Positions 1-64,000 of a DNA stretch of 64,000 nt are shown one piece after another. The notes beneath the pieces were generated by a model. That model was not told the origin of the DNA, ran no database searches, and saw only the letters and a program-made list of their open reading frames with translations. Both the position numbers and the translations under genes were made by a program. The DNA comes from Serratia nevei (GTDB lineage Bacteria > Pseudomonadota > Gammaproteobacteria > Enterobacterales > Enterobacteriaceae). Each line of letters starts with the position of its first letter. Positions within the stretch are counted from its first letter, which is position 1. Location: contig NZ_CP149940.1 of the NCBI RefSeq assembly GCF_037948395.1, positions 4,526,001 through 4,590,000 of the forward strand, written 5' to 3'.

Positions 1-907
1 GGCGTTGCTCAAGAGCAAACAAGATCTCGAACTCATGGACACGTTCGCATTGGCGCAGAAAATCCTGTACGCCATGCAGCTCGAGGCTGAAGAAGCGGCT
101 CGGTGCCGCAAAGTATTCGCGCATCAGCCGGTTGCCGGGCAATTCCCCTACCGCGGTGGGCAACAATGCCTCTTCGTCGCCGACGCCGCCCAGGCGCAGG
201 CTTTCCGGTTGCAAGACTTTGACGACTGGCCGGTCATCGTTTTTCGCCCATAGCACGATGCGCAAGGTGCGATTAAGCAGCGCGGCCATCAGCTGGTTGG
301 CCCGCACCGTATCTTCCGCCAACGTCAGGTGCAAGGGTTCGAGGTCCAGTTCCGAGACGGGCAACACGCCGTGCGTGGTCAGGCCGATTCTGACGTAGGC
401 CGAACAGTCTTGCATATGCCTGGCGGCGCCGTCAGGCAGATGATGAGGCGGCAAAATTTCACATTCCGCCAATGAAATCTCAACGGGCTGCACTTTAATA
501 TGCCGCGCCGTGGTGAAGGTGGCGGGTTTGTTGTTCAGCGAGATATCGTTGAGGGTCATTCGGCTTCCCCGCGGCAGATCGACCTGGCTGTGCCACTGGG
601 GGAAAGAGAGATCGGGCTTAATCGCGACGGTGGCGATCGCGGGAACCGGCGTGTACCACAAGGGCGCCAGGCGCGAAAGCATTTGCAAGGCGAATTCTGG
701 CTGCTCGTTGTTCAGTTTTTCCTGGATGCGGGTGCAAAGAAAAGCGGAGCCCTCCAACAGACGCTCGACGAAAGGATCCAGCACGCCGTCGATATGCATG
801 CCCAAATGCTGAGCGACCTGAGGATGAGAAGAGGCAAATTGACGACCGGCCTCGCGAAAATAACGCAGCTCATCATTATATAATTGGAGAAAGCGCTCAC
901 TGAACAT
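1..907 (-). CDS. tssF: TssF (VasA/ImpG) T6SS baseplate protein, partial
   Basis: The 3' part lies beyond the left edge; 302 codons are visible, open throughout. The start is an ATG at 905-907 preceded by AGAGGTGACT, a good ribosome site. The N-terminus reads MFSERFLQLYNDELRYF, continuing REAGRQFA, which is the typical opening of the TssF family. TssF joins TssG and TssE in the baseplate wedge of the type VI secretion system, on which the contractile sheath is assembled in the cytoplasm at the inner membrane. The gene begins 11 bp after tssE, and the order tssB-tssC-hcp-tssE-tssF matches common T6SS loci such as H1-T6SS of Pseudomonas. Family assignment is by motif and context. Confidence 0.9.
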   Translation of the reverse strand, partial: MFSERFLQLYNDELRYFREAGRQFASSHPQVAQHLGMHIDGVLDPFVERLLEGSAFLCTRIQEKLNNEQPEFALQMLSRLAPLWYTPVPAIATVAIKPDLSFPQWHSQVDLPRGSRMTLNDISLNNKPATFTTARHIKVQPVEISLAECEILPPHHLPDGAARHMQDCSAYVRIGLTTHGVLPVSELDLEPLHLTLAEDTVRANQLMAALLNRTLRIVLWAKNDDRPVVKVLQPESLRLGGVGDEEALLPTAVGELPGNRLMREYFAAPSRFFSLELHGVQDFLRQCERVHEFEILFALEQR

Positions 908-918
908 AGTCACCTCTA

Positions 919-1365
919 TTAATCAAATACGTGTACGGCGCCACAGGAATAATCAAGAGCTATGCGCAAATTAACCAGCATTTCGTCACCCGGTAATGAG
1001 CAAGTGCCATAGATATCAAATAATATTGCCAATACATACGATTGACGTTCATTCACGACCGGCACCACGCGAATCGTTTTCGGATCCAATCTCGGCTCAA
1101 AAGAAGTAATAATTCTTTGTATATGTCTCGCCAACGTTAGCGGATCGGTATTAATGGGTATTCGTTGGCTCAGCGACGGCAGACCATAATTCAATACCGA
1201 GCTTTCGCTATGCGCATAATCGTGAAGTTTTAAATCTGCGCTGCGCGATGCGTCATTCAATAAGAATTCGATATCGCGCACCAGGACGCGCCGCCAATTA
1301 TCGGCGCTGCCGCTTTGACTTCTCACGCTGAGCTTATCGAATAGCATGGGTAATGACGCTTTCAT
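919..1365 (-). CDS. tssE: TssE, gp25-like T6SS baseplate protein
   Basis: Predicted 148-residue protein with the GPW/gp25 (T4 phage baseplate wedge) fold expected for TssE, which helps nucleate sheath assembly. The segment around residues 55-80 (NYGLPSLS, then a Pro-Ile-rich stretch) and the ...EPRLDPKTIRV... segment are typical of the family. The ATG at 1363-1365 follows GAGGTGTTAA. It lies between hcp and tssF in a one-direction cluster, with 81 bp to hcp and 11 bp to tssF. The length is ordinary for TssE (about 130-170 residues). Confidence 0.9.
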   Translation of the reverse strand: MKASLPMLFDKLSVRSQSGSADNWRRVLVRDIEFLLNDASRSADLKLHDYAHSESSVLNYGLPSLSQRIPINTDPLTLARHIQRIITSFEPRLDPKTIRVVPVVNERQSYVLAILFDIYGTCSLPGDEMLVNLRIALDYSCGAVHVFD

Positions 1366-1446
1366 TTAACACCTCGCGGTAATGAGTGTGTCTGCCCGCA
1401 AGATCTGCGGGCAGACGGCCTGCAATAAGTGTTACGACATCAATGA

Positions 1447-1971
1447 TCAGATGCGGGCGTTAAGCTTGAGGTCATACCCCGTCTTAATCACCGCACCCAT
1501 GGAGCCATCGTTGTTTTGCTCTTTGTACTCAACTTCGATACGTGCGAAATTCAGCTTGATAACATCGGTGGGCAGCACGGTATCGATTTCAGTACCGATG
1601 GTGGAGTTCAGCGGCATATTACCCACGGTCTTGAATGAGGAAACCAGGCAGTTACTGAAGGTCACGGCAATAAAATCTTGCTGACCCTGGCCTGATTTAC
1701 GGCAAACAAGTTTTGCCTGAGGAATATGCTCGCCGGTGGCGCACATCAGAAACAGCTTCGGCGAAGCCTTATTGCTCACCATACGGAATTCAAAGTCTTT
1801 CATTTCGACTTTGCCGGAACCACCGCCGCTGCCGAATCCCCAGCGCCCGGCATTTTCCTCCGCCCATTGCCAGGCTTGCAGCTGAATCCATCCCGGATAA
1901 GTTTGGTCAGGGGATTCACCGTCAACACCTTCAATCTTCAAAAAATAGTCTACTAAAGCTTTAGTGCTCAT
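1447..1971 (-). CDS. hcp: Hcp (TssD), T6SS inner tube protein
   Basis: Predicted 174 residues, the usual Hcp size. Hcp hexamers stack into the tube fired by the T6SS and can carry effectors. The N-terminus (VDYFLKIEGVDGES) and the later FEFRMVSNKASPKLF and ...IEVEYKEQ... segments are characteristic of the Hcp1-like group. The start is an ATG preceded by AAGGAGACAAAA, a strong ribosome site fitting a highly made structural protein. A 231-bp gap upstream (to the tssC stop) could hold a separate promoter; I see no clear terminator there. No C-terminal extension is present, so this is a plain structural Hcp. Confidence 0.93.
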   Translation of the reverse strand: MSTKALVDYFLKIEGVDGESPDQTYPGWIQLQAWQWAEENAGRWGFGSGGGSGKVEMKDFEFRMVSNKASPKLFLMCATGEHIPQAKLVCRKSGQGQQDFIAVTFSNCLVSSFKTVGNMPLNSTIGTEIDTVLPTDVIKLNFARIEVEYKEQNNDGSMGAVIKTGYDLKLNARI

Positions 1972-2202
1972 TTTTGTCTCCTTGACTGATAGGTCCTACT
2001 ACGTTAATTGAAATGTCTACTCAGATAAGTCGTTATATTGCCTACGCAATCATTGAAATAGCGACAATGGGAACCCATTAGCCATCAATAAATAGCCATG
2101 ACGCAGAGAATAACGCCGCTAAATTTCAACGAAATATCAATTCACACTCACGCCATTTAATAATAGGCCTCGGCAATATCCAAACCAATGACCAGCCGTA
2201 AC

Positions 2203-3729
2203 TTATCTGCTCCCATCTTTTTTGGCTGACGGAAGTTTTGATACCAATCGCAAGGACACGGTCATGCCTTCCAACTGGTAATGCGGGCGCAAATAGAAAT
2301 GTGCGCGGTAATAACCCGGATCGTCTTCAACATCCTCAACGCGAACTTCGGCGGCGGCCAATGGACGACGCGCTTTCGTCGCCTCCGTCGACACGGAAGG
2401 ATCGCCATCGACGTAATTCATCAGCCAGTCATTCAGCCACCGCTGCATATCGTCTCTGGAACGGAAAGAACCGATTTTGTCGCGTACGATGCATTTCAAA
2501 TAGTGCGCAAAGCGGCACGTGGCGAAAATGTACGGCAGCCGGGAGGAAAGCTTGGCGTTGGCCGTCGCATCCGGATCTTCGTATTTCGCCGGGGCATGCA
2601 TGGTGCAAGAACCGATAAAGGCAGCGAAATCAGAATGCTTGCGATACACCAAAGGCAAGAACCCGGCGTCTGACAGCTCTTGCTCGCGCCGATCGGAAAT
2701 GGCGACCTCCGTCGGACACGTCAGCTCATAACCGCCCTCATCGGAAGGAAACGCGTAGGCGGGCAGTTCTTCTACCGAGCCGCCGGATTCGATGCCGCGG
2801 ATTTTCGAGCACCAACCGTACTCATGGAAGGCGCGGTTGATGTTGACGCCCATCGCATACGCCGAGTTGGCCCAGGAGAAATCATCATCCATATCCGGCC
2901 GGACGGCCTCCTCGAAAGCGAACTCTTCGATCGGGTTGGTCTTGGCACCGTAAGGCAAACGCGACAGGAAGCGCGGCATGGTCAGCACCAGATAACGCGA
3001 ATCGTTGCTTTCGCGCAGGCGGCGCCAGGACGCATATTCCGGCGTGGTGAAAATCTTGCCGATATCCCGCGGGTTGCCCAGTTCGTTCCACTTGCTCATC
3101 TGCAGCAGCGACGGCGAAGCGGCGGAAATAAACGGACAGTGCGAGGCGGCGGAAATTTTCGCCAGCTCCGTCAGCAGCGTCACGCTCATCGGGCTGTGAT
3201 CGAACTCAAAATCGCCGATGATGCAACCGAACGGCTCGCCACCGAATTGACCATACTCGCGTTCGTAAATTTGTTTGAACACCGGGCTTTGATCCCAGGC
3301 CGATCCTCGGTAGCGCCGCAGATTGCGCGTCAGCTCATCCTGACTGATGTTCAATACCCGAATCTTCAGCGTTTCGCTGACGTTGGTATTGTCGACCAGA
3401 TAACTCAGACCTTGCCAGGCGGACTCCAGCTTCTGGAACTCCTTGTGGTGCAAGATATTGTTCATCTGCTGCGAAAGCTGCTCGTCGATCTGGGCGATCA
3501 GCGATTCAATGGTCAATACGACATCCTGGCTGACCTTGACCTTGCCCTGGTTGGCATATTCGGACAGCGTGCCGATGGCACGACGAACCGCTTCTGAGGC
3601 CTCGTTCGTTCTGGGCCGGAACGAACGCTTGAGCAGACCGTCAAGCTCGTTTTCCGTTTCCTGCGTTTCAACTTCAGCGACCGCCGTTGCCTGCTGCTTA
3701 GCTGAATAGCGTCGTTGCCTCGCTCTCAT
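2203..3729 (-). CDS. tssC: TssC (VipB), T6SS sheath large subunit
   Basis: Predicted 508 residues, the normal length for TssC. With TssB it forms the contractile sheath around the Hcp tube. Family features seen: ...IDEQLSQQMNNILHHKEFQ... near residue 80, the GIIGDFEF-like segment (IIGDFEFDHSP) near residue 165, and the C-terminal ...YYRAHFYLRPHYQLEG segment. The start codon overlaps the tssB stop by 4 bp (ATGA), implying translational coupling, as expected for two proteins needed in equal amounts. No disruption was seen. Confidence 0.95.
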   Translation of the reverse strand: MRARQRRYSAKQQATAVAEVETQETENELDGLLKRSFRPRTNEASEAVRRAIGTLSEYANQGKVKVSQDVVLTIESLIAQIDEQLSQQMNNILHHKEFQKLESAWQGLSYLVDNTNVSETLKIRVLNISQDELTRNLRRYRGSAWDQSPVFKQIYEREYGQFGGEPFGCIIGDFEFDHSPMSVTLLTELAKISAASHCPFISAASPSLLQMSKWNELGNPRDIGKIFTTPEYASWRRLRESNDSRYLVLTMPRFLSRLPYGAKTNPIEEFAFEEAVRPDMDDDFSWANSAYAMGVNINRAFHEYGWCSKIRGIESGGSVEELPAYAFPSDEGGYELTCPTEVAISDRREQELSDAGFLPLVYRKHSDFAAFIGSCTMHAPAKYEDPDATANAKLSSRLPYIFATCRFAHYLKCIVRDKIGSFRSRDDMQRWLNDWLMNYVDGDPSVSTEATKARRPLAAAEVRVEDVEDDPGYYRAHFYLRPHYQLEGMTVSLRLVSKLPSAKKDGSR

Positions 3730-4283
3730 TCCTCATCTCCTTTATTGCCCGAATCCTGCACATCCTGTTCCGCATCCGCGACCGTTTTGCGTGCATCCGT
3801 CACCAAGCGATGCAGAAAATCGGGCTTCTCCAGCAGATTCTTCACCACCTCTTCCGCGCTGGATTTACCATCCATATACGTGATGAGCTCCGTGAGATGT
3901 TCCCGGGCTTCCAGCAGACGTTGCATCTGCGGAACCCGTTTGGCGATGGCACCAGGCGTAAAATCCTCCATCGATTCAAACTCTAATTCCACGTCCAGCA
4001 GCGCATCGTCTTCGCTCAGGGTATTCTCCACATAAAATTGAAGACGAGGTTTAATGGCGCGCATGCGATCGTTGAAATTGTCCTGATCGAACGTCAGGAA
4101 TTTCCGCTCTTCGATCGGCAGCAAAGGTTTTTTCCGATGCCCAGAGAGATCGGACATGACCCCCGTGACGAAAGGTAACTCTACTTTCTTTTGCGAACCG
4201 TAGAGCTCTACGTCATATTCAATTTGCACGCGGGGCGCGTTATTTTTACCGATAAATTTCTGAGAGCTTGAGTCCTTAGCCAT
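3726..4283 (-). CDS. tssB: TssB (VipA), T6SS sheath small subunit
   Basis: Predicted 185 residues. The N-terminal segments (KNNAPRVQIEYDVELYGSQ and KKVELPFVTGVMSDLSG) are diagnostic for TssB/VipA, the partner of TssC in the contractile sheath. The ATG follows AAAGGAGTTTTCCA. It overlaps tssC by 4 bp and lies 24 bp after tssA, so the three are probably one transcript. The length is slightly above the typical 165-175 residues because of an acidic C-terminal tail. Confidence 0.95.
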   Translation of the reverse strand: MAKDSSSQKFIGKNNAPRVQIEYDVELYGSQKKVELPFVTGVMSDLSGHRKKPLLPIEERKFLTFDQDNFNDRMRAIKPRLQFYVENTLSEDDALLDVELEFESMEDFTPGAIAKRVPQMQRLLEAREHLTELITYMDGKSSAEEVVKNLLEKPDFLHRLVTDARKTVADAEQDVQDSGNKGDEE

Positions 4284-4307
4284 TGGAAAACTCCTTTGTG
4301 AGAAAAA

Positions 4308-5258
4308 TTACTTCCCGGACAATTGATTTAACGAGGCCAGAGATTCCGGCAAAAGCTCCTCAACAATCGTCGCGAAGTCCATACCGATCATTTTTTGCGA
4401 ACGTCGAATAAGAATGGGGGCCGGATGGCTGGGCTCATAGTTTTGGAAGTAGTCCAAAACCTGGTCCAACAGCAAGATGACATCCTGCCGGGAACGGATA
4501 TATTTGCCAGGCAGGGTGGCCGGTGCCTCCGCCGCTTCCGCGTCGACCGGCGCAGCGCCGATATCCTCCGGCAACTCCTGTTGTTCAAGAGAAAGCAATT
4601 GACGGCTGAACAGCGTCAAATAGTCACGCACCTGCCGGCAGTCCAGCCGATAATCTTCGGCCTGCAGGTTGGCGTAGTTTTCCACGCGCTCCAGGGCGTC
4701 TATTCCCCGAGACAGCTGTTCCTTTAATGGCGGCATGTTTCTGCCGGCAAAATAGCTGTCAGCCTGCCCCAACACTTTCACCACTTCCGAGAAATGCAGG
4801 CTTTTGCCTTCCTGCTCGTCAAGTCGCATATTGAGCAGTTCATCGGTGGTTAACGGCGTGTCGGGGAAAATCTTGCTGTTCTTGATTTCGTGCAGGCAGG
4901 ACGAGGTAGCGAGCCAGCCTAATGCGGCCGCATGAAAGCTGACTGTCGCCGGCTCCATATCGGCCTGAGGGAAAATGGTGCTCCCCTCTTCGGCATATTT
5001 GCCGTCGATAGTGGTGATGCCTTGATAGACAGCCGAAAAACCATCGATATGAAGATTGGCGCGCATAAGCCAGAGTATAACTCTCAAATCAAAACAACGT
5101 TCAAGTAGCTCTCTTGCCTTGTCGCGAATCACATTCCAATTAATATCATTGCCAATGTCTAAAGCATTTAATGGATCATTTTGACTGTCGTATTCTGATA
5201 AAGCGAACTCAAGCTCACAGTAGGAAGGCTCAAATTCAATTCCGTATTGTTCCTTCAT
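4308..5258 (-). CDS. tssA: TssA-type protein with ImpA N-terminal domain
   Basis: Predicted 316 residues. The first ~120 residues hold the ImpA_N pattern (INWNVIRDKARELLE, then DLRVILWLMRANLHIDG and ...GKYAEEGSTIFPQ). TssA proteins prime and cap the growing T6SS tail. The short length and the C-terminal segment (PAPILIRRSQKMIGMDF) fit the shorter TssA class rather than the ~500-residue class. It is the first gene of the visible cluster, with 500 bp of AT-rich DNA upstream, so the operon promoter is probably there. The ATG follows a weak AAAGGGAT site. Confidence 0.88.
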   Translation of the reverse strand: MKEQYGIEFEPSYCELEFALSEYDSQNDPLNALDIGNDINWNVIRDKARELLERCFDLRVILWLMRANLHIDGFSAVYQGITTIDGKYAEEGSTIFPQADMEPATVSFHAAALGWLATSSCLHEIKNSKIFPDTPLTTDELLNMRLDEQEGKSLHFSEVVKVLGQADSYFAGRNMPPLKEQLSRGIDALERVENYANLQAEDYRLDCRQVRDYLTLFSRQLLSLEQQELPEDIGAAPVDAEAAEAPATLPGKYIRSRQDVILLLDQVLDYFQNYEPSHPAPILIRRSQKMIGMDFATIVEELLPESLASLNQLSGK

Positions 5259-5759
5259 GCTTAAAATCCCTTTTATATCAACCAGCCACTATAAAATAAG
5301 AACTTAATGACGCTTGGATTTCCAACTGTTCACAGACTAAATATCAACCATCTACTATGCAAATTGTTTCATCTGATTAATAATTTCACAATCAATAGAC
5401 AAAATCTATAGGATTGTTCTAATTGATCGTCATTTGCAATCAAAAATATAAGGGAGGCGAAAGTACAACGTGGTATTCAAGCCAAAAAAAATCAAAACAA
5501 CCAACTGTTTTAATTGAAAAAAATATTTTAAGGTGCTTAACGCAGAGTACCTTGAAACATCCGTTTATCTTCCACTTTTTGACACTAGGTCAACTGTGGA
5601 CTATGTAGCATCAAGCAACAATTGTGTTGCCCATTAGTAAATGATAAGTGTAAAGGAACAACTAAACCAAACATCACGCTTTTCCTGGCTCCTGCGTACA
5701 TTTCTCCACTGTTAAAATTTTGGCTATCCCTGTGTACTCTCGTATGCATGTTATCAATC
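5259..5759. other. AT-rich intergenic region upstream of tssA
   Basis: 501 bp without a convincing gene. It should contain the promoter of the leftward T6SS operon, but I could not pick one -35/-10 pair over the many AT-rich alternatives. The short open frames here lack ribosome sites and family resemblance. The last 6 bases (5754-5759) are one copy of the IS21-element target duplication. Confidence 0.6.
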
Positions 5760-5823
5760 TGTCAATACCGATCGAATTGTGACCCACCCTGCCAAAGTAA
5801 AACGGACCCACCCCTGATCGTGG

Positions 5824-7640
<1,817 letters not shown>

Positions 7641-7726
7641 CGGCAGCTCGCTTAAAACTGCCAGTTTTACCCCAGGTGGGTCCGAATTACATTGGCATGT
7701 GGGTCATTTTTACATCGGTACTAACA

Positions 7727-8387
7727 TCAATCGCTACCTGAACGCCGTACAGCAGTATTGATATAGTGACAAAAGGGCTGTTGATATGACGACGACATCG
7801 GCTTAACAATTACATATGGTGATGTTTTTTTGCTCAGTTAATTGAATGTTCTTCACATATAAAAGCGATATCCAACATGGAGTCTCATCATGCATCAAGT
7901 CGGATTTTTTGACTGTCTAGTCACGTCTATTTAGCACCATAGCTACTCCGAACAGATGATCTAACCTCGCGTTCGAAATGCCATACTCTTATCACCATAA
8001 AATTAATTAATTAAAAAATGAGTTCAAACAAAAGCCACCAGATTGAAAGAACAATGAAATCAATTGCCTGGTCGTTTTTTTGCGGCAACTTCATATAACG
8101 ACAATACCGCTAACACGACAGTATAAGCCGCGATACCATCCTCCATGTCATAAAAAATTGATAAGCATTATTTAATTGACATAAGCATCCTCCCGTTGAC
8201 ATGCTCCCCTCGCTCTACAAAAACGATGATGTATCTTTTGAGAAGCCATTCGCCCGATGAGCCCCCACTCTCGGGCTTTTTTTGGTTCGGTCATAAATCG
8301 GGGCACACGCGACGCCCCCCCAGATTGGCAGAAAATATCGGGAGTTTTTAAATACACCAATACGATATTGGAAAATTTCAATCCGCG
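7727..8387. other. Non-coding region between IS element and recombinase gene
   Basis: Begins with the right copy of the IS target duplication (7727-7732). No convincing gene is present. At 8264-8285 the plus strand has AGCCCCCACTCTCGGGCTTTTTTT, a rho-independent-terminator shape without an obvious gene before it, so it may be left over from a lost gene. A short perfect inverted repeat, CCAATA-CGA-TATTGG, lies at 8357-8371, just past the recombinase stop. Confidence 0.5.
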
Positions 8388-8975
8388 TCAGTTTAGCGGA
8401 GAAACAGGCGCTCCTTCATTTTCTTTGAGCCAGGCCCTGCTAAAACGCTCTGCATTTGCAGCGGTATACAATACCGTATGCCGGATATTGCGGTGCCCCA
8501 GATAATCCTGAATCAATCGTGTGTCATTGCCACGCTCAGCAAGATTATACCCGCAGGCATGACGCAGCATGTGGGGGTGAATGGGCAAAGGGAGATGGGC
8601 CTTTTGGCCGTAATTTTTTAGCAACTGATAAAAGCGCTGCCGAGAAAGACGCTTTCCCTGTCGTGACAAAAATAGCCATGGCAACGCATGCCCTGGAAAA
8701 GTCGCGCGCTCAACCAACCAGTATTCCAGCACCGCGCTCTCTTCCGGTAACAGCGGATGACTGGTACTTAACCCACCCTTTAAACGTCTTATATGTATCT
8801 TCTTTGACAAAGGGTCATAATCCGTCACCCTCAGCCCGGTCAACTCACTCACTCTCAGACCATGCAAAAAAGCCATGCTCACCATACAGTAATCGCGATA
8901 CGACACCTTCTCCCTGGAAATCGTCAACAACAAACTCCGCACTTCTTCCCCGGTCAAATAGTTACGCTTCATCAT
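8388..8975 (-). CDS. FimB/FimE-type tyrosine recombinase (left copy)
   Basis: Predicted 195 residues from the ATG at 8975, the usual FimB/FimE size; an in-frame start at 9026 would add 17 unlike residues. The catalytic pattern is seen: Arg in FLHGLRVSEL (I box), HPHMLRHACG (II box His-x-x-Arg), LGHRNIRHTVLYT (His and nucleophile Tyr). These small recombinases invert promoter-bearing segments to switch fimbriae on or off. No matching pair of inverted repeats was found beside this gene, unlike the copy at 25448. It could act on the distant switch at 25141-25468, on a lost switch, or elsewhere. It is clearly a diverged relative of the right copy. Confidence 0.9.
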   Translation of the reverse strand: MMKRNYLTGEEVRSLLLTISREKVSYRDYCMVSMAFLHGLRVSELTGLRVTDYDPLSKKIHIRRLKGGLSTSHPLLPEESAVLEYWLVERATFPGHALPWLFLSRQGKRLSRQRFYQLLKNYGQKAHLPLPIHPHMLRHACGYNLAERGNDTRLIQDYLGHRNIRHTVLYTAANAERFSRAWLKENEGAPVSPLN

Positions 8976-9196
8976 TACGCTCACTTTTGGAGTGGTTATA
9001 AGAATCTTCCTAATTGAACGTAACAAAATATGTGATTTTGAAAAGTACTTTTCCTCAAATGACGTAAATTTGTGACGCTACGCGCGTAACGGACACGAAA
9101 CAGTTCGTTTTTCTCCTCCTTCTTTATTGTATTGTCCAAGCCCCAAGACATCTTCAAGATCACTTCACAGGTAGTACCCGCAAGCGACTTGTCATT

Positions 9197-9232
9197 CCGT
9201 TAGCAGATGGTCCCTACCACATCTGCTAACGG
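9197..9232. repeat. Perfect 13-bp inverted repeat (hairpin)
   Basis: CCGTTAGCAGATG at 9197-9209 is the exact reverse complement of 9220-9232, with a 10-base spacer. No T-run follows on either strand, so it is not a standard terminator. It may be a protein-binding site, a processing signal or a fossil of a mobile element. Confidence 0.7.
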
Positions 9233-9433
9233 TACGAGTACTGATAACTTCGGAAATATGTCGCATTACAGGTATCGATTTTGGTTCATCAGCGTTTAAA
9301 TCAGCAACAGGGCACATTGCCATGTCCGTGAAGCTACCTGCCCCGTCAGGGAAAGCAATGGGTAACGCCTCCATCATGGCCAGAAAATCAATGACCTGGG
9401 ACAATCCTCATGCTTTCACAGAGCAATAATTAC

Positions 9434-9473
9434 TGTTTTTCGATAATTACCCTTGACGAATTACTGAAAAACA
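9434..9473. promoter_or_regulatory. Inverted repeat over promoter of DUF2975-Xre pair
   Basis: TGTTTTTCGATAATT (9434-9448) faces AATTACTGAAAAACA (9459-9473), 13 of 15 bases complementary, with a 10-base spacer. A -35-like TTGACG (9454-9459) sits in the spacer and -10-like bases (ATGATA, 9477-9482) follow 17 bp later. The position suits an operator for autoregulation by the downstream Xre-type protein. That last point is inference. Confidence 0.5.
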
Positions 9474-9516
9474 ATAATGATAACATCATGAAATCAGTCA
9501 TTAGGAGAAAATGCGC

Positions 9517-10035
9517 ATGAACCCCCTTTCGCACTCGCGTAAAATTCATATCCGGTTGTGCCGGTGCCTGGAAATCATTTTGTTGTTTCTAATGGGCACG
9601 CTCCCCGTTACGTGTAGCTATTTGCTGTTTTATTCCGGGGAAGATAATCCCTCCTTCCCTCCAGATGCAGATATAATAGAATGGACGCTCGGGGATAACC
9701 TCTCGTTCATCATTGATAATCTGGTCATTTTTTTTGTTCTCCTCCAAATGCTTATGTTCTCCAAAGGCGTGCGCAAGGGAGAGTTGTTTACAAAATCGCG
9801 GATCAGAAATATAAAAGGCATCGGTTTGGCTCTCGTTCTTGGGTATTCGCTCAATCTTTTTGCTCGTGTATTTTTTGACTTCGCTACTGATGAATGGAAC
9901 ACCGATTTTCTATCGTTCGCCAATACGGAGTTATACAGTTTACAACAGTTGTTATTGGGAGGTGGGGTGCTTTCCTTGAGCTTTATATTTGAAAAAGGAA
10001 GAATGCTGGAAGAGGAAAGCGAGTTGGTGATTTAA
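9517..10035 (+). CDS. DUF2975-type membrane protein
   Basis: Predicted 172 residues with about four membrane segments (around residues 15-35, 60-80, 105-125 and 145-160). The family (DUF2975) is repeatedly found next to a small YozG-like Xre regulator, as here. The ATG at 9517 is preferred over the one at 9511 because AGGAG lies 9 bases before it, while only 3 bases separate it from the first. The next gene starts 2 bp after the stop, so the pair is cotranscribed. Its function is not established; a membrane partner or sensor for the regulator is a guess. Confidence 0.75.
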   Translation: MNPLSHSRKIHIRLCRCLEIILLFLMGTLPVTCSYLLFYSGEDNPSFPPDADIIEWTLGDNLSFIIDNLVIFFVLLQMLMFSKGVRKGELFTKSRIRNIKGIGLALVLGYSLNLFARVFFDFATDEWNTDFLSFANTELYSLQQLLLGGGVLSLSFIFEKGRMLEEESELVI

Positions 10036-10037
10036 CC

Positions 10038-10241
10038 ATGTCTATTGTTGTCGCACTGGATGCTATGTTGAAAGACAGAAAAATGAAATCGAAAGAATTG
10101 GCCGAAATAATTGGGATTACGGAAGCCAACCTTTCCATACTGAACAGTGGAAAAGCAAAGGCCGTCCGGTTTAGCACCCTAGAGGCCATCTGTAGAGCAC
10201 TAAATTGTCAACCGGGGGACATTATAAAATACACCGACTAA
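10038..10241 (+). CDS. YozG-like Xre-family helix-turn-helix regulator
   Basis: Predicted 67 residues, almost entirely one Xre helix-turn-helix (MKSKELAEIIGITEANLSI for the recognition region, then FSTLEAICRALNCQPGDI). Small regulators of this type are paired with DUF2975 proteins in many bacteria. The gene begins 2 bp after the DUF2975 stop and ends just before a clear terminator, defining a two-gene operon. It probably binds the inverted repeat upstream of the operon, which would give autoregulation. Confidence 0.85.
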   Translation: MSIVVALDAMLKDRKMKSKELAEIIGITEANLSILNSGKAKAVRFSTLEAICRALNCQPGDIIKYTD

Positions 10242-10244
10242 TGG

Positions 10245-10290
10245 GGATCATGATTAATCACTTTACTACATCATGATCCTTATATTTTTT
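10245..10290 (+). terminator. Rho-independent terminator after Xre gene
   Basis: GGATCATGAT (10245-10254) pairs exactly with ATCATGATCC (10270-10279), followed by TTATATTTTTT. It closes the DUF2975-Xre operon. Confidence 0.8.
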
Positions 10291-10663
10291 AAAAGAAATA
10301 TAGATTTATTAAGACCCAATACCCCCTATTGCAGAAGGAGGAGAGCGACGCACTTCACGCCGAGAAGGGGTATCGATGAAACAGAGTGCAACTTTAGCAA
10401 GGCATGTACCAAGGCTCTATGATTAATGATTTCCGGCATGACACATTAACTCACTGACGACGCTATTATACTTGAATCTGGGAGTTTTCGTGTCTATCGC
10501 TTATGCCCACAATACGCATATTCCCATTAAAAACATTGGTTATTAACTTTCACCAAAATTGCAGCATTAACTTTCAGTGGTGATGTATTTCATGCATAGC
10601 GCCATGGCGCTTTCATGCACAGCTTGCAGGCAACTTTTACTCAGTCATAGAGGAATATATCTG
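10291..10663. other. Leader region of CaiF/GrlA-like gene with 14-bp palindrome
   Basis: No gene seen. A perfect palindrome, AGCGCCATGGCGCT, lies at 10598-10611, framed by TGCAT and ATGCA, about 55 bp before the regulator start. It may be an operator for one of the regulators in this region; this is inference. Confidence 0.45.
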
Positions 10664-11191
10664 ATGAAACAAAGTAATACTGACAACCGGCGTTTACGAA
10701 TAAAGGAAAGTAACGACATCCTGAAGCAAAGAGTGCGAGTTAAAGCTCGCCAGCGCAACCATGAGAGTTATTGCTTGCCGACGATTCTGTCACATCTTCC
10801 TCCAATGCCACTCTATATGGCCGTAGCACATTACGCTTTGCTGAAGCGTGTGCCTGTATCGCGTCAAACTATCAGTGCTGAGTTTTGTATCAGCACACGA
10901 CGAGCACTTGAAGTGCTCCGCTACTTGTTCAATGCCCAAAAGGGAGTGATGTGTTCACGTTTAGCACCATTGCTAAAGGGAGATAAACAAGGGTATCGCA
11001 TTCGGGTGCATGCAATATCCTCGAAGATTGACTTACCGGCCAATGAGGTCAACGCTGCCTTCAACCCAAGATCCTGTGAGACATCGCGTGGGCTGGAGAG
11101 CAGAATTAATAAATCTCGCGATCCTCGAGATGAGAGACACACATATCAGGATATGCGCCGCTGGTTTTTGCAACGACCAAACGTGGAGTGA
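10664..11191 (+). CDS. CaiF/GrlA-family transcriptional regulator (copy 1)
   Basis: Predicted 175 residues from the ATG at 10664, which has AGAGGAAT before it; an upstream in-frame GTG at 10577 has no good ribosome site. The central domain (LPPMPLYMAVAHYALLKR, then STRRALEVLRYL) is a winged-helix-type DNA-binding region of the CaiF/GrlA family; the C-terminus MRRWFLQRPN is shared with the paralogue at 15002. Family members activate virulence or metabolic operons, GrlA of the LEE island being the best known. It stands 180 bp before a LuxR-like gene on the same strand. Likely targets are the fimbrial operon or nearby surface genes; no direct evidence. Confidence 0.82.
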   Translation: MKQSNTDNRRLRIKESNDILKQRVRVKARQRNHESYCLPTILSHLPPMPLYMAVAHYALLKRVPVSRQTISAEFCISTRRALEVLRYLFNAQKGVMCSRLAPLLKGDKQGYRIRVHAISSKIDLPANEVNAAFNPRSCETSRGLESRINKSRDPRDERHTYQDMRRWFLQRPNVE

Positions 11192-11371
11192 TGCGTTCTC
11201 AGGCGTATATAGGCAGCTTAACCACAGGGTTGCACTGTGGAAAGTAGGGACACTCTCAGGTGAAAGTGTTCAGAGGGTCAAGCTGATTTTGCCTGAGAGC
11301 CTATATCTGTGAGCGTGAAAGTAAAGTATAGAGGGTCGAAGAGATGGCGCTGCTAAAGGAGGCGTTGTTGA

Positions 11372-12118
11372 GTGAATAGCAACGATTTCGAACAATGTGA
11401 GGAAGTTTTAATGGAAGTGTATCTGCAGACCCCAGAAGATAAAACGGAAATACCGCGTAATTACGTTGAGACGAGCGATGAAGAGGCATTCCCTGGCGCT
11501 TGCTGGCAGGTGACGATAGTTGATGCGTGTTACTTTGGCCGCGAAGGAATGAAGGAAGCCATGCACAATCACCCTGCCGTGGCGCTAGTGGTAGCTAAAG
11601 AGACGCTGACAGAGGTGTTATCGATGCTGGTAGCCCATCCCGGGATGACTTCATCGCCCTCGAGTCTGGTGCTCCGCTTGCCCAAGCCAGCGCAAGAGGC
11701 TCTGCCGGTGTTACTGCAATTAGGAAGCTACCCTATGGCACGGTTTACCCGTGTGGTAGTGGTATCGAATGCAGCACTTGATATTGTACGCCAGACGCTG
11801 GCACATATCGAGATGTGCAGCTCAGTGCGGGTAATAGGGCCGAGATGTTCGTTGTCAATGTTGTACCAGACTGCCATACCCACAATGAGTGAGATAGGCA
11901 ACATAGATGAGGTTTTATATCGTGAGCCGCACAATGTATTGTCTCAACGAGAACGGGATGTGTTGAGCAATACTCTGCATGGGATGCCAATTTACATGCA
12001 GGCTCGCCAGGCGCGGGTCAGTGCCAAAACCATTTATTCGCAACGTACTCGTGCATTATTGAAATTGGGTGTTCCCGATGTCCTGACTTTATTACGCCAG
12101 TTTAAGCCGGTGTTCTGA
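11372..12118 (+). CDS. LuxR-type regulator with receiver-like N-terminus (copy 1)
   Basis: Predicted 248 residues beginning at GTG 11372, with AAGGAGG 10 bases upstream. The last ~60 residues form a LuxR-type helix-turn-helix (LSQRERDVLSNTL, then VSAKTIYSQRTRALLKLGV). The N-terminal ~150 residues (VTIVDACYFGREGMKEAM) look like a degenerate receiver of the RcsB/FimZ type without an obvious phosphorylation Asp arrangement. A paralogue lies at 13736-14506 in opposite orientation. Such proteins often control fimbriae or capsule. Its pairing with a CaiF-like gene occurs twice here, suggesting they act together. Confidence 0.8.
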   Translation: MNSNDFEQCEEVLMEVYLQTPEDKTEIPRNYVETSDEEAFPGACWQVTIVDACYFGREGMKEAMHNHPAVALVVAKETLTEVLSMLVAHPGMTSSPSSLVLRLPKPAQEALPVLLQLGSYPMARFTRVVVVSNAALDIVRQTLAHIEMCSSVRVIGPRCSLSMLYQTAIPTMSEIGNIDEVLYREPHNVLSQRERDVLSNTLHGMPIYMQARQARVSAKTIYSQRTRALLKLGVPDVLTLLRQFKPVF

Positions 12119-12288
12119 TTAGAATGTCAGGTGAGATCACTATGCCGGGACAGGTTGAGGGGATAAAGAGAAAAACCAAATAAGGGACAATGAGCCACAT
12201 CCTTATGATGCGTTACATGACGGGTGCATGACTACTGATTGTATAGCGATATTTTTATCTGATGTTGATAACTCTATTATGGTGATTT

Positions 12289-12732
12289 ATGACTAAAAGG
12301 CACCTGTTATTACTTACCTGTATCCTCCCCTCTGTGCTTTATGGTGCTGACAATCGCTCTAAAAGTTATACTATCAATTCAGACAAGCAATTAGTGCTTG
12401 CTAATGGTGACGTGCAGGCCATTGGAAATGTCCACATTGTCAATGGCGATATGGTGATAGATGCCGAACGTGCAACATACCATCAGGCCGATCCAAACAA
12501 TATCTTTATTACCGCAAGCGGTTCCCCTATAACGTATCGAGGAAAGCTCGAAGATGGCTCCCCATTTACCGGCAGATCAAAGCACCTCAGGCACATGATA
12601 AAAAAGGGCACTTTAACACTTAGCGACGATGCATTTGTTCGTAATAACAACAACACGCTTGCTGCAGCAAGAATTGATTTAATATTAACACGAAGAAACT
12701 TGTGGCCTCCAGCCAACTGGGGAAGCGAGTAA
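12289..12732 (+). CDS. LptA-like (OstA-domain) periplasmic protein
   Basis: Predicted 147 residues with a signal peptide (MTKRHLLLLTCILPSVLYG, then ADN). The mature part shows the LptA/OstA repeat style: LANGDVQAIGNVHIVNGDMV, AERATYHQ, and SGSPITYRGKLEDGSPFTG. LptA bridges lipopolysaccharide from inner to outer membrane; chromosomal LptA is about 185 residues, so this one lacks part of the C-terminus and is probably a paralogue, not the essential copy, which normally sits between lptC and lptB. Here it stands alone after the LuxR-like gene in an accessory region. It could modify LPS transport or bind lipid in the periplasm. Confidence 0.75.
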   Translation: MTKRHLLLLTCILPSVLYGADNRSKSYTINSDKQLVLANGDVQAIGNVHIVNGDMVIDAERATYHQADPNNIFITASGSPITYRGKLEDGSPFTGRSKHLRHMIKKGTLTLSDDAFVRNNNNTLAAARIDLILTRRNLWPPANWGSE

Positions 12733-12795
12733 CGAGCATCATTTACCCTGATGCGATCCCTGCAAAAAAGTAACCTCCAATAATTCCTTGGTAAT

Positions 12796-13176
12796 TTACC
12801 ATTCATACCCCATCTGTATGTTGCATTCAGGATCCTGATTGGTAGAATACGGATCGGTTTGGCGAAGGCGATCCGTTTTCTTTACTGGTGCATTAAACCG
12901 ATTGTTTCTGGGTGGTGATAATGGCCGGGTACATCCCTGATGTTCACATTCCGTTTCGATTCTAAATCCCCCCTTCTTTTCTGAGCGCTGATTTTCCCGC
13001 CACTTATCATCTGGCACTGATTTTGATTCTTCAGGTATTCTCGGCGCTGTCGGCGTTTGAAGCCTATCCGGCTCCGGAGCCTTATACTCAAGCTCCAGCG
13101 CATTGACCGGCACAACAAAAGCCGCTGTGCCCAATAACATTGCGCCACCCGATAATGCTTTCAAGACCCATTTCAT
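12796..13176 (-). CDS. Secreted proline-rich protein of unknown function
   Basis: Predicted 126 residues. A signal peptide is evident (MKWVLKALSGGAMLLGTAAF, cleavage near VNALE). The mature part is polar and Pro/Arg-rich with four cysteines (ECEHQGC, then PECNIQ), which could form disulfides in the periplasm. I do not recognise the family. It converges with the LptA-like gene and is followed upstream by another small secreted protein gene on the same strand, suggesting a small operon of exported proteins. Confidence 0.6.
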   Translation of the reverse strand: MKWVLKALSGGAMLLGTAAFVVPVNALELEYKAPEPDRLQTPTAPRIPEESKSVPDDKWRENQRSEKKGGFRIETECEHQGCTRPLSPPRNNRFNAPVKKTDRLRQTDPYSTNQDPECNIQMGYEW

Positions 13177-13259
13177 TGTGACCTCTCGGGAAATGTCGGA
13201 AAGTCTCTGAAACGCTCATATCTTTCATGAGCTGAGTAGATTAAACGTCATTGGCACTC

Positions 13260-13288
13260 ACGGTTATCCTCCGCGGGAGGATAACCGT
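13260..13288. repeat. 13-bp perfect hairpin after small secreted protein gene
   Basis: ACGGTTATCCTCC (13260-13272) pairs with 13276-13288 across a 3-base GCG loop, 9 bp after the stop of the minus-strand gene at 13298. There is no T-run, so it may be an RNA-stabilising 3' hairpin or a weak terminator. Confidence 0.7.
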
Positions 13289-13297
13289 TATCGCTAG

Positions 13298-13501
13298 TTA
13301 AAATTTATAGTTGGTATAACGACACACCATTTTGGTTTTGGTTGCACTGACACGCTCCACCTTGCACTGCTTCTGGAAGCTGATTTTGGCAGCGTTGACC
13401 ACAGCAACAGCATCGCCACCGTGCTCCTGCGCCGAAGCCATACCGCACACGCTCATCAGCGCCACGCCCATCAATGCACCCATCAATTTATTACTTTTCA
13501 T
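13298..13501 (-). CDS. Small secreted protein of unknown function
   Basis: Predicted 67 residues from the ATG at 13501, which has CAGGAGTG before it; the frame could extend to 13525 but without a ribosome site. The first ~22 residues are a signal peptide (MKSNKLMGALMGVALMS, ending GMASA). The mature ~45 residues contain two cysteines (QKQCKVERV and MVCRYTN), a likely disulfide pair. The family is not recognised. It could be a periplasmic or secreted accessory to the neighbouring surface genes. Confidence 0.65.
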   Translation of the reverse strand: MKSNKLMGALMGVALMSVCGMASAQEHGGDAVAVVNAAKISFQKQCKVERVSATKTKMVCRYTNYKF

Positions 13502-13735
13502 CGTTATCACTCCTGTGACATCCATTTTAAATAAGCCACCCTGTGACCACGCTTTTCCTGGCAGCGAATCGCTGCCTGACGGAATTCCTCAATGTCCCTT
13601 TCATTCCCTTCAGCTATTCACCGATAAATACCCTCACGAACATCCGTAGATGTCGAGAGAGTACTTCGCTCATATCTCGGACTAAAAAAACCACCACGAT
13701 ACCGCCTGCCATTGCCAAGAATGGCCCCCGCCCAC

Positions 13736-14506
13736 TCATCGCCAGCGCCGCCCGCGTGCGGCCAGTGGCATGTTCACGCCCGTACACAAGCCTCGCTTCG
13801 CCATATGCCCCTTACAACCAGGGACAAGAAGATTCAGCAGGGTGCGTATATCCTGTACTCCGAGCTTCATCAGCGCCCGAAATCGCTGACTGTATACGGT
13901 TTTCGGACTCACCTGGCGTAACCTGGCCTGCATCGGTACAGGCCAGAACTGCAGTGATTGACGCAGGGCATTCCTTTCGTGCTCAGTCAGGACCTGACTC
14001 AAGCACCAGCCTTCAGCCATCCATTTTTCCGGCGCAAACAGTACGGCATTACATAATGTCAACGGGGAAAGTCGCGCATCGACAACACGCGCATCAGCCA
14101 TGCCCATGATGGTCACCAGACGCTGTACGGCCACGGTATCGAACGGTGACAGCACCACGACCTGGTGATAACGTACAACGTCATGCTGCATCACCTCACT
14201 GAGCTGCAACAGGGTAATCAGCGCCTCACGCGCCAGGGAAGGCAACCGCACCACCAGACATCGAACTGTTCGCCCCTTGAACGCGTAGGGACGCGTTACA
14301 CGCAAGGCCTCGTCCAGTGAACTGGCGCCGACAACGCACTTCCTGCCCGCGGCAAAGGGGAGATGTTCCAATGCGAACTGTAACCCTGCTCGGCCATAAC
14401 AGCAGGCATCAACATGCACCACAAGCCAATCGGTCGCATCGTTAAACAGTGAATTGCCCGGCACGCCCCCCTCGGAAGGCTGCCGGTTATTTTGAATATC
14501 TACCAT
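13736..14506 (-). CDS. LuxR-type regulator with receiver-like N-terminus (copy 2)
   Basis: Predicted 256 residues. It shares with the 11372 gene the order and wording of its domains: a receiver-like N-terminus (VVHVDACCYGRAGLQFAL), the middle segment LVVRLPSLAREALITLLQL, and a C-terminal helix-turn-helix (LTEHERNALRQSL, then VSPKTVYSQRFRALMKLGV). It has about 24 extra C-terminal residues rich in Arg/Gly. It lies downstream of a CaiF-like gene with a small membrane-protein gene between them. This is a diverged duplicate of the left regulator module. Confidence 0.8.
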   Translation of the reverse strand: MVDIQNNRQPSEGGVPGNSLFNDATDWLVVHVDACCYGRAGLQFALEHLPFAAGRKCVVGASSLDEALRVTRPYAFKGRTVRCLVVRLPSLAREALITLLQLSEVMQHDVVRYHQVVVLSPFDTVAVQRLVTIMGMADARVVDARLSPLTLCNAVLFAPEKWMAEGWCLSQVLTEHERNALRQSLQFWPVPMQARLRQVSPKTVYSQRFRALMKLGVQDIRTLLNLLVPGCKGHMAKRGLCTGVNMPLAARGRRWR

Positions 14507-14568
14507 TGTCCACGCCCCTCACGCTTAGTGGCATACAATCAATACAATGTGTGGCACCATTCACCCCG

Positions 14569-14985
14569 TCACGGGAAAAGCAGCCAGTAAAGCCCTGCCC
14601 CCAACGTCACCATCCAGGCCGCCCCCAATGCCCCGCAAAACACCACCTCTCCCACTGAAGACAGCTCAGCACGGCGACCGGCATTAAACAACGCCACCAA
14701 AGCGGCCAGGCTCAGCAACAGAACCAGTGCATTCTGACTCTGTGGAGATACGGAAAAACCCGCCGTTCGACACCACCAGACCAAGGCCGCCAGCACGCCC
14801 CCGATACGTAGCGTCCCGCACACCCCATGACCACCACGCAGGAAGTGCCATGCCCAAAACGTGGATGCGGCCTGTGGTGGTGGGTACAAAGGGGGCAATA
14901 CCCACATTCCGCCAATCAGCAGTGCCGTGACACCCACCCACAGCATCAACAGCACCGTCAGTGCCACCAGAAGTGTCGTAAGCAC
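14569..14985 (-). CDS. Small multi-pass membrane protein
   Basis: Predicted 138 residues with about four hydrophobic segments (residues ~3-32, ~60-75, ~85-103, ~115-137). The family is not recognised. It starts 17 bp after the CaiF-like gene and lies 62 bp before the LuxR-like gene, so the three are probably one transcript. A membrane protein inserted between two regulators might act as a sensor, but nothing in the sequence proves that. A slightly longer frame in another phase (to 15001) was judged a shadow. Confidence 0.6.
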   Translation of the reverse strand: MLTTLLVALTVLLMLWVGVTALLIGGMWVLPPLYPPPQAASTFWAWHFLRGGHGVCGTLRIGGVLAALVWWCRTAGFSVSPQSQNALVLLLSLAALVALFNAGRRAELSSVGEVVFCGALGAAWMVTLGAGLYWLLFP

Positions 14986-15001
14986 ATCCCGCCTCTCTCA
15001 T

Positions 15002-15547
15002 TCACTGCTCGTCGGTATTCGGGCGGCGTAAGAACCAACGCCGCAAGGACTGATGTGCCAACTCGTCACTCAAGCGAGGGCGTCGGCGTGCCTGCCCCCT
15101 TCTGCCGCGAGAAGCCGGAACAACCTCAGCCTTAGGGCGATGACTGTCCTCCGCCGTTTCCTTGCGCATTCCCACAAAACTTTTCTGGGGTTCACCAATG
15201 GCGTCAATGCGCAGGCGGTAACCCTTGCCAAACTCGCCCGGATGCAAGGGAACCCGTTCACAGGCCACGCAGGTTTTTCCACTGGCCAGATAACGCATCA
15301 CCTCCAGAGCTCTGCGTGTATCCAGCCCAAATGCCTGAGCCACCTCTAACCGCGACAAAGGGGCACGCTTTAACATCCCCAGATAAGCGACAGCCAAATA
15401 CAGCGGCATTGCCGGCAAATGCGCCAAACTCGGCGGCAAGTCATACCCCCCATGATTGCTTTGTTGTGCGCGCACCCGTATCCGTGGGGTGCTTTCCGCG
15501 CCAGAGCGAGAGCAATGCGCCTTTTTAATGTCATTGGGTGTTTTCAT
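15002..15547 (-). CDS. CaiF/GrlA-family transcriptional regulator (copy 2)
   Basis: Predicted 181 residues; the ATG at 15547 follows GGGGGATAA. Clear paralogue of the 10664 gene: LPAMPLYLAVAYLGMLKR, DTRRALEVMRYL and LRRWFLRRPN correspond to the same segments there. Extra residues before the C-terminus are basic (RGRRGQARRRPR). It heads a leftward unit with the membrane protein and LuxR-like genes, mirroring the CaiF-LuxR order at 10664-12118. It probably activates surface or fimbrial genes of this island. Confidence 0.82.
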   Translation of the reverse strand: MKTPNDIKKAHCSRSGAESTPRIRVRAQQSNHGGYDLPPSLAHLPAMPLYLAVAYLGMLKRAPLSRLEVAQAFGLDTRRALEVMRYLASGKTCVACERVPLHPGEFGKGYRLRIDAIGEPQKSFVGMRKETAEDSHRPKAEVVPASRGRRGQARRRPRLSDELAHQSLRRWFLRRPNTDEQ

Positions 15548-15677
15548 TTATCCCCCGCCGGGTGCCTTGTCATTATCACGTCATGGTGTAACCGCCTTAT
15601 GCCAATCTTTTCACAGAAGGCACAAAACAGACGCGATACAAACCCTAGGTATTTAGGTCGTACTCACTTGATAATTA

Positions 15678-16106
15678 TCAGCGGTGGATGCCACGTGCTG
15701 CCCCATTAAATTTTGGCACGACCTCATCAACATCACTGTAATAGGTGACCTGCCGAGAAATAACATCCACCGAATAGGCAGACACGCCTGCCAACCAAAG
15801 TACAAGTACGTATTGGCGAAAGTTTTTGACGGACACCTTATTCACATCATGCAAAAGATACACGGCATGCGCATCAAACGACTTTCGCCCATTACTTCTC
15901 GCCAGCCATACCGGTGCATCTATTTTTACCACTCCTCGGCATGTTTCATACACGCGTCGCGCAGGTAGCAAAAAATGAATGCAGTTAATAACACCTGCCC
16001 GATAAAACATGTCAACATAATAAGGAAACTCATCTTTCCTTAAGTCCATATGCATAACAGCGGTCATCATGGACAAATCAACACCCTGCCCATCATTCAA
16101 CACCAC
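15678..16106 (-). CDS. Hypothetical protein near regulator module
   Basis: Predicted 142 residues; family not recognised. The sequence is of plausible composition (MDLRKDEFPYYVDMFYRAG, then ARRVYETCRGVVKID) and has one hydrophobic stretch near residues 100-118 (RQYVLVLWLAGVSAYSVDV) that could be a membrane anchor. There is no signal peptide. The start is uncertain: methionines at residues 13, 14 and 18 are alternatives. It lies 130 bp upstream of the CaiF-like gene on the same strand. Confidence 0.5.
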   Translation of the reverse strand: MVLNDGQGVDLSMMTAVMHMDLRKDEFPYYVDMFYRAGVINCIHFLLPARRVYETCRGVVKIDAPVWLARSNGRKSFDAHAVYLLHDVNKVSVKNFRQYVLVLWLAGVSAYSVDVISRQVTYYSDVDEVVPKFNGAARGIHR

Positions 16107-16183
16107 ACATCCTTAATGAGTTAATCTCTAAACACAGTCACTCACAAGCACATCACGTGTGCGGTTAACAAAAAAGCATGCCA

Positions 16184-16300
16184 TTATCGTTTTTGACGAT
16201 GAAACGCATTTAACTTTCGACGTCTTGTTGCACTGCAATGTTTAAAAAAACAAAAGACGGCAAAAATCAACATCACACCAGCGATAATAACCTCCCACAT
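16184..16300 (-). CDS. Small membrane protein, 38 residues
   Basis: A short frame on the minus strand starts at ATG 16300 with GGGGGC four bases upstream and ends at TAA 16184. The product is one hydrophobic helix (MWEVIIAGVMLIFAVFCFF) followed by a basic tail (ATRRRKLNAFHRQKR), the classic layout of bacterial single-pass small proteins with the tail in the cytoplasm. It is too short for usual gene callers. It lies between the 142-residue hypothetical and the outer-membrane protein gene. Existence is inferred from layout and ribosome site; function unknown. Confidence 0.5.
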   Translation of the reverse strand: MWEVIIAGVMLIFAVFCFFKHCSATRRRKLNAFHRQKR

Positions 16301-16505
16301 AAAAGCCCCCTGGTACATTACTTACATCACAAGATGAAAGAATTAGAATTGTTATAAATCCAAAAGCACCAACACACCTGGTAAAAAAGGCGAACAGTTT
16401 ATTCCATCAAACCTTCACTCGAACAAGACAATACACTTTTCATATTTCGTATCACCCATTTCCAACAGCCGTCGCTCAATACCTTATTACGTATGAAAGA
16501 GCGCC

Positions 16506-17453
16506 TTATCGAAGATTGACAATAATAGACATGCCGGACCCTTTGTCGTTTTTCAGCCAGCCCGCGCCAACCCGAACTCGGTAGGCAGACCCGAAGACCC
16601 TGACCGGTACTTCTGCCGCCAACGCCGTTTCCGAAATAAAGCCAAAATCAATATCACGATAGCCTTTACCCCAAAATCCACCCGGTTGTTCCGACAGCAG
16701 TATGTCGACTGGGGTTGCCGCCACCTGAAAAGCCTGAGCGAAACGGTATTCCGCACGTAAAGACCAGGTACCGGTATCCGCCCCGGCCTTTACACTACCC
16801 CGTTCGCCACCCACCGGAAACAGCGCATGCCAGGACAAGCGTCCATCCAGTGTCAACGCATCCCCGTTCGCCCGACGATGCTGGTAGGTCATTCCGGTTG
16901 AGGGAGAGACCTGTAAGATGTCGCTTTTCGCACCCACCAATCCCAGATCTTTGAAGGCAGAGTAATCCTCCTGGCTCAAATTTCCTGACAAGCGAGAACG
17001 GCTCTTGAGTCTCAGTAAGCCAACACTCCCACCGAAATTCAGCGTCAGCGACGCATTGATTGCTTGCGAGAGATAACCACTGCCAACCAGCGAACTCACC
17101 GACCAACGCGGGGTCAGTAGCGACTGACTGTCATCGCTATAATCAATCGTCTCCACGCTGCGCACATCCAACCAGTTCACTTGCACCCGACTAACCCAAG
17201 ACAGGGTGTCTGTAAGCGGAAATGTGTCGAACTGCCAGGGCAAGGAGTATCGCGTGTATCTTATTTCTTCACTGCGAAACGAGGCGGCATTGATATCATC
17301 ACTGACCGACAGCAACGCCAGCTTGGTGTAAGCTCCGGCAAGCGCGTTATCGACAGCCTGAGCCTCTTTCGCCGCCAACATAACCCAGACGATGATGCCC
17401 AAATTGACCCACCGTGTACGACGTCTCATTGCATCCCTGCGCGACGTTGACAA
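16506..17453 (-). CDS. Outer-membrane beta-barrel, solitary autotransporter-barrel type
   Basis: Predicted 315 residues with an N-terminal signal/anchor (WVNLGIIVWVMLAAKEAQA). The rest alternates polar and hydrophobic residues in beta-strand style, with paired strands (SLTLNFGGSVGLLRLKSRS, WSLRAEYRFAQAFQV, VRVGAGWLKNDKGSGMSII) and ends in aromatic/hydrophobic-rich strands. This resembles the Omp_AT (solitary outer membrane autotransporter beta-barrel) family, a barrel without a passenger. Its start overlaps a small lipoprotein gene by 28 bp. Exact family is tentative; the outer-membrane barrel call is firmer. Confidence 0.65.
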   Translation of the reverse strand: MSTSRRDAMRRRTRWVNLGIIVWVMLAAKEAQAVDNALAGAYTKLALLSVSDDINAASFRSEEIRYTRYSLPWQFDTFPLTDTLSWVSRVQVNWLDVRSVETIDYSDDSQSLLTPRWSVSSLVGSGYLSQAINASLTLNFGGSVGLLRLKSRSRLSGNLSQEDYSAFKDLGLVGAKSDILQVSPSTGMTYQHRRANGDALTLDGRLSWHALFPVGGERGSVKAGADTGTWSLRAEYRFAQAFQVAATPVDILLSEQPGGFWGKGYRDIDFGFISETALAAEVPVRVFGSAYRVRVGAGWLKNDKGSGMSIIVNLR

Positions 17454-17605
17454 TGCTTGCGTGCAAGTTCACCCACCTCCGCGTCACACAACTGTAACCG
17501 GTTGGTATGCTCCTGTGGGCCCCTTCGCTCTACACGCCATTGCCCCTCATCAGCAACCCGGCATCCCACGAGCAGTGACGCCAGCATAAAGAGCAACGCA
17601 CGCAT
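17426..17605 (-). CDS. Small lipoprotein
   Basis: Predicted 59 residues from the ATG at 17605: MRALLFMLASLLVGC is a short lipoprotein signal with the lipobox LLVGC, cleaved before Cys-15. The mature part is charged (ADEGQWRVERRGPQEHTN, with a later Cys pair). The frame is open further upstream to 17680, but those residues do not look like a signal sequence. It overlaps the beta-barrel gene start by 28 bp, so the two are coupled; small lipoproteins often accompany barrel proteins in assembly or regulation. Confidence 0.6.
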   Translation of the reverse strand: MRALLFMLASLLVGCRVADEGQWRVERRGPQEHTNRLQLCDAEVGELARKHCQRRAGMQ

Positions 17606-17697
17606 CACGGCACGAGAGCTAATGCCGGTGATAGTTCCTGCTGAACTTCCATGTCCTCTTGATATCATCGCGAGCCTCAATCAATTCAGATTAGGGG

Positions 17698-18477
17698 CTA
17701 AAAATGGTAACGCACACCGGCGTGCAAGGTATGAAGTTGCACCTTGGTGTGCATATCACCCCGACCTTCGTTAATGCCATTTTGCGCAGTGTATGCTGTC
17801 TTGATATCTCCGGCATTGGTGAAGGTATAACCCATCTCAAGCGCCACATTGTCTGATGCAGCCCATGAAACACCCGCCCCCAGCGCCCAGGCCAGATTGG
17901 TCTTACGATTACTGAAATCGCCACTATTCAGTGCAATACCTGCCACATTACTGTTACTGGAAACTGTATTACGCACAAATGCAGCGCCAATGCCAGCCAT
18001 CAGATAAGGTGTGACAGCTCCCCCCAAGGTATAGTCATAATAGGTATTCACCATCAGTGTGCTTACCCGGGTTGATTGGCGTACATCGTTGGCGGTCGGC
18101 AGCGTAACACCACCACTCGTCTGCCCTCCCCAGTACCCCGTTGCCTGCGAGCTCGCTGAAAAGTCTTTATCGGATTTTCCAAAGTGCTGGAATGCCAACT
18201 CAACACGGACCGGCTGCTCCAGTTCGTTAGCAAAACGGTAGCCCAGGGCAATGCCCGGCGTGAATACCGTTTTTGACGCATTACCTAAATGCGAGGCGTC
18301 TACATCATAAGCAAGCTGACTCACCGTCGTGCCCGAGCTATTCAAGACGTTTTCCGACGAGCGGAATTGAGATACCCCGGCTTTTGCCGATAAATAAAAA
18401 CCGGAAGGCGTTGTTTCCGCCATCGCCCCAGCAGAAATCCCCGCCAGGAGTACGCCTGTCAGTACACGTATTTTCAT
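17698..18477 (-). CDS. Outer-membrane beta-barrel protein
   Basis: Predicted 259 residues with signal peptide MKIRVLTGVLLAGISAGAMA (cleavage before ETT). The mature protein has repeated amphipathic strands (GFYLSAKAGVSQF, TPGIALGYRF, VRVELAFQHFG, LMVNTYYDYT, PYLMAGIGAAFV, NLAWALGAGVSW, ALEMGYTF) and ends HTLHAGVRYHF, a C-terminal Phe signature for insertion by the BAM complex. It fits the small OmpA/Opacity-like barrel group (surface antigen). It follows the fimbrial operon, separated by a 12-bp hairpin, so may be an adjunct of it or a separate adhesin/invasin. Confidence 0.8.
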   Translation of the reverse strand: MKIRVLTGVLLAGISAGAMAETTPSGFYLSAKAGVSQFRSSENVLNSSGTTVSQLAYDVDASHLGNASKTVFTPGIALGYRFANELEQPVRVELAFQHFGKSDKDFSASSQATGYWGGQTSGGVTLPTANDVRQSTRVSTLMVNTYYDYTLGGAVTPYLMAGIGAAFVRNTVSSNSNVAGIALNSGDFSNRKTNLAWALGAGVSWAASDNVALEMGYTFTNAGDIKTAYTAQNGINEGRGDMHTKVQLHTLHAGVRYHF

Positions 18478-18504
18478 GGATTACTATCCTCACGTATTTA
18501 TTCC

Positions 18505-18542
18505 AATCACACCATCAAATACATTTCGCTGATGGTGTGATT
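18505..18542. repeat. 12-bp hairpin between fimbrial operon and OMP gene
   Basis: AATCACACCATC (18505-18516) pairs exactly with GATGGTGTGATT (18531-18542) across 14 bases. On the minus strand it follows the last fimbrial gene by about 80 bp. No strong T-run, so it may be a weak terminator or mRNA-stabilising structure. Confidence 0.65.
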
Positions 18543-18621
18543 ATTTAGCCATTGCCTGTCTTTAATGCAGAGGCTCATACTAGGGTCATTGCCATACAAT
18601 GAACCCGTCACTGATGACCTA

Positions 18622-19191
18622 TTAACTGTATTCCATCGTAAACGTGGCATCCGCATTAGCGGTACCGGCCCCAACAGCACTTCCACTGCCCGTTGCCGCG
18701 TATTGTGCGTAAAATTGCAATACGGCACTCGCCGCATTGGCCACCAAAGGGTAAAGCATGCTTTTTTGTCCCGGCAAGATCCGGTTGCGCTCTTTATCCA
18801 AAATCGCCACCCCCACCCCGGACGCCGTGCTGGCCGAATTCAGTTTGAACAATTGGCCGTTACCGTCTGATGTGCCGTTAAACGTCACCTTAACCCCCGA
18901 CGCGGCCGGACCGCATTTTTCCAGGTTAATCGTAAAGCTGACCAACGGGGTAAGCGACGTTGTTTCAGCAAATTGTTTTCTCGCCCAAGTGCCCATATTG
19001 ACAGTCTTATTAACTGAACCGGCACTGACCGTGCAGGTGTTGGACACGATGGTGGCACGCATATAAATATTCACTGCACCGACATCGGCCTGTACCGGCT
19101 GAACGCTAAACAGCACAGGCAATAACACCACACCAAGACAGCGCCCAGCCCCCCTCTTCAAGGAAGAGCCAAGTTTAAAATCAGCATTCAT
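18622..19191 (-). CDS. Fimbrial minor subunit (last gene of operon)
   Basis: Predicted 189 residues from the ATG at 19191. A signal peptide (...CLGVVLLPVLFSVQPVQA) is followed by a pilin domain: an N-terminal donor-strand region, CTVSAG and later EKCG cysteines that would form the pilin disulfide, and the C-terminal ADATFTMEYS with the penultimate Tyr seen in type 1-like pilins. The start lies 17 bp inside the adhesin's reading direction, just past its stop region (adhesin ends at 19208), so translation is probably linked. It resembles FimF/FimG-type adaptors, but in E. coli fim the adaptors precede the adhesin. Confidence 0.85.
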   Translation of the reverse strand: MNADFKLGSSLKRGAGRCLGVVLLPVLFSVQPVQADVGAVNIYMRATIVSNTCTVSAGSVNKTVNMGTWARKQFAETTSLTPLVSFTINLEKCGPAASGVKVTFNGTSDGNGQLFKLNSASTASGVGVAILDKERNRILPGQKSMLYPLVANAASAVLQFYAQYAATGSGSAVGAGTANADATFTMEYS

Positions 19192-19207
19192 TTTCTCATC
19201 CCTTCCG

Positions 19208-20302
19208 TTAAGCGAAGTCAACGCGCAGATAAGCCTGAGAAGTGACTGGCCCCTCAGCCGGTTTATTGCCGGTCACGCTAACCGGGTACACCCGAATAGT
19301 GACATTGGAATTACCATAGCTATCCAGACGGAACGGGATCACGCTCGACAGGCTGTTAGGGGTCAATGCCGTCCCACTATTGTCCGCCACAATAAAACCG
19401 ACGTCGTTATTCGTGTTGGTGACAACCGCTTTACCGCTAACTTTATCAGCCTGTAAACGCACCGTCATTGCTGTGTTGGGTGCGATATTATCGCAACTGA
19501 CGTTAACGTTACGTACAATGTCATTGACGCCTTCGGGACGAGCACCGGCAGTGGTAAATGCTCCCGATGATATATTTCCGAAATCAATATTAATCACCTG
19601 ACCTGCGTTAAGGGTGCAAGATTGGGTAGCGGTAATATTTAAATTTAAATAAATATTTCTACTGGTTTGAGCTGAAGTGCAGTCATCCGGTTGACAATAC
19701 CCTGCCCTTGCAATAAGTATCGTTCTCGAATACGTCCCACTAACAATTTTACGTCTAAGTTTTATTTGCGATTGCAATTGCAAAGCATTGAGGGTGGCGA
19801 CCTCACCTGCTGAGTATGTTCTCTGCTTGCAATCATTCCCAGAACCACTCCAAATATTGACATTAAATGGAACGTAAATGTAGCCGCCACCAGAAAAGGC
19901 ACATTCACTATGTCGCCTCAAAGCAACTTGAATGTAGTCATCAACATTTCTATACGCCCAATCTATCGTATAATGCCCTGGAGCAGAAACTGGATCACCA
20001 CTATAGGCAATCCATTGCATAGCTTTTGCGGCCGTCGTCATCCTCATCTGCATTGCCGATATTGCCACCGGAGAGCTCGCTTTCGTGTAGCCCACAGCAT
20101 TCTCATTTGAACTTAGCGTATCAGTTATTGTTGTCGTCACAGAACCACAGCCAGAAACACACTGTGCCGCAGAATGCGCATCGGGAGAAAGAGTAAAAAA
20201 TATCATCATCAGCATGAAATTAATCACTCCAATATTCTGATGCTCAAATCTTTTTAATAAACGCACCATCTGCCCACCATTTACAATAATATCATTGTTC
20301 AT
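19208..20302 (-). CDS. Two-domain fimbrial tip adhesin (FimH-like)
   Basis: Predicted 364 residues, about twice a pilin. The ATG at 20302 overlaps the usher stop (ATGA); an upstream GTG is less likely. A signal region ends near DAHSA. The N-terminal ~200 residues contain several cysteines (CVSGC, SECAF, NDCKQR, YCQPDDC) and would be the receptor-binding domain. The C-terminal part from about residue 225 (TQSCTLNAG, then SCDNIAPN, ending QAYLRVDFA) is a pilin domain. This layout is standard for tip adhesins assembled by chaperone and usher. The receptor cannot be read from the sequence. Confidence 0.82.
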   Translation of the reverse strand: MNNDIIVNGGQMVRLLKRFEHQNIGVINFMLMMIFFTLSPDAHSAAQCVSGCGSVTTTITDTLSSNENAVGYTKASSPVAISAMQMRMTTAAKAMQWIAYSGDPVSAPGHYTIDWAYRNVDDYIQVALRRHSECAFSGGGYIYVPFNVNIWSGSGNDCKQRTYSAGEVATLNALQLQSQIKLRRKIVSGTYSRTILIARAGYCQPDDCTSAQTSRNIYLNLNITATQSCTLNAGQVINIDFGNISSGAFTTAGARPEGVNDIVRNVNVSCDNIAPNTAMTVRLQADKVSGKAVVTNTNNDVGFIVADNSGTALTPNSLSSVIPFRLDSYGNSNVTIRVYPVSVTGNKPAEGPVTSQAYLRVDFA

Positions 20303-22938
20303 AAACACCCAGCCCGCGCATAGCTGATACCGCGCTTCTCGCTGCCCTCACCCAGTGCATAGCTGACCGCGCATTGCTGATTGGACGCCTGCCCCCACAT
20401 CACCTGCAACTTGCCCTGAGGGGCCAGACCGGACATGAATACCTGTCCGCTATCACCGACTATGCCGGTTTTACCCGCCTCATCCGTTACCATGGCACCG
20501 AACGGAACCGGCTTGCCATTGCGCTGCGTCAGGGTAATTCTTGCCCGTGCCCCGATACGCGTCTCAAAGCTTGCCCGTACCAGCGCCCCTTTGGTTGGCA
20601 CCACATTCAGTACCGCATCCTCCAGGTCGGCATTGTCTTTCAGCGTCGTGGTATCCAGCGAGATTCGGTTGGTACGATACGTCGTGGCATAAGGCACCAC
20701 GGCATAACCGCGCCAGTCAGTACTGACCCCCGTGGCGTTCTGCACGCGTACGCCATCGGCACCCGGCGCCTTCACCAGCACGTTGGTGTCACCCAGTGGT
20801 TGGCTAAGAGTTACGCCGTCCGCATGGGCCACGATACCGCCGCTCAAGCCATAGTTAACCTGCTGCCAGTGTCTACCGTAGCTATATCCCACATTGCTGT
20901 TGCCATAACGTCCCTGGTAGTTGAGACTGGCCGTGCCCGAGGCGCCTTCGCCTTTGGTGGTATAACCTTGCTGCACGCTGTAATTCAGGTTGTTGTCAGC
21001 CAATAACGTGCCGTTAATGCCTGCCTGCTGGGATACCCGACCACTTTTGTCATGGGTCGCCGAGTACGTCGCATACGCGCTATTGCTGGAATTGGTGATA
21101 TCTCTCGCCTTCCCACCACCGGTCAACCAGCGACTCAGCGGTACGGAGACATTGAAGGCCAGACGCTTGTCCGTGCCTTGCACGCCCGGGTTACGGTTCC
21201 ACGACCAGTCAAGCCCATAACTGATATCTTCCCAGCTGCCGTTATACCCCACCTGCCAAAGCTGGTCCGTATCACCGGTACGCCAGTAAGTCTGACGACT
21301 CCCCGTCAGATACAGGGACCCTTCCGTGCCAATTTGCTGACTGATATTGACCTGAATACGCCCCTTCTTGGAGTAGTACAGGTTATGGTAATCCTCAATT
21401 ACCGGCTCCGTTGGGACCGGACCATCCTGCGTTTTCAGGGTATAACCCTGCATCTGCTTGTAGCTGGTTTCATTGAGCGTGTAGAAACCCTGGGTCGAGT
21501 AGCGATAACCCAGTAACTGAAAGTTGGTTCCGTAATCGTTCAGTGATTTGGCGTACAGGAAGCGCAATGATTGCCCTTCTTTATGGCTATCGTCAGGCAA
21601 CACGCTGCGCGCATGCGTAACATCCGCAGATACCGCGCCCCATGTCCCCAGGTTTTTACCTGCGCCGAACGCATAGGATTGGTAGTTGTCAGACAATTGC
21701 GAACCACCGTACAGCGTCACCCCCGCCGGCAACCCCCACAGCACAGTCCCCTGCCAAAAGTCAGGCTCATCTTGCAAGTTTGATGCTGAGCGATATTTAC
21801 CCGCCGTCAGCGCGTACTTGACACGCCCTTCACGCTGCAAAATCGGCACCGCAGAGTACGGTACGGTAAATTGGTTACTGGTGCCGTTATTTTCCTTTAC
21901 CGTCACCTGCAGGTCACCACTGGTGGAGGTTGGATAAAGGTCAGTAATTTCAAAAGCCCCTGGTGGGACGTAAGACTGATAGATGACATAGCCGTTCTGT
22001 TTAATGGTGACCTGCGCATTACTGTTGGCCACACCCCGTACCGTCGGCGCAAACCCGCGCTGGCTATCCGGCAGCATATTGTCATCCGTCGCCAGCTGAA
22101 CCCCTCTGAAGCTCAGGCTGTCGAACACATCGCTGTTGGTAAAACTGTCACCGAGAGTCAACTCCCCTTTAAGCGGCACAATACTGCGCTGAAGGTAAGT
22201 GCTGACATTTTTCCAATCACTGTTGCGATAGCGTCCACTGTCGCTGTAATTCCAGGTACTGTTATTTCGAAGGCGCCATGCCCCCAAGTTCAACCCGCTG
22301 TTGAGATTCAAGAAATAACTGTTATAACGTGATCCTGTGGCCGACGTGAGGCTATTGCTCCCTGAAAAGGCATAGTTCAACATCCCCGCCGTGATACCGT
22401 TATCCCATTGCTCTGGAGGAATATAACCACGTACGTTGTTTTTCAATGCCGCTTGCGGGACGCTGACATAAAGGCGCTGACTGTCAAATTCAAAGCGCGT
22501 TGACGCTTTATCAAAGGCAGCCGGCAAATTAGCACACTGTCCTTTGCTCAAGGCACTCAATACCGGCACCGCTTCGACATTAACATTGCGCTGACTCAAC
22601 CACTCCCGACTCAGACACGGTATCAGCCCCGTATCATCCTTGTTTGCAGAGCCGGATTTTGCCGCATCAAACCGCATATCCTGCGTACCGATATATTCGT
22701 CGTTAAGATAAACCTCGACACGATAAACCCCAGCCGGTTGCTCTCCTTTCTCAAAACGAGACAAATCAGCCACATTGTTCGCATCGCTGGATAAGAATGA
22801 CGGGTTAAAATAGGTGTCAGCACACGCCATACCGCTGCCTAGCAGCAAACCGCCGACAACACTTATACGAGGCAGCATGAACAGGCTCATCCACACTGCA
22901 TTTTTTCTGAAATGCATTGGCAGTTTTAAATACTGCAT
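20299..22938 (-). CDS. fimD: FimD-type outer-membrane usher
   Basis: Predicted 879 residues, normal for FimD ushers. After a signal region (ending GSGMACA) come FNPSFLSSD and DLSRFEKGEQPAGVYRV, the typical N-terminal chaperone-binding domain; then the barrel with the family segments RGVQLATDDNMLPDSQRGFAP (split here by me), APTVRGVANSNAQV and PPGAFEITDLYPTS; the C-terminal domain holds QCAVSYALG with a Cys pair. Ushers recruit chaperone-subunit complexes and polymerise the fimbria. It lies 127 bp after the chaperone gene and overlaps the adhesin by 4 bp. The start has GGAGT upstream. Confidence 0.95.
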   Translation of the reverse strand: MQYLKLPMHFRKNAVWMSLFMLPRISVVGGLLLGSGMACADTYFNPSFLSSDANNVADLSRFEKGEQPAGVYRVEVYLNDEYIGTQDMRFDAAKSGSANKDDTGLIPCLSREWLSQRNVNVEAVPVLSALSKGQCANLPAAFDKASTRFEFDSQRLYVSVPQAALKNNVRGYIPPEQWDNGITAGMLNYAFSGSNSLTSATGSRYNSYFLNLNSGLNLGAWRLRNNSTWNYSDSGRYRNSDWKNVSTYLQRSIVPLKGELTLGDSFTNSDVFDSLSFRGVQLATDDNMLPDSQRGFAPTVRGVANSNAQVTIKQNGYVIYQSYVPPGAFEITDLYPTSTSGDLQVTVKENNGTSNQFTVPYSAVPILQREGRVKYALTAGKYRSASNLQDEPDFWQGTVLWGLPAGVTLYGGSQLSDNYQSYAFGAGKNLGTWGAVSADVTHARSVLPDDSHKEGQSLRFLYAKSLNDYGTNFQLLGYRYSTQGFYTLNETSYKQMQGYTLKTQDGPVPTEPVIEDYHNLYYSKKGRIQVNISQQIGTEGSLYLTGSRQTYWRTGDTDQLWQVGYNGSWEDISYGLDWSWNRNPGVQGTDKRLAFNVSVPLSRWLTGGGKARDITNSSNSAYATYSATHDKSGRVSQQAGINGTLLADNNLNYSVQQGYTTKGEGASGTASLNYQGRYGNSNVGYSYGRHWQQVNYGLSGGIVAHADGVTLSQPLGDTNVLVKAPGADGVRVQNATGVSTDWRGYAVVPYATTYRTNRISLDTTTLKDNADLEDAVLNVVPTKGALVRASFETRIGARARITLTQRNGKPVPFGAMVTDEAGKTGIVGDSGQVFMSGLAPQGKLQVMWGQASNQQCAVSYALGEGSEKRGISYARAGCL

Positions 22939-23065
22939 ATGTTACTCCTTAAATACCTGAAGCAATGTGTATGACATGCCCGTCACGTCAATACCCATGA
23001 CTACCCCAGCCTGTTAACCAGACGACGCAATGATAATTAAATTGAATGCACAACAATGATACGAA

Positions 23066-23776
23066 TTAATTCACCTGAACTTTCGTTACAGGCGTCGTTG
23101 CGCCGTAGTCGTTAATTGTTTGGTAGGTAAATACGCCAGATGCACCATTAAACAGCGGAAGCTGTGCGCTGGATTTAGGAGCAACCATTTTATTGGCCAC
23201 ATTCACATTCTTCCCACCCATCGTCATATTCACTAACGTCACGTAAAAAGGTGACGGGTTAGTGATAGTCAGGTTGTTACCAGTGCGGGAAAATGTCAGC
23301 ATTCCCGGCGCATCCGCTGATTTTTCAGCCAGTCCCGCAGGGCGAACAAACATTTTAATTCTGGCCAAGACCGCAATTTGCAAGACATTCTTGCCCTTAA
23401 TGTCGTCGCGATTAACCGACGGAATAGCTTTACTGTTTAGCCAATACAGCGTTTCACGGTCATCCGGTAATTTTCCACCACTGTAGATAATTCGCAGTGT
23501 ATTTTCACTTGCCGGTTTACTGACAAAGAGAGGCGGCGTAACGATAAAATCGTCCGTTTTATTTCCAGCCTCATTTTCGACCCACGTTTGGATAAGAAAC
23601 CTGGCCTGCTTATCACTATTGTTTACCGCCAGAGAGGTTTGCTTGGCATCCGCGGGATAAATAACGCGCGTCGCCCCCAACGCAATCCCTCCCGCCCAGG
23701 CAGAAGAGGAAACCATCAATGTCGATATAAGCGTTATCACGCCCGCCATTTTTTTCATCAATTGAGCATTCAACAC
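23066..23776 (-). CDS. fimC: FimC-type periplasmic fimbrial chaperone
   Basis: Predicted about 236 residues if translated from GTG 23776, which has GGTGAGG before it; an ATG at 23758 is the alternative. A signal peptide ends SSSAWA. The mature start [17 protein letters not shown] carries the conserved Arg, and [14 protein letters not shown] is the F1-G1 family signature region, with the donor G1 strand in [16 protein letters not shown]. These chaperones lend a strand to pilin subunits and deliver them to the usher. It is third in the operon, 58 bp after the minor pilin start region. Confidence 0.93.
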
Positions 23777-23834
23777 ACAGACCTCACCATGATCCAGAAT
23801 AAGGTAAATACAACGAAACAAGGACCTTCACCGC

Positions 23835-24383
23835 TTATTGATACGTCAGCGCAAACCATGTCGATGCGTCAGCATTCCCTGCAACTACCTGTCGGGATGT
23901 GGCTCGATACCTCGCCATAAAACGCAGGATATTTTCACCTTCATGCAAAGCCATGCCTGTACGCGGCGGGGTATTCGGCGGGATAATGACACCATTTCGG
24001 TCAAACAACGCCAATCCAACACCCGTAGCGGCATTCTCCCCTTCGCCGGCTTTCAACACCTGCGGATCCTTACCATCCGTCACACCATAAAACGCCACCC
24101 CGACAGTGTTACTGACGGCAGTGCTGCATTCTGTCAGACGAATATTGAACTCAACCGGTGAAGCAAAACTGCCTAAATCACCAAACTGATTGCTGCGAAA
24201 CTGCCCCATATCAATAATCTGATGAGCACTTTCAGTGGATACCGAACAGGCAGCTTCAGTGAGTGCGCCCCGTAAGTGCACCATTCCACCATCAATAATG
24301 ACGTGATGCCGATTTCCTGCCAAAGCACTCCCTCCCGACATGCTTAGAAGTGCCAGAACGGCGACAAGCTGTCTGATTTGCAA
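23835..24383 (-). CDS. FimI-like minor pilin
   Basis: Predicted 182 residues if started at TTG 24383, which has AGGAGG placed correctly; an in-frame ATG at 24398 lies in the tail of the terminator hairpin with no ribosome site, so the TTG start is favoured. A signal peptide (QIRQLVAVLALLSMSGGSALA) precedes a pilin domain: HLRGALTEAACSVST, MGQFRSNQF, LTECST, ending STWFALTYQ. It occupies the position of fimI in type 1 fimbrial operons, between major pilin and chaperone, and may act in fimbrial termination or anchoring as FimI does. It sits beyond an apparent attenuator, so should be made less than the major pilin. Confidence 0.85.
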   Translation of the reverse strand: MQIRQLVAVLALLSMSGGSALAGNRHHVIIDGGMVHLRGALTEAACSVSTESAHQIIDMGQFRSNQFGDLGSFASPVEFNIRLTECSTAVSNTVGVAFYGVTDGKDPQVLKAGEGENAATGVGLALFDRNGVIIPPNTPPRTGMALHEGENILRFMARYRATSRQVVAGNADASTWFALTYQ

Positions 24384-24401
24384 GTTTGCCTCCTGCATCT
24401 T

Positions 24402-24425
24402 AAAAAGGCCGCCGTCAGGCGGCCT
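24402..24425 (-). terminator. Intra-operon terminator (attenuator) after major pilin gene
   Basis: On the minus strand AGGCCGCC and GGCGGCCT pair over a 4-base loop, followed directly by TTTTT (24402-24406). It lies 22 bp beyond the major pilin stop and ends just before the minor pilin gene. This would lower expression of the chaperone, usher and adhesin relative to the pilin. Confidence 0.85.
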
Positions 24426-24447
24426 GAGAGGACAATAGAACGCGTTA

Positions 24448-25008
24448 TTAGTTGTATTGCATGGTGAAGGTTGCGTCTGCGTCAGCCTGACCTGGAGTAA
24501 CGCTCGCTGCGGTGGCTTTGTAACGCGCGGTGAAGTTCAGCACGTTAACACCATCAATCAGCGTTTGGGCTGTAGAGAAAACGCTGCCGTTAGGAGGCAG
24601 AACTTTGCCAGTGTGGTCTCCAATTTCAATACCAACACCAGAAGCAGAGCCAGAAGCGCCACCGCTGATGTTGCTCACCGCCAAGACATTCGCGTCGGAG
24701 CTCACCGCGGTACCGCTAAATGCCACGGAAGCCTGAGTAGACACAGAGGTATCACAATCCTGCAGCTGAATTTTGAACGGCACAGCACCTGAGCGGTCAC
24801 CTACAGCCTTGAAATTGGCCGTGCGGTATTGACCCAAATTAACAGTCTGATCGGTTGAACCGGCGCTGACTGCACAGGCTGCGTTGACAATCTGGCCGGT
24901 GAAGTGAACGGTACCGCCCGGTACAGTCGTCGCCGCCGTCGCCATCGTGCCAGCGGACAGTAATGCTGCAGCCAGAACGGATTTAATAACGCGTTGTTTG
25001 TTCAACAT
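24448..25008 (-). CDS. fimA: FimA-type major fimbrial subunit
   Basis: Predicted 186 residues from the ATG at 25008, with AAGGAG ten bases before it. A signal peptide (KSVLAAALLSAGTMATA) is followed by VHFTGQIVNAACAVSAG, QTVNLGQYRTANF, LQDCDTS and the ending ADADATFTMQYN, all typical of type 1-like major pilins including the disulfide cysteines and penultimate Tyr. It is the first gene of the operon, followed by a strong hairpin terminator, and about 130 bp from the edge of the invertible switch, the same architecture as fimS-fimA of E. coli. Confidence 0.94.
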   Translation of the reverse strand: MLNKQRVIKSVLAAALLSAGTMATAATTVPGGTVHFTGQIVNAACAVSAGSTDQTVNLGQYRTANFKAVGDRSGAVPFKIQLQDCDTSVSTQASVAFSGTAVSSDANVLAVSNISGGASGSASGVGIEIGDHTGKVLPPNGSVFSTAQTLIDGVNVLNFTARYKATAASVTPGQADADATFTMQYN

Positions 25009-25140
25009 ATGCAAAGTACTCCTTACTTAAACTCTATTGATTTAAAAGAAAATTATTGACGACACCACGCCGTACTTGTCCAACCTCAAGCGCTACGATA
25101 TAGCATCATTCCTGAGAGCCAGAACACCACTCCAGTTTGT

Positions 25141-25468
25141 CAATTAGGACCATTTTGACTACTTATCTAGAAATCAGATGAATACACTAGTCGACACCTG
25201 ATTATTGGAATACTTCACTAGGTGTTGTTTTATTTTTAATGAACAAAACTGTTAATTAATTTTGGAAATTAACAACAACAAGCAAGGCAGGAAGAAGAGG
25301 GGGGAACAGTCGGAAGTAAAAAATGAAGATGACCTGAAGAAGAACGAAAGTAGCAAATAAAATGTTTATTATTAACAAGTAGATGTGAGAGGCATGGCAT
25401 GGATGTAAAAAATATTGCGCTTTTTAAAATGCCTATTTAGAATTGATTTAACAGTTTGGTCCTATTTG
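25141..25468. promoter_or_regulatory. fimS-like invertible promoter element (phase switch)
   Basis: CAATTAGGACCA at 25141-25152 and its near-complement TGGTCCTATTTG at 25457-25468 (11 of 12 bases) frame a 328-bp AT-rich segment between fimA and a FimB-like recombinase gene. E. coli fimS is 314 bp with short TTGGGGCCA repeats, so size, repeats and place match closely. The right repeat lies inside the last codons of the recombinase gene (encoding QIGPN). Inversion by the recombinase would turn the internal promoter towards or away from fimA. Confidence 0.8.
25415..25443 (+). promoter_or_regulatory. Promoter inside the switch, pointing away from fimA
   Basis: TTGCGC (25415-25420), a 17-bp spacer and TAGAAT (25438-25443) form a good sigma-70-like promoter ending 13 bp before the right repeat, on the plus strand. 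In this orientation it reads away from fimA, so the assembled sequence probably represents the OFF state. After inversion it would read towards fimA. Confidence 0.55.
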
Positions 25469-26041
25469 TCTCCCTCGCAGTTTGACTTTTCCTTGCCATA
25501 CGCCTTCAAACCGCTCGGCATTACTGGCCGTGTAACGTACCGTGTGTCGAATATTACGGTGACCTAGGTAATCTTGTATCAACCGCGTATCAATCCCCCG
25601 GTCAGCCAGCGCGAAACCGCAGGCATGGCGCAACATATGCGGATGCGGCGTCACGGAGATATTGGCCTGCGCCCCAAACTGGCTGATAAGCTGATACACC
25701 CGCTGACGCGTCAACTGGCCGCCCTGGCGGGATAGAAACAGCCAGTCGCTCTCGGCGCCGGATTTGGTCTTGCGCACCTTGAGCCAGGCACGTATCGCCT
25801 TTATCTCGTTACCCAGCAGCGGATGATTGGTACTGAAGCCGTTCTTCATCCGCCTGATGAACAGACTCTTCGCCCGCAGGTCCATATCCGACAGCCGCAG
25901 CCGGCACACTTCGCTGACGCGGAATCCGTGGATAAAGCTCATGTACACCAGACAATAATCCCGCTCCGGGTTTTTACTCTCTTTTGCGCAGGCCAGCAGG
26001 CTTTCCACCTCTGACTGCGTTAAATGCTTTCGTTGGTTCAT
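25448..26041 (-). CDS. FimB/FimE-type tyrosine recombinase (right copy, beside switch)
   Basis: Predicted 197 residues from the ATG at 26041 (AGAGGTGGT before it). Catalytic residues are evident: Arg in FIHGFRVSEV, HPHMLRHACG, LGHRNIRHTVRYT with the Tyr nucleophile. It should invert the adjacent 328-bp fimS-like element. The stop codon lies within the element and the C-terminal codons overlap the right inverted repeat, so inversion leaves the final five or so codons of the gene dependent on what lies across the crossover; the last residues could change between phases. Similar in size and motifs to the left copy at 8388. Confidence 0.92.
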   Translation of the reverse strand: MNQRKHLTQSEVESLLACAKESKNPERDYCLVYMSFIHGFRVSEVCRLRLSDMDLRAKSLFIRRMKNGFSTNHPLLGNEIKAIRAWLKVRKTKSGAESDWLFLSRQGGQLTRQRVYQLISQFGAQANISVTPHPHMLRHACGFALADRGIDTRLIQDYLGHRNIRHTVRYTASNAERFEGVWQGKVKLRGRQIGPNC

Positions 26042-26696
26042 ACCACCTCTTAACACGCTCGAGCCGCATTTTACATCGCGAATTATCCCGTCCTTTTTCT
26101 CGTGTAAAACACGATAATCACCCCTTGAGTGCTTCCATGTTATTGATTACCGCAGATGAACTGCTCAGAGCATCAAATCAAAAAATCGCGCAAAACAAAA
26201 TAAATCGCCAGTCTATGGCTGGCATGCGGGATGATATCACGACAAAAAATCGGTACTGAGACTAATTTGCAACAAAAGAACCGTTGGAGTTACCCCTGCC
26301 CGCCGAAAAACGTTGGGGCAGGCCAATATGACAACCTGCCTATACCCTCGCTTCCACCGTGCCATGCGCCGTGCTCATATTTATCTCGTGGACTCCACAT
26401 GGCACTGCAAAGCACGGTCACGCAACGCCGGGACACCGCCACTGCTCAAAAATACAGCACACTCATAGCAACGTTAGCGTAGGGCGAGCAAATAAAATCA
26501 ATCAATCTGTGTGATAATGGTGAGCTTTTTGCTTGGGGGTTCGAACGTAAAACCGGCCGAAGCCGGTTGAGTAAGCGATCACTGCTATAAGGAGCGCCAA
26601 ACAGAAGCCCCAAGAAGGCTCTGATTCTGATGTAGAAGCCTGTTATGTTCGCCCTTCCACAGGCGCCCCATCTGAGCAATAGCCCCGCGCATTCAA
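26042..26696. other. Region between fimbrial recombinase and conjugation genes
   Basis: 655 bp without a convincing gene. A 40-codon plus-strand frame (26137-26259, starting MLLITADELLRA) is possible but lacks a good ribosome site. Near the right end is the terminator of the leftward conjugation operon (listed separately). This stretch is the junction between the fimbrial module and the ICE backbone; I saw no integrase, tRNA or transposon end in it. Confidence 0.5.
26549..26568 (-). terminator. Terminator at end of conjugation operon
   Basis: On the minus strand AACCGGC-TTCG-GCCGGTT forms a 7-bp stem closed by a TTCG tetraloop and followed by TTTTAC (stem arms at 26551-26557 and 26562-26568). 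It lies about 130 bp after the last conjugation gene. Confidence 0.65.
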
Positions 26697-27095
26697 TTAC
26701 CCCCGGTGCAAAAATAGCTCACACAAGTAGAACAACAGATACACCACATCGGCCGCGTCCGGCACGGTGACATACCAGCGCGGGTGGCTGTATTCGTCCG
26801 GCTGCGGCCATAGCGTGTTACCGGCCACGGTGATAAGAACATCGATGCAACGCCCCAGTCGCCCCTCAAGATGCAGAGCCACACTGGTACGACTCCCGAT
26901 GCGATGCGGGTGGGCAGTAAACCGAACTGGCCCTGACAACCGAGCCCGAATAGCCGTACAGAACGTGTCGAGTCCCAGCGCATCTGTTGCACTCAGCGTA
27001 GCCATCCCCCGCGGGGGAAGGGTAAACAACGCCGGTTCTCCAATGACCAGGTCTTGAGAACGCACAATCGGCTCCGGATATTTCAGGGTCATCAT
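26697..27095 (-). CDS. ICE-associated hypothetical protein
   Basis: Predicted 132 residues. The start overlaps the VirB4-type ATPase stop by 4 bp (ATGA), which strongly supports a real gene in the same operon. No signal peptide or membrane segment apart from a mildly hydrophobic C-terminus (VVYLLFYLCELFL). I do not recognise the family. It is the last gene before the terminator and before the change from ICE backbone to fimbrial genes. Confidence 0.65.
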   Translation of the reverse strand: MMTLKYPEPIVRSQDLVIGEPALFTLPPRGMATLSATDALGLDTFCTAIRARLSGPVRFTAHPHRIGSRTSVALHLEGRLGRCIDVLITVAGNTLWPQPDEYSHPRWYVTVPDAADVVYLLFYLCELFLHRG

Positions 27096-29947
27096 GCAGC
27101 CCGAGCCTCCCCGTTCGCAGCCAGGCCGCGCAGGCGGTCAAGTTTCTGCGCTACCCTTCGCGCCGCCTCGAGCTCGCTGCAGCCAAATTCCTGCATCAGC
27201 GCGCGGCGTTCGGCCTTCTCTTCTTTTTCGGTCATCCCCAGCGCCAGGTACAGGCTCGGCGGTACTGCACGGAACAGCGCCTCGAGTTTTTTCGACAACA
27301 CCACACCTTCGGTATAACAGCCGGAGAGTTTACTGGCTGACAGCAGCACCGCCTTTTGCTCTTCAGTCAGCGCCTTGAAGCGAGCAATGTCGTTGACCTC
27401 CTCCGGCGGCATGGTCAGACAAACCCACCACTCCGCCATATTCAACATTTTCTCGGCAATATCCGGGAAGTCTTTCAGGTTCTGCGTGGCCAGCCACAGC
27501 CAGGCGCCGAGCTTACGCCACATCTTGACGATTTTGGTCATATACGGCGCCAGCAACGGGTTCACCGTCACAATGTGCGCCTCATCCACCGCGAACACGA
27601 TATCCCGCTCCGAGTACTGGTCTCGCTCGGCAATGTTGTTGATGGTGTTGGTCAGGCTCACCATCGTCAGCGCCATCTGCGCCTCATAGCCCTCACGTGC
27701 CAGATGCCCAAGGTCAATCAGGGTCACATCCGCCTCTGGCCACAGGCTGCCCTCACGGTTAAACAGCTCTGCTTCAAAACTGCCTGCCTGGGTAAACATC
27801 CCGAGCGACTCCGCCATTTCGGCCGCTTTGGCCCGGCGCTGGACGTTACGGATATCACTCCCTTCGTCTTTGGATATGGCGTACAGTGCCTTCTGCAGGT
27901 CTGCCGGCAACATCTGCCGTCCTTCGTCATAGGTCTGCCGCGCTGCCATCAGCAACGCCTCGCGGATCATCGCGCGGTCGGCGCGTTTCAGTTCATGTTC
28001 TTCCTTCGCATCGCCGCCGGTGATCATCATGCGCGCCGAGATTTCCATTTCTCCCAGGTAATCGCGCTTATCTTCATCCTCGTCGTCATCGGCATCGATG
28101 TCCGGCAGGTCATTTTCATCCAGGGCCAGCGAGGTTAACGCATCGTCGACGAGTTTATGCGCGTAGGAGAACGGCGGCAGCGAGACGCCACTGCCCGGTT
28201 TGATACTCACCTTGTTGACACTGAGCCCCAGGCTTTCGAAATAATCGGCCAGCAGTCCGAACGAGTTCCCCGCTTCGGCAATAAACAGTCGCGGCCGGTG
28301 TATTGCCATCAGCTGCGACAGGGTCGCGCACAACGTCGCCGATTTCCCCGCGCCGGTCGGACCAAAATACAGCATGTGCGCATTCTGACTCCGGTCGTGC
28401 TTGTTGAGCGGGTCAAACGTCAGCGTATCCCCACCGCGGTTGAAGAAGCTCATGCCGGGGTGACCGGTCCCGGTTTCGCGGCCGGTCACCGGTAACAGGC
28501 CGGCCAGATGCTGTACCCAGGTCAGGCGGGTATACCAGTGTTTCTTGTCCGTCTCCGGGTTAAAACACATCGGCAACGCCCGCAGGTAGGTATTGAGCGG
28601 CGCCACATCAAATTCCGGACGAACCGGCTGCAGGCCGGTGCCAAGCAACACGTTGGTGAGCTCGACACGTTTGTGATTGAGCGTGGTCAGATCGCCGGCA
28701 CGCAGCAGGAAGGTGATACCGGCACGGTACAGTTTGTGGCGATTGCCCAGGTACTCTTTCACCTGCGCCACGTCCTGGCGCACGCGGCCAGATTCAGTAT
28801 TCTCACCGACGGCATTTTTGGCCAGTCGATTGAAGTCATTCTCCAGCGTGTCTTGAGGCTGCACCACAATCGTCATGCACACCATCGTCCCCTCCGGGAA
28901 CAGATCCATCAGCGCATTGATTTTCTTCTCGCCGCGTTTCATTTCACCGGTGATCGTGCCCGGCTCCGGCGGACGGCGCAGTTTCTCGACCGGGATCGCG
29001 CAATGCGCCTGGTTATCGAACCACCATACGCCGTGGTCAGGATCGGATACTGGCGGGGTGAACAGCAGAGTTTCGGCAAAATCATTCTGCACCGGCATCG
29101 CGCCTTCCGGCGTGTTACGGCTGTCAAAATAGGCGGCATCGCGATACAGCGTCTCTTTATCCACCCACTCCGGGCTGGGGTTAAAAAGGCGCAGCATCCA
29201 GTCATGGAACTGCGCCCCGTTCTGGCGTACGCAGGCAACGCCGGCACCGGCCAGGGCACCGGTCACGCGCTCACAGGTCTGATTCAGCATGGCAATCGGT
29301 GGCATCGGATCATGATTGCTCTTACCAATCCAGCGATAGACCACCATGCGGGTCCGTCGCTGCTGCCCACGCCACGGCTGGTCTGTTATCAGCGTATCTT
29401 TGAACAGGCCTTCCGGACGGGCAATCCCGCGCAGATGGCGCTCGGTCTCTTTCAACCAGTCTTCAGTAAACGCACTGCCCTGCGCGTGGGGTTTGACATA
29501 CTGTCGCAGCCTGTCGATATACGCCTCGACATTGTTCTCGTCCTGGCAGAAGAACTGCACGATCCAGGGGTTTTCATCATGTTCGTCAAACGAGTCCTGC
29601 AGGGCATCCTCTACAGTATCGCGCATCTGCTCCAGGCGATCGTCCGTCCGCCCTTCGGTCGCCACCGGCGTGATGTCAAAAACTGCCCCGACGGATACGC
29701 CGTCATCGAGCAAGATACACTGCTCACGGTCGAGAAACTCCGCCCAGGGCAGGTAATCAACGATGGACGGATTGGCGTGGTACACCTGCTGCTCATCCTT
29801 TACCGTCATCTTGCCCTGGCGCCGTAATGGCTCACGGCCGTCGACAGACAGCGGCACACCGTCCTCGGTCACGTTCAGTGCGTCCTGGGCAACAGCTGCC
29901 GGCTTTTTTCGCGCCAGGCGCTTTTTATCAAACAGGGAAAACCGCAT
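27092..29947 (-). CDS. Conjugative transfer ATPase, VirB4/TraC type (PFL_4706 class)
   Basis: Predicted 951 residues, the usual length for this ICE ATPase (TIGR03744-like). Walker A FGPTGAGKSATLC at about residues 528-540 and Walker B IVFAVDEAHIV at about 785; an acidic run near residue 620 (DADDDEDEDKRD) is typical. It powers assembly and substrate transfer of the type IV secretion mating apparatus at the inner membrane. The start overlaps the upstream lipoprotein stop (TGATG). In related ICEs further T4SS genes (TraU- and TraG-type) are expected after it; here only one small gene follows. Confidence 0.93.
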   Translation of the reverse strand: MRFSLFDKKRLARKKPAAVAQDALNVTEDGVPLSVDGREPLRRQGKMTVKDEQQVYHANPSIVDYLPWAEFLDREQCILLDDGVSVGAVFDITPVATEGRTDDRLEQMRDTVEDALQDSFDEHDENPWIVQFFCQDENNVEAYIDRLRQYVKPHAQGSAFTEDWLKETERHLRGIARPEGLFKDTLITDQPWRGQQRRTRMVVYRWIGKSNHDPMPPIAMLNQTCERVTGALAGAGVACVRQNGAQFHDWMLRLFNPSPEWVDKETLYRDAAYFDSRNTPEGAMPVQNDFAETLLFTPPVSDPDHGVWWFDNQAHCAIPVEKLRRPPEPGTITGEMKRGEKKINALMDLFPEGTMVCMTIVVQPQDTLENDFNRLAKNAVGENTESGRVRQDVAQVKEYLGNRHKLYRAGITFLLRAGDLTTLNHKRVELTNVLLGTGLQPVRPEFDVAPLNTYLRALPMCFNPETDKKHWYTRLTWVQHLAGLLPVTGRETGTGHPGMSFFNRGGDTLTFDPLNKHDRSQNAHMLYFGPTGAGKSATLCATLSQLMAIHRPRLFIAEAGNSFGLLADYFESLGLSVNKVSIKPGSGVSLPPFSYAHKLVDDALTSLALDENDLPDIDADDDEDEDKRDYLGEMEISARMMITGGDAKEEHELKRADRAMIREALLMAARQTYDEGRQMLPADLQKALYAISKDEGSDIRNVQRRAKAAEMAESLGMFTQAGSFEAELFNREGSLWPEADVTLIDLGHLAREGYEAQMALTMVSLTNTINNIAERDQYSERDIVFAVDEAHIVTVNPLLAPYMTKIVKMWRKLGAWLWLATQNLKDFPDIAEKMLNMAEWWVCLTMPPEEVNDIARFKALTEEQKAVLLSASKLSGCYTEGVVLSKKLEALFRAVPPSLYLALGMTEKEEKAERRALMQEFGCSELEAARRVAQKLDRLRGLAANGEARAA

Positions 29948-30381
29948 CAGTAAGCCTCCGTCCGTTCACCCGGCATCGCATACTGCACCTGGCTGTAGAA
30001 AGGAAACACGGTGCTGTACCCCGGCACCGGCGCGTTGCCATCCGCCAGGTGCGGGAACACGTACATCACAAGATCGGGATTCGGCAGGCGCGGGAACTGC
30101 TGGCTGATTTCGCTTTCCTGTGTGCGGCTGTAGCTGCGATCGCTCGCGGCTGTTGCCTGGCTTTCGTTCTCGGTGAGCGGTCGGCGCAGGCTGTCGCGCG
30201 CCGCCACCGCATTGCGCGCCGTTCCGCCGCCATCCTCACCCTGCCACAATTCCAGCATCGAGCTGTCGCCCGGTGGCAGCATTTCCTCTTTCGACGTCGA
30301 ACAGCCGGCCAACGCCATGACGCTGACAATGACAGTGATCGCCATAACTCGATTAAACAGATTTTTCCGCATGATTATCAT
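29947..30381 (-). CDS. Conjugative transfer lipoprotein (TIGR03751 class)
   Basis: Predicted 144 residues from the ATG at 30381 (or 141 from the ATG at 30372). The signal ends with the lipobox ALAGC, so it is a lipoprotein; the mature part includes QFPRLPNPDLVMYVFPHL and PVPGYSTVFPFYSQVQYAMPG, the family hallmark for the ICE T4SS lipoprotein, a VirB7-like role. The ATG overlaps the stop of a 31-codon hydrophobic frame upstream (ATGA), and its own stop overlaps the ATPase start. The upstream part of the longer open frame (to 30492) is not expected to be translated. Confidence 0.85.
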   Translation of the reverse strand: MIIMRKNLFNRVMAITVIVSVMALAGCSTSKEEMLPPGDSSMLELWQGEDGGGTARNAVAARDSLRRPLTENESQATAASDRSYSRTQESEISQQFPRLPNPDLVMYVFPHLADGNAPVPGYSTVFPFYSQVQYAMPGERTEAY

Positions 30382-30473
30382 TCTCTTATAAGCAAACACA
30401 GCAGGAGCAGCACACCCAGCCAAAACGCGCAGCAGGACAGCAAAACCAGCGCCCAACCCTGTGGGCGATTCAT
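30378..30473 (-). CDS. Possible 31-residue membrane peptide in conjugation operon
   Basis: A short minus-strand frame from ATG 30473 to TGA 30378: MNRPQGWALVLLSCCAFW followed by LGVLLLLCLLIRE, a single membrane helix with charged ends. Its stop overlaps the start of the lipoprotein gene (ATGA), fitting the coupling seen along this operon. The ribosome site is poor (AAAGG is adjacent to the ATG), which lowers confidence. No known family. Confidence 0.4.
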   Translation of the reverse strand: MNRPQGWALVLLSCCAFWLGVLLLLCLLIRE

Positions 30474-30521
30474 CCTTTCGCATTGACGCCACAGCATGCC
30501 TTTTCTCCTCCGAATGACGCG

Positions 30522-32024
30522 TTAATCCAGCCCGCCGGTGTTGCCGTCTTCGCCAGGCAGGCTGAAGTCGTCGTAACGCACCTTGCGCCCTTTGGTCTCA
30601 AAGTCGATCGCCAGCTGGCGAGTAATGTGCACGGCCAGCTTCTGGCCCGGCGGAACGTACACGGCGTCGAACATCATGCCGTAGCGCTCACGCACCCAGT
30701 CGGCGGTCTCTTTCATCCCGCCTGACAGCGCCTTGCCTAGCACGGCCTGGCCGGCATTACCGGTCATGGTCGAGGTGATGCCATTCACATTGTTTTGCGT
30801 GGTGTATTGCCCCTGACTGATCCCTTCCCCGGCGGCGCTGGCGGCCGACAAGGCGGCGATCGTCGGCAGATAGGTCGAGGCATTGGACTTACGCTCTCCA
30901 CCGATGCACGGGATACCGTTGTCATCGGAGATCCAGCCGATGCCGGCGGTGGTGCTGACCTCCTTCGCATTACTGCCGGCATTATTGTTACTGCCGTTGG
31001 CATTCATGTTGGTGTTGGGTTTTGGCAGGGTGCGGACCGTCCCGTCCGCAAACACGAAGGTGATGCTGTTGACCTGGCCGCGCACGCACGACAACGTCCA
31101 GTCCCCGCTGGCGGTCCCCGAGACAATCGCACCCTCGACGTCCGGCAACTCGATGCCGTTCGCCGTCAGGTTGTCTTTGCCAATCATCAGCTTGAACGGG
31201 TACGGGTCAGTCACCGTGCCGTTGATCGGCACGCGGCCCAGCAGCGCCGTCATGGCGCGGCTGCCCACCAGGGTGGAATTCTCAGGCAGGGTAAACACCG
31301 GCTCGGCGTTCTCCTCCGCCCCTTTTTCATTGGTATGTCCTTTAACCTGCTGCTCATAGGCAGCTTTTTGGCGTGTGATCGCATTGTCCGACAGGAACGA
31401 CGTCGGGAACTGCGGGCCGTCTTTGACGCTGTTCGGATTACGCGGGTCGGGTTCTTTCATGTCTTTCGGACCGACCCACATCAAGCCATCCTGACCAGGA
31501 GCGGCCCCACCGTCCCCGGCACCCAAGCCATCCAGTCCCAGCCCCAGCGGAATATCACTGTCGCTTTTTGCCTTGTCCTTGTTCGCACTCAACTGTTCGG
31601 TCAGCGTCTGGATTTTTCCCATCAGCGTTTGCTGCTCTTGCTGAAGCTGCTGCTGGCGCTGCTGTGCTTGTTTTTGGAAGCCGGCCACGGCCTCATTGAC
31701 CTGACCGGACACATTGGTATTGCGCTTGCGAAGTTCTTCGTTTTCTTTCAGCACTTTATCAATGTTTTTCTGCAGTTCGGCCTGCTGGGTTCGGGTAGTC
31801 CGTAGGGTGCCCACCAGGGTACGCAACGTGTCCTCCGGGGTATCCCCCTCCACACCCAGCGCCCGCAGCTCTTCCGGCGACATGCTGGCCAGCACGTTAT
31901 GCGCCTGCTGAGTCTCCTCCTGTGTTTTACCGCCGCTGCAGGCCTTAAGTCCGACGAGGATCGCAGTGGCCAGCACGCCGAACACAATCACTTTCGGCAA
32001 CATGTTGGATTTCACATCAGCCAT
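30522..32024 (-). CDS. ICE T4SS protein, TIGR03752/PFL_4705 class
   Basis: Predicted 500 residues. One N-terminal membrane segment (VIVFGVLATAILVGLKAC), a long coiled coil at about residues 65-150 rich in Gln/Glu/Lys, then a C-terminal domain with NSTLVGSRAMTALLGRVPI and TLSCVRGQVNSITFVF, similar in style to VirB10/TraB proteins that link inner and outer membranes. It overlaps the next gene's end by 8 bp. Role in the mating channel is by family and context. Confidence 0.9.
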   Translation of the reverse strand: MADVKSNMLPKVIVFGVLATAILVGLKACSGGKTQEETQQAHNVLASMSPEELRALGVEGDTPEDTLRTLVGTLRTTRTQQAELQKNIDKVLKENEELRKRNTNVSGQVNEAVAGFQKQAQQRQQQLQQEQQTLMGKIQTLTEQLSANKDKAKSDSDIPLGLGLDGLGAGDGGAAPGQDGLMWVGPKDMKEPDPRNPNSVKDGPQFPTSFLSDNAITRQKAAYEQQVKGHTNEKGAEENAEPVFTLPENSTLVGSRAMTALLGRVPINGTVTDPYPFKLMIGKDNLTANGIELPDVEGAIVSGTASGDWTLSCVRGQVNSITFVFADGTVRTLPKPNTNMNANGSNNNAGSNAKEVSTTAGIGWISDDNGIPCIGGERKSNASTYLPTIAALSAASAAGEGISQGQYTTQNNVNGITSTMTGNAGQAVLGKALSGGMKETADWVRERYGMMFDAVYVPPGQKLAVHITRQLAIDFETKGRKVRYDDFSLPGEDGNTGGLD

Positions 32025-32922
32025 GGTTTGCTCCCTTCTTCGCCGCTTTTACGGCTTTGCGAACCGCTGATGGCTCCGCGACAAACGCCCCGTCCGGGCG
32101 ACCGGCGGTAACCAGGTACAGCGTGGTGGTGTCTTCCGGAGTCCCCACCGGGCCGAGATAGCGGTGCTGGAACGTCGCCGTCACAAACTGCCCCTGCAGT
32201 ACCCGGGGATCGAGCGTGATTTTGCGGCTGGCGGTGTTTTGCACCTTCAGCGCTACCACGTTGCGGCTGCCAACACCCCAGCCGCCCAGCGGCGTGATGG
32301 TCACCGGCTCTGACGGGTACAGTGTGGTGATACGTTTCGGCAGGTGCGGGTTGACCGGATGAATGCCGGGCACCGCTTCAACCGTACGCACCGGGCCGTA
32401 CAGGCTTTGTGCTGCGTAACGCGTCAGGACAACCGGCAGCGGCGCGTTGTATTTGACTTTTTTACGCTTCGCCTGGGTACCGTTATCCGCCCCAGGCGCC
32501 GCGTTGTTTCCCCCTGAAGCAGCTGACGCGTCACTGCTGCTAACTGAGGTCACGTCACCGCTGTAGACAATACGCACCGGTTCAGCCGAGCCTTTGTCCG
32601 ATGCCGTCACATCAAGGAGAATAACCTCCCCGTTTTCCACGTCCTGCAGCTGCAGACGTGTAGGCGGGAAAGCCGCATCCGCTTTCAGGTAGACCGCACC
32701 GCCACTGCTTTGTACCCGCAGCTTGCCGTTCAGCGCCGGCGGGAATCCGACGCGGACATTTTTATCGGCAAACAACACCCGCTCCTTGCCGACGGCCAGC
32801 GGGATTTGCAACGGGATACGCTCCCATTTCATCAGCTCTTCCGCCTGCGTAACCGGCACGATAAACGTCGCCGCCAGGGGAAGTACACTCAGGGAAAGCG
32901 CCAGAACACGTGCTTTCATCAT
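32017..32922 (-). CDS. ICE T4SS protein, TIGR03749/PFL_4704 class
   Basis: Predicted 301 residues with a signal peptide (MKARVLALSLSVLPLAATF, ending TQAEE). The mature protein contains MKWERIPLQIPLAVGKERVL and GGWGVGSRNVVALKVQNT, the family pattern resembling TraK/VirB9-type secretin-like partners. It overlaps both neighbours (4 bp with the upstream gene, 8 bp downstream). It probably forms part of the periplasmic or outer-membrane core of the mating pore. Confidence 0.9.
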   Translation of the reverse strand: MMKARVLALSLSVLPLAATFIVPVTQAEELMKWERIPLQIPLAVGKERVLFADKNVRVGFPPALNGKLRVQSSGGAVYLKADAAFPPTRLQLQDVENGEVILLDVTASDKGSAEPVRIVYSGDVTSVSSSDASAASGGNNAAPGADNGTQAKRKKVKYNAPLPVVLTRYAAQSLYGPVRTVEAVPGIHPVNPHLPKRITTLYPSEPVTITPLGGWGVGSRNVVALKVQNTASRKITLDPRVLQGQFVTATFQHRYLGPVGTPEDTTTLYLVTAGRPDGAFVAEPSAVRKAVKAAKKGANHG

Positions 32923-33590
32923 TGGAATACTCCTTTTTTCTCAGGCGCGGGTTCCGCCGGCGCCGCAGCAAGACGCTGTGGCATGCTGTCGTAACAATCC
33001 AGTGCCAGACCAAACTCATTACGTTCCGGATCCCCTTCTGCGCGCACCACTTTCAGCGGGTAACGTGTCAGTGCGCGTTTCACCGGTTCGCCGGCAAAGG
33101 ACTCGTCCGCCACCAGATCAAGGCGCACCACCCAGTTATCACGGCCTTTGACCGTCACCGGGCTCTGGTTATAGCGGCCGTTGTAGCCATGCTCAGGGAT
33201 TTCGAATACCACGCGCGTTCTGCCGGCAAGCTCACCGCTTTCGCTACGCTTTTTGGCGTCCGCCTTCAGGAAACGTGCGCAGGAGTCGGTCAGATAAGGA
33301 GACAGCGCGGCAATTTTGGCCGGGTAATCGGCATCACCGTTCTTTGGCCAGGCATTGAGTTGCTGGAAGATATAAAAGCCGAAGCTGTAGACCGTGGACG
33401 GTGGTACCTCCCACCAGGCGCGGGTAGAGCCGCTGCGCAGGTCTGGCGGGTTATGGATGGTCAAATTGTCTGGCGCCCGCATCCAGCCGATGCTGGCTAC
33501 CAGAAGGAAAACGACCAGCACGCCACAGGCAACACGCAACGTGAGAATATGCTGATCGCGGTTTTTAACCGCATGTCTGAAACGGCTCAT
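32919..33590 (-). CDS. ICE T4SS protein, TIGR03746/PFL_4703 class
   Basis: Predicted 223 residues with one membrane segment near the N-terminus (VACGVLVVFLLVASIGWM) and a periplasmic remainder, resembling the VirB8/TraE-like family of ICEs (YSFGFYIFQQLNAWP and ...FGLALDCYDSMP). VirB8-like proteins connect inner-membrane and core parts of the secretion channel. It has 4-bp overlaps on both sides. Confidence 0.88.
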   Translation of the reverse strand: MSRFRHAVKNRDQHILTLRVACGVLVVFLLVASIGWMRAPDNLTIHNPPDLRSGSTRAWWEVPPSTVYSFGFYIFQQLNAWPKNGDADYPAKIAALSPYLTDSCARFLKADAKKRSESGELAGRTRVVFEIPEHGYNGRYNQSPVTVKGRDNWVVRLDLVADESFAGEPVKRALTRYPLKVVRAEGDPERNEFGLALDCYDSMPQRLAAAPAEPAPEKKGVFQ

Positions 33591-33952
33591 GTAGACCTCT
33601 TAACAACGCGGCTGCGACGCAACGACCAGCCCTGTTTGTCGATAATCAGGGTGGGATCCCCCCACCCCATGCGACGTTTACGCGCCTCGAGGCGCTGCCA
33701 GATATAATTCTCCGGTTTACCGCGCTTCAGGCGCGTCAGCCGGCTGCCCCCAAACCAGATGACGAGAAGCGGCGTCACCAGCATGCCGGTGGGTATCACG
33801 ACCCAACCGGCAAGGGGAAGAAACGGCAACGACACGAGCAGACCCAGCCCTACGCCCGCCAACGCCGCCAGTCCCATCTCCGGGGTGGTGAACCCCCGGA
33901 AGACGACAGGCTCTGCGTTAAGACGGTCAGGTAAGAATCGGATAGTCTGCAT
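33587..33952 (-). CDS. ICE conjugation membrane protein, TIGR03750 class
   Basis: Predicted 121 residues from the ATG at 33952, chosen because AAGGTGG lies nine bases before it; the open frame to 34000 lacks such a site. The opening MQTIRFLPDRLNAEPVVFRG and following FTTPEMGLAALAGVGLGLLV, LPFLPLAGWVVIPTGML show two membrane helices, as in TraL/VirB3-like proteins. It then has ENYIWQRLEARKR on the cytoplasmic side. A likely inner-membrane component working with the VirB4-type ATPase. Confidence 0.88.
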   Translation of the reverse strand: MQTIRFLPDRLNAEPVVFRGFTTPEMGLAALAGVGLGLLVSLPFLPLAGWVVIPTGMLVTPLLVIWFGGSRLTRLKRGKPENYIWQRLEARKRRMGWGDPTLIIDKQGWSLRRSRVVKRST

Positions 33953-33963
33953 GGCGGGCCACC

Positions 33964-34329
33964 TTAGAACAGGATCTCGGCGGACTTGCCAACCAGCCAA
34001 ATGACGGTGACCAGCAGCACCACACCAACCAGCACGATGGCGCCGAACTTGGCCCAGGTCGCCTTCTGATCACGGACCTCGGCAAAGGTATGGATTGCAG
34101 CGTTGGCGACAATCAGGAAAGCCACCGCTGCGGCGACCAGACCGATAATAACGATCCCGTCCTGGAAATAGCCTTTGATGGTATCCATCAGACCACCGCC
34201 ACCACCGGAGGACGGAGGTTCAACCGACGGCAGAGCCGCCTGCACCGGCTGGCTGGTGACATACGCCAGGGAGGTGGCTACCGCGGCACGCGCGCAAAAT
34301 TGACGGAAAAGACGAACTGCAGCATTCAT
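33964..34329 (-). CDS. ICE membrane protein, TIGR03745/PFL_4702 class (pilin-like)
   Basis: Predicted 121 residues from the ATG at 34329 (GGAATGTTTT before it). A signal-like N-terminus (CARAAVATSLAYVTSQPVQA) is followed by a Gly-rich stretch (SSGGGGG) and two membrane helices (GIVIIGLVAAAVAFLIVA and GAIVLVGVVLLVTVIWLV). The layout is that of VirB2/TraA-like pilin precursors in this ICE class. It lies 11 bp upstream of the TIGR03750-type gene. Confidence 0.85.
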   Translation of the reverse strand: MNAAVRLFRQFCARAAVATSLAYVTSQPVQAALPSVEPPSSGGGGGLMDTIKGYFQDGIVIIGLVAAAVAFLIVANAAIHTFAEVRDQKATWAKFGAIVLVGVVLLVTVIWLVGKSAEILF

Positions 34330-34392
34330 AAAACATTCCTTATTGGTGTGTGAAAATAACAACGTGAAATACGGTCCAGCGCCTCTCACAGG

Positions 34393-34635
34393 TCAGCTGG
34401 CAAACATCCAGATTGAAACAACCAACAACAGCACGGTTTTGATGACGAAGTGAACCAACGCCCCATTGCGTACTTTTTCGTTACTCCAGCCCTGGTAAAC
34501 ATCAACCAGAGCCCAGGCGGCCCAGACAAACAGCACCGCCAGTAACCCACCGATGCAAATCAGCGACAGGATATTGACTTCAACGCCGCCGCTGGCCGCC
34601 TTGAAGGCCTGTTCCTGCGCCGCATTCATGGCCAT
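34393..34635 (-). CDS. ICE small membrane protein, TIGR03758/PFL_4701 class
   Basis: Predicted 80 residues with two membrane helices (ILSLICIGGLLAVLFVWAAW and VIKTVLLLVVSIWMF) around the segment LVDVYQGWSNEKVRNG, which is characteristic. The start overlaps the stop of the RAQPRD gene (TGATG). The arrangement next to the pilin-like gene is the same in related ICEs. Confidence 0.85.
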   Translation of the reverse strand: MAMNAAQEQAFKAASGGVEVNILSLICIGGLLAVLFVWAAWALVDVYQGWSNEKVRNGALVHFVIKTVLLLVVSIWMFAS

Positions 34636-34964
34636 CAGGGGCGCTCCCGACGGTAGTTGCCGGCCACCGCACTGCCATCACGTGGTTGGGCACGCGAGGG
34701 TTCCAGATAGCAGTCAATGCCGGCATTGATGGTTTTGAGATCGGCGGTAGCGCGGGCATAGTCGAAGAAGAAACGACCGCGCTCCGACGGGTCAGCCTGA
34801 GCGGCGGCAACACGCGCACGTTCAAGGGCTGCCTGCACCTGGATCAGCATGCGCTGGGCAGAGGCCAGCTCATCTTTTTCAGCGGCAAAGGCAGGCAGTA
34901 CGGTCAGCAAAGTCAGCCCCAGCACACAGCCGGCGCCGAGACCACGAACAACGGGGATAGGCAT
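34635..34964 (-). CDS. RAQPRD-family ICE protein
   Basis: Predicted 109 residues from the ATG at 34964 (GGAG upstream). A signal peptide ends LPAFA; the C-terminal half contains the name-giving motif SRAQPRDGSAVAGNYR (TIGR01690 family). Probably a periplasmic component of the conjugation system. First gene of the tight T4SS run, with about 250 bp of non-coding DNA upstream that may hold a promoter. Confidence 0.95.
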   Translation of the reverse strand: MPIPVVRGLGAGCVLGLTLLTVLPAFAAEKDELASAQRMLIQVQAALERARVAAAQADPSERGRFFFDYARATADLKTINAGIDCYLEPSRAQPRDGSAVAGNYRRERP

Positions 34965-35218
34965 ACACAAGCACTCCTTGATGATTTAGGGTGCTCTCAG
35001 GGTGCGACAGATGGGGCGGGAGGTCAGCGGATAACTCTTTATGGAATTTTGATAATTTTTAGCCAGGGGAAGCGCATGAAGCTAAATAAGCGGTCTGCAG
35101 ACACTATTGTTGTACAAAGGCCTATTTTGTACATCAGCAGCAATAAGAGAAGGGGGTATCAGTTTGCACCGTTGGTAACACCAACGGCAGTAATACCAGT
35201 ATCAGAATCAGCCCGACC

Positions 35219-35404
35219 TCATAAATGCATCACGACACTGAAAAGGAACATAGATCCCCCAATACACAAGATCGCAAGTACTTGCAGGACACGTAACCAA
35301 CGTTGAACACGGTTTTCCGGAGGGGCTTTCTCTAAAATAGGTTTAAGCAGTGTGGCTAGAATAACAGCCTCAAGAGCAATAACAGCGCAAATATACAGAT
35401 TCAT
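35219..35404 (-). CDS. Small two-helix membrane protein
   Basis: Predicted 61 residues: helix 1 IYAVIALEAVILAT-like (ICAVIALEAVILATLL), a charged loop (EKAPPENRVQRW), helix 2 VLQVLAILCIGGSMFLFSV. The start has AGGTGTTGA before it. It sits alone between two conjugation sub-operons, 220 bp from the next gene. No family recognised. Confidence 0.55.
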   Translation of the reverse strand: MNLYICAVIALEAVILATLLKPILEKAPPENRVQRWLRVLQVLAILCIGGSMFLFSVVMHL

Positions 35405-35472
35405 TCAACACCTCGTTTTCGATTAAATTGCAGAGCCACAAAAATATTTAGGGGACATTCAGAGGACAATAA

Positions 35473-35628
35473 ATGTTCGAACAAGAAGGACAGCAGGTAA
35501 CTCGTTATGAAGTTTTGATGGTTTTTAAGCCTGGAAATACTGCCGCGCCGCACAGCGGCTTGTCTGCTGACGGCAGCGCACAAAAGCCAGTTTTGTACGC
35601 CGCCGTCCAGCTCGAGTTTTCGCTCTAG
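35473..35628 (+). CDS. Possible 51-residue protein, opposite strand
   Basis: A plus-strand frame begins at ATG 35473 with AGAGGACA about 7 bases before it and ends at TAG 35626-35628, just touching the end of the convergent membrane-protein gene. Product begins MFEQEGQQVTRYEVLMVF and ends VLYAAVQLEFSL: a soluble-looking composition. It is the only plus-strand candidate in 30 kb of leftward ICE genes. No family recognised; could be spurious. Confidence 0.4.
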   Translation: MFEQEGQQVTRYEVLMVFKPGNTAAPHSGLSADGSAQKPVLYAAVQLEFSL

Positions 35629-36383
35629 AGATACTTTTTAAAGGAGGCTGTCGTTACCGTTACCGCAATGCCGAGCAGAATAGCAGCCGGCAACAACAGC
35701 AGATTGGGGTATACCGCCGTTGGCCATGACAGGTACAGCATGCAGGGGATATACACCGCCGGCTTCACCATCCGCTTGGCATGGTGGTACACAAAACTCG
35801 ACTCATAGCCGGCACCGTAGCGCCGAATATCACGTCGCCCCAGCCCCTCGGTCAGCGCGACCAGCATCACCAGGATAAACAGCGGGATGGACAGCACCAA
35901 AATGGTCACACGTACCAGGGTGATGACGGTGACGTACACCGTCGCCATCAGGTACTCTTTAAGCGTGGTAGCCAGCCAACCACTCCAGCTGTTCAGTTCC
36001 CTGGCAACCGCATTCTGACTGTGTACCTGGGTGTCATACGCCTGCTTAATCCAGTCCAAAAAGCCACTGTCCACGAAGGTCCATTGATACGCCGTCATAA
36101 TCCAACGAGTGACGGTCACTGACGGTTCAGACAGCAGCAGGCTGCGTGTAAATTCAGAGGACAGGTACCCCAACTCGGTGTTCATCACCGCTTCACTGTG
36201 CGATGCGCCAAGCTCTGACCAGAAAAATGCCATCCCGACATATTCGATCACCAGGCTCACCAAAAGCGAAGCCAGGAACATCCCGATCAGCATCCAGGGC
36301 CAGCCCCACAGCACGTTGTAAAACAGCCCATGCTTACGGGGTTGTACGGGCTGCTGAGGTTGATTATTCACCGCTTGCGACAT
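35625..36383 (-). CDS. ICE membrane protein, TIGR03747/PFL_4697 class
   Basis: Predicted 252 residues with about four or five membrane helices (WPWMLIGMFLASLLVSLVI; VTLVRVTILVLSIPLFILVM; a C-terminal pair). The central ...EGLGRRDIRRYGAGYESSF segment is characteristic of this ICE family. It overlaps the TraD stop by 20 bp and presumably works with TraD in the inner membrane. Confidence 0.88.
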   Translation of the reverse strand: MSQAVNNQPQQPVQPRKHGLFYNVLWGWPWMLIGMFLASLLVSLVIEYVGMAFFWSELGASHSEAVMNTELGYLSSEFTRSLLLSEPSVTVTRWIMTAYQWTFVDSGFLDWIKQAYDTQVHSQNAVARELNSWSGWLATTLKEYLMATVYVTVITLVRVTILVLSIPLFILVMLVALTEGLGRRDIRRYGAGYESSFVYHHAKRMVKPAVYIPCMLYLSWPTAVYPNLLLLPAAILLGIAVTVTTASFKKYL

Positions 36384-38478
36384 TCAGCCCCCCTTTCATA
36401 ACCGCATCAGGCATTACCGTGCTGGCAGACCACCAGGACTCGCTGGTACGGTAGTTGCGCTGCATCTCCTCGGCAATCTTCTGCAGGTTGGCCGGCATCA
36501 AAGCATCATCCCTGTCACCGCAGGGCAGTGGCATCCGAATTTTCCACAGTTGACCACCTTCCAGTAGCGCGAACGCCTGCCCTTTCGGGAGGTTAATCAC
36601 GTCCGCCGGGGCAAGCAGAGGGGCTTTCACAGTACCGACGCGGTCCTGGGTATTGGAAGTAAAATCCTGTCCCTTCTCCACATCGGCCGTATCGGCATGC
36701 CCTGATACCAGGGTTTTGGTGTAAATATCGACCTCCGGGAGCTGTGTTGTCAGCAACTGTGCGGTCCGGTTCTCACGCACGCGCAGCATAATCAGGGTAT
36801 TGAAGTTCCCCGTCACCTGAGCCGCCTTCGCGGTACTGCCGATGCGCGCCTCGATATCCGACTCGGTTTGCGTATAGGCCGTCACCTGCATACCGGCGCC
36901 GCCGCCTTTGTTGATAAGCGGAATGAATTCATCGCCCATTAACTCGTTGAACTCGTCACAATGCAGGTTGATCGGCAGCTTGCCGTCAGCGCGGGTTGGC
37001 AGCCCGCCGTGCATACCGTGTTTGTAGATATGGCCGGCCACCGACACCAGATCGGCAAACATGCTGTTGCCAACGGCAGAGGCGACCACCCCGTCCGACA
37101 AGGCATCTAACCCCACGTAGACAATACCGCGCTTGCGGATAACTTGTTCCCAGTCAAAAATGGGCCTCGGGTCGCTCATATCCATATAGTTCGGTGCCAG
37201 GAGCTCGGCGGTCTTGCCGGTGGTGAGTTTTTCCAGCAACGGCAGCAGTGACGCCACAATTTTATCGAAGTAAGTACGGTCATAACGGACGGCTGACCGC
37301 AGGCCATCGAGAATGGGGTCATACAGCTGCTTGCCGGCCTCGGAACTCAGCGCCATTTCCACCGCCATGATTTTTATCGCGTTCGGCTGGCCCTGCATAT
37401 TGCGCGGCACATCGTCCTCCGTCAGCACCTGCAGGCTGTTGTCGATTTGTTGCTGCAGCGCCGGCATACGCGCTTCAATCACTTTCTTTGCGTAGGTCTC
37501 ATACAGCTCGCTGATGTTGTTCACGTAACGGGTGATCAACTGATAGTCCGGACGCTGACCCAGTGCGACCAGGGCACGCGCTACAATATTGACGAATCGC
37601 CAAGCAAACTCACGGAACGCCGCACTGTTGCCCTCCCCGCTCAACTGCCCGGAGATACGGCCAGCGACCTCAGAGACGCGTTCAAAACGCCCAACGGCGT
37701 TATAGCGTGCCGAGATATCCGGCCAGCCCAGATGGAAGATGAACAGCTCATCCCCGCGACCGGCACGGTGGGCTTCAGCCCAGACACGCCGCAGCAGGTC
37801 CGCATCCCCTTTTGGATCAAACACAATGGTGATATCGCCACGGCGTATATCCTGGGTGATAAGCAGCTCTGCCAGGCGGGTCTTGCCTACGCGGGTAGTG
37901 CCCAGCACCAGGCTGTGGCCCACACGTTCGCCCAGCGCCATCGAGACATCGAGCTCATCGGGTTCAATACCATGGATCGCCGGGTTCCCCCCGACCGGTG
38001 GCAGCGGCCGCACCGGGTTCAGCGGGGAGTCTTTGCGCAGCAGCTGGGACAACCACGGCAGGGTATATTCGGTTTTAAGCTCCAGTCGCCGCGCCATCTG
38101 GTACAACTGCGACGGTTGGACATATTTTTCCACTTCCGGCCGACGGGTATCCATCAGGCGCTGGGTGTGCTTTTGCTGCCAACGGAAACCCCGCCCCAGG
38201 AACAGCCGCTGCCGGCTCACCGGGATCTGTCGGCTTTCCATGACATAGCGCGGTAACCGACGCAGATTACGGCGATAACGGACCACCCGCAGGCCCTGCC
38301 GTGCTCGTACTGCGGACAGCACTGCAAACCCGCCGGCGGTGACATAACTCACTGACGGCGCCAGGGCGACCGACCAGGGAGCAACAAAACAAATCGCAGC
38401 CGCAGCACCGGCAACGATCGCGGTATTCAATTCTACCGCCGGGCGCAGCAGCGCTTCCATCACATGACGATTACTCAT
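36364..38478 (-). CDS. traD: TraD/TraG-type conjugative coupling protein
   Basis: Predicted 704 residues from the ATG at 38478, which has AAGGAAGG before it. Two N-terminal helices precede Walker A GTTRVGKTRLAE (about residues 194-205); Walker B INLHCDEFNEL is near residue 505; AYTQTESDIEARIGS follows. This type IV coupling protein (TIGR03743 class) brings relaxase-DNA to the mating channel. It overlaps the nuclease gene stop by 8 bp. The relaxase it would serve is not in the window. Confidence 0.93.
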   Translation of the reverse strand: MSNRHVMEALLRPAVELNTAIVAGAAAAICFVAPWSVALAPSVSYVTAGGFAVLSAVRARQGLRVVRYRRNLRRLPRYVMESRQIPVSRQRLFLGRGFRWQQKHTQRLMDTRRPEVEKYVQPSQLYQMARRLELKTEYTLPWLSQLLRKDSPLNPVRPLPPVGGNPAIHGIEPDELDVSMALGERVGHSLVLGTTRVGKTRLAELLITQDIRRGDITIVFDPKGDADLLRRVWAEAHRAGRGDELFIFHLGWPDISARYNAVGRFERVSEVAGRISGQLSGEGNSAAFREFAWRFVNIVARALVALGQRPDYQLITRYVNNISELYETYAKKVIEARMPALQQQIDNSLQVLTEDDVPRNMQGQPNAIKIMAVEMALSSEAGKQLYDPILDGLRSAVRYDRTYFDKIVASLLPLLEKLTTGKTAELLAPNYMDMSDPRPIFDWEQVIRKRGIVYVGLDALSDGVVASAVGNSMFADLVSVAGHIYKHGMHGGLPTRADGKLPINLHCDEFNELMGDEFIPLINKGGGAGMQVTAYTQTESDIEARIGSTAKAAQVTGNFNTLIMLRVRENRTAQLLTTQLPEVDIYTKTLVSGHADTADVEKGQDFTSNTQDRVGTVKAPLLAPADVINLPKGQAFALLEGGQLWKIRMPLPCGDRDDALMPANLQKIAEEMQRNYRTSESWWSASTVMPDAVMKGGLNVASGE

Positions 38479-39097
38479 GACGACCTTCCTTATCATTCGG
38501 GTTGGTGACCGAATTCACGGTTAAAAAAAGCAGCCACTCTGTATTGCCGGCAAGCAACGCAAGCAGCTTTCGGCCACTGACCAGGTGGACGTGGGGATGG
38601 TTCTGCAACAACACCCGGCTCAGTTGACCGGTACGGCCGGTATGAATGAAAAAACCGTCACAATGGTGATCTCGCAGCAACGCACCAAAACGCGTGATAT
38701 GGGACGGTGTGCTCGTCCGGCCGTAACGCTTGGCCTGGATGAGGTAGGTCTTGCCTTCGATAATGACCTGACCGTCCAGGCCACCGTCGCCGCTGTAGGA
38801 GGTATTGCGGATAACTGCATACCCCTGGCGCTCAAAGGCCAGGAGCAACAGCTCTTCGAAAACATAGGGATTGATTTTGCGCAGATAGGCCAGACGCTGA
38901 CCATCACCACCCAGCAGCGGTAAGCGCACCAGCAACCGCATGGCCGTCGCCTGATATCGGCGGTGGCGCCGACGGCTGGCTGTCTCCCTGCCACGGCAGT
39001 TCAGCCCCAGCATGACAGCAACAAACAGCACTATCAGCACAACCGTCAGCACAGGGTTTACCATCAATGCTGCGGTGATGTGTTGCGCCGATATCAT
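38471..39097 (-). CDS. Mrr-type restriction endonuclease-like membrane protein
   Basis: Predicted 208 residues. An N-terminal helix (VVLIVLFVAVMLGL) anchors it; the middle shows the Mrr catalytic pattern: NPYVFEELLLLAFERQGY, then GDGGLDGQV and TYLIQAKRYGR (the D...QxK core of PD-(D/E)XK nucleases), then GFFIHTGRTG. Proteins of this kind are conserved beside TraD in SPI-7-like ICEs; a role in DNA processing or in competition with other elements is possible but unproven. It is overlapped by its neighbours on both sides. Confidence 0.82.
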   Translation of the reverse strand: MISAQHITAALMVNPVLTVVLIVLFVAVMLGLNCRGRETASRRRHRRYQATAMRLLVRLPLLGGDGQRLAYLRKINPYVFEELLLLAFERQGYAVIRNTSYSGDGGLDGQVIIEGKTYLIQAKRYGRTSTPSHITRFGALLRDHHCDGFFIHTGRTGQLSRVLLQNHPHVHLVSGRKLLALLAGNTEWLLFLTVNSVTNPNDKEGRHE

Positions 39098-39618
39098 GGT
39101 GTGACCTGCTGGGACAAACCGGTATCAGTGATAAGTACCGGGTAATTCGACAGCTGCAGCCGGCGCGCCAACTCACTGCCGGAGGCTGGCGCCATCGGCA
39201 CCCCCGGTGCCAGCTCACGCAGCGCCTTCAGGGCAGGCAGGTTGCTGACGTTAACGATGAGACCCGCAGCATGCCGGGATTTGAGTTGTTCCGCATTCTC
39301 CTGCAGCCAGAGACGACTGGCATCGTCATCCCCCACAATAAACAACGAACCAATCCCAGGCAGTTGCAGCGGGCGCGCCGCTACCACACCCGGCGTCAGC
39401 TCCGGTGTCGTCACCGGCAATACGGTCACTTCAACTTCATCAGCAGAGGCTGGGGCTTGCGGCATGGCCGGCGGCGCTTCCGCATCACTCTGCCGATTAA
39501 TCCCCTCAAAATAAGGTGATGCGTCATCGCCACCGACATCGGCGATCACGTTCAGGTTGGCCAATGCCGTGGTGGTCACCAGACTCAGGCCGAACAGCAG
39601 AAAATTAATTTTTTTCAT
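39094..39618 (-). CDS. ICE protein, TIGR03765/PFL_4695 class
   Basis: Predicted 174 residues with a signal peptide (KINFLLFGLSLVTTTALA). The segment VVAARPLQLPGIGSLFIVGDD and the later SNYPVLITDTGLSQQVTP are typical for this ICE family, which has unknown detailed function in the periplasm. 4-bp overlap with the nuclease gene, 2 bp from the transglycosylase gene. Confidence 0.87.
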   Translation of the reverse strand: MKKINFLLFGLSLVTTTALANLNVIADVGGDDASPYFEGINRQSDAEAPPAMPQAPASADEVEVTVLPVTTPELTPGVVAARPLQLPGIGSLFIVGDDDASRLWLQENAEQLKSRHAAGLIVNVSNLPALKALRELAPGVPMAPASGSELARRLQLSNYPVLITDTGLSQQVTP

Positions 39619-39620
39619 GA

Positions 39621-40313
39621 TTATGGGTTCCGTGGTTCAATCCAGGTCAGCGCCGCCGTTTGTACCGGTAACACCGTAGCCGTGGGGGTTGTACTGGTCA
39701 CCCGAACCGGAGCAGCCCCCCTGCCGTTCAGGCGTGCCAGCTTGCCACTCACGATGGATTTATACCGGGCTGCCGGTGCGCCGCCGGCGGGGTGGTGATA
39801 ACACCCGGCGGCAACCAGCCAGCTTCCGGGATTGCGGTCATAGCATTCCCGCAGGATGGCCGCTGCCGCGTTGAGGTTGGTGTAAGGGTCAAACGCCTCC
39901 CAGGTCGACGTGAAGTGATGGCCGTTCCAGCCCAGATTGACCTGGGCAATCCCGACATCGATGCGCTTGCGAGGATGTGTTTTCAAAAAGCGCTGCAGTG
40001 CTTCCCAGGCCTGCAGGCGGCTGGCGTACCGATACCCTTTGCCGGCCACGTTAATGGTCCAGGGCCAGGGACGCTCCACATCCGGGGCCGGGCCGGCCCC
40101 GCGAGTCACCGAGATGATGCTTTTCGGCGCCATCGATGTCTCGGACAGCGCCACCGAATACAGGGACTCCGGCGGCACCCCGTGACGCAGCGCCACCTCC
40201 CGGTAACCGGAAGGCACCTGTTGGGTAGCAGCATGAACGACGCCACCGCTCACAACGGTGAGGAGGGCAAGCAGGGGCAACAGCCCCCGGGTCAGAATGC
40301 GGCGAGTGTCCAT
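39621..40313 (-). CDS. Lytic transglycosylase of the conjugation system
   Basis: Predicted 230 residues with a signal peptide (LLPLLALLTVVSGGVVHA). SLT-type fold: VPPESLYSVALSETS contains the catalytic Glu, with GIAQVNLGWNG and NLNAAAAILRECYDR following. It would open peptidoglycan for the mating apparatus (a VirB1-like role). It overlaps the next upstream gene by 22 bp. Confidence 0.9.
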   Translation of the reverse strand: MDTRRILTRGLLPLLALLTVVSGGVVHAATQQVPSGYREVALRHGVPPESLYSVALSETSMAPKSIISVTRGAGPAPDVERPWPWTINVAGKGYRYASRLQAWEALQRFLKTHPRKRIDVGIAQVNLGWNGHHFTSTWEAFDPYTNLNAAAAILRECYDRNPGSWLVAAGCYHHPAGGAPAARYKSIVSGKLARLNGRGAAPVRVTSTTPTATVLPVQTAALTWIEPRNP

Positions 40314-41002
40314 CCGTTCTCCCCTTGTTGCAGCACCACCGGCATCAGGCCGTTGCCGAATTTCATCCAGCGGCCACCGTCATGATTGAGCGTGATTTGA
40401 CGTGCGCGCACCTTGTCGACGGGAATGTGATGCGCCTTCGCCCAATTACGCAGCAGACTGTCATCCCCTTTACTGTCGACGAGGTAAATGTCGACCGACC
40501 GGTTATCTGCCAGCACCGCCGCCAGGCGTGCATCGCACTGACCGCAGTCCTTCGCTTTCACGAACAGTGCCAGTCGCCCGCCGGCGTCATGTGCGATACC
40601 GGCCGCATTCCCCATGTTCACCGGCAACACACCAAGGCGCTGCCAGGCCACATCCACCTCACGCTGGAACTTGAGTTCTTTCTCGGTGCGGGCGAACTCC
40701 TGCTTTACCCACAGCTGCGCGTACTTTTTACGCTCGGCATCGCTCTGTGCTTCGATGCCAAGGGCAGTTAGCGGATCAAGCCCCGGAGACTGCGTCCCGC
40801 GAGGGCCATCCATCAACTGCTGATAACGCTGGTACTCTTCCCCACTGAGGCCCCACTGCCTGCCCTGCTGCGCCGTCTTGTTCGCCTGGCTCTGCTGAAT
40901 CTCACTCAGGGTTGACTGGCTGTTCTCAATCGTCGTCTGCTGCGCCGCCTGTGATAACGGGCTCAGCAGCATCAGGGAAATTACGCTGTATTTCAGTTTC
41001 AT
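40292..41002 (-). CDS. ICE protein, TIGR03759/PFL_4693 class
   Basis: Predicted 236 residues from the ATG at 41002 (AAGGAGAGCGTG before it). Signal peptide MKLKYSVISLMLLSPLSQA. Diagnostic text: WGLSGEEYQRYQQLMDGPRG and SPGLDPLTALGIEA; the C-terminal half with DCGQCDARLAAVL has a thioredoxin-like Cys pair. A periplasmic conjugation component, perhaps with redox function. Confidence 0.9.
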   Translation of the reverse strand: MKLKYSVISLMLLSPLSQAAQQTTIENSQSTLSEIQQSQANKTAQQGRQWGLSGEEYQRYQQLMDGPRGTQSPGLDPLTALGIEAQSDAERKKYAQLWVKQEFARTEKELKFQREVDVAWQRLGVLPVNMGNAAGIAHDAGGRLALFVKAKDCGQCDARLAAVLADNRSVDIYLVDSKGDDSLLRNWAKAHHIPVDKVRARQITLNHDGGRWMKFGNGLMPVVLQQGENGWTLAAF

Positions 41003-41012
41003 CACGCTCTCC

Positions 41013-41756
41013 TTATTGGGCGCTGACGGTCTGCAGGCGGCCGTTCACACGAAACGTCGCCTGCCCGTAACCGGCACTGACCAGGATCCAGCCGGCGACC
41101 GACTCCCCTTCCCCGATTAACCGCACCTGCGACAAATCGCTGAACCCCAGCGGCGCCACAGCCGCAAAGGCCGACGTCCCGCGCTGCTCCACCCCGGTCA
41201 GCACGAATGGCGCTTTGCGCGCCACACGAGGTACCGCATTACGCGGGGAGGGTTTAATTGGCGTGGGCTTGTGCTTTGGGGTGATTTTGGCGGTCGCTGA
41301 AGGTGCAGCGGGGACGTCCGTTGAGGGGGCTACAGTCGGTACAAGCTTTTCAGTCGCTGACTTTTTCACGGACTCAATGCTGTCTTTCAGCGCATTTAAC
41401 TCAACCTGTTGAGCCTGCAGCTGCTGCTCAAGTTTTTCCGGCAGCCCGGTGGTTAACGTCAGCGTCCCAACCTGCCGTATGAGCAAGTCCTGACGCTCAG
41501 CCAGGCTCTTAAGCTGTTTAGCATGCGCCTGCAGCTCATCGGCCATAGAGTTCATGCCATCCTGCGGCGCCAATGCTTTCTGTGCCTGCTCAAGCAGGGC
41601 AATACGCTGGTCGACATGCCTGATAGTCCCTGAGCCGACAAGGCCTGCAACCAGGACAACAACGACGCCGGCCGTTGCCCCCCAGAAGGTCTTGCTTCGC
41701 AGCAACCCTTTTTTGGCCGGTGTCATCGGCATCATTTCGTCATTATGCTCAGTCAT
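41013..41756 (-). CDS. ICE membrane protein with coiled coil
   Basis: Predicted 247 residues. The start ATG at 41756 overlaps the pilL stop (ATGA). One membrane helix (FWGATAGVVVVLVAGLV) is followed by a coiled-coil region (residues ~50-125), a Pro/Lys-rich linker (KHKPTPIKPSPRN) and a C-terminal domain (GWILVSAGYGQATFRVNGRL). This resembles PilO/PilP- or TrbI-like accessory proteins found next to PilL in SPI-7-class ICEs; I could not assign a named family. Confidence 0.7.
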   Translation of the reverse strand: MTEHNDEMMPMTPAKKGLLRSKTFWGATAGVVVVLVAGLVGSGTIRHVDQRIALLEQAQKALAPQDGMNSMADELQAHAKQLKSLAERQDLLIRQVGTLTLTTGLPEKLEQQLQAQQVELNALKDSIESVKKSATEKLVPTVAPSTDVPAAPSATAKITPKHKPTPIKPSPRNAVPRVARKAPFVLTGVEQRGTSAFAAVAPLGFSDLSQVRLIGEGESVAGWILVSAGYGQATFRVNGRLQTVSAQ

Positions 41757-42397
41757 TTTTTCAGCCACCCGCCGGTTGTCGGTACCGCGTTAACGGGCTG
41801 AGGTGCAATGACCGCCGCAGCAGGATGCGCTGAAACCGGTGCTGAAACCGCCCTGGCCGGCGCCACCGTCACCGGCGGCAGCTGTGTCGCCGGCAACTGA
41901 TACCCGTCACGCAGGCTGTGGCAGACAACGCGTTGCACGTCGTCTACCTCAAGCTGCCACGCGGGGCCTGCCAGTACCTGCAGCGCGGTACGCAAACGCA
42001 TCGGTCCCAGTTGGTACTGCACCGCCGGCAACGCCTGCCGGTACAGCACGCCGTTTGCCGGTCCAGTGGCGCACAGTGAATAGCCCGACTGGCGCAGCGC
42101 ATAACGCAACGCGTCAGCCACCGTCGGTTTTACTGATGCCGGAATACGGATATCGATGATTTGCGAGAGCGGATCACGCTGAACGGCCGCCGGGTCAGTG
42201 CTGATCAGTAAATAACGGTCGTAGCGCACGACCTCAGGCACCTGCCCATAAGCATCCGGGCTGACCGGTTGAACGTTGCGGGTGACGGTAACCGAAGGCG
42301 TGACAGGGGAAATATCGCGTTGCTGCAGTGGCTGCTGAGTAACGCACCCGGTCAGCATGAATGCTGCCAGGGAAGAGACGAGAATTGTTTTTTTCAT
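41753..42397 (-). CDS. pilL: PilL-like lipoprotein (TIGR03748 class)
   Basis: Predicted 214 residues with lipobox LTGC. The conserved core is QIIDIRIPASVKPTVADALR followed by YALRQSGYSLC and LRTALQVLAGPAWQLEVD, a secretin N-domain-like fold seen in PilL of conjugative elements. It is the first gene of this leftward sub-operon; a gap with a terminator separates it from the DUF29 gene. Confidence 0.9.
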   Translation of the reverse strand: MKKTILVSSLAAFMLTGCVTQQPLQQRDISPVTPSVTVTRNVQPVSPDAYGQVPEVVRYDRYLLISTDPAAVQRDPLSQIIDIRIPASVKPTVADALRYALRQSGYSLCATGPANGVLYRQALPAVQYQLGPMRLRTALQVLAGPAWQLEVDDVQRVVCHSLRDGYQLPATQLPPVTVAPARAVSAPVSAHPAAAVIAPQPVNAVPTTGGWLKK

Positions 42398-42487
42398 CCG
42401 GAAGATTTCCTGTTCAGTGACAATTGGCAGGTGTCACTGTGCGGTTACCGTCCAGGAGGCTCAATTAACAACTCTTTATTGCTAATC

Positions 42488-42518
42488 AAAAAAAAACGCC
42501 AACCCGAAGGTCAGCGTT
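42488..42518 (-). terminator. Terminator after DUF29 gene
   Basis: On the minus strand a 10-bp stem (AACGCTGACC/GGTTGGCGTT with two G-T pairs) closes on a TTCG loop and is followed by nine T. It lies 25 bp after the DUF29 stop. Confidence 0.88.
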
Positions 42519-42543
42519 ATCGAATCATGCTAACGAACCCAAA

Positions 42544-42984
42544 TTAGGGTTCTGGGTAATAATCCTGGTTCAGGATCTGTTCTGTAGTCCAAATGCAAGA
42601 AGCGGGTAATTTATCCAGACCGATCCCCGTTTCTTTTGATGCTATAGCCAAAGCATCAAACCAGGTATCTTCCAACCACTCCCGATCGACCATAGCAACT
42701 TTCAGACTAGGGGTTTTCTTTAAACGGCGCTCAATCAAACCGCGTTGCCCCTTGATCGTCAGTTCCCAACTTGTACCACGGTGAGTAGGTTGAAATTGCC
42801 ACTTCAGAAGGTGAGCCAGTAAAACCGCCATCCGGCTGGCCAGTTCGCGCTTTTCACTCTTGCCCACGTCCTCAATCTCCTCGGCAATATTTTCAATATC
42901 CAGTTGGCTAAGTTTACCGGCACGCAGTAACGCCGCCTGTTCATTCGCCCAGGCGACCACGTCGGTATCGTAACGAGTTCCCAT
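42544..42984 (-). CDS. DUF29-family protein
   Basis: Predicted 146 residues matching the DUF29 pattern: TDVVAWANEQAALLRAGK, LDIENIAEEIEDVGKSEKRE and LLAHLLKWQFQP. The family's function is unknown; members are common in cyanobacteria and occur on mobile elements. The gene is a single-gene unit here, with terminators before and after it, placed between ssb and pilL. This looks like an accessory insertion into the ICE backbone. Confidence 0.87.
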   Translation of the reverse strand: MGTRYDTDVVAWANEQAALLRAGKLSQLDIENIAEEIEDVGKSEKRELASRMAVLLAHLLKWQFQPTHRGTSWELTIKGQRGLIERRLKKTPSLKVAMVDREWLEDTWFDALAIASKETGIGLDKLPASCIWTTEQILNQDYYPEP

Positions 42985-43008
42985 GGGAGCCTCCGGTATA
43001 GTAGATAG

Positions 43009-43039
43009 AAAAACTGCACACAGCAGACGCTATGTGCAG
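43009..43039 (-). terminator. Terminator after ssb
   Basis: On the minus strand CTGCACA pairs with TGTGCAG (arms 43033-43039 and 43014-43020) and is followed by TTTTT (43009-43013), 24 bp after the ssb stop. Confidence 0.75.
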
Positions 43040-43062
43040 TATGTCAATGAATGCCATCCAGG

Positions 43063-43548
43063 TCAAAATGGGATGTCATCATCAAAGTCCATCGGCGGTT
43101 CATTGCCGGCAGACGCCTGAGGGGGTGTACCACTGTGGGTCGGTTGCTGAGGTTGCCCCCAACTACCAGACGCTGAGGGCCCCGGGTTATCGGTCTGACT
43201 ACGACCACCCAGCATCTGCATCGTGCCGCCCACGTTAACGACTACCTCAGTAGTGTAGCGATCCTGGCCGCTCTGATCTGCCCATTTACGCGTGCGCAAA
43301 GCGCCTTCAATATAGACCTGCGAACCTTTACGCAAGTATTCGCCGGCAATTTCAGCTAGTTTGCCAAACAGCACCACACGGTGCCATTCGGTTTTTTCTT
43401 TCTGTTCGCCGGATTGTTTATCACGCCAGGTCTCGGAGGTCGCAAGCGACAGGGTGGCAACCGCACCACCATTTGGCATGTAACGGACTTCAGGATCCTG
43501 GCCAAGGTGACCGACAAGTATGACTTTGTTTACGCCGCGAGACGCCAT
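43063..43548 (-). CDS. ssb: Single-stranded DNA-binding protein
   Basis: Predicted 161 residues from the ATG at 43548 (GAGGATTTGATT before it). OB-fold opening [20 protein letters not shown] and [19 protein letters not shown], a Gln/Pro/Gly-rich linker, and the canonical acidic tip DFDDDIPF that recruits replication and repair proteins. An ICE-encoded SSB protects transferred or replicating single strands. It is flanked by terminators, so expressed as a single gene or by read-through from the DUF3577 gene. Confidence 0.96.
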
Positions 43549-43583
43549 AATCAAATCCTCATAGGGAATAGAGTTAGAAAGGG

Positions 43584-43609
43584 AAAAACGCCCCGAAAAA
43601 TCGAGGCGT
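43584..43609 (-). terminator. Terminator after DUF3577 gene
   Basis: On the minus strand ACGCCTCGA pairs with TCGGGGCGT (one G-T pair) and is followed by TTTTT (43584-43588); it lies 12 bp after the stop of the upstream gene. Confidence 0.75.
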
Positions 43610-43620
43610 AAAGGGCGTTA

Positions 43621-44088
43621 TCAGAAAGAGTTTTCCGCGTATTGTTGCTGTGCGGAACCTTGCTGAGGCGGCGTAGAGTCGGATTTCTCAGCCTGATATA
43701 CCTTTTCCTGACCGATTTTGATCCAATCGACCTTGATAAGGCGGGCTTTGAGGCTGACGCGCTGTTCACCGGCATGTTCGCCGCTGTTGAGCGTGAAGAT
43801 GTCCGTCTTGGGATTGCTGAGCACAAAACCAATCAGGACCTTTTTGTCTTCATCAACCGATTTTTGACAGCGGTTGATCAGGCTGCTGGCTTCTTTACCG
43901 GCGACCGTCACATCGAAACGCGTGTAACTGGCGTTATCGGTAGGACCGGAGAGTCCATTGACGACACAGCTGATAAAGGTGCCATTCGGGCCATTGACTT
44001 GACGAATGTTGCTGAGGTACCCCATGCCCTTGATAGTCAGGTTGAAGTATTCAGTTTTAGTAGATGCTTGCTGAGATTGGGTAGACAT
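43621..44088 (-). CDS. DUF3577 / STY4534-family ICE replication-associated protein
   Basis: Predicted 155 residues. YFNLTIKGMGYLSNIRQVNG and ISCVVNGLSGPTDNASYTRFD match the STY4534/DUF3577 proteins found beside ssb in SPI-7-class ICEs. Probably binds DNA or works with SSB; an OB-like fold is possible. The C-terminus is Gln-rich. Upstream, 47 bp from the start, is a strong 13-bp inverted repeat that may regulate it. Confidence 0.88.
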   Translation of the reverse strand: MSTQSQQASTKTEYFNLTIKGMGYLSNIRQVNGPNGTFISCVVNGLSGPTDNASYTRFDVTVAGKEASSLINRCQKSVDEDKKVLIGFVLSNPKTDIFTLNSGEHAGEQRVSLKARLIKVDWIKIGQEKVYQAEKSDSTPPQQGSAQQQYAENSF

Positions 44089-44134
44089 GATGTTTTCTCC
44101 AGGAGTAAAGATTCGGTGACGGAGAAATACACCT

Positions 44135-44163
44135 TCCCGACGGGAAAGTGTTTCCCGTCGGGA
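44135..44163. promoter_or_regulatory. 13-bp inverted repeat upstream of DUF3577 gene
   Basis: TCCCGACGGGAAA (44135-44147) and TTTCCCGTCGGGA (44151-44163) are exact complements across GTG. Each arm also contains its own palindrome (TCCCG-A-CGGGA). It lies 47 bp before the start codon, in the untranslated leader or promoter; it could be an operator or an RNA hairpin. Confidence 0.7.
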
Positions 44164-44297
44164 GTCTGCAAAGTCGTACGTCAGTGCAGACTGTCTTGAT
44201 TGTGAAATGGACCTTCATCACCGCTAAGTGATCCCCGTTCTCAAAGGCTAAACGGTGTTACCGCCACGTGGGCTTCCTCTTTCAGGCTACGAGGCTA

Positions 44298-44393
44298 TTG
44301 GCAGTCACCCGAGGGCGTTTCTCACAGACCGCTGAAACTTTGGCTGGCACTCACCCGAAGGCGCTTCTCACAGAGTGCTGAAGCATTGGCTGG
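44298..44393. repeat. Two imperfect direct repeats near ssb
   Basis: Copy 1 (44298-44340) and copy 2 (44340-44387) share TCACCCGA(A/G)GGCG, TTCTCACAGA and GCTGAA. Copy 2 includes GCTTC...GAAGC complementary bases that could form a stem. No coding frame explains them. Confidence 0.65.
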
Positions 44394-44480
44394 TTGTCCG
44401 GAGACAACAAGTAAGCCTGTTCATTTTTAATGCAAGCATCGAGAGTGTCAACCGCAATATTCCGTTTTGAGAACCATAAA

Positions 44481-44513
44481 ATAAAAACGGCGTTGATCCG
44501 AAAATCAACGCCG
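44481..44513 (-). terminator. Terminator downstream of topB
   Basis: On the minus strand CGGCGTTGAT pairs exactly with ATCAACGCCG (arms 44504-44513 and 44488-44497), followed by TTTTTATTTT. It lies 250 bp past the topB stop. Confidence 0.85.
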
Positions 44514-44763
44514 CACGGCCGGTACCTGAACCTTCAGTAAATTCTGTCAAACTCCGGGGAGGAACCTAGTCTCCCGACGCGTTTTTCACGGAGTTGCATG
44601 CGTCTTGACAGCCAACCTGAGTGTGGAGGCCGCTGACCGAACTGAAGCAGAAAAAAACCATGGAAGAATTTTCCCACCACCGCAGTTACGGGGTACCTAT
44701 GCATTCTGCAAGAAAGCCAGATAACCTTAGCAAATCTTCCTAAAATTAACATCAGGCAATCTC

Positions 44764-46803
44764 TTACTCCGCACCGGTTGTTTTATTTTTAGCCGGTGAT
44801 TTTGCTTTATAGCGCTTGGCCTTACGGCTTCCTTTCGCATCAATGTTGATGATGCCCTGGCAAGTGGGGTAATTACTGCAGCCCCAGAAGGCACCGCCAC
44901 CTTTCTTGCCTGCACGCCGGCGCATCGTCCCACCGCATGTCGGGCACGGTGGTGAAGGAGGCGCAGTGAACTTCACCGCCTGCGTTTTCCCTTTCTCCAC
45001 CAGATGGCCCGTCCACTGTGCCTGGCGACTCATGAACGTCTCGAGTGTCATCTGGCCCTGGGCAATCTCGTCCAGCGACTGCTCCCACAGCGCCGTCATC
45101 CCGGGGTTGGTCAGCGCGATCGGTAACGCATCTATCAGTTCGCCGGCAATCGGCGTGGAAAGCAGGATTTTTCCCTTCTTCTCCAGGTAGCCGCGTTTAA
45201 ACAGCGTTTCCAGGATACCGGCACGTGTCGCTTCAGTACCCAGCCCCGCGTTCTCTTTCAGCACCTTCTTCAGTTGCGGGTCACTGACGAACGCCGCAGC
45301 ATTTTTCATGGCGGCGATCAGTGTCCCGTCAGTAAAATGCCCCGGGGGCTTCGTCTGCAGCGTTTTAAGCTCCGCGCCGGCAACCGCGACGGATTCACCT
45401 TTTACCAGCGCCGGCAGCCGGACATCATCCGTGTCGGCCGACTCCTCTTTCACCTCGCTCACGTCATGCTGGAACAGAGCTTTCCAACCTACCACCGCCT
45501 CGACCTTGCCACGGGTGCGGAACAGTTGCCCGCCGATATTAAAGGTAGCCTCAGTCACATCCACTTCATGTAACGGCAGGAACTGTGCCAGGTAATGCTG
45601 ACGGATCAGCTGATAGACCTTCAGCTCATCGGCAGACAGCTTGCTCAAATCGAACGGCTGCTTAGTCGGGATAATCCCATGGTGCGCCGTGATTTTTTTG
45701 TCGTTCCAGATGCGGGAAACAAAGGCCCTGTCGAGCCTGGCCACAATTTCGCTCTGCGTTGGATCCGTGCGGGTAACCGCACTCAGCACATCGGCAACCT
45801 CTTCCCGCATCGATGTCGGCAGATAGCCGCAATCTGTCCGGGGATATGTGGTCGCCTTGTGCGTTTCATACAGCGACTGCGCGATACTCAGCACCTGGTT
45901 TGCGCTCATCCCCCACTTGCGTGAGCAAGCCTGCTGCAGCGTCCCCAGGTCAAAGGCCAGCGGCGCGGACTCTTTCTTGCGCTCGGTCCCTACCTCAAGC
46001 ACAACGGCATGACCTGTTTGCTGACACAGCTGCACCACGGCCTGCGCCACATTCTGCTGAATACAGCGCTTCTCTTCATCACAGTAGTTGGCAGCCGGCA
46101 CCCAGTTCGCAGGAAAAGTAATGCCATCCTTTTGCAGGTTCGCCCTGACTTGCCAGTACGGCTTGGAAATAAAGTTGGCGATTTCGCGGTCACGGTTCAC
46201 GACCAGCGCCAGCGTGGGAGTCTGTACCCGCCCGATCGACAACACCTCGCCGTATCCCTGTTCCCGCGCCTTTAGAGTATAAAGTCGGGTCAGGTTCATC
46301 CCCGTCATCCAGTCAGCCCGGGCGCGTGCCAGGCCGGCCTCATACAGGGGTGCTGTCTTCTCGCCAGGAAGTTTGTTTGCCAGAGCATGCCGGATACTGG
46401 CCTCGTCCAGAGCAGACAACCAGAGCCGTTGGACCGGGCCGGTAAAGTGGCAATGCTCCAGTAATTCGCGTGCGATCACTTCCCCCTCACGATCCGCATC
46501 GGTCGCAATCACTACAGAATCAACCTGTTTGAGCAACCCACGGATGACCGCAAACTGATCGGCAGTGTCTTTTTTTACCGTCATTTTCCACTGAGCAGGC
46601 ACGATAGGCAGCACAGACTCCCGCCAGGGGTTACCGAACTGTTCACCGTAGGTCTCCGGCTGAGCCTGCTCCAGCAGGTGCCCGATAGCCCAAGTAACGA
46701 TGACGCCGGCGCCCGCCAGATAGCCCTGCTTACGCTGGGTCGCCCCGAGAATGGCGCCGATATCTTTACCCTGGCTGGGTTTCTCACACAGGTAGAGCTG
46801 CAT
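44764..46803 (-). CDS. topB: DNA topoisomerase III (TopB type)
   Basis: Predicted 679 residues from the ATG at 46803 (GGGAGG upstream). Toprim domain with LYLCEKPSQGKDIG at the start and DADREGEVIA near residue 103; catalytic Tyr in TYPRTDCGYL near residue 320; C-terminal zinc-type CPTCGG...CSNYPTCQG near 620-650; basic tail. It is a type IA enzyme that unlinks single-stranded or replicating DNA. TopB homologues are standard in SPI-7/PFGI-1 ICEs, where they are needed for element stability. The host chromosomal topB is separate. Confidence 0.96.
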   Translation of the reverse strand: MQLYLCEKPSQGKDIGAILGATQRKQGYLAGAGVIVTWAIGHLLEQAQPETYGEQFGNPWRESVLPIVPAQWKMTVKKDTADQFAVIRGLLKQVDSVVIATDADREGEVIARELLEHCHFTGPVQRLWLSALDEASIRHALANKLPGEKTAPLYEAGLARARADWMTGMNLTRLYTLKAREQGYGEVLSIGRVQTPTLALVVNRDREIANFISKPYWQVRANLQKDGITFPANWVPAANYCDEEKRCIQQNVAQAVVQLCQQTGHAVVLEVGTERKKESAPLAFDLGTLQQACSRKWGMSANQVLSIAQSLYETHKATTYPRTDCGYLPTSMREEVADVLSAVTRTDPTQSEIVARLDRAFVSRIWNDKKITAHHGIIPTKQPFDLSKLSADELKVYQLIRQHYLAQFLPLHEVDVTEATFNIGGQLFRTRGKVEAVVGWKALFQHDVSEVKEESADTDDVRLPALVKGESVAVAGAELKTLQTKPPGHFTDGTLIAAMKNAAAFVSDPQLKKVLKENAGLGTEATRAGILETLFKRGYLEKKGKILLSTPIAGELIDALPIALTNPGMTALWEQSLDEIAQGQMTLETFMSRQAQWTGHLVEKGKTQAVKFTAPPSPPCPTCGGTMRRRAGKKGGGAFWGCSNYPTCQGIINIDAKGSRKAKRYKAKSPAKNKTTGAE

Positions 46804-46816
46804 CAGATAACCTCCC

Positions 46817-47389
46817 TCAGCCCTGACCTTTGGCAACCTGCTGCAGCTGCGTCATCAATCTCCCAAGGTAAGCGTCGGTCAGGTGCGACGCATCCGGTGA
46901 GCTGTATGTCACTTTCAGACGGCTGCCGGCACCGGACTTGACCACTTCGAGCTCAAGACGATCATTGCCTTTCCATTCCTGCCCCATCTTGTAATAACTT
47001 CCCCGATTTGCTGACCAGACCGGGCGTGCTTCATCAATGGAGCTCGCGCTCCAGTCGCCGTGCTGATCACGCTGGCGCAGACTTTCAAGCTCCTCGGAGG
47101 AGATGAACTGATAATGACTTTTCAGCCGCGCCGCCGCGGTATCAACGTCCACCGGGAGGCTATAAGTATGATGCACATCCTGCCGGGGCCCGGAAATACC
47201 GGCCCGGGTCATCCAAGGCATGCTACCCTCACTGGAACTACCGCTACCACCGCTTGCCAGCGAATGGGCAGCGTCACTGATTTTCTGGTTCCACTCGCCC
47301 AACGCAGTGCCTGCACACCCCGTTAACAACAACGCGGCGCAAAGAACACCTGGCATCAAAAAAGACTTTACCTGTCGATTCATAATCAT
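46817..47389 (-). CDS. ICE lipoprotein of unknown function
   Basis: Predicted 190 residues; the ATG at 47389 overlaps the preceding gene stop (ATGA) with GGAGCTAAATC before it. Lipobox LLLTGC. The C-terminal half (YKMGQEWKGNDRLELEVVKS, then SRLKVTYSSPDASHLTD) resembles a small soluble beta-rich domain. The gene is embedded between the PFL_4669-type gene and topB, as in related ICEs. Exact function unknown. Confidence 0.7.
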   Translation of the reverse strand: MIMNRQVKSFLMPGVLCAALLLTGCAGTALGEWNQKISDAAHSLASGGSGSSSEGSMPWMTRAGISGPRQDVHHTYSLPVDVDTAAARLKSHYQFISSEELESLRQRDQHGDWSASSIDEARPVWSANRGSYYKMGQEWKGNDRLELEVVKSGAGSRLKVTYSSPDASHLTDAYLGRLMTQLQQVAKGQG

Positions 47390-48129
47390 GATTTAGCTCC
47401 TTTTTTTGAAGAGGTGGGCGATGTTGGCACAGAAGTTTTATTGAGTGGGGGCGAAAAAGCGGAACGCGATGTGCCAGACATAATGTCTGCGTCAGGTTCC
47501 CCCAGGCGCTTGACCGCCTCCATACCAACCGGCGTTTGAAGGCGAATATCATCACGCGTTACAGCTACAGATCTGTACTGCTGCACAACCCCATAAACCT
47601 GCCGTACCCAATGCCCCCCCTGGCTCAGCAAGTCATCCCGCTTTTGACGAGAGATCAACCCATAGTGCCATGCCTGAAATGCTTTCATAGCCAGCTGATC
47701 AAAGCCAACGAGTAACCAGACACAACGATACCCGAGCGGAGTACGACTAAATACACCGATATTCAGTGGTGATACTGATGAGACTTCTGACATCGAGATC
47801 TGACCCGGCAAGCTGGATAAGACGTTATCAAGTTCTGAGACTGCGCTCTGCAATCGCGCGGTGCCACGTTCAATAATCTGCTCCAACGACAACATCGCGC
47901 CATCGGCATAAGGGTTGTCAGCGTTTGAATCAGCATTAATTTTCCCTGCTCGAGCGATGACCTGAGGCATGCTGACTATTGGTGGTTTATTTGACTCTTT
48001 CTCACGCTGCCGTCCCTCCCATAACAATATTGCATATTGTGTATGCAACTGGACGGTTAACGTCGATTTGAGCGCTCCTGCGCGAGTTGAAGAGGGTTTG
48101 TTTTCTTTATTGCTCGATGAATCAACCAT
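47386..48129 (-). CDS. ICE protein, TIGR03761/PFL_4669 class
   Basis: Predicted 247 residues from the ATG at 48129 (AGGA eight bases before it); the frame is open to 48198. Typical segments: LTVQLHTQYAILLWEGR, LNIGVFSRTPLGYRCVWLLVG and FQAWHYGLISRQKRDDLL. This conserved ICE protein is always in the maintenance module near topB and is of unknown function. A cluster of 36-bp palindromic repeats lies just upstream of it. Confidence 0.87.
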   Translation of the reverse strand: MVDSSSNKENKPSSTRAGALKSTLTVQLHTQYAILLWEGRQREKESNKPPIVSMPQVIARAGKINADSNADNPYADGAMLSLEQIIERGTARLQSAVSELDNVLSSLPGQISMSEVSSVSPLNIGVFSRTPLGYRCVWLLVGFDQLAMKAFQAWHYGLISRQKRDDLLSQGGHWVRQVYGVVQQYRSVAVTRDDIRLQTPVGMEAVKRLGEPDADIMSGTSRSAFSPPLNKTSVPTSPTSSKKGAKS

Positions 48130-48252
48130 TTTAAGCATCCTGTTTAACTTATGTGTGGCTTGAAATAGTTGCGCCAGCTTGTCCTGGCAACAATCCAAAA
48201 CTCTTTTTGCATGACGAACAAAAACTCAAAAGGCTATCCCGTTCACTTCTAT

Positions 48253-48349
48253 CCATTGCTGCCAGTGGCAACGGTGCATGCTTTTTAACCAGTGCTGCCA
48301 CTGGCAGCAGTGCGTATTTTTTAACCAGCGCTGCCAGTGGCAGCGCTGG
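48253..48349. repeat. Three 25-bp palindromes at exact 36-bp spacing
   Basis: Palindromes start at 48253, 48289 and 48325. The third is perfect: CCAGCGCTGCCA-G-TGGCAGCGCTGG. The others vary but keep the TGCCA(G/C)TGGCA core. Each is followed by a T-rich linker ending TTTTTAA. They lie between the replication gene stop (48387) and the PFL_4669-type gene. Candidates: iterons or partition sites, or a stack of terminators on the plus strand. Confidence 0.75.
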
Positions 48350-48386
48350 TGTATTTTTAAACAACTTGATTATCTGCACTCACGAC

Positions 48387-49661
48387 TCATTTTTTTGCCC
48401 GCATCATTTGCTGGCGTAATTTGGCAACAACACCGCTTACATGGTCCCGCGACGCCAGGTGTTGACGGACCGGACCTATTGCTTTTGCTGGCGCCGCAGA
48501 GCAAGGTATTTGGCGTCGCGGTACAGGCCCGGCAGGTTCTGGGGATTTTGCACTCGCATACAGCTCACCGTTTCGGGCGCGCTTGATGACCGCCAGCAGC
48601 CAGCCAGTGGGGTTATTCAGAGTGCCTTTGGCCATCGCCTGCTCAAGACTCTCCAGCACCTGACGGGCAACCTCTGCAGGCAATGCCTTAAGCTGGACGC
48701 CAATCTGCCGCTGATCATCCGTCGCGATGATGTTCTGCAGTTCGGCCGGCAACTCAGGTACGTACGTTGTTTTATTCACACTCTGTGTGAAAGAACGTAC
48801 GTTACAGTTCGGTTTCGTTGATGCACCGTAAGTTACTGATTTCACCATGAGTTCGGAAAGCGAACCCGGTGTTTTGCCTTCCTGTTTTACACTGGGTTCG
48901 GTATCCGAACCGGGCTTAATTTGACTTAGTTCGGTATCCGAACCCGGAGATTTTTTACTGAGTTCGGCGTCCGAACTGGGGATATTTTCCTGTCGTTGAG
49001 ACACTCTGGCAGCCATCTGTTGTGGGGTTTGTGGCGACCCCAGCCGTTCAGCAATCGCCGCCATCTGGGAATGCTGATGACGCATTGTCGGGTCATGTTG
49101 AATATCGGTCAGTACCGACCAGGCCGTCTGGCTGACGGTGCGGTTTTTATGCGCACAGCCCATGGCGACCGTATCCAGCCAGGTCGGATCCAATGTCTCC
49201 GCATCACGGGCCGAGAGTGGTTCATCGTGTTGAGCATAGATATTCCCCCTCACCCGCCCTTTGTCGTCACGTACACGCCGGCACAAACTGAGCCAGCCGG
49301 TCAGGCGTAACATCAGCAGCACGCGGCTGACGGTCTCGCGAGACGCCTTACCATTGAACGGCGAGGCAAGCTGCAGCTGCAGCTCGTCATAGGTCGGGAA
49401 CACGGCGCCCTGATTCTGTTGCGCGTACAGGCGGATCATAATCCACGCAGTTTTATCCAGCGGTGACAGACGGGTGTCCAAGAGCAACCGGCGGGGGATG
49501 GAATCATGTACATTGCCCATGTACAGCAGACCGCTGCGCAGATTCGTGACATCGGGGCTCCCCGCGTGCTTTTCCGCACCTATTCGCTCCGCCAGGCGGG
49601 CATTCATTTGTTCGAGCGTAAAGGTGATCAGGCTGTCATCAGGTGTGTTGTTTATGCTCAT
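48387..49661 (-). CDS. STY4528-family pathogenicity-island replication protein
   Basis: Predicted 424 residues from the ATG at 49661; upstream codons to 49697 are possible but AAAGGA sits better for neither start. Family segments: LYMGNVHDSIPRRLLLDTRL, DKTAWIMIRLYAQQNQGAVF and ASRETVSRVLLMLRLTGWL, the last being a winged-helix-like DNA-binding region. The middle contains repeated PGSDTELS-like units encoded by palindromic DNA (listed separately). Conserved in SPI-7-class ICEs; probable initiator or replication accessory for the excised circle. Confidence 0.87.
   Translation of the reverse strand: MSINNTPDDSLITFTLEQMNARLAERIGAEKHAGSPDVTNLRSGLLYMGNVHDSIPRRLLLDTRLSPLDKTAWIMIRLYAQQNQGAVFPTYDELQLQLASPFNGKASRETVSRVLLMLRLTGWLSLCRRVRDDKGRVRGNIYAQHDEPLSARDAETLDPTWLDTVAMGCAHKNRTVSQTAWSVLTDIQHDPTMRHQHSQMAAIAERLGSPQTPQQMAARVSQRQENIPSSDAELSKKSPGSDTELSQIKPGSDTEPSVKQEGKTPGSLSELMVKSVTYGASTKPNCNVRSFTQSVNKTTYVPELPAELQNIIATDDQRQIGVQLKALPAEVARQVLESLEQAMAKGTLNNPTGWLLAVIKRARNGELYASAKSPEPAGPVPRRQIPCSAAPAKAIGPVRQHLASRDHVSGVVAKLRQQMMRAKK
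48851..48977. repeat. Four GTTCGG-nnn-CCGAAC palindromes inside replication gene
   Basis: Copies at 48851 (imperfect), 48895-48911 (GGTTCGG-TAT-CCGAACC), 48929-48943 (GTTCGG-TAT-CCGAAC) and 48961-48977 (AGTTCGG-CGT-CCGAACT). The last three are spaced 33 bp apart. They encode the repeated PGSDTELS-type units, but the preserved palindromes suggest binding sites. Confidence 0.75.
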
Positions 49662-49774
49662 CGATTTTGCGTATCCTTTTACGCTGCCCCCGCCCACAGG
49701 GCGAAGGCATCAAGCGGTTGTTGGCCTAACGGCACTCAGGCCTGTACCCGACATCAGGTACAGGGTGAATGTCA

Positions 49775-50038
49775 TCACTTCCACAGTTCGTTGTTGTAGC
49801 GTTCATGGGTCAACAGCTCCCAGTCATCACCACTGTTTCGGCTGAGCAGTCGCCAGCTGGTACCGATATCAATCTTCATCCAGGCACGCACGGGGGCGTG
49901 CTTGCCTTTAACATGAAGGTGCTTGTAATTACGTTCCCCGCGGCGGAAACGCCTGACCTGCTCCTTCGCCTTTCTCTGGCAGGATGGTGGCGCCGAACGG
50001 GGGACCTGCAACCCCGGCATTAACATCACGGGCTTCAT
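49775..50038 (-). CDS. Small basic ICE protein
   Basis: Predicted 87 residues, strongly basic (RKAKEQVRRFRRGERNYKHL), ending SGDDWELLTHERYNNELWK. Its start overlaps the DUF2857 gene stop by 4 bp (ATGA), supporting a real gene. Likely DNA-binding or structural; no family assigned. A gap of about 110 bp separates it from the replication gene. Confidence 0.65.
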   Translation of the reverse strand: MKPVMLMPGLQVPRSAPPSCQRKAKEQVRRFRRGERNYKHLHVKGKHAPVRAWMKIDIGTSWRLLSRNSGDDWELLTHERYNNELWK

Positions 50039-50664
50039 GCCAGCCTCCTTGTATTTCCTCCCGGCGTAGCGCGTGGCGTACGCACCGCCTGAATGGCTTT
50101 TCTGGCCGTTGCCGTCTGAGGGGCATCGAAGCTGCGGACGGCGTGCCAGACAGCCGTCAGAGAAACATCCATCTGTTCGGCGGCCAGCATCATGACGTCC
50201 AGTCCATCGGCACTGGAGGCGTCATCGATGTCGGCTTTTTGCCACTGGCGCCACAATGCCGCGTTCTCGTCGTCGCTGAGCGCTGCACAGCGCCCCTGGC
50301 GAATGTTGATACCGGTCATGCGTCGGCGGGCTGCAACTTCAACGGTCGAGAGGCCAAAATAGTGCTGCATCATTTCGATAGAGCCTCCCAACGCCAGTGC
50401 ACGGTCAATCCGCTGCATGCGCTGCTGCTCACGGCGCGCATGTTGCAGCATCAGGGAGAAATTCTCGTGATGGATTTGGAAGGTCAGCACCGATACCGAG
50501 CTGTTCATGAGGTAATGCAGATCTTCAATGGTCAAACCGTGCAGCAGTTGCATCTCCTCCGTGGTCAGCCCCAGAGATTCACAGCGGCGGATATAGCCTG
50601 ATTTAAGTTCCATCACGAGTTGAGTGAGCAGGCTGTTCGTCGCCTGAGACAAGCTATTACTCAT
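50035..50664 (-). CDS. DUF2857-family ICE protein
   Basis: Predicted 209 residues from the ATG at 50664 (GGGGCTTCACT before it). GYIRRCESLGLTTEEMQLL, MQHYFGLSTVEVAARRRMTG and a helix-turn-helix-like region suggest a DNA-binding regulator; the family (STY4526-like, DUF2857) is conserved in SPI-7-class ICEs beside the replication protein. Overlaps its neighbours on both sides. Confidence 0.82.
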   Translation of the reverse strand: MSNSLSQATNSLLTQLVMELKSGYIRRCESLGLTTEEMQLLHGLTIEDLHYLMNSSVSVLTFQIHHENFSLMLQHARREQQRMQRIDRALALGGSIEMMQHYFGLSTVEVAARRRMTGINIRQGRCAALSDDENAALWRQWQKADIDDASSADGLDVMMLAAEQMDVSLTAVWHAVRSFDAPQTATARKAIQAVRTPRATPGGNTRRLA

Positions 50665-50878
50665 AGTGAAGCCCCCCGATTTTTGAAAAATATCTCGAAA
50701 AAACAGCAAACAAGCATGCCAGCAACACCATGGAAACGAACAGAAATGGCAGCGCTGAAATGAAGTTTTTGCCCTTGTCCTTAAACCACGTTCTGGGATC
50801 AGGAACGTTGCCCATACCCAGAAGCAGGAACCAAAAAACGAAGGTCTGCATTGTGAGAAGGTACAAATAAGGGTTCAT
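50657..50878 (-). CDS. Small membrane protein in ICE maintenance module
   Basis: Predicted 73 residues: two hydrophobic segments (YLYLLTMQTFVFWFLLLGMG and ALPFLFVSMVLLACLFAVF). Its start overlaps the DUF2786 gene stop by 4 bp and its stop overlaps the DUF2857 start by 8 bp, which supports a real gene. No family recognised. Confidence 0.6.
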   Translation of the reverse strand: MNPYLYLLTMQTFVFWFLLLGMGNVPDPRTWFKDKGKNFISALPFLFVSMVLLACLFAVFSRYFSKIGGLHYE

Positions 50879-51597
50879 GAGTTGCGTCCTCCCTGATAAC
50901 CAATGCCAGTGTTCACAGCCCCCTGAACCCCCTGGTGTAAACGGGCGTTCTGGCCTGCTTCGTATCCACGTAAACGGGCAATATCATCACCGCGGCAGGT
51001 TTTCGGGGCGCGCGTTTGCAACTCCCCCATCTTTTGGCTTTCCAGCCAGGTTCCCATCAGCTCGCATTCCTGTTCTGTCACGGTAAACGTCGTGATGACT
51101 CTGCGAACGCCGGCAACCCAGCCGGCACGAAACTGCTCAGCCCGGGCACGCCGCGTGCTCATTTTCAGGCGCTTATTCTGGGTTTTCAGGTAGTCTGCAG
51201 TCGCATCTTTCAACTGCCGGCTCAGCACATCGAACGCATAAGCAGCAACGGCCGGCCGCTCACTAAAACCGTAGAACGTCACGTTGCGACGCGGGCCCGA
51301 CGCGCTATCCCGCCAGGAAAAATACAAACGGCATCCAAAGGCGCGGGCAATCGCCCACGCCAGCCCGGACATCCATTCAGGCAGTTTTTGTTTCGCTTCG
51401 GAAGGTGCTCCCTGGCTCGGTGCCGTCTGAATAGATGACAGGCTGGCTTCCAGCTCGCTGATACCGTATTTTTCCATCAGTTTTTGCGCCCGGGCTAACG
51501 CCAGCCCAGCCTCATGCGCATTGCTGTTGCTACGGGCCAGCTCAAGCAGTTTGCGCACCAGTTTCACCAGGCGCGCCTGTCGTTGCGAATGGCTCAT
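50875..51597 (-). CDS. DUF2786-domain protein
   Basis: Predicted 240 residues. The N-terminal DUF2786 pattern is plain: KLLELARSNSNAHEAGLALA followed by RAQKLMEKYGIS. The family occurs in phages and ICEs and resembles a small peptidase-like or DNA-associated protein; function unproven. It overlaps the parB stop by 1 bp and ends in the membrane-protein start. Confidence 0.85.
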   Translation of the reverse strand: MSHSQRQARLVKLVRKLLELARSNSNAHEAGLALARAQKLMEKYGISELEASLSSIQTAPSQGAPSEAKQKLPEWMSGLAWAIARAFGCRLYFSWRDSASGPRRNVTFYGFSERPAVAAYAFDVLSRQLKDATADYLKTQNKRLKMSTRRARAEQFRAGWVAGVRRVITTFTVTEQECELMGTWLESQKMGELQTRAPKTCRGDDIARLRGYEAGQNARLHQGVQGAVNTGIGYQGGRNS

Positions 51598-53333
51598 CAG
51601 GCTGTCTCCTCTGTTGCAGATAAGTCACGCTGCAGTTCACGCAGGCGGCGTAAGACGCGAATAAGGCGCATCAATTTCACGGCATGAATATCGTCAAGCA
51701 ACGGCCAGTCAGCCGCATTTTCCGAACCGATAAGGGCTTCATTGAGCGAGCTGGATGAGGCGCCGTCCGGGTTGTTGCCGGCAAGGGTCAGGAGTAACGC
51801 GGTGAAGCGAGAGGGACGTTCGGCAGTCAATGCGTAGCCGGCAGCCTGCAAGTCGGCTTTATCAGCTTTGATTTCAGCCTCGCAGCCCGCCACTTCGGCC
51901 AGCTCGAATGCTAACCGGAAGGTGATCACCTGCAAGTGTTCGATATCGTCCTGCAGGGCAGAAATAGCCCAGATGGAGGAGACCGGCTCAAGTCCTACCT
52001 CAGCGAAGGGCACCTCTGCAACAGGGGCTGCAGGCTGTGTTTCGGTATTGTTGTGAGGGGCGGTCGACTCATGAGCGCCTGGCAGAGGAGCTTCATTGAC
52101 GGTGGTATGCTCACCGCCTAAAACCGTTTCAACGTCACCCGACAACACAGAAGGCGCACCGTATAAATCTGGCTGAGTTTCAACACGGCGTTCAGTTTGA
52201 GTTGCAGGCGTTTCCTCTTCCTGAGCGTTCTGTGATTTATCATCGGCATCCCCTGTTGATTCATGCAACGCGCTGTCCAGCCCCAAAGAAGTGCCTTCTC
52301 CCTGTACTTCAGGTACCGTCTGTCCGCCGGTATTTTCCTGCTGCAGTGCTGGCGCCAGTTCGACAGTATTGCCTTCGCCTGAAAGCTCAGGCGTTAATGC
52401 CGGTTCAGGCTCACCGAGGTGCTTGCGCCGGTTTTGCTCTTTGGGATCGAGCTCCAGTAGCCAGCGGTCATAATTGAGCAACGGGTGTGGCAACGCGTTG
52501 ATGAGCGCACCAATCAACTCATCACGAAACATATCCAGCGAATAGTCCTCGGGCGAATCAAAATGGCTGCATACATCACCGAAAACGGTATCAAATGGCT
52601 GCTTTGGTTCTTGGGTAATACAGTGCTTCTGCCAGGTGGTTTCAGCATGAGATCGCATAGCCAGCAACTGCAGAATTTGTGGACGCCCCAGGCCTGTCTC
52701 CAATAAGTGAGGCATATAGGGATACAGGTACTGCACCGCATCCTCCATCCTACTGATACTGGAATTATGGACGGGGTAACCTTGTGCGGTAAGAAGTGTC
52801 GAGAGTTCACGCAGTGAGACGGCTTTCCCCAACTCCGCTTCATATAAAGCCCGGGCCTGTCGAATGCCAAACGCTTTTTCAATGAAGCTCAGATCACCAC
52901 GCACCTCATTCTCGGCAAGATGACCAATCACGCAGGATAATCGTCCTGGCCAGGGCTTGAATACACAAGAGAAGCGATAAAACCGTTCTTCTCCCGTTTC
53001 CTGCCAGAGCTCGGAAAGAATGGCATAACGCGTATTGCCTCCATCACTGAAAAAATAACCCAGCTCTGGACGTTCCGGATCACGAGTCACCTTCGGTACC
53101 GTATCGAGACCTCGAGCTAGAATTGATGACTTAATTTCCTCATATCTCGGATTACGCGAGGTTCGTGGGTTATCCGGATTCGGGTTCACTTCATCCAGGG
53201 TCAATACCAACGGCATTTCACTGACGGGGGTTTCCGCCAGCACAGGGGCTAAAGGTTGCGTGCCTGCTGCAGTCTTGCCCTGCTGGAGCAAAGCACTGTT
53301 CAGATCTAGGATCTTGGGTTTAGTACGCGCCAT
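51597..53333 (-). CDS. parB: ParB-family ICE partition protein (PFGI-1 class)
   Basis: Predicted 578 residues, long for ParB but normal for this ICE class (TIGR03764). N-terminal ParB nuclease-like fold: NPDNPRTSRNPRYEEIKSS and FFSDGGNTRYAILSEL; a helix-turn-helix region follows (TLLTAQGYPVHNSSISRME). Residues ~300-430 are an acidic, low-complexity linker. It should act with ParA in partition of the excised element. It ends 2 bp before dnaB-side coding begins. Confidence 0.9.
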   Translation of the reverse strand: MARTKPKILDLNSALLQQGKTAAGTQPLAPVLAETPVSEMPLVLTLDEVNPNPDNPRTSRNPRYEEIKSSILARGLDTVPKVTRDPERPELGYFFSDGGNTRYAILSELWQETGEERFYRFSCVFKPWPGRLSCVIGHLAENEVRGDLSFIEKAFGIRQARALYEAELGKAVSLRELSTLLTAQGYPVHNSSISRMEDAVQYLYPYMPHLLETGLGRPQILQLLAMRSHAETTWQKHCITQEPKQPFDTVFGDVCSHFDSPEDYSLDMFRDELIGALINALPHPLLNYDRWLLELDPKEQNRRKHLGEPEPALTPELSGEGNTVELAPALQQENTGGQTVPEVQGEGTSLGLDSALHESTGDADDKSQNAQEEETPATQTERRVETQPDLYGAPSVLSGDVETVLGGEHTTVNEAPLPGAHESTAPHNNTETQPAAPVAEVPFAEVGLEPVSSIWAISALQDDIEHLQVITFRLAFELAEVAGCEAEIKADKADLQAAGYALTAERPSRFTALLLTLAGNNPDGASSSSLNEALIGSENAADWPLLDDIHAVKLMRLIRVLRRLRELQRDLSATEETA

Positions 53334-53335
53334 GG

Positions 53336-54685
53336 TTACGCCCTCCCCGAGTATTGGCCATACTGACCATCATGGAGGTCACTGAACGCGGTGAATTGCC
53401 CTTCAAACTTGACGCGAACGGTACCCGTTGCGCCCTGCCGCTGTTTACCAATGATAATTTCTGCCGTGCCGGCATCCTCTGAGTCGGCGTAATAGACCTC
53501 ATCCCGGTAGATGAAGGCGATCACATCGGCATCCTGCTCCAGCGCACCGGAGTCTCGCAGGTCACCATTAAAGGGACGTTTGTCAGCACGGCTTTCCAAC
53601 TGACGGTTCAGCTGAGATAGCGCCACAACGGGACAATCAAGTTCTTTGGCCAGCGCTTTCAGACTGCGGGAAATTTCTGAAATTTCCTGAGTGCGGTTTT
53701 CCTGTCCAGGGCAACGCATCAGCTGCAGGTAATCGACCATGATTAAACCCGGATTACCATACAACCGGGTATAGCGCCGTGCCCTGGAACGCAGCAGTGC
53801 GGGGGTCAAATACGATTCATCGTCAATAATCAGGCGGTTTTCCAATGGCAACAACCGTTCCATCGCTTTGGAAATACGCGCCCAGTCTTCATCATCCAAT
53901 TGGCCGCTGCGCAGCCTTGAAAGTTCAACCCGCCCGTCAACAGCAATCAGGCGTTGGAGCAACTGCTCGCGCGGCATTTCCAGGCTAAAGAAGAATGCAG
54001 GTTTCTCCGTGCCTCGAAGTGCGCCAGTGTAGGCGCTCAACGCAAAGGCGGTTTTGCCCATCGACGGCCGTGCGGCAAGCAAAACCAAATCCCCCGGCTG
54101 CAAACCACACGTCATCATATCCAGCTCTGAGAAGCCGGTCGGGGTGCCTGTGATCCCATTACCGCCACTCACCGTCTCCAGATAGGTCACGACAGCATTC
54201 AGCCCATCGGTCAGGCTGACATTCTGCTGTGACAGTGTGTGCTCCGAGAGCTGGAACAATTGCTGTTCTGCCCTTTCGGTCAGGGCGGCAGAATCTGCAC
54301 GAGGATTGGCAGCATCAGCGCTCAATTCACGCCCGAGCTGCAACAGGCTACGCAGTCGACTGCGTTCAGCGACTATCCCGGCATAGGCGACAATATTGGC
54401 AGCGCTCGGTGTGTTTTTAGACAACTCAGCCAGATAGGCAAAACCGCCGACCTGCTCGAGCTCACCATTTTGTTCCAGTGACTCATGGAGCGTGATCAGA
54501 TCAATCGGCTGCTGAACAGCCATCAGACGAGCCATCGCCTGGAAGATTCGGCGATGTACCGCCAGATAAAAATCACGATCTCCAATTAATGGAAGAATGT
54601 CATCCCAACGCTCGTTATCCAGCATCAAGCCACCGAGAACGGCCTGCTCGGCATCTGAAGAATAAGGAATATGCATATCAACCAT
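53336..54685 (-). CDS. dnaB: Replicative DNA helicase, DnaB type
   Basis: Predicted 449 residues from the ATG at 54685 (GGAGGTGCGCC before it). N-terminal DnaB domain (YSSDAEQAVLGGLMLDNERW), Walker A AARPSMGKTAFAL near residue 207, Walker B LIMVDYLQLM, and the DnaB signature LSQLNRQLESRADKRP. A helicase of this kind is standard in SPI-7-class ICE maintenance modules. Overlaps the upstream gene's stop by 8 bp. Confidence 0.95.
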   Translation of the reverse strand: MVDMHIPYSSDAEQAVLGGLMLDNERWDDILPLIGDRDFYLAVHRRIFQAMARLMAVQQPIDLITLHESLEQNGELEQVGGFAYLAELSKNTPSAANIVAYAGIVAERSRLRSLLQLGRELSADAANPRADSAALTERAEQQLFQLSEHTLSQQNVSLTDGLNAVVTYLETVSGGNGITGTPTGFSELDMMTCGLQPGDLVLLAARPSMGKTAFALSAYTGALRGTEKPAFFFSLEMPREQLLQRLIAVDGRVELSRLRSGQLDDEDWARISKAMERLLPLENRLIIDDESYLTPALLRSRARRYTRLYGNPGLIMVDYLQLMRCPGQENRTQEISEISRSLKALAKELDCPVVALSQLNRQLESRADKRPFNGDLRDSGALEQDADVIAFIYRDEVYYADSEDAGTAEIIIGKQRQGATGTVRVKFEGQFTAFSDLHDGQYGQYSGRA

Positions 54686-55343
54686 GGCGCACCTCCGATC
54701 CTTCACCGTCAGTTGTTAACGGGTGCCCAAGAAAAGTCGGGCAGCAAGAACAGACACCCAACCCAGTTTCACGATTGACCTTGAGCCAACTGCATGGTTT
54801 GCTGTTTTTATCCAGGCAAGCATGGCCATCTGTACAACCGCACCCTACGCAAGTTGCCTCTTTTAGGTGAGTATTCTCGGCATCGGCGCCACAGATGTGC
54901 TCAAGAACCGCGGTGGCCTCATACGGAGCCTCGGCCATTTCGTGAAGACATTCAGCATCATAGAAGCTGGCAGCATGATTGGTTTTTGCCATCATCAACG
55001 CATGCATTTTCAACATGCGGCGCAGCGCATTCTCCGTGGTTTCCAAATTACGGTTAAGCACATTGACGTAAGCCAGTAGCTGTGGTGCTGCAGCGGCCAG
55101 ATAACCATTAGCCCGTTGCTCCTCAAGACTCACATCACGGCTCCCACCGTTATCCGACCAGTGCTCAAGCCCAAGTTTTTCCCAGTCTGGAACAATCGCG
55201 ACATTAGGGATTTCCACATGCTCGAAGCCGTTGACATCCACGACAGTGACGCCATCGCTATAGAGTTCAAGAACCTTCCAGGGTGCAGGTGCGGCTAACT
55301 CGCGCTGTTCATTAAGAAAGGTCACTAGCTGTTCAATATTCAT
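54678..55343 (-). CDS. ICE protein with cysteine-rich C-terminal motif
   Basis: Predicted 221 residues; start overlaps the parA stop by 4 bp (ATGA). The C-terminus has a metal-binding-looking module: CVGCGCTDGHAC, then PCSWLKVNRE and CSCC, a pattern found in many phage and island proteins (CxxC...C...PCSW...CSxC). The middle carries a likely helical region (NVLNRNLETTENALRRMLK). Function unknown; a small zinc-binding accessory of the replication-partition operon is a reasonable guess. Confidence 0.7.
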   Translation of the reverse strand: MNIEQLVTFLNEQRELAAPAPWKVLELYSDGVTVVDVNGFEHVEIPNVAIVPDWEKLGLEHWSDNGGSRDVSLEEQRANGYLAAAAPQLLAYVNVLNRNLETTENALRRMLKMHALMMAKTNHAASFYDAECLHEMAEAPYEATAVLEHICGADAENTHLKEATCVGCGCTDGHACLDKNSKPCSWLKVNRETGLGVCSCCPTFLGHPLTTDGEGSEVRHG

Positions 55344-56257
55344 TGATTTACCTCCAGACGCAGAACGTCGAAGTCGGCAACCCAGTGAGGGAACAACTCG
55401 CAGGCCAGCTCATACATAGTGTCCGCAGCAGCGAGCGTTGATGTGCGTGTGGTGGTTCTTTCAAGACGATGAACAGGTTGGCCGGAAGCATGCCCCATTT
55501 TGTAAATTTCAAGCTTGGGGATGATGGTGTCGAGAAGGGAGACGTCGAAGGTATCTGCACGCAGATACTGCCCGTTATCGATAATGCCGCGCAGACTGTT
55601 CAGGGTCTGCCAATCCAGATTCGTGTACTCCATGCAGTTCGTCAGAATACGGATACGCGGTAACGCAATACCGTAGCTGGTCAGCGGCAATAATCCTTCC
55701 ATCAACCCCAATGTGCCACGCAGAAACTCACGCGTATCCGGCAATATAGGCTTGATAACACCGACAGCGAACTCCGTACTGGCAACCAGAATCAGTTCTA
55801 GCATCACAGACGCCGCGCCTTTGGAGTCAATGATGATGACGTCGTACTCGTTGAACAAAGGGTGCTGCAGAACATTCTTCAGCCGCATACGACCATCAGG
55901 GGCATGCAACATGGCAGAAGATAAACGGTCGTGGGGATCGTTGGAAACGATGACATCGAGATTAGGGATAACAGAACGGGAGATGATTTCTTCGGGTTGG
56001 TTGAGATCGACAGTCTTCATCAACAGTTCATACAAACCGTTGGGGGCTTCATATTCCAGGGAGAAAATGCTGCTTGCGGTGGGTTGGGAGTGGTCACCAT
56101 CGATGAGGAGAGTTTTTTTACCTGCATCGGCAAGGAAGCCGGCAAGGTTGGCGCTTTGAGTGGATTTACCTTCGCCCCCTTTGGTTGAGACCATAGGGAT
56201 AACGCGAGGCTTAGTACTGTTAGAAACAGTAGCGGCTTTTGTGACGATATTTTCCAT
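55340..56257 (-). CDS. parA: ParA-family partition ATPase
   Basis: Predicted 305 residues. Deviant Walker A STKGGEGKSTQSA at residues ~24-36 (KGGEGKST rather than KGGVGKT), and VIIIDSKGAAS as Walker B-like segment. It is the first gene of the leftward maintenance operon and the one nearest the ICE end, exactly as in SPI-7-class ICEs. It would drive partition of the excised form with ParB. A 7-bp inverted repeat precedes the start codon. Confidence 0.92.
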   Translation of the reverse strand: MENIVTKAATVSNSTKPRVIPMVSTKGGEGKSTQSANLAGFLADAGKKTLLIDGDHSQPTASSIFSLEYEAPNGLYELLMKTVDLNQPEEIISRSVIPNLDVIVSNDPHDRLSSAMLHAPDGRMRLKNVLQHPLFNEYDVIIIDSKGAASVMLELILVASTEFAVGVIKPILPDTREFLRGTLGLMEGLLPLTSYGIALPRIRILTNCMEYTNLDWQTLNSLRGIIDNGQYLRADTFDVSLLDTIIPKLEIYKMGHASGQPVHRLERTTTRTSTLAAADTMYELACELFPHWVADFDVLRLEVNQ

Positions 56258-56265
56258 GTGTACAC

Positions 56266-56282
56266 TCGAATAAAGTATTCGA
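56266..56282. promoter_or_regulatory. Inverted repeat before parA
   Basis: TCGAATA (56266-56272), AAG, TATTCGA (56276-56282): a perfect 7-bp inverted repeat starting 9 bp upstream of the parA ATG. Position suits an operator for autoregulation by ParA or ParB. TTCGAT recurs at 56291-56297. Confidence 0.55.
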
Positions 56283-56347
56283 TGAGTACAAATTCGATGC
56301 AGAAACTAATTTCACACTGCGATAATTCAACTTGCTAGCGAAGAGAG

Positions 56348-56394
56348 GATTGAAAATCCCCGTGTCCTTGGTTCGATTCCGAGTCCGGGCACCA
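56348..56394 (+). tRNA. tRNA-Phe 3' end fragment, ICE attachment site
   Basis: The 47 bases from GATTGAAAATCCCCGTG to ...GAGTCCGGGCACCA equal the anticodon-loop-to-3'-end part of enterobacterial tRNA-Phe (GAA anticodon in TTGAAAA), including the CCA. Upstream bases do not continue the tRNA, so it is a fragment made by site-specific ICE integration, not a working gene. It lies 91 bp from parA, as at the tRNA-Phe ends of SPI-7-like elements. The complete tRNA is expected at the other ICE end. Confidence 0.88.
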
Positions 56395-57290
56395 TATTTA
56401 GAGAACCCAGCCTATGGCTGGGTTTTTCGCTTTCTGGAGTACGGACTCTCCATCGAACTACGTTCGATTATTCGGCCAAGGGCCTCACCCTACGGGCCAG
56501 CGCTAAAGCGCTGTTCAACCCGGCGCAGGCGCCGGTTGTCCGAGTCCGGTCGCCCTATTTAGAGAACCCAGCCTATGGCTGGGTTTTTCGCTTTCTGGAG
56601 TACGGACTCTCCATCGAACTACGTTCGATTATTCGGCCAAGGGCCTCACCCTACGGGCCAGCGCTAAAGCGCTGTTCAACCCGGCGCAGGCGCCGGTTGT
56701 CCGAGTCCGGTCGCCCTATTTAGAGAACCCAGCCTATGGCTGGGTTTTTGCTTTTCAGGGACAGGACTCTCCATCGAACTGCGTTCGATTATTCGGCCAA
56801 AGGCCTCACCCTGCGGACCAGCGCTGAAGCGCTGTTCAACGCGGCGCAGGCGCCGGTTGTCCGAGTCCGGGCACCCTATTTAGAAGAACCCGCCTATGGC
56901 TGGGTTTTTGCTTTCTGAGATACGGACTCTCCATCGAACTACGTTCGATTATTCGGTCTGAAGACCTCACCCTGCGGGCCAGCGCTAAAGCGCTGTTCAA
57001 CCCAGCGCAGGCGCCGGTTGTCCGAGTCCGGGCACCCTATTTAGAAGAACCCGCCTATGGCGGGTTTTTCGTTTTCTGGGATACGGACTCTCCATCGAAC
57101 TACGTTCGATTATTCGGTCTGAAGGCCTCACCCTGCGGGCCAGCGCTAAAGCGCTGTTCAACCCGGCACAGGCGCCCGTTGTCCGAGTCCGGGCACCCTA
57201 TTTAGAATAACCCGCCTATGGCGGGTTTTTCGTTTTCTGGGATACGGACTCTCCATCGAACTACGTTCGATGATGCGGCCAAGGGCCTCG
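56395..57290 (+). repeat. 161-bp tandem repeats carrying tRNA-Phe 3' end pieces (RtT-like)
   Basis: Units begin TATTTAGA at 56395, 56556, 56717, 56877, 57038 and 57199 (periods 161, 161, 160, 161, 161); the last is broken off near 57290. Each has a terminator-like hairpin AACCC(A)GCC-TAT-GGC(T)GGGTT+T, then TCGAAC-TAC-GTTCGA, GGCC-aa-GGCC, CAGCGC-TAAA-GCGCTG, CCGGCGC-AG-GCGCCGG and finally CCGAGTCCGG(G/T)C(A/G)CC, which copies the tRNA-Phe 3' end. The design matches the E. coli tyrT tpr/rtT repeats, which also each carry a piece of tRNA 3' end. 161 is not a multiple of three, so no long protein runs through. Confidence 0.85.
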
Positions 57291-57339
57291 CTCGGAAGAA
57301 GGCAAAGTGCAGCGCGTGGTCGATCTGCGGCCGCGCTGA
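57277..57339 (+). pseudogene. Possible gene-end remnant after tandem repeats
   Basis: After the repeat stops at about 57285 a plus-strand frame reads SEEGKVQRVVDLRPR then TGA at 57337-57339, which looks like a protein C-terminus. No start or upstream part remains. It may be the tail of a former downstream gene joined to the repeats by deletion. Confidence 0.3.
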
Positions 57340-57494
57340 GGCGCAGTACATACATAGCGGGACATCAGCAACGTCCTAAGCTCGAGGATTGGCTCAATGG
57401 CTGAGTGTCTAAAAGCATCCGCTGCAATGCTCTCGTGCAGAACTATTCCTACAAAACGGACTCCGGCATTGATCGCGACCAGAGCCGAGAAGAA

Positions 57495-57911
57495 CTATAT
57501 AGTTAATGAACGTATACCGAATAACTGTTTGAGCTGAAAATCAACGGCTGGAAGAACCGGTGAAAATAAATGACGAGTGGTTTTATACGGAAAAATTTTT
57601 CCCTGGTTTACTATGTGGTCTCTGATTTTTAACGGGCAGAAGGGCTCACCATTATTCCAGTCGTGTACTCTCACGCGTACATCAGTATAATCAAGCAATA
57701 TACAAGGAAGGTACATTAGCCCAAGATTATTGGCCACACGATATCGATGGTTGCCATCCATAATGATCCCCGTGTGCTTTTCAATGGGAACGGGTGTTAT
57801 CCATTTTTGGCAACGCGCTATCTCCTCTGTTAATGCTATAACATGTTCCATATTGACCTCTTCAGAGGGACGGATCAAGGCAACTGGGTGTAATATTACC
57901 TCATACTGCAT
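57495..57911 (-). CDS. SbnI/SerK-like ParB-fold protein (putative serine kinase)
   Basis: Predicted 138 residues from the ATG at 57911, with AGGTGAGGTG before it, 7 bp after the stop of the preceding gene. The ParB/sulfiredoxin-like fold is indicated by HPVALIRPSEEVNMEHVIAL and IIMDGNHRYRVANNLG. SbnI of Staphylococcus aureus, of the same fold, is a free-serine kinase supplying O-phospho-L-serine to SbnA. An SbnA homologue is in this operon, which makes that role attractive. The protein is shorter than SbnI (about 254 residues), so only the catalytic-type domain is present; kinase activity is inference. Confidence 0.7.
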   Translation of the reverse strand: MQYEVILHPVALIRPSEEVNMEHVIALTEEIARCQKWITPVPIEKHTGIIMDGNHRYRVANNLGLMYLPCILLDYTDVRVRVHDWNNGEPFCPLKIRDHIVNQGKIFPYKTTRHLFSPVLPAVDFQLKQLFGIRSLTI

Positions 57912-57918
57912 GTTCACC

Positions 57919-59103
57919 TCACCTGAAATTTTCAAGGGCATTAAGTAAGATATCTATCTCATCTTCACTGTTATACGCATGAACGGATGCACGAACGACT
58001 GACTCCAGCCCACGATTTCGCATGTCAATGAATGTCGAACTAAATCGAGAACATGAGACATTAATTCGACGTGGTTGAGCCGATAGGTATTCCTTAACAG
58101 ATTCAGCTGTTTTATTTTTAACTGTAAATGTAACTATTCCTGATAGATTATCTCCTTTATCCTGTAACTGAACGTGCGTTATACATTTCAGGCCTAAGCG
58201 AAGTTGCTTAGCCAACTTAAAAATTCTTTGCGTTACTTTATCTTGCCCTAACGAAAGCGCATATTTCGCGGCAGCCCCCAGGCCAAGCCTGTCAGCGATA
58301 TTTGCCTCCCAGCATTCGAATCGTCGGGCTCCCTCGCTAATATGATAACTCTGCTCATCTATAAGTCTTGCAGCATGGTGATCAAGCCACACCGGTTCAA
58401 TATTCGAACTCAGGGTGCTGTCCATCCATAAAAAACCCGTACCGCGTGGAGCTCGCAGGTATTTACGCCCTGAGGCTGTTAACACGTGGCACCCAATTTT
58501 TTGGACATCAAGTTGTAAATGTCCAATACCCTGGCAAGCATCAAGGAAAAACCACACGCCAGCATCACGAGCAAGGGCGCCCATTTTTTCTACCGGCTGT
58601 ATTGGTCCCCCATGAGTTCCCAGTATTGGGAGGCTGATTAATCTGACCCGAGGGTTGCCAAGGGCATGTTGTAATTGCTTCAGACAAACAGCCCCCTCCT
58701 CATCCGCTTCCAGAATGTTGATCTGAATGCCATCACGTTTTTGTCGTTGCAGGTAAGGTATATAATTACCTGCATATTCAGTGGTCGAAGTCAGGATGAT
58801 ATCTCCAGGGCGCAAGGGAAGAGAGTAGAATGCGATGTCCCAGGCCCGGGTAGCATTTTCCACAAGCGCGATATCTGCAGGCTTTGCCTGGATCATTTTC
58901 GCCAGATAACCATATATATCACTAAGCCATTGGCGCTCACTCTCTGCGGCTTCATACCCACCGAGGGTAATTTCTTTTAAATAGTGTTCATGCACAGCCT
59001 GTATAACCGGGACAGGCATTAAGCTTGCTCCTGCATTGTTAAAATGAATAACATGCTCAGTCCCTGGCGTGTCAGCGCGGAGTTGTGCCAGACTTAACGT
59101 CAT
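57919..59103 (-). CDS. Class V aminotransferase-fold PLP enzyme
   Basis: Predicted 394 residues. Class V features: IHFNNAGASLMPVPV at the start, VENATRAWDIAFYS, FLDACQGIGHLQLDVQ and the PLP lysine in TASGRKYLRAPRGTGFLW near residue 210. Relatives include cysteine desulfurases, isopenicillin-N epimerases and EgtE-like lyases, so the reaction (transamination, epimerisation or C-S/C-N lyase) cannot be read. It overlaps the binding-protein gene by 32 bp. Its place in a Dap/opine-type metallophore operon suggests it makes or modifies an amino-acid unit. Confidence 0.82.
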   Translation of the reverse strand: MTLSLAQLRADTPGTEHVIHFNNAGASLMPVPVIQAVHEHYLKEITLGGYEAAESERQWLSDIYGYLAKMIQAKPADIALVENATRAWDIAFYSLPLRPGDIILTSTTEYAGNYIPYLQRQKRDGIQINILEADEEGAVCLKQLQHALGNPRVRLISLPILGTHGGPIQPVEKMGALARDAGVWFFLDACQGIGHLQLDVQKIGCHVLTASGRKYLRAPRGTGFLWMDSTLSSNIEPVWLDHHAARLIDEQSYHISEGARRFECWEANIADRLGLGAAAKYALSLGQDKVTQRIFKLAKQLRLGLKCITHVQLQDKGDNLSGIVTFTVKNKTAESVKEYLSAQPRRINVSCSRFSSTFIDMRNRGLESVVRASVHAYNSEDEIDILLNALENFR

Positions 59104-60232
59104 GGTTATTCTCCTCTTTTTTCAGGCTTACCATATACCCGGATTGATACGGAACGGGAAGAAATTCCTGATGCATACGACGGAATGTGTCATCAGGGGC
59201 CAGGTCCGCGAATAATTGTGGATGTATCCATCTGGCGAGTTGCTGGATGGCAATAACGTCATACGGGCTGTTGTAGAACTGATGCCAGATGGCGAAAAAT
59301 GCGCTATTACGGCGGGCAGTGCTATCTGCATAAGCTGGACGGGTGGTGAACCATGCCAGCTTACGCCTGGACTCCTCGATATTGACGCCCGGTCCGAGAG
59401 GGATCCACCTTCCGCCAGGAACGAAGGCCTGAAAATTCCCGCTGGTGAGTATGACGACATCAGGATTTGCAGCTATCACCTTTTCAGGATTTAGCGTAAA
59501 AAATGAACCGGGAGCAAGATTGGCTGCGATATTGTCTCCTCCGGCTAATTTAACAAAACGCCCAAAGCTCCCCTTTCCAAAGGTCATACAGCATTCTTCT
59601 GAATAACCTCCAAGACGTTCTAAAAATACCTTTGGCAATGGCTTCTGTAATTTTAAAGTCCTGGATATGACGCGTTGTAACTCACTATCGCGAAACTTTA
59701 AATAGGCTTCAGAGCGTTCCGATTGACCAAATAACTCGCCAAATAGTTTCACTGTAGGAGGAATATGTGCAATAGGGTCATACCGAAAATCCACATAGAC
59801 AATTGGGATACCCGCACTGGCAAGTGCGGCTTCATACCCTGAGTCAACAATGGCATTTCGCGCATCCATATTCATGATGATGACGTCAGGTTTCAAATTA
59901 ATAGCCTGTTCGATATCGAAGGTCCCTTGCTCGCTGCCTCCAAATGTCGGGATTTTCTCCAGTTGTGGAAACTGTTGCCGGTACTGCTGCCATGTTGCCG
60001 GATCTGACTGTATTAAATCTTTCCGCCAGGCCACTATCCTCTTGGCAGGATTTTCTTTATCAAGCATTGCGACCAGATACAGTTGGCGCCCTTCCCCAAG
60101 GATGACACGCTGTACCGGTAATTTGATGTTAACGGTTCGGCCAAGGAGATCGGTTACAGGCGTCACCGTCTGTTCAGCATGAGCAACTGATGAGGTTAAC
60201 AATACAATAAAGAGCACAAGTCGTAATATCAT
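59072..60232 (-). CDS. Iron-siderophore ABC-type substrate-binding protein
   Basis: Predicted 386 residues with signal peptide MILRLVLFIVLLTSSVAHA. Fe-siderophore binding-protein features (PF01497 style): VTDLLGRTVNIKLPVQRVIL, FGGSEQGTFDIEQAINLKPDVII, GGDNIAANLAPGSFFTLNPE. It overlaps the MFS gene stop by 4 bp. No permease or ATPase gene follows in the window, so these may lie elsewhere, or the protein works with a general uptake system. Its presence argues that the product of this operon binds a metal. Confidence 0.85.
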   Translation of the reverse strand: MILRLVLFIVLLTSSVAHAEQTVTPVTDLLGRTVNIKLPVQRVILGEGRQLYLVAMLDKENPAKRIVAWRKDLIQSDPATWQQYRQQFPQLEKIPTFGGSEQGTFDIEQAINLKPDVIIMNMDARNAIVDSGYEAALASAGIPIVYVDFRYDPIAHIPPTVKLFGELFGQSERSEAYLKFRDSELQRVISRTLKLQKPLPKVFLERLGGYSEECCMTFGKGSFGRFVKLAGGDNIAANLAPGSFFTLNPEKVIAANPDVVILTSGNFQAFVPGGRWIPLGPGVNIEESRRKLAWFTTRPAYADSTARRNSAFFAIWHQFYNSPYDVIAIQQLARWIHPQLFADLAPDDTFRRMHQEFLPVPYQSGYMVSLKKEENNHDVKSGTTPR

Positions 60233-61461
60233 TTTTCATAACCTATTTTCTTGTTGAATTCCCTTGAAGAACGGCTGATTTTTAACGTAATCATTAAAGT
60301 CATGGAATACATGACCACAACGCAAAGAAACAACGCTGACAACCCCGGCCAGAGAAGGACTACGCCCCCCAAAGCAATACCTATGATGGAGGCGAACTGG
60401 CTGATGCTCTGGACCACCCCCAATATATACCCTTGCATACCTTCGGCTGTTGTGCGCGAAATTAATGCGGTAAGCACAGGCGTGGTTGCGCCAAGGAGAA
60501 TTCCCCATAAAAAATAAAGCCCGATGAACCAGCTGGTTTCCCTTACTGTAGCCAGCAGCAGTGTTACCAGGATACATCCCATGATGATCCCCACCATTCG
60601 GTAGAGCGTGCTGGCTATATCGTGCGCTTCAAACCATCTTGCCCAGAGAGACGCTGATACAATCACTCCCGTAGCCTGTAATCCATAAGCTAATCCTGTT
60701 AGCCAATTAGGGGCATTGAACACCGTGCTGACATAAAGAGAAAAAGGCGTTTGCGTAATCATGCGGCTCATTAATAACAAGCCAAGAACCGTCAGTAAGC
60801 CAACAATGACGCCATTGTTGATTCCAGTTGGAGTCCTTTTCTTATCTTTTGAATGAACAGCTGAAGTAGACGAGACTCCATGAGGAGCATCAGCAGGTAA
60901 TATGAAAAGAACAATCAGTGCACATAGCGTACAAATAATGAATGCGCTGACGTTTATCCAGAAGAAACTCAGTAGATCGAGAATGGCTCCCCCGATAATC
61001 GCCCCTGCCAAAGAGCCTGCGTTGGTCGACACCTGCAACCAGGCAAAAAGTCTCGTACGCTGTGCCGCTGGCACCATTGCAATACCATAGGCCTGCGCCG
61101 GCGCAATATAACCCGCACAGGTACCCTGTAAAAAACGTAAAATAAGCACCAGCCAGACGTCATTGGCGAAAGCAAGCCCAAGTTGCGTTAATGCCAGGCC
61201 CATCAGTGCGCGGATCATCATGACTTTATTGCCCGTTATGTCGCCTACCCGCCCCCAGAATGTGCTGGTTAGCATAACGCCAAGCATCGGTGCTATATAC
61301 ACCCCTGTGCCAGCGATGCTCAGTAGTTCTGTGGACGTCATGCTTTCGATATGAAGCGGCCAAAAAGGGCCGCTCATTTCCATCGCTCCCATCGAAAGCA
61401 GTTGCACGATAAACAGAAACTGGACAATAAAAGTCACACTGCCCGTTACGCGCATCCTCAT
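60229..61461 (-). CDS. MFS transporter, probable metallophore exporter
   Basis: Predicted 410 residues with about 12 membrane helices. The ATG at 61461 overlaps the dehydrogenase stop (ATGA) with GGAGG just before it; the open frame to 61533 is out of coding context. MFS hallmarks: FWGRVGDITGNKVMMIRAL (loop 2-3 motif) and RFLQGTCAGYIAPAQAYG. In siderophore operons such a transporter usually exports the product. Direction is inferred. Confidence 0.85.
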   Translation of the reverse strand: MRMRVTGSVTFIVQFLFIVQLLSMGAMEMSGPFWPLHIESMTSTELLSIAGTGVYIAPMLGVMLTSTFWGRVGDITGNKVMMIRALMGLALTQLGLAFANDVWLVLILRFLQGTCAGYIAPAQAYGIAMVPAAQRTRLFAWLQVSTNAGSLAGAIIGGAILDLLSFFWINVSAFIICTLCALIVLFILPADAPHGVSSTSAVHSKDKKRTPTGINNGVIVGLLTVLGLLLMSRMITQTPFSLYVSTVFNAPNWLTGLAYGLQATGVIVSASLWARWFEAHDIASTLYRMVGIIMGCILVTLLLATVRETSWFIGLYFLWGILLGATTPVLTALISRTTAEGMQGYILGVVQSISQFASIIGIALGGVVLLWPGLSALFLCVVVMYSMTLMITLKISRSSREFNKKIGYEK

Positions 61462-62615
61462 TCCCTCCTTATCGTTGGCCAATCGGCGGGGATCGGGGAG
61501 CGGGCAATCTTCCCTCCCATATACTCGAAACACCAGTAATAGATTTCTTCTATATATGGTGTTGGCACCTTGAGCCTCTGGCCGATTAAAACCAGCAGGC
61601 TTAAACCGCAGCCAATATCTTCCCGAAAGACCCGATGGTTTTTGTCAAAAATAAAAGTGTCGGATCGCCCTTCGCGGATCAGAGGCAGCGGGATCCCCTC
61701 ATAGGCCTTATTCGTTCGTAAAATACTGAGGAGTGTTCTGGGGTCAGAAATTGAGTCACCGTATGCCTCGACTATTTCCTGCTGCAATGGCTGCACAGAG
61801 CTGAGATCGATACCCAGTGAAAGTTCGGCAGCTTTACATAAGGCCTGATTTTCCTCATCACAGCGAGCAAGGAAATAAGCACCGAGTTCAGGGCAATCAC
61901 TCCACCAACACGGAATATGATTGAAAGCATGCCCGTGCCACTGCCCCCATGGGCCGATGAGGCCATAAATGACGGAACTGTGCATGATTGGATTTCCTGG
62001 TGTAAGGGTAATCTCCAGATAATTAGACAGCAGAGTGACGGGAGCCTCATAAAGCTGCCTCAGATAATCAAGCAGAATATCGGTATTCTCAGGTGTTTCC
62101 CGGCGATGAACAGCCACGTACAACTGTGATTTCTCCCCCCCTATCCTGACACTTTTTCCGGGTACAAGATCAAACGCAATATGGGGGACATCTTTCATGC
62201 CCCATATAACAATATTCGATAAGCCTCCAAATGCTTTTTCTGCCAGCCAGTCAAATCCGCCAAAACCGGGAATGGCTCCGACGAAGACCTGCTTATGCCG
62301 GGGCAGCGCTGGCGCGATGCTTTGAAGCACGCTTTCGCGTACATGGCTTGGGGCAGTAATGATAATGAGATCTGCAGCGGCGCAGGCTTCATCGACTGAC
62401 GCCGTCATCCTGACGGCAGAGGCTTTTATGACATTTGCGTCAGGCATGATCGCATGCAACTGAGCGCCACTGCCTTGATATGCGGTGACAGTTTCTGGCC
62501 GGCTAGTGTAAAGAGTTACTGCAACTGCGGGATTTTGACTGAATAAAATGGCAGCAAGGTGGCCCGTACGGCCGGCCCCACATATTGTTACCCTTAACTT
62601 CTCGCCTGAGAACAT
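61458..62615 (-). CDS. Octopine/opine dehydrogenase-family enzyme
   Basis: Predicted 385 residues. Rossmann nucleotide site VTICGAGRTGHLAAILF near residues 9-25, and an octopine-dehydrogenase C-terminal domain with TPGNPIMHSSVIYG, where the His is the likely catalytic residue. These NAD(P)H enzymes join an amine to an alpha-keto acid (opines; CntM in staphylopine) or run the reverse. In classical staphyloferrin B pathways the step after SbnA is SbnB, a different (ornithine cyclodeaminase-like) fold; here this enzyme occupies that place. Start and SbnA stop overlap (TAATG). Confidence 0.85.
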   Translation of the reverse strand: MFSGEKLRVTICGAGRTGHLAAILFSQNPAVAVTLYTSRPETVTAYQGSGAQLHAIMPDANVIKASAVRMTASVDEACAAADLIIITAPSHVRESVLQSIAPALPRHKQVFVGAIPGFGGFDWLAEKAFGGLSNIVIWGMKDVPHIAFDLVPGKSVRIGGEKSQLYVAVHRRETPENTDILLDYLRQLYEAPVTLLSNYLEITLTPGNPIMHSSVIYGLIGPWGQWHGHAFNHIPCWWSDCPELGAYFLARCDEENQALCKAAELSLGIDLSSVQPLQQEIVEAYGDSISDPRTLLSILRTNKAYEGIPLPLIREGRSDTFIFDKNHRVFREDIGCGLSLLVLIGQRLKVPTPYIEEIYYWCFEYMGGKIARSPIPADWPTIRRE

Positions 62616-63628
62616 TATTCTCCCTCCTGAACAGAAGAGAGTGCAAACCAGCCATCAAGTTTCTCCCAGACTTGCTCGGAGAGAAGATCCCGTTCTTTGA
62701 GCCACTCCTCATTGAAGATCGTATTTAGATATTTTTCACCGCCATCTGCAATAACGAGAGCCACATTCCCCCGAATCGTTCCATTATTGATAAATTCCAA
62801 CGCTTTATATATTGCACCACCGGTAGAACCGCCAACAAGCAGCCCGAAACGGCGCGCAAGATAGCGTGCAGTTTCAAAAGCGCAGACGTCGGAAACCTGT
62901 TCACCATAATCAATGCAGCTGTAATCCAGAACTAATCCGACGGTGTCTCCTTCCGGTGTGCCGGTCCCTGATTGATAATAGGGTTTTCCTGGCTTGCCAA
63001 ATACGATAGAGCCTTCTGGCTCTACCGCGATCGTAACTGTATCCGGATTATGAACCTTGAGACCATGCGCTATCCCTGTCATCGAACCGCCAGTGCCAAC
63101 ACATCCAATCCACGCGTCGACTTTGCCAATCTGGCAGATAATTTCACGCACCAGGTCTGCATATCCACCGGCATTGGCCGCATTATCTGATTGGTTCATG
63201 AAAACTGCGCCGGGTATTTCACCTGCAATTTCAGCCGCCATACGCTGTCGTTCCACAACCGCGACTTCATTTTCACCATAATTACCCTTAACGTAACGAA
63301 TATCTGCTCCCAGAGCTCGCATGATGGTAATTTTATCCTGAGCGGCATGATGGTCCACCACTGCAATAAATTTAAGCCCAAATTCGATAGCCGCAATGGC
63401 CAGGCCGATCCCCGTATTTCCTGATGATGATTCAACAATCGTCCCACCTGGTTGGATCCGCCCTGATTTCAGCGCCGCAACAATCATATTTCTGGCCATG
63501 CGATCTTTCATGCTCCCGCCAGGATTGTTCTTCTCCACTTTGATATAAAGACGAGAGTCAGATTGCGCCAGCGGTAATTGAATGACGGGAGTATTGCCAA
63601 TCAAATCAGTTACTTTTCTGAAGATCAT
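62615..63628 (-). CDS. sbnA: SbnA-like 2,3-diaminopropionate synthesis enzyme
   Basis: Predicted 337 residues of the cysteine-synthase fold-II PLP family. The PLP lysine is K41 in NNPGGSMKDRMARN; the phosphate loop is GTGGSMTG; SSSGNTGIGLAIA is the substrate-loop signature. The opening MIFRKVTDLIGNTPVI and the length are those of SbnA, which combines O-phospho-L-serine and L-glutamate into ACEGA, the precursor of L-2,3-diaminopropionate. A cysteine synthase is the alternative, but context and the SbnI-like gene favour SbnA. It begins 11 bp after the decarboxylase stop, with AAGGAG overlapping that stop region. Confidence 0.85.
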   Translation of the reverse strand: MIFRKVTDLIGNTPVIQLPLAQSDSRLYIKVEKNNPGGSMKDRMARNMIVAALKSGRIQPGGTIVESSSGNTGIGLAIAAIEFGLKFIAVVDHHAAQDKITIMRALGADIRYVKGNYGENEVAVVERQRMAAEIAGEIPGAVFMNQSDNAANAGGYADLVREIICQIGKVDAWIGCVGTGGSMTGIAHGLKVHNPDTVTIAVEPEGSIVFGKPGKPYYQSGTGTPEGDTVGLVLDYSCIDYGEQVSDVCAFETARYLARRFGLLVGGSTGGAIYKALEFINNGTIRGNVALVIADGGEKYLNTIFNEEWLKERDLLSEQVWEKLDGWFALSSVQEGE

Positions 63629-63639
63629 TTTACAACTCC

Positions 63640-64000
63640 TTAATTGTCAACGGTAAAAATGAGGTTTTGGCGCGAGCTCATGACAGCGGTCAGTCTTGTG
63701 GGGAGCGGGTGCCGGTGGAACTGGTTTTCCAGTAAATCCATTTGGTAACCAGCGGTATTGGCAAATATCAGCAAGTCGCCCGGTTCAGGCAGGTGCTTGA
63801 ATGCAATCAGACGGTTAGTTATAACGTCCTCGTCAAGGCAACTATGACCCGCAATCCATGCTTTCGCAGCAGGAGATGGCTCATGAGAATTCTGACGAAT
63901 ATGAAGCGGATCGCTTAAGAATTCAGAGTTAAACCACGTTTCGCATGCACTGAAGCTACTTCCCTCGACAAAAATAACGTATCCGGAATCACCGTGAGGC
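63640..64000 (-). CDS. SbnH/LysA-like PLP decarboxylase, partial
   Basis: The 5' part lies beyond the right edge; the last 120 codons are visible and open. Text such as AWIAGHSCLDEDVITNRLI, LPEPGDLLIFANTAGYQMDL and HRHPLPTRLTAVM matches the C-terminal sheet domain of fold-III decarboxylases (Orn/DAP/Arg group 2), with the conserved Cys in GHSCLDEDV and Tyr in AGYQMD. SbnH, of this type, decarboxylates a diaminopropionate-containing intermediate in staphyloferrin B. Its stop is TAA at 63640-63642, just before sbnA, so it belongs to the same operon. Confidence 0.8.
   Translation of the reverse strand, partial: PHGDSGYVIFVEGSSFSACETWFNSEFLSDPLHIRQNSHEPSPAAKAWIAGHSCLDEDVITNRLIAFKHLPEPGDLLIFANTAGYQMDLLENQFHRHPLPTRLTAVMSSRQNLIFTVDN

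Follow-up and report, generated by a model that had tools for sequence, protein, structure and literature searches.

A proteobactin-type siderophore cluster in Serratia nevei with a probable rhizobactin-type product

Positions 57495..64000 of a 64,000-nt stretch of Serratia nevei DNA (contig NZ_CP149940.1, positions 4,526,001 to 4,590,000; hereafter the window) hold part of what is probably an NRPS-independent siderophore cluster gained by horizontal transfer, one of the proteobactin (pbt)/y4x-y4y type that makes rhizobactin or rhizobactin B. Furthermore, with somewhat less assurance, we favour this family as the locus still missing for rhizobactin and rhizobactin B, and the proteobactin of Proteus mirabilis as a rhizobactin-type siderophore. 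The operon was confirmed and extends beyond the window. Seven leftward genes appeared in the ORF list as close-packed or overlapping reading frames, and the family labels of the initial annotation were borne out by Pfam (Aminotran_5, Peripla_BP_2, MFS_1, Octopine_DH and PALP) and by a LysA-type decarboxylase:

57495..57911, minus strand: predicted minimal free serine kinase of the SerK/SbnI type, 138 aa (NCBIfam SerK below cut-off, structure matches)
57919..59103, minus strand: accessory class V PLP enzyme, cysteine-desulfurase/EgtE/PvdN-like (Pfam Aminotran_5, nearest solved structures)
59072..60232, minus strand: ferri-siderophore periplasmic binding protein (Pfam Peripla_BP_2)
60229..61455, minus strand: MFS exporter (Pfam MFS_1; best NCBIfam match FslB, below cut-off)
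61458..62615, minus strand: opine dehydrogenase of the Octopine dehydrogenase family (Pfam Octopine_DH)
62615..63628, minus strand: SbnA/cysteine-synthase-like PLP enzyme (Pfam PALP)
63640..64000, minus strand: C-terminal part of a Y4yA-type PLP decarboxylase (full gene at 6641-8041 of locus L009, to about 65040 in window numbering)

According to the co-linear annotation of S. marcescens E28, 57911 is the most likely start of the small protein, compared with 57941 as initially annotated, and 61455 that of the MFS gene. Just past position 64000, the rest of the decarboxylase gene is followed by a TonB receptor and one IucA/IucC-type (NIS) synthetase, both of which had been suggested as genes to look for there, and by a divergent CitE-like lyase gene. 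All ten genes of the full block are open in Serratia nevei, with lengths like those of their relatives. The divergent promoter carries a Fur-box-like site (L009 12186-12210) with three mismatches to the consensus, the best in 20 kb. We also considered whether a tRNA gene marks the edge of a conjugative element, and ARAGORN found none within the window.

We infer lysine, pyruvate and citramalate as substrates, and likewise each substrate assignment and the regulation, of a route for which one candidate enzyme is available per structural bond of rhizobactin. The SerK-like kinase would provide O-phospho-L-serine, to which the SbnA-like enzyme would add lysine, and the Y4yA decarboxylase would take off the serine-derived carboxylate to leave an ethylenediamine unit; this decarboxylation has to precede the opine step, since the amine must be free for a PLP decarboxylase. 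The octopine-dehydrogenase homologue would join the ethylenediamine amine and pyruvate by reductive condensation, the single NIS synthetase would link malate or citramalate to N6 of lysine as an amide, and the CitE-like aldolase would probably be the source of citramalate (for rhizobactin B). Finally, the MFS protein would export the product, the TonB receptor and the binding protein would take the iron complex back in, and the divergent promoter with its Fur-box-like site would drive the operon. The mass balance of the route gives C15H27N3O8 and C16H29N3O8, with computed [M+H]+ values of 378.1871 and 392.2027, next to the 378.1866 and 392.2020 reported for Pseudomonas sp. FEN (PMC7676072); because the route was designed around the known structure, this agreement checks its balance only.

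The main evidence for the product comes from Pseudomonas sp. FEN, which is reported to release rhizobactin and rhizobactin B on the basis of HR-MS, MS/MS and NMR, the citramalate form, rhizobactin B, being the main one (PMC7676072). All ten genes, the CitE-like and class V genes included, were found in this genome (L067), a 36-contig draft (genome note PMC7849696), in an order differing from that of Serratia and with ORFs that by eye look like FecI/FecR-type regulators. Moreover, searching with PF04183 gave exactly one NIS synthetase per genome in three out of three (Serratia nevei, FEN and P. mirabilis), always that of this cluster. The initial suggestion that an opine linkage is built onto an ethylenediamine-type unit, for which rhizobactin was cited as precedent, thus gained support from the presence of the same genes in FEN together with the sole NIS synthetase found there. 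We rejected a rhizobactin 1021-type hydroxamate pathway as an explanation for the rhizobactin B of FEN, given the one NIS synthetase there and weak, partial matches only to the Lys/Orn N-monooxygenase family: six were found (best 51 bits, compared with 360 for a full-length one), all above the low Pfam cut-off of 21.3, one of them only together with its neighbours, and the same search was positive in 12 of 14 control genomes. The rhizobactin 1021 (rhb) pathway uses a lysine/diamine N-monooxygenase along with two NIS synthetases, compared with one NIS synthetase each in FEN and Serratia nevei. Biosynthetic genes for rhizobactin were named in none of the accessible papers; the FEN study points to homologues of rhizobactin 1021 genes, its authors having tied rhizobactin B to those of rhbAB (PMC7676072). 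In the open-access subset, 'rhizobactin B' occurred only in work on FEN, and 'proteobactin' and 'rhizobactin' were found together in no paper, an earlier assignment being possible. In the available text of PMC12815270, 'rhizobactin' denotes the hydroxamate of S. meliloti 2011.

The operon had first been put forward as a candidate new one, a view that did not hold, since the proteobactin locus of P. mirabilis contains nine of the ten Serratia genes in the same order (available text of PMC11026637). This locus, pbtABCDEFGHI, has been genetically characterised, mutants lacking its synthetase gene having been reported, and the text available gives no structure of its product (PMC11026637); of the correspondence with a fully characterised pathway that was named initially as evidence against novelty, the genes therefore supply one half and the product does not supply the other. 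The best matches of the nine genes in P. mirabilis ATCC 29906 have 70-88% protein identity. Both loci share the divergent citrate-lyase-beta-like gene, the NIS synthetase, the TonB receptor, the decarboxylase and the PLP enzyme, as well as the opine dehydrogenase, the MFS protein, the binding protein and the kinase, to which the 'hypothetical protein' of the pbt operon corresponds by position. The class V PLP gene is extra in Serratia and was not found in P. mirabilis, while the pbt region has an adjoining ABC permease and ATPase, PMI0229-0230 (available text of PMC11026637), and no such ORFs were seen beside the Serratia block or the CitE-like gene.

A total of 77 related loci were fetched by the dehydrogenase, and in all 77 of them the decarboxylase, the SbnA-like enzyme, the opine dehydrogenase and the NIS synthetase occurred together. 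The MFS gene was present in 76 (the locus without it lies on a short piece of contig), a binding protein match in 71 (a few of them weak) and a SerK-like gene also in 71, the latter not being found in the other six. The y4x-y4y cluster of Sinorhizobium fredii NGR234 and its relative on plasmid pSINME01 of S. meliloti AK83 hold, in one run, the SerK-like, Y4yA, SbnA-like, opine dehydrogenase, NIS and MFS genes; the CitE-like and class V PLP genes were not found in them, and the pNGR234a copy is without a receptor or binding protein nearby. The cluster also lies on plasmids of S. meliloti strains other than DM4, the original rhizobactin producer. For the alignments, rows were left out by length for the decarboxylase (3/82, the rows being tblastn segments) and the class V enzyme (3/26), three of 82 NIS rows were left out or short, and short rows were kept for the kinase, the dehydrogenase and the SbnA-like enzyme.

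The small protein, initially called SbnI-like, looks like a minimal SerK/SbnI-type serine kinase. It matched NCBIfam SerK with an E value of 4e-9, below the cut-off, and PDB SerK by sequence. An AF2 model with a pLDDT of 95 was obtained from an alignment of 33 rows, drawn from 73 located kinase proteins and the window's own, and the best nine Foldseek matches of this model comprised five SerK and three SbnI proteins, the first being an unnamed Pyrococcus protein. On this model, the protein appears to keep a SerK/SbnI-like fold, and kinase function is predicted. Its catalytic-type residues are conserved, the position equivalent to Glu30, the catalytic base of SerK/SbnI-type kinases, being Glu in 74 of 76 rows. 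The kinase is proposed as the supplier of O-phosphoserine.

The SbnA-like enzyme scored 237 bits against TIGR03945 (cut-off 350), SbnA still being its best curated family, and its PLP lysine K41 is present in 82/82 rows. The phosphoserine-recognition residues reported for SbnA are Arg132, Tyr152 and Ser185. The last two are replaced by Ser147 and Gly178 in all 82 aligned rows, and the equivalent of Arg132 is ambiguous, MAFFT pairing it with E121 and a gap-free count back from Q146 giving R127. Because two of these residues are replaced, phosphoserine as the substrate rests on the linked kinase; the reaction proposed is a beta-replacement on phosphoserine, with the alpha-amine of lysine as the incoming group. 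The same residue changes count against the initial alternative that SbnA makes ACEGA and the dehydrogenase stands in for SbnB. In a diaminopropionate route of this kind, the SbnA-like enzyme would join phosphoserine and glutamate, the dehydrogenase, running oxidatively, would free diaminopropionate, and the decarboxylase and the NIS synthetase would build a carboxylate siderophore. ACEGA is formally the opine of diaminopropionate and 2-oxoglutarate and could thus be cleaved by an opine dehydrogenase, and the PLP enzyme has SbnA as its best curated family, if below the cut-off. In addition, the lack of SbnB noted initially held by the curated cut-off, TIGR03944 being exceeded in none of seven genomes, with weaker relatives of this large family in all seven (the same family exceeded its cut-off in 2 of the 274 genomes from the class); this absence fits either reading. 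Nevertheless, a diaminopropionate route would leave FEN rhizobactin without an NIS synthetase of its own and, with one NIS synthetase, would lead to no evident complete product, and it is considered improbable.

As for the dehydrogenase, Pfam matched Octopine_DH and two NAD-binding families only. A CntM-type opine metallophore was rejected, the dehydrogenase belonging to this other family. Positions 212 (His), 324 (Arg) and 329 (Asp) of OcDH align with H212, R328 and D333, and conservation of each in the 82 aligned rows is 97% or higher; the His-Asp dyad and the Arg NADH sensor of the Octopine dehydrogenase family are therefore present. His212 of octopine dehydrogenase binds the carboxylate of the amine substrate (available text of PMC2924402). 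The reaction proposed for the enzyme joins pyruvate to the amine of the ethylenediamine unit, and it speaks against this that the proposed amine, unlike the octopine dehydrogenase substrate, would have no carboxylate at the neighbouring carbon. The decarboxylase is LysA-type, belongs to the Y4yA family in the E28 annotation and was found in 77/77 related loci.

Regarding the remaining genes, the class V enzyme has its PLP lysine K214 in 23/23 rows, the cysteine at position 351 being Thr in 19 of them; the gene was found in 24 of the 77 loci and has no place in the proposed route. The best NCBIfam match of the MFS protein is the rhizoferrin exporter FslB, and the binding protein matches a ferrichrome/ferrioxamine-type NCBIfam, both below the cut-off. 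The best curated match of the CitE-like protein, also below the cut-off, is the itaconate-degradation lyase RipC. Its gene was present in 29/29 loci of gammaproteobacteria and in 0/48 others, so that ancestry is a confounder, as presence coincides with the class.

The dehydrogenases of Serratia nevei and FEN share about 51% identity, which means that Serratia and Proteus could use another amino, keto or hydroxy acid. Their product would then be an opine-ethylenediamine relative built from, for example, ornithine, 2-oxoglutarate or citrate, and proteobactin would not be rhizobactin. The NIS tree, with an Enterobacterales clade well apart from the Pseudomonas clade, is in line with this, as are the differing gene order and the variable class V PLP enzyme; however, the gene content equals that of FEN, even the CitE-like and class V genes being shared, and the catalytic residues are conserved over the family, which makes such a different product unlikely, if less so than the diaminopropionate route. 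A decayed or silent relic in the Serratia nevei genome is very improbable. Related clusters with shortened genes do occur in Arsenophonus endosymbionts, the decarboxylase gene of S. marcescens E28 carries an IS903 in its 5' part, and the cluster is sporadic in the genus (1 of 30 Serratia genomes examined), but the ten open genes and the Fur-box-like site argue against decay. Overlapping coordinates had suggested that the E28 insertion is flanked by a 20-bp direct repeat; this was discarded, the longest exact repeat near both ends being 8 bp.

Compared with known systems, the Serratia cluster shares with staphyloferrin B (sbn) the logic of a serine kinase (SbnI), a PLP enzyme that uses phosphoserine (SbnA), a decarboxylase (SbnH) and NIS synthesis. 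The sbn pathway has three NIS synthetases and obtains citrate from SbnG, an aldolase of the HpcH/HpaI superfamily. Serratia, in contrast, has one NIS synthetase and an opine dehydrogenase, is without SbnB and has Y152 and S185 of SbnA replaced. Opine chemistry is common to staphylopine-type (CntM) metallophores, from which Serratia differs in the Octopine_DH family of its dehydrogenase and in the presence of an NIS synthetase; nor was a nicotianamine-synthase-like gene noticed in passing.

Rhizobactin was described in 1984-85, and the gene cluster was already known in P. mirabilis, so that the possible novelty lies in the product assignment. One gene set would link rhizobactin and proteobactin across rhizobia, Pseudomonas, Proteus, Serratia and insect symbionts, and this link makes both products testable in existing strains, with exact masses predicted. 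Moreover, an SbnA-like enzyme, Octopine_DH, a Y4yA decarboxylase and one NIS synthetase would give a genome-mining signature for aminopolycarboxylate siderophores. If the assignment is true, the family would include a PLP enzyme that carries out beta-replacement on phosphoserine with the lysine alpha-amine, an opine dehydrogenase condensing pyruvate with an ethylenediamine amine without a neighbouring carboxylate, an NIS synthetase that attaches malate or citramalate to N6 of lysine, and a CitE-like aldolase that serves as a dedicated citramalate synthase, shifting the product to rhizobactin B; we know of no description of any of these four activities.

Seven leftward ORFs at window 57495-64000, overlapping or separated by gaps of a few bases, were confirmed by ORF reading, and the family labels given to them in the initial annotation, from the decarboxylase to the SbnI-like protein, were upheld by Pfam and NCBIfam. 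It had also been stated that neither an NRPS-independent siderophore (NIS) synthetase nor a receptor was in view. Both were found just past 64000 by reading on into L009, the extended region of the window genome (window = G000:C1:4526001-4590000; L009 position + 56999 = window position, register checked), so their absence was a window-edge effect. The following genes were located there:

L009 6641-8041, leftward: Y4yA-type decarboxylase, the operon continuing beyond the window
L009 8053-10164, leftward: TonB-dependent siderophore receptor, same operon
L009 10193-12064, leftward: IucA/IucC NIS synthetase, same operon; top curated match FslA, below cut-off
L009 12224-13093, divergent: CitE-like HpcH/HpaI-family lyase; top curated match RipC (itaconate degradation lyase), below cut-off

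RipC cleaves citramalyl-CoA. Between the divergent NIS and CitE-like genes, a Fur-box-like site was detected at L009 12186-12210, the best in 20 kb, with 3 mismatches to the consensus. In the Pseudomonas sp. FEN locus, the top-ranking site (4 mismatches) is likewise placed in the divergent gap that precedes the decarboxylase, and the best sites of Proteus mirabilis have 5 mismatches and are not promoter-specific. Moreover, a Lys/Orn-type N-monooxygenase gene lies near the siderophore block (L009 15481-16776; closest in NCBIfam to 'putative histamine N-monooxygenase', though below cut-off), with no sign of siderophore genes next to it that might be its partners.

The operon had been proposed as a candidate new one; its gene set is already known, and it adds a new Serratia representative to the proteobactin/y4x family. 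Serratia marcescens E28 carries the same cluster, with 96.8% DNA identity across the part within the window. In P. mirabilis ATCC 29906 the gene order is the same, nine genes have best matches at 70-88% identity and the class V PLP gene was not found in the cluster. This order agrees with the proteobactin operon as described in a review: an opposite-strand citrate lyase beta gene, the synthetase pbtA, receptor, decarboxylase, PLP enzyme, octopine/opine dehydrogenase, MFS, binding protein and a hypothetical protein (PMC11026637). The review text presents proteobactin as a predicted hydroxy-carboxylate siderophore, without a structure, and groups PbtA together with S. fredii Y4xN (PMC11026637). 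Furthermore, SerK-Y4yA-SbnA-ODH-NIS-MFS are present in pNGR234a and in S. meliloti AK83 pSINME01.

A pattern scan of genomes with the dehydrogenase (one genome per species, 84,980 species), which selects close relatives by design, yielded a total of 77 loci, including that of Pseudomonas sp. FEN, where all ten Serratia cluster genes are present. According to Kugler et al. 2020, FEN releases rhizobactin, which is built from ethylenediamine, alanine, lysine and malic acid, together with more abundant rhizobactin B, with citramalate in place of malate, as studied by HR-MS, MS/MS and NMR (PMC7676072). Assignments in the NMR table are for the citramalate and alanine moieties of rhizobactin B, the basis for rhizobactin itself in FEN being mass and fragmentation, and the compound was tied by those authors to rhbAB homologues of rhizobactin 1021 (PMC7676072). 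In a whole-genome PF04183 search, FEN, whose assembly is a 36-contig, 6.79-Mb draft (PMC7849696), P. mirabilis and the window genome each had exactly one NIS synthetase, always in this cluster. For the Lys/Orn N-monooxygenase family, FEN gave six partial matches above Pfam's low cut-off, of at most 51 bits, a full-length member scoring 360 bits. The product of the cluster is most likely rhizobactin or rhizobactin B, an assignment not found for this gene set in the literature searched, a limited library.

The rhizobactin structure could be built with one enzyme per step: a kinase, an enzyme for beta-replacement by the alpha-amine of lysine, a decarboxylase, an opine dehydrogenase for the condensation with pyruvate and the NIS synthetase for the amide. 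Decarboxylation would have to precede the opine step because the PLP decarboxylase needs a free amine that the dehydrogenase would consume. The route formulas, C15H27N3O8 and C16H29N3O8, give computed [M+H]+ values of 378.1871 and 392.2027, the reported masses being 378.1866 and 392.2020 (PMC7676072); this agreement reflects the mass balance of the route and lends it no independent support.

Regarding the individual enzymes, the putative 138-aa kinase shares with the archaeal free serine kinase the residues Glu, Asp, His, Arg, Lys, Thr and His at matching positions. The nine best structure matches of its AlphaFold model (pLDDT 95) were five SerK, three SbnI and one unnamed Pyrococcus protein, ranking ahead of ParB and sulfiredoxin with query TM-scores of 0.73-0.79 and an rmsd of 6-8, high because the middle part is missing. 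In the enzyme labelled SbnA, the equivalents of Tyr152 and Ser185 were replaced in 82/82 rows (those of the 77 loci, with the window genome, E28, AK83, NGR234 and another P. mirabilis added), making SbnA-like the better name. In S. aureus SbnA, these are two of three residues to which phosphoserine selection is attributed (PMC12414870). The nucleophile of the SbnA-like enzyme could be other than glutamate. SbnB exceeded the curated cut-off in 0/7 genomes, and weaker relatives of its family occurred in 7/7. His212, Arg324 and Asp329 of the scallop octopine dehydrogenase, the last being the dyad Asp, align with H212, R328 and D333 of the cluster enzyme, each at least 97% conserved in the 82 aligned rows. 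The dyad and NADH sensor are thereby kept. A His-Asp dyad, His212 and Arg324 have been described for octopine dehydrogenase (PMC2924402).

Gene content was counted by tblastn (E 1e-4, flanks up to 10 kb), so that a gene lying outside these flanks was scored as absent, and some of the matches, though not many, are weak. The decarboxylase, SbnA-like enzyme, dehydrogenase and NIS synthetase appeared in all loci (77/77), followed by the MFS transporter (76/77), the receptor (72/77), SerK and the binding protein (71/77 each), the CitE-like gene (29/77) and the class V PLP gene (24/77). In particular, the CitE-like gene was found in all 29 loci from Gammaproteobacteria (23 from Pseudomonas and 6 from Enterobacterales) and in none of the 48 from Alpha- and Betaproteobacteria. 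Its presence in the rhizobactin B maker FEN and absence from the rhizobial plasmid loci, together with the first discovery of the malate form in a rhizobium (PMC7676072), suggests that it makes citramalate, with ancestry as a confounder. The class V PLP gene was not found in P. mirabilis, a species in which disabling both siderophore systems in one mutant is said to abolish iron chelation (PMC11026637), so this enzyme seems not to be essential to the scaffold.

In an NIS tree (79/82 rows, quick method), the window gene joined E28 and then P. mirabilis within an Enterobacterales clade, separate from the Pseudomonas clade with FEN. At E 1e-60, the dehydrogenase was found only in the window genome itself among the 30 genomes of the genus examined. 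A block of ~12.7 kb (L009 433-13125) is common to the window genome and E28, and the stretches flanking it in E28 sit side by side in the window genome near C1:1976440; thus, the cluster occupies different places in the two strains. In the window, it adjoins a conjugative element:

Window about 27000-56300: TraC-like ATPase, TraG/TraD-like coupling protein, topoisomerase, DnaB-type helicase and ParA-type ATPase genes

Between both lies a 161-bp tandem repeat (5.7 copies, window 56378-57289), whose unit contains a stretch resembling a tRNA 3′ end (TCCGAGTCCGGGCACC); no full tRNA gene was found within the window. The window also holds genes for the type VI secretion sheath (VipB) and ImpA_N, along with a fimbrial usher of the chaperone-usher type (window 2203-5258 and 20299-22938). 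In E28, the decarboxylase gene carries an IS903 towards its 5′ end (L012 26145-28358), the matching pieces on the two sides of the IS overlapping by 9 bases, which resembles a target duplication. The E28 record, 67 kb long, bears a plasmid label but carries typically chromosomal genes (rne, pyrC, fab).

Finally, the divergent version of the cluster in Providencia stuartii, whose branch in the NIS tree is very long at 1.12 changes per column, is a candidate for a different product, and several cluster genes come out short in two loci (L015, L085) of Arsenophonus endosymbionts, suggesting siderophore decay in insect symbionts. The pNGR234a cluster (L091 9192-16237) directly adjoins type III secretion and nodulation genes, so the symbiosis region of this plasmid may include a siderophore of the rhizobactin type.
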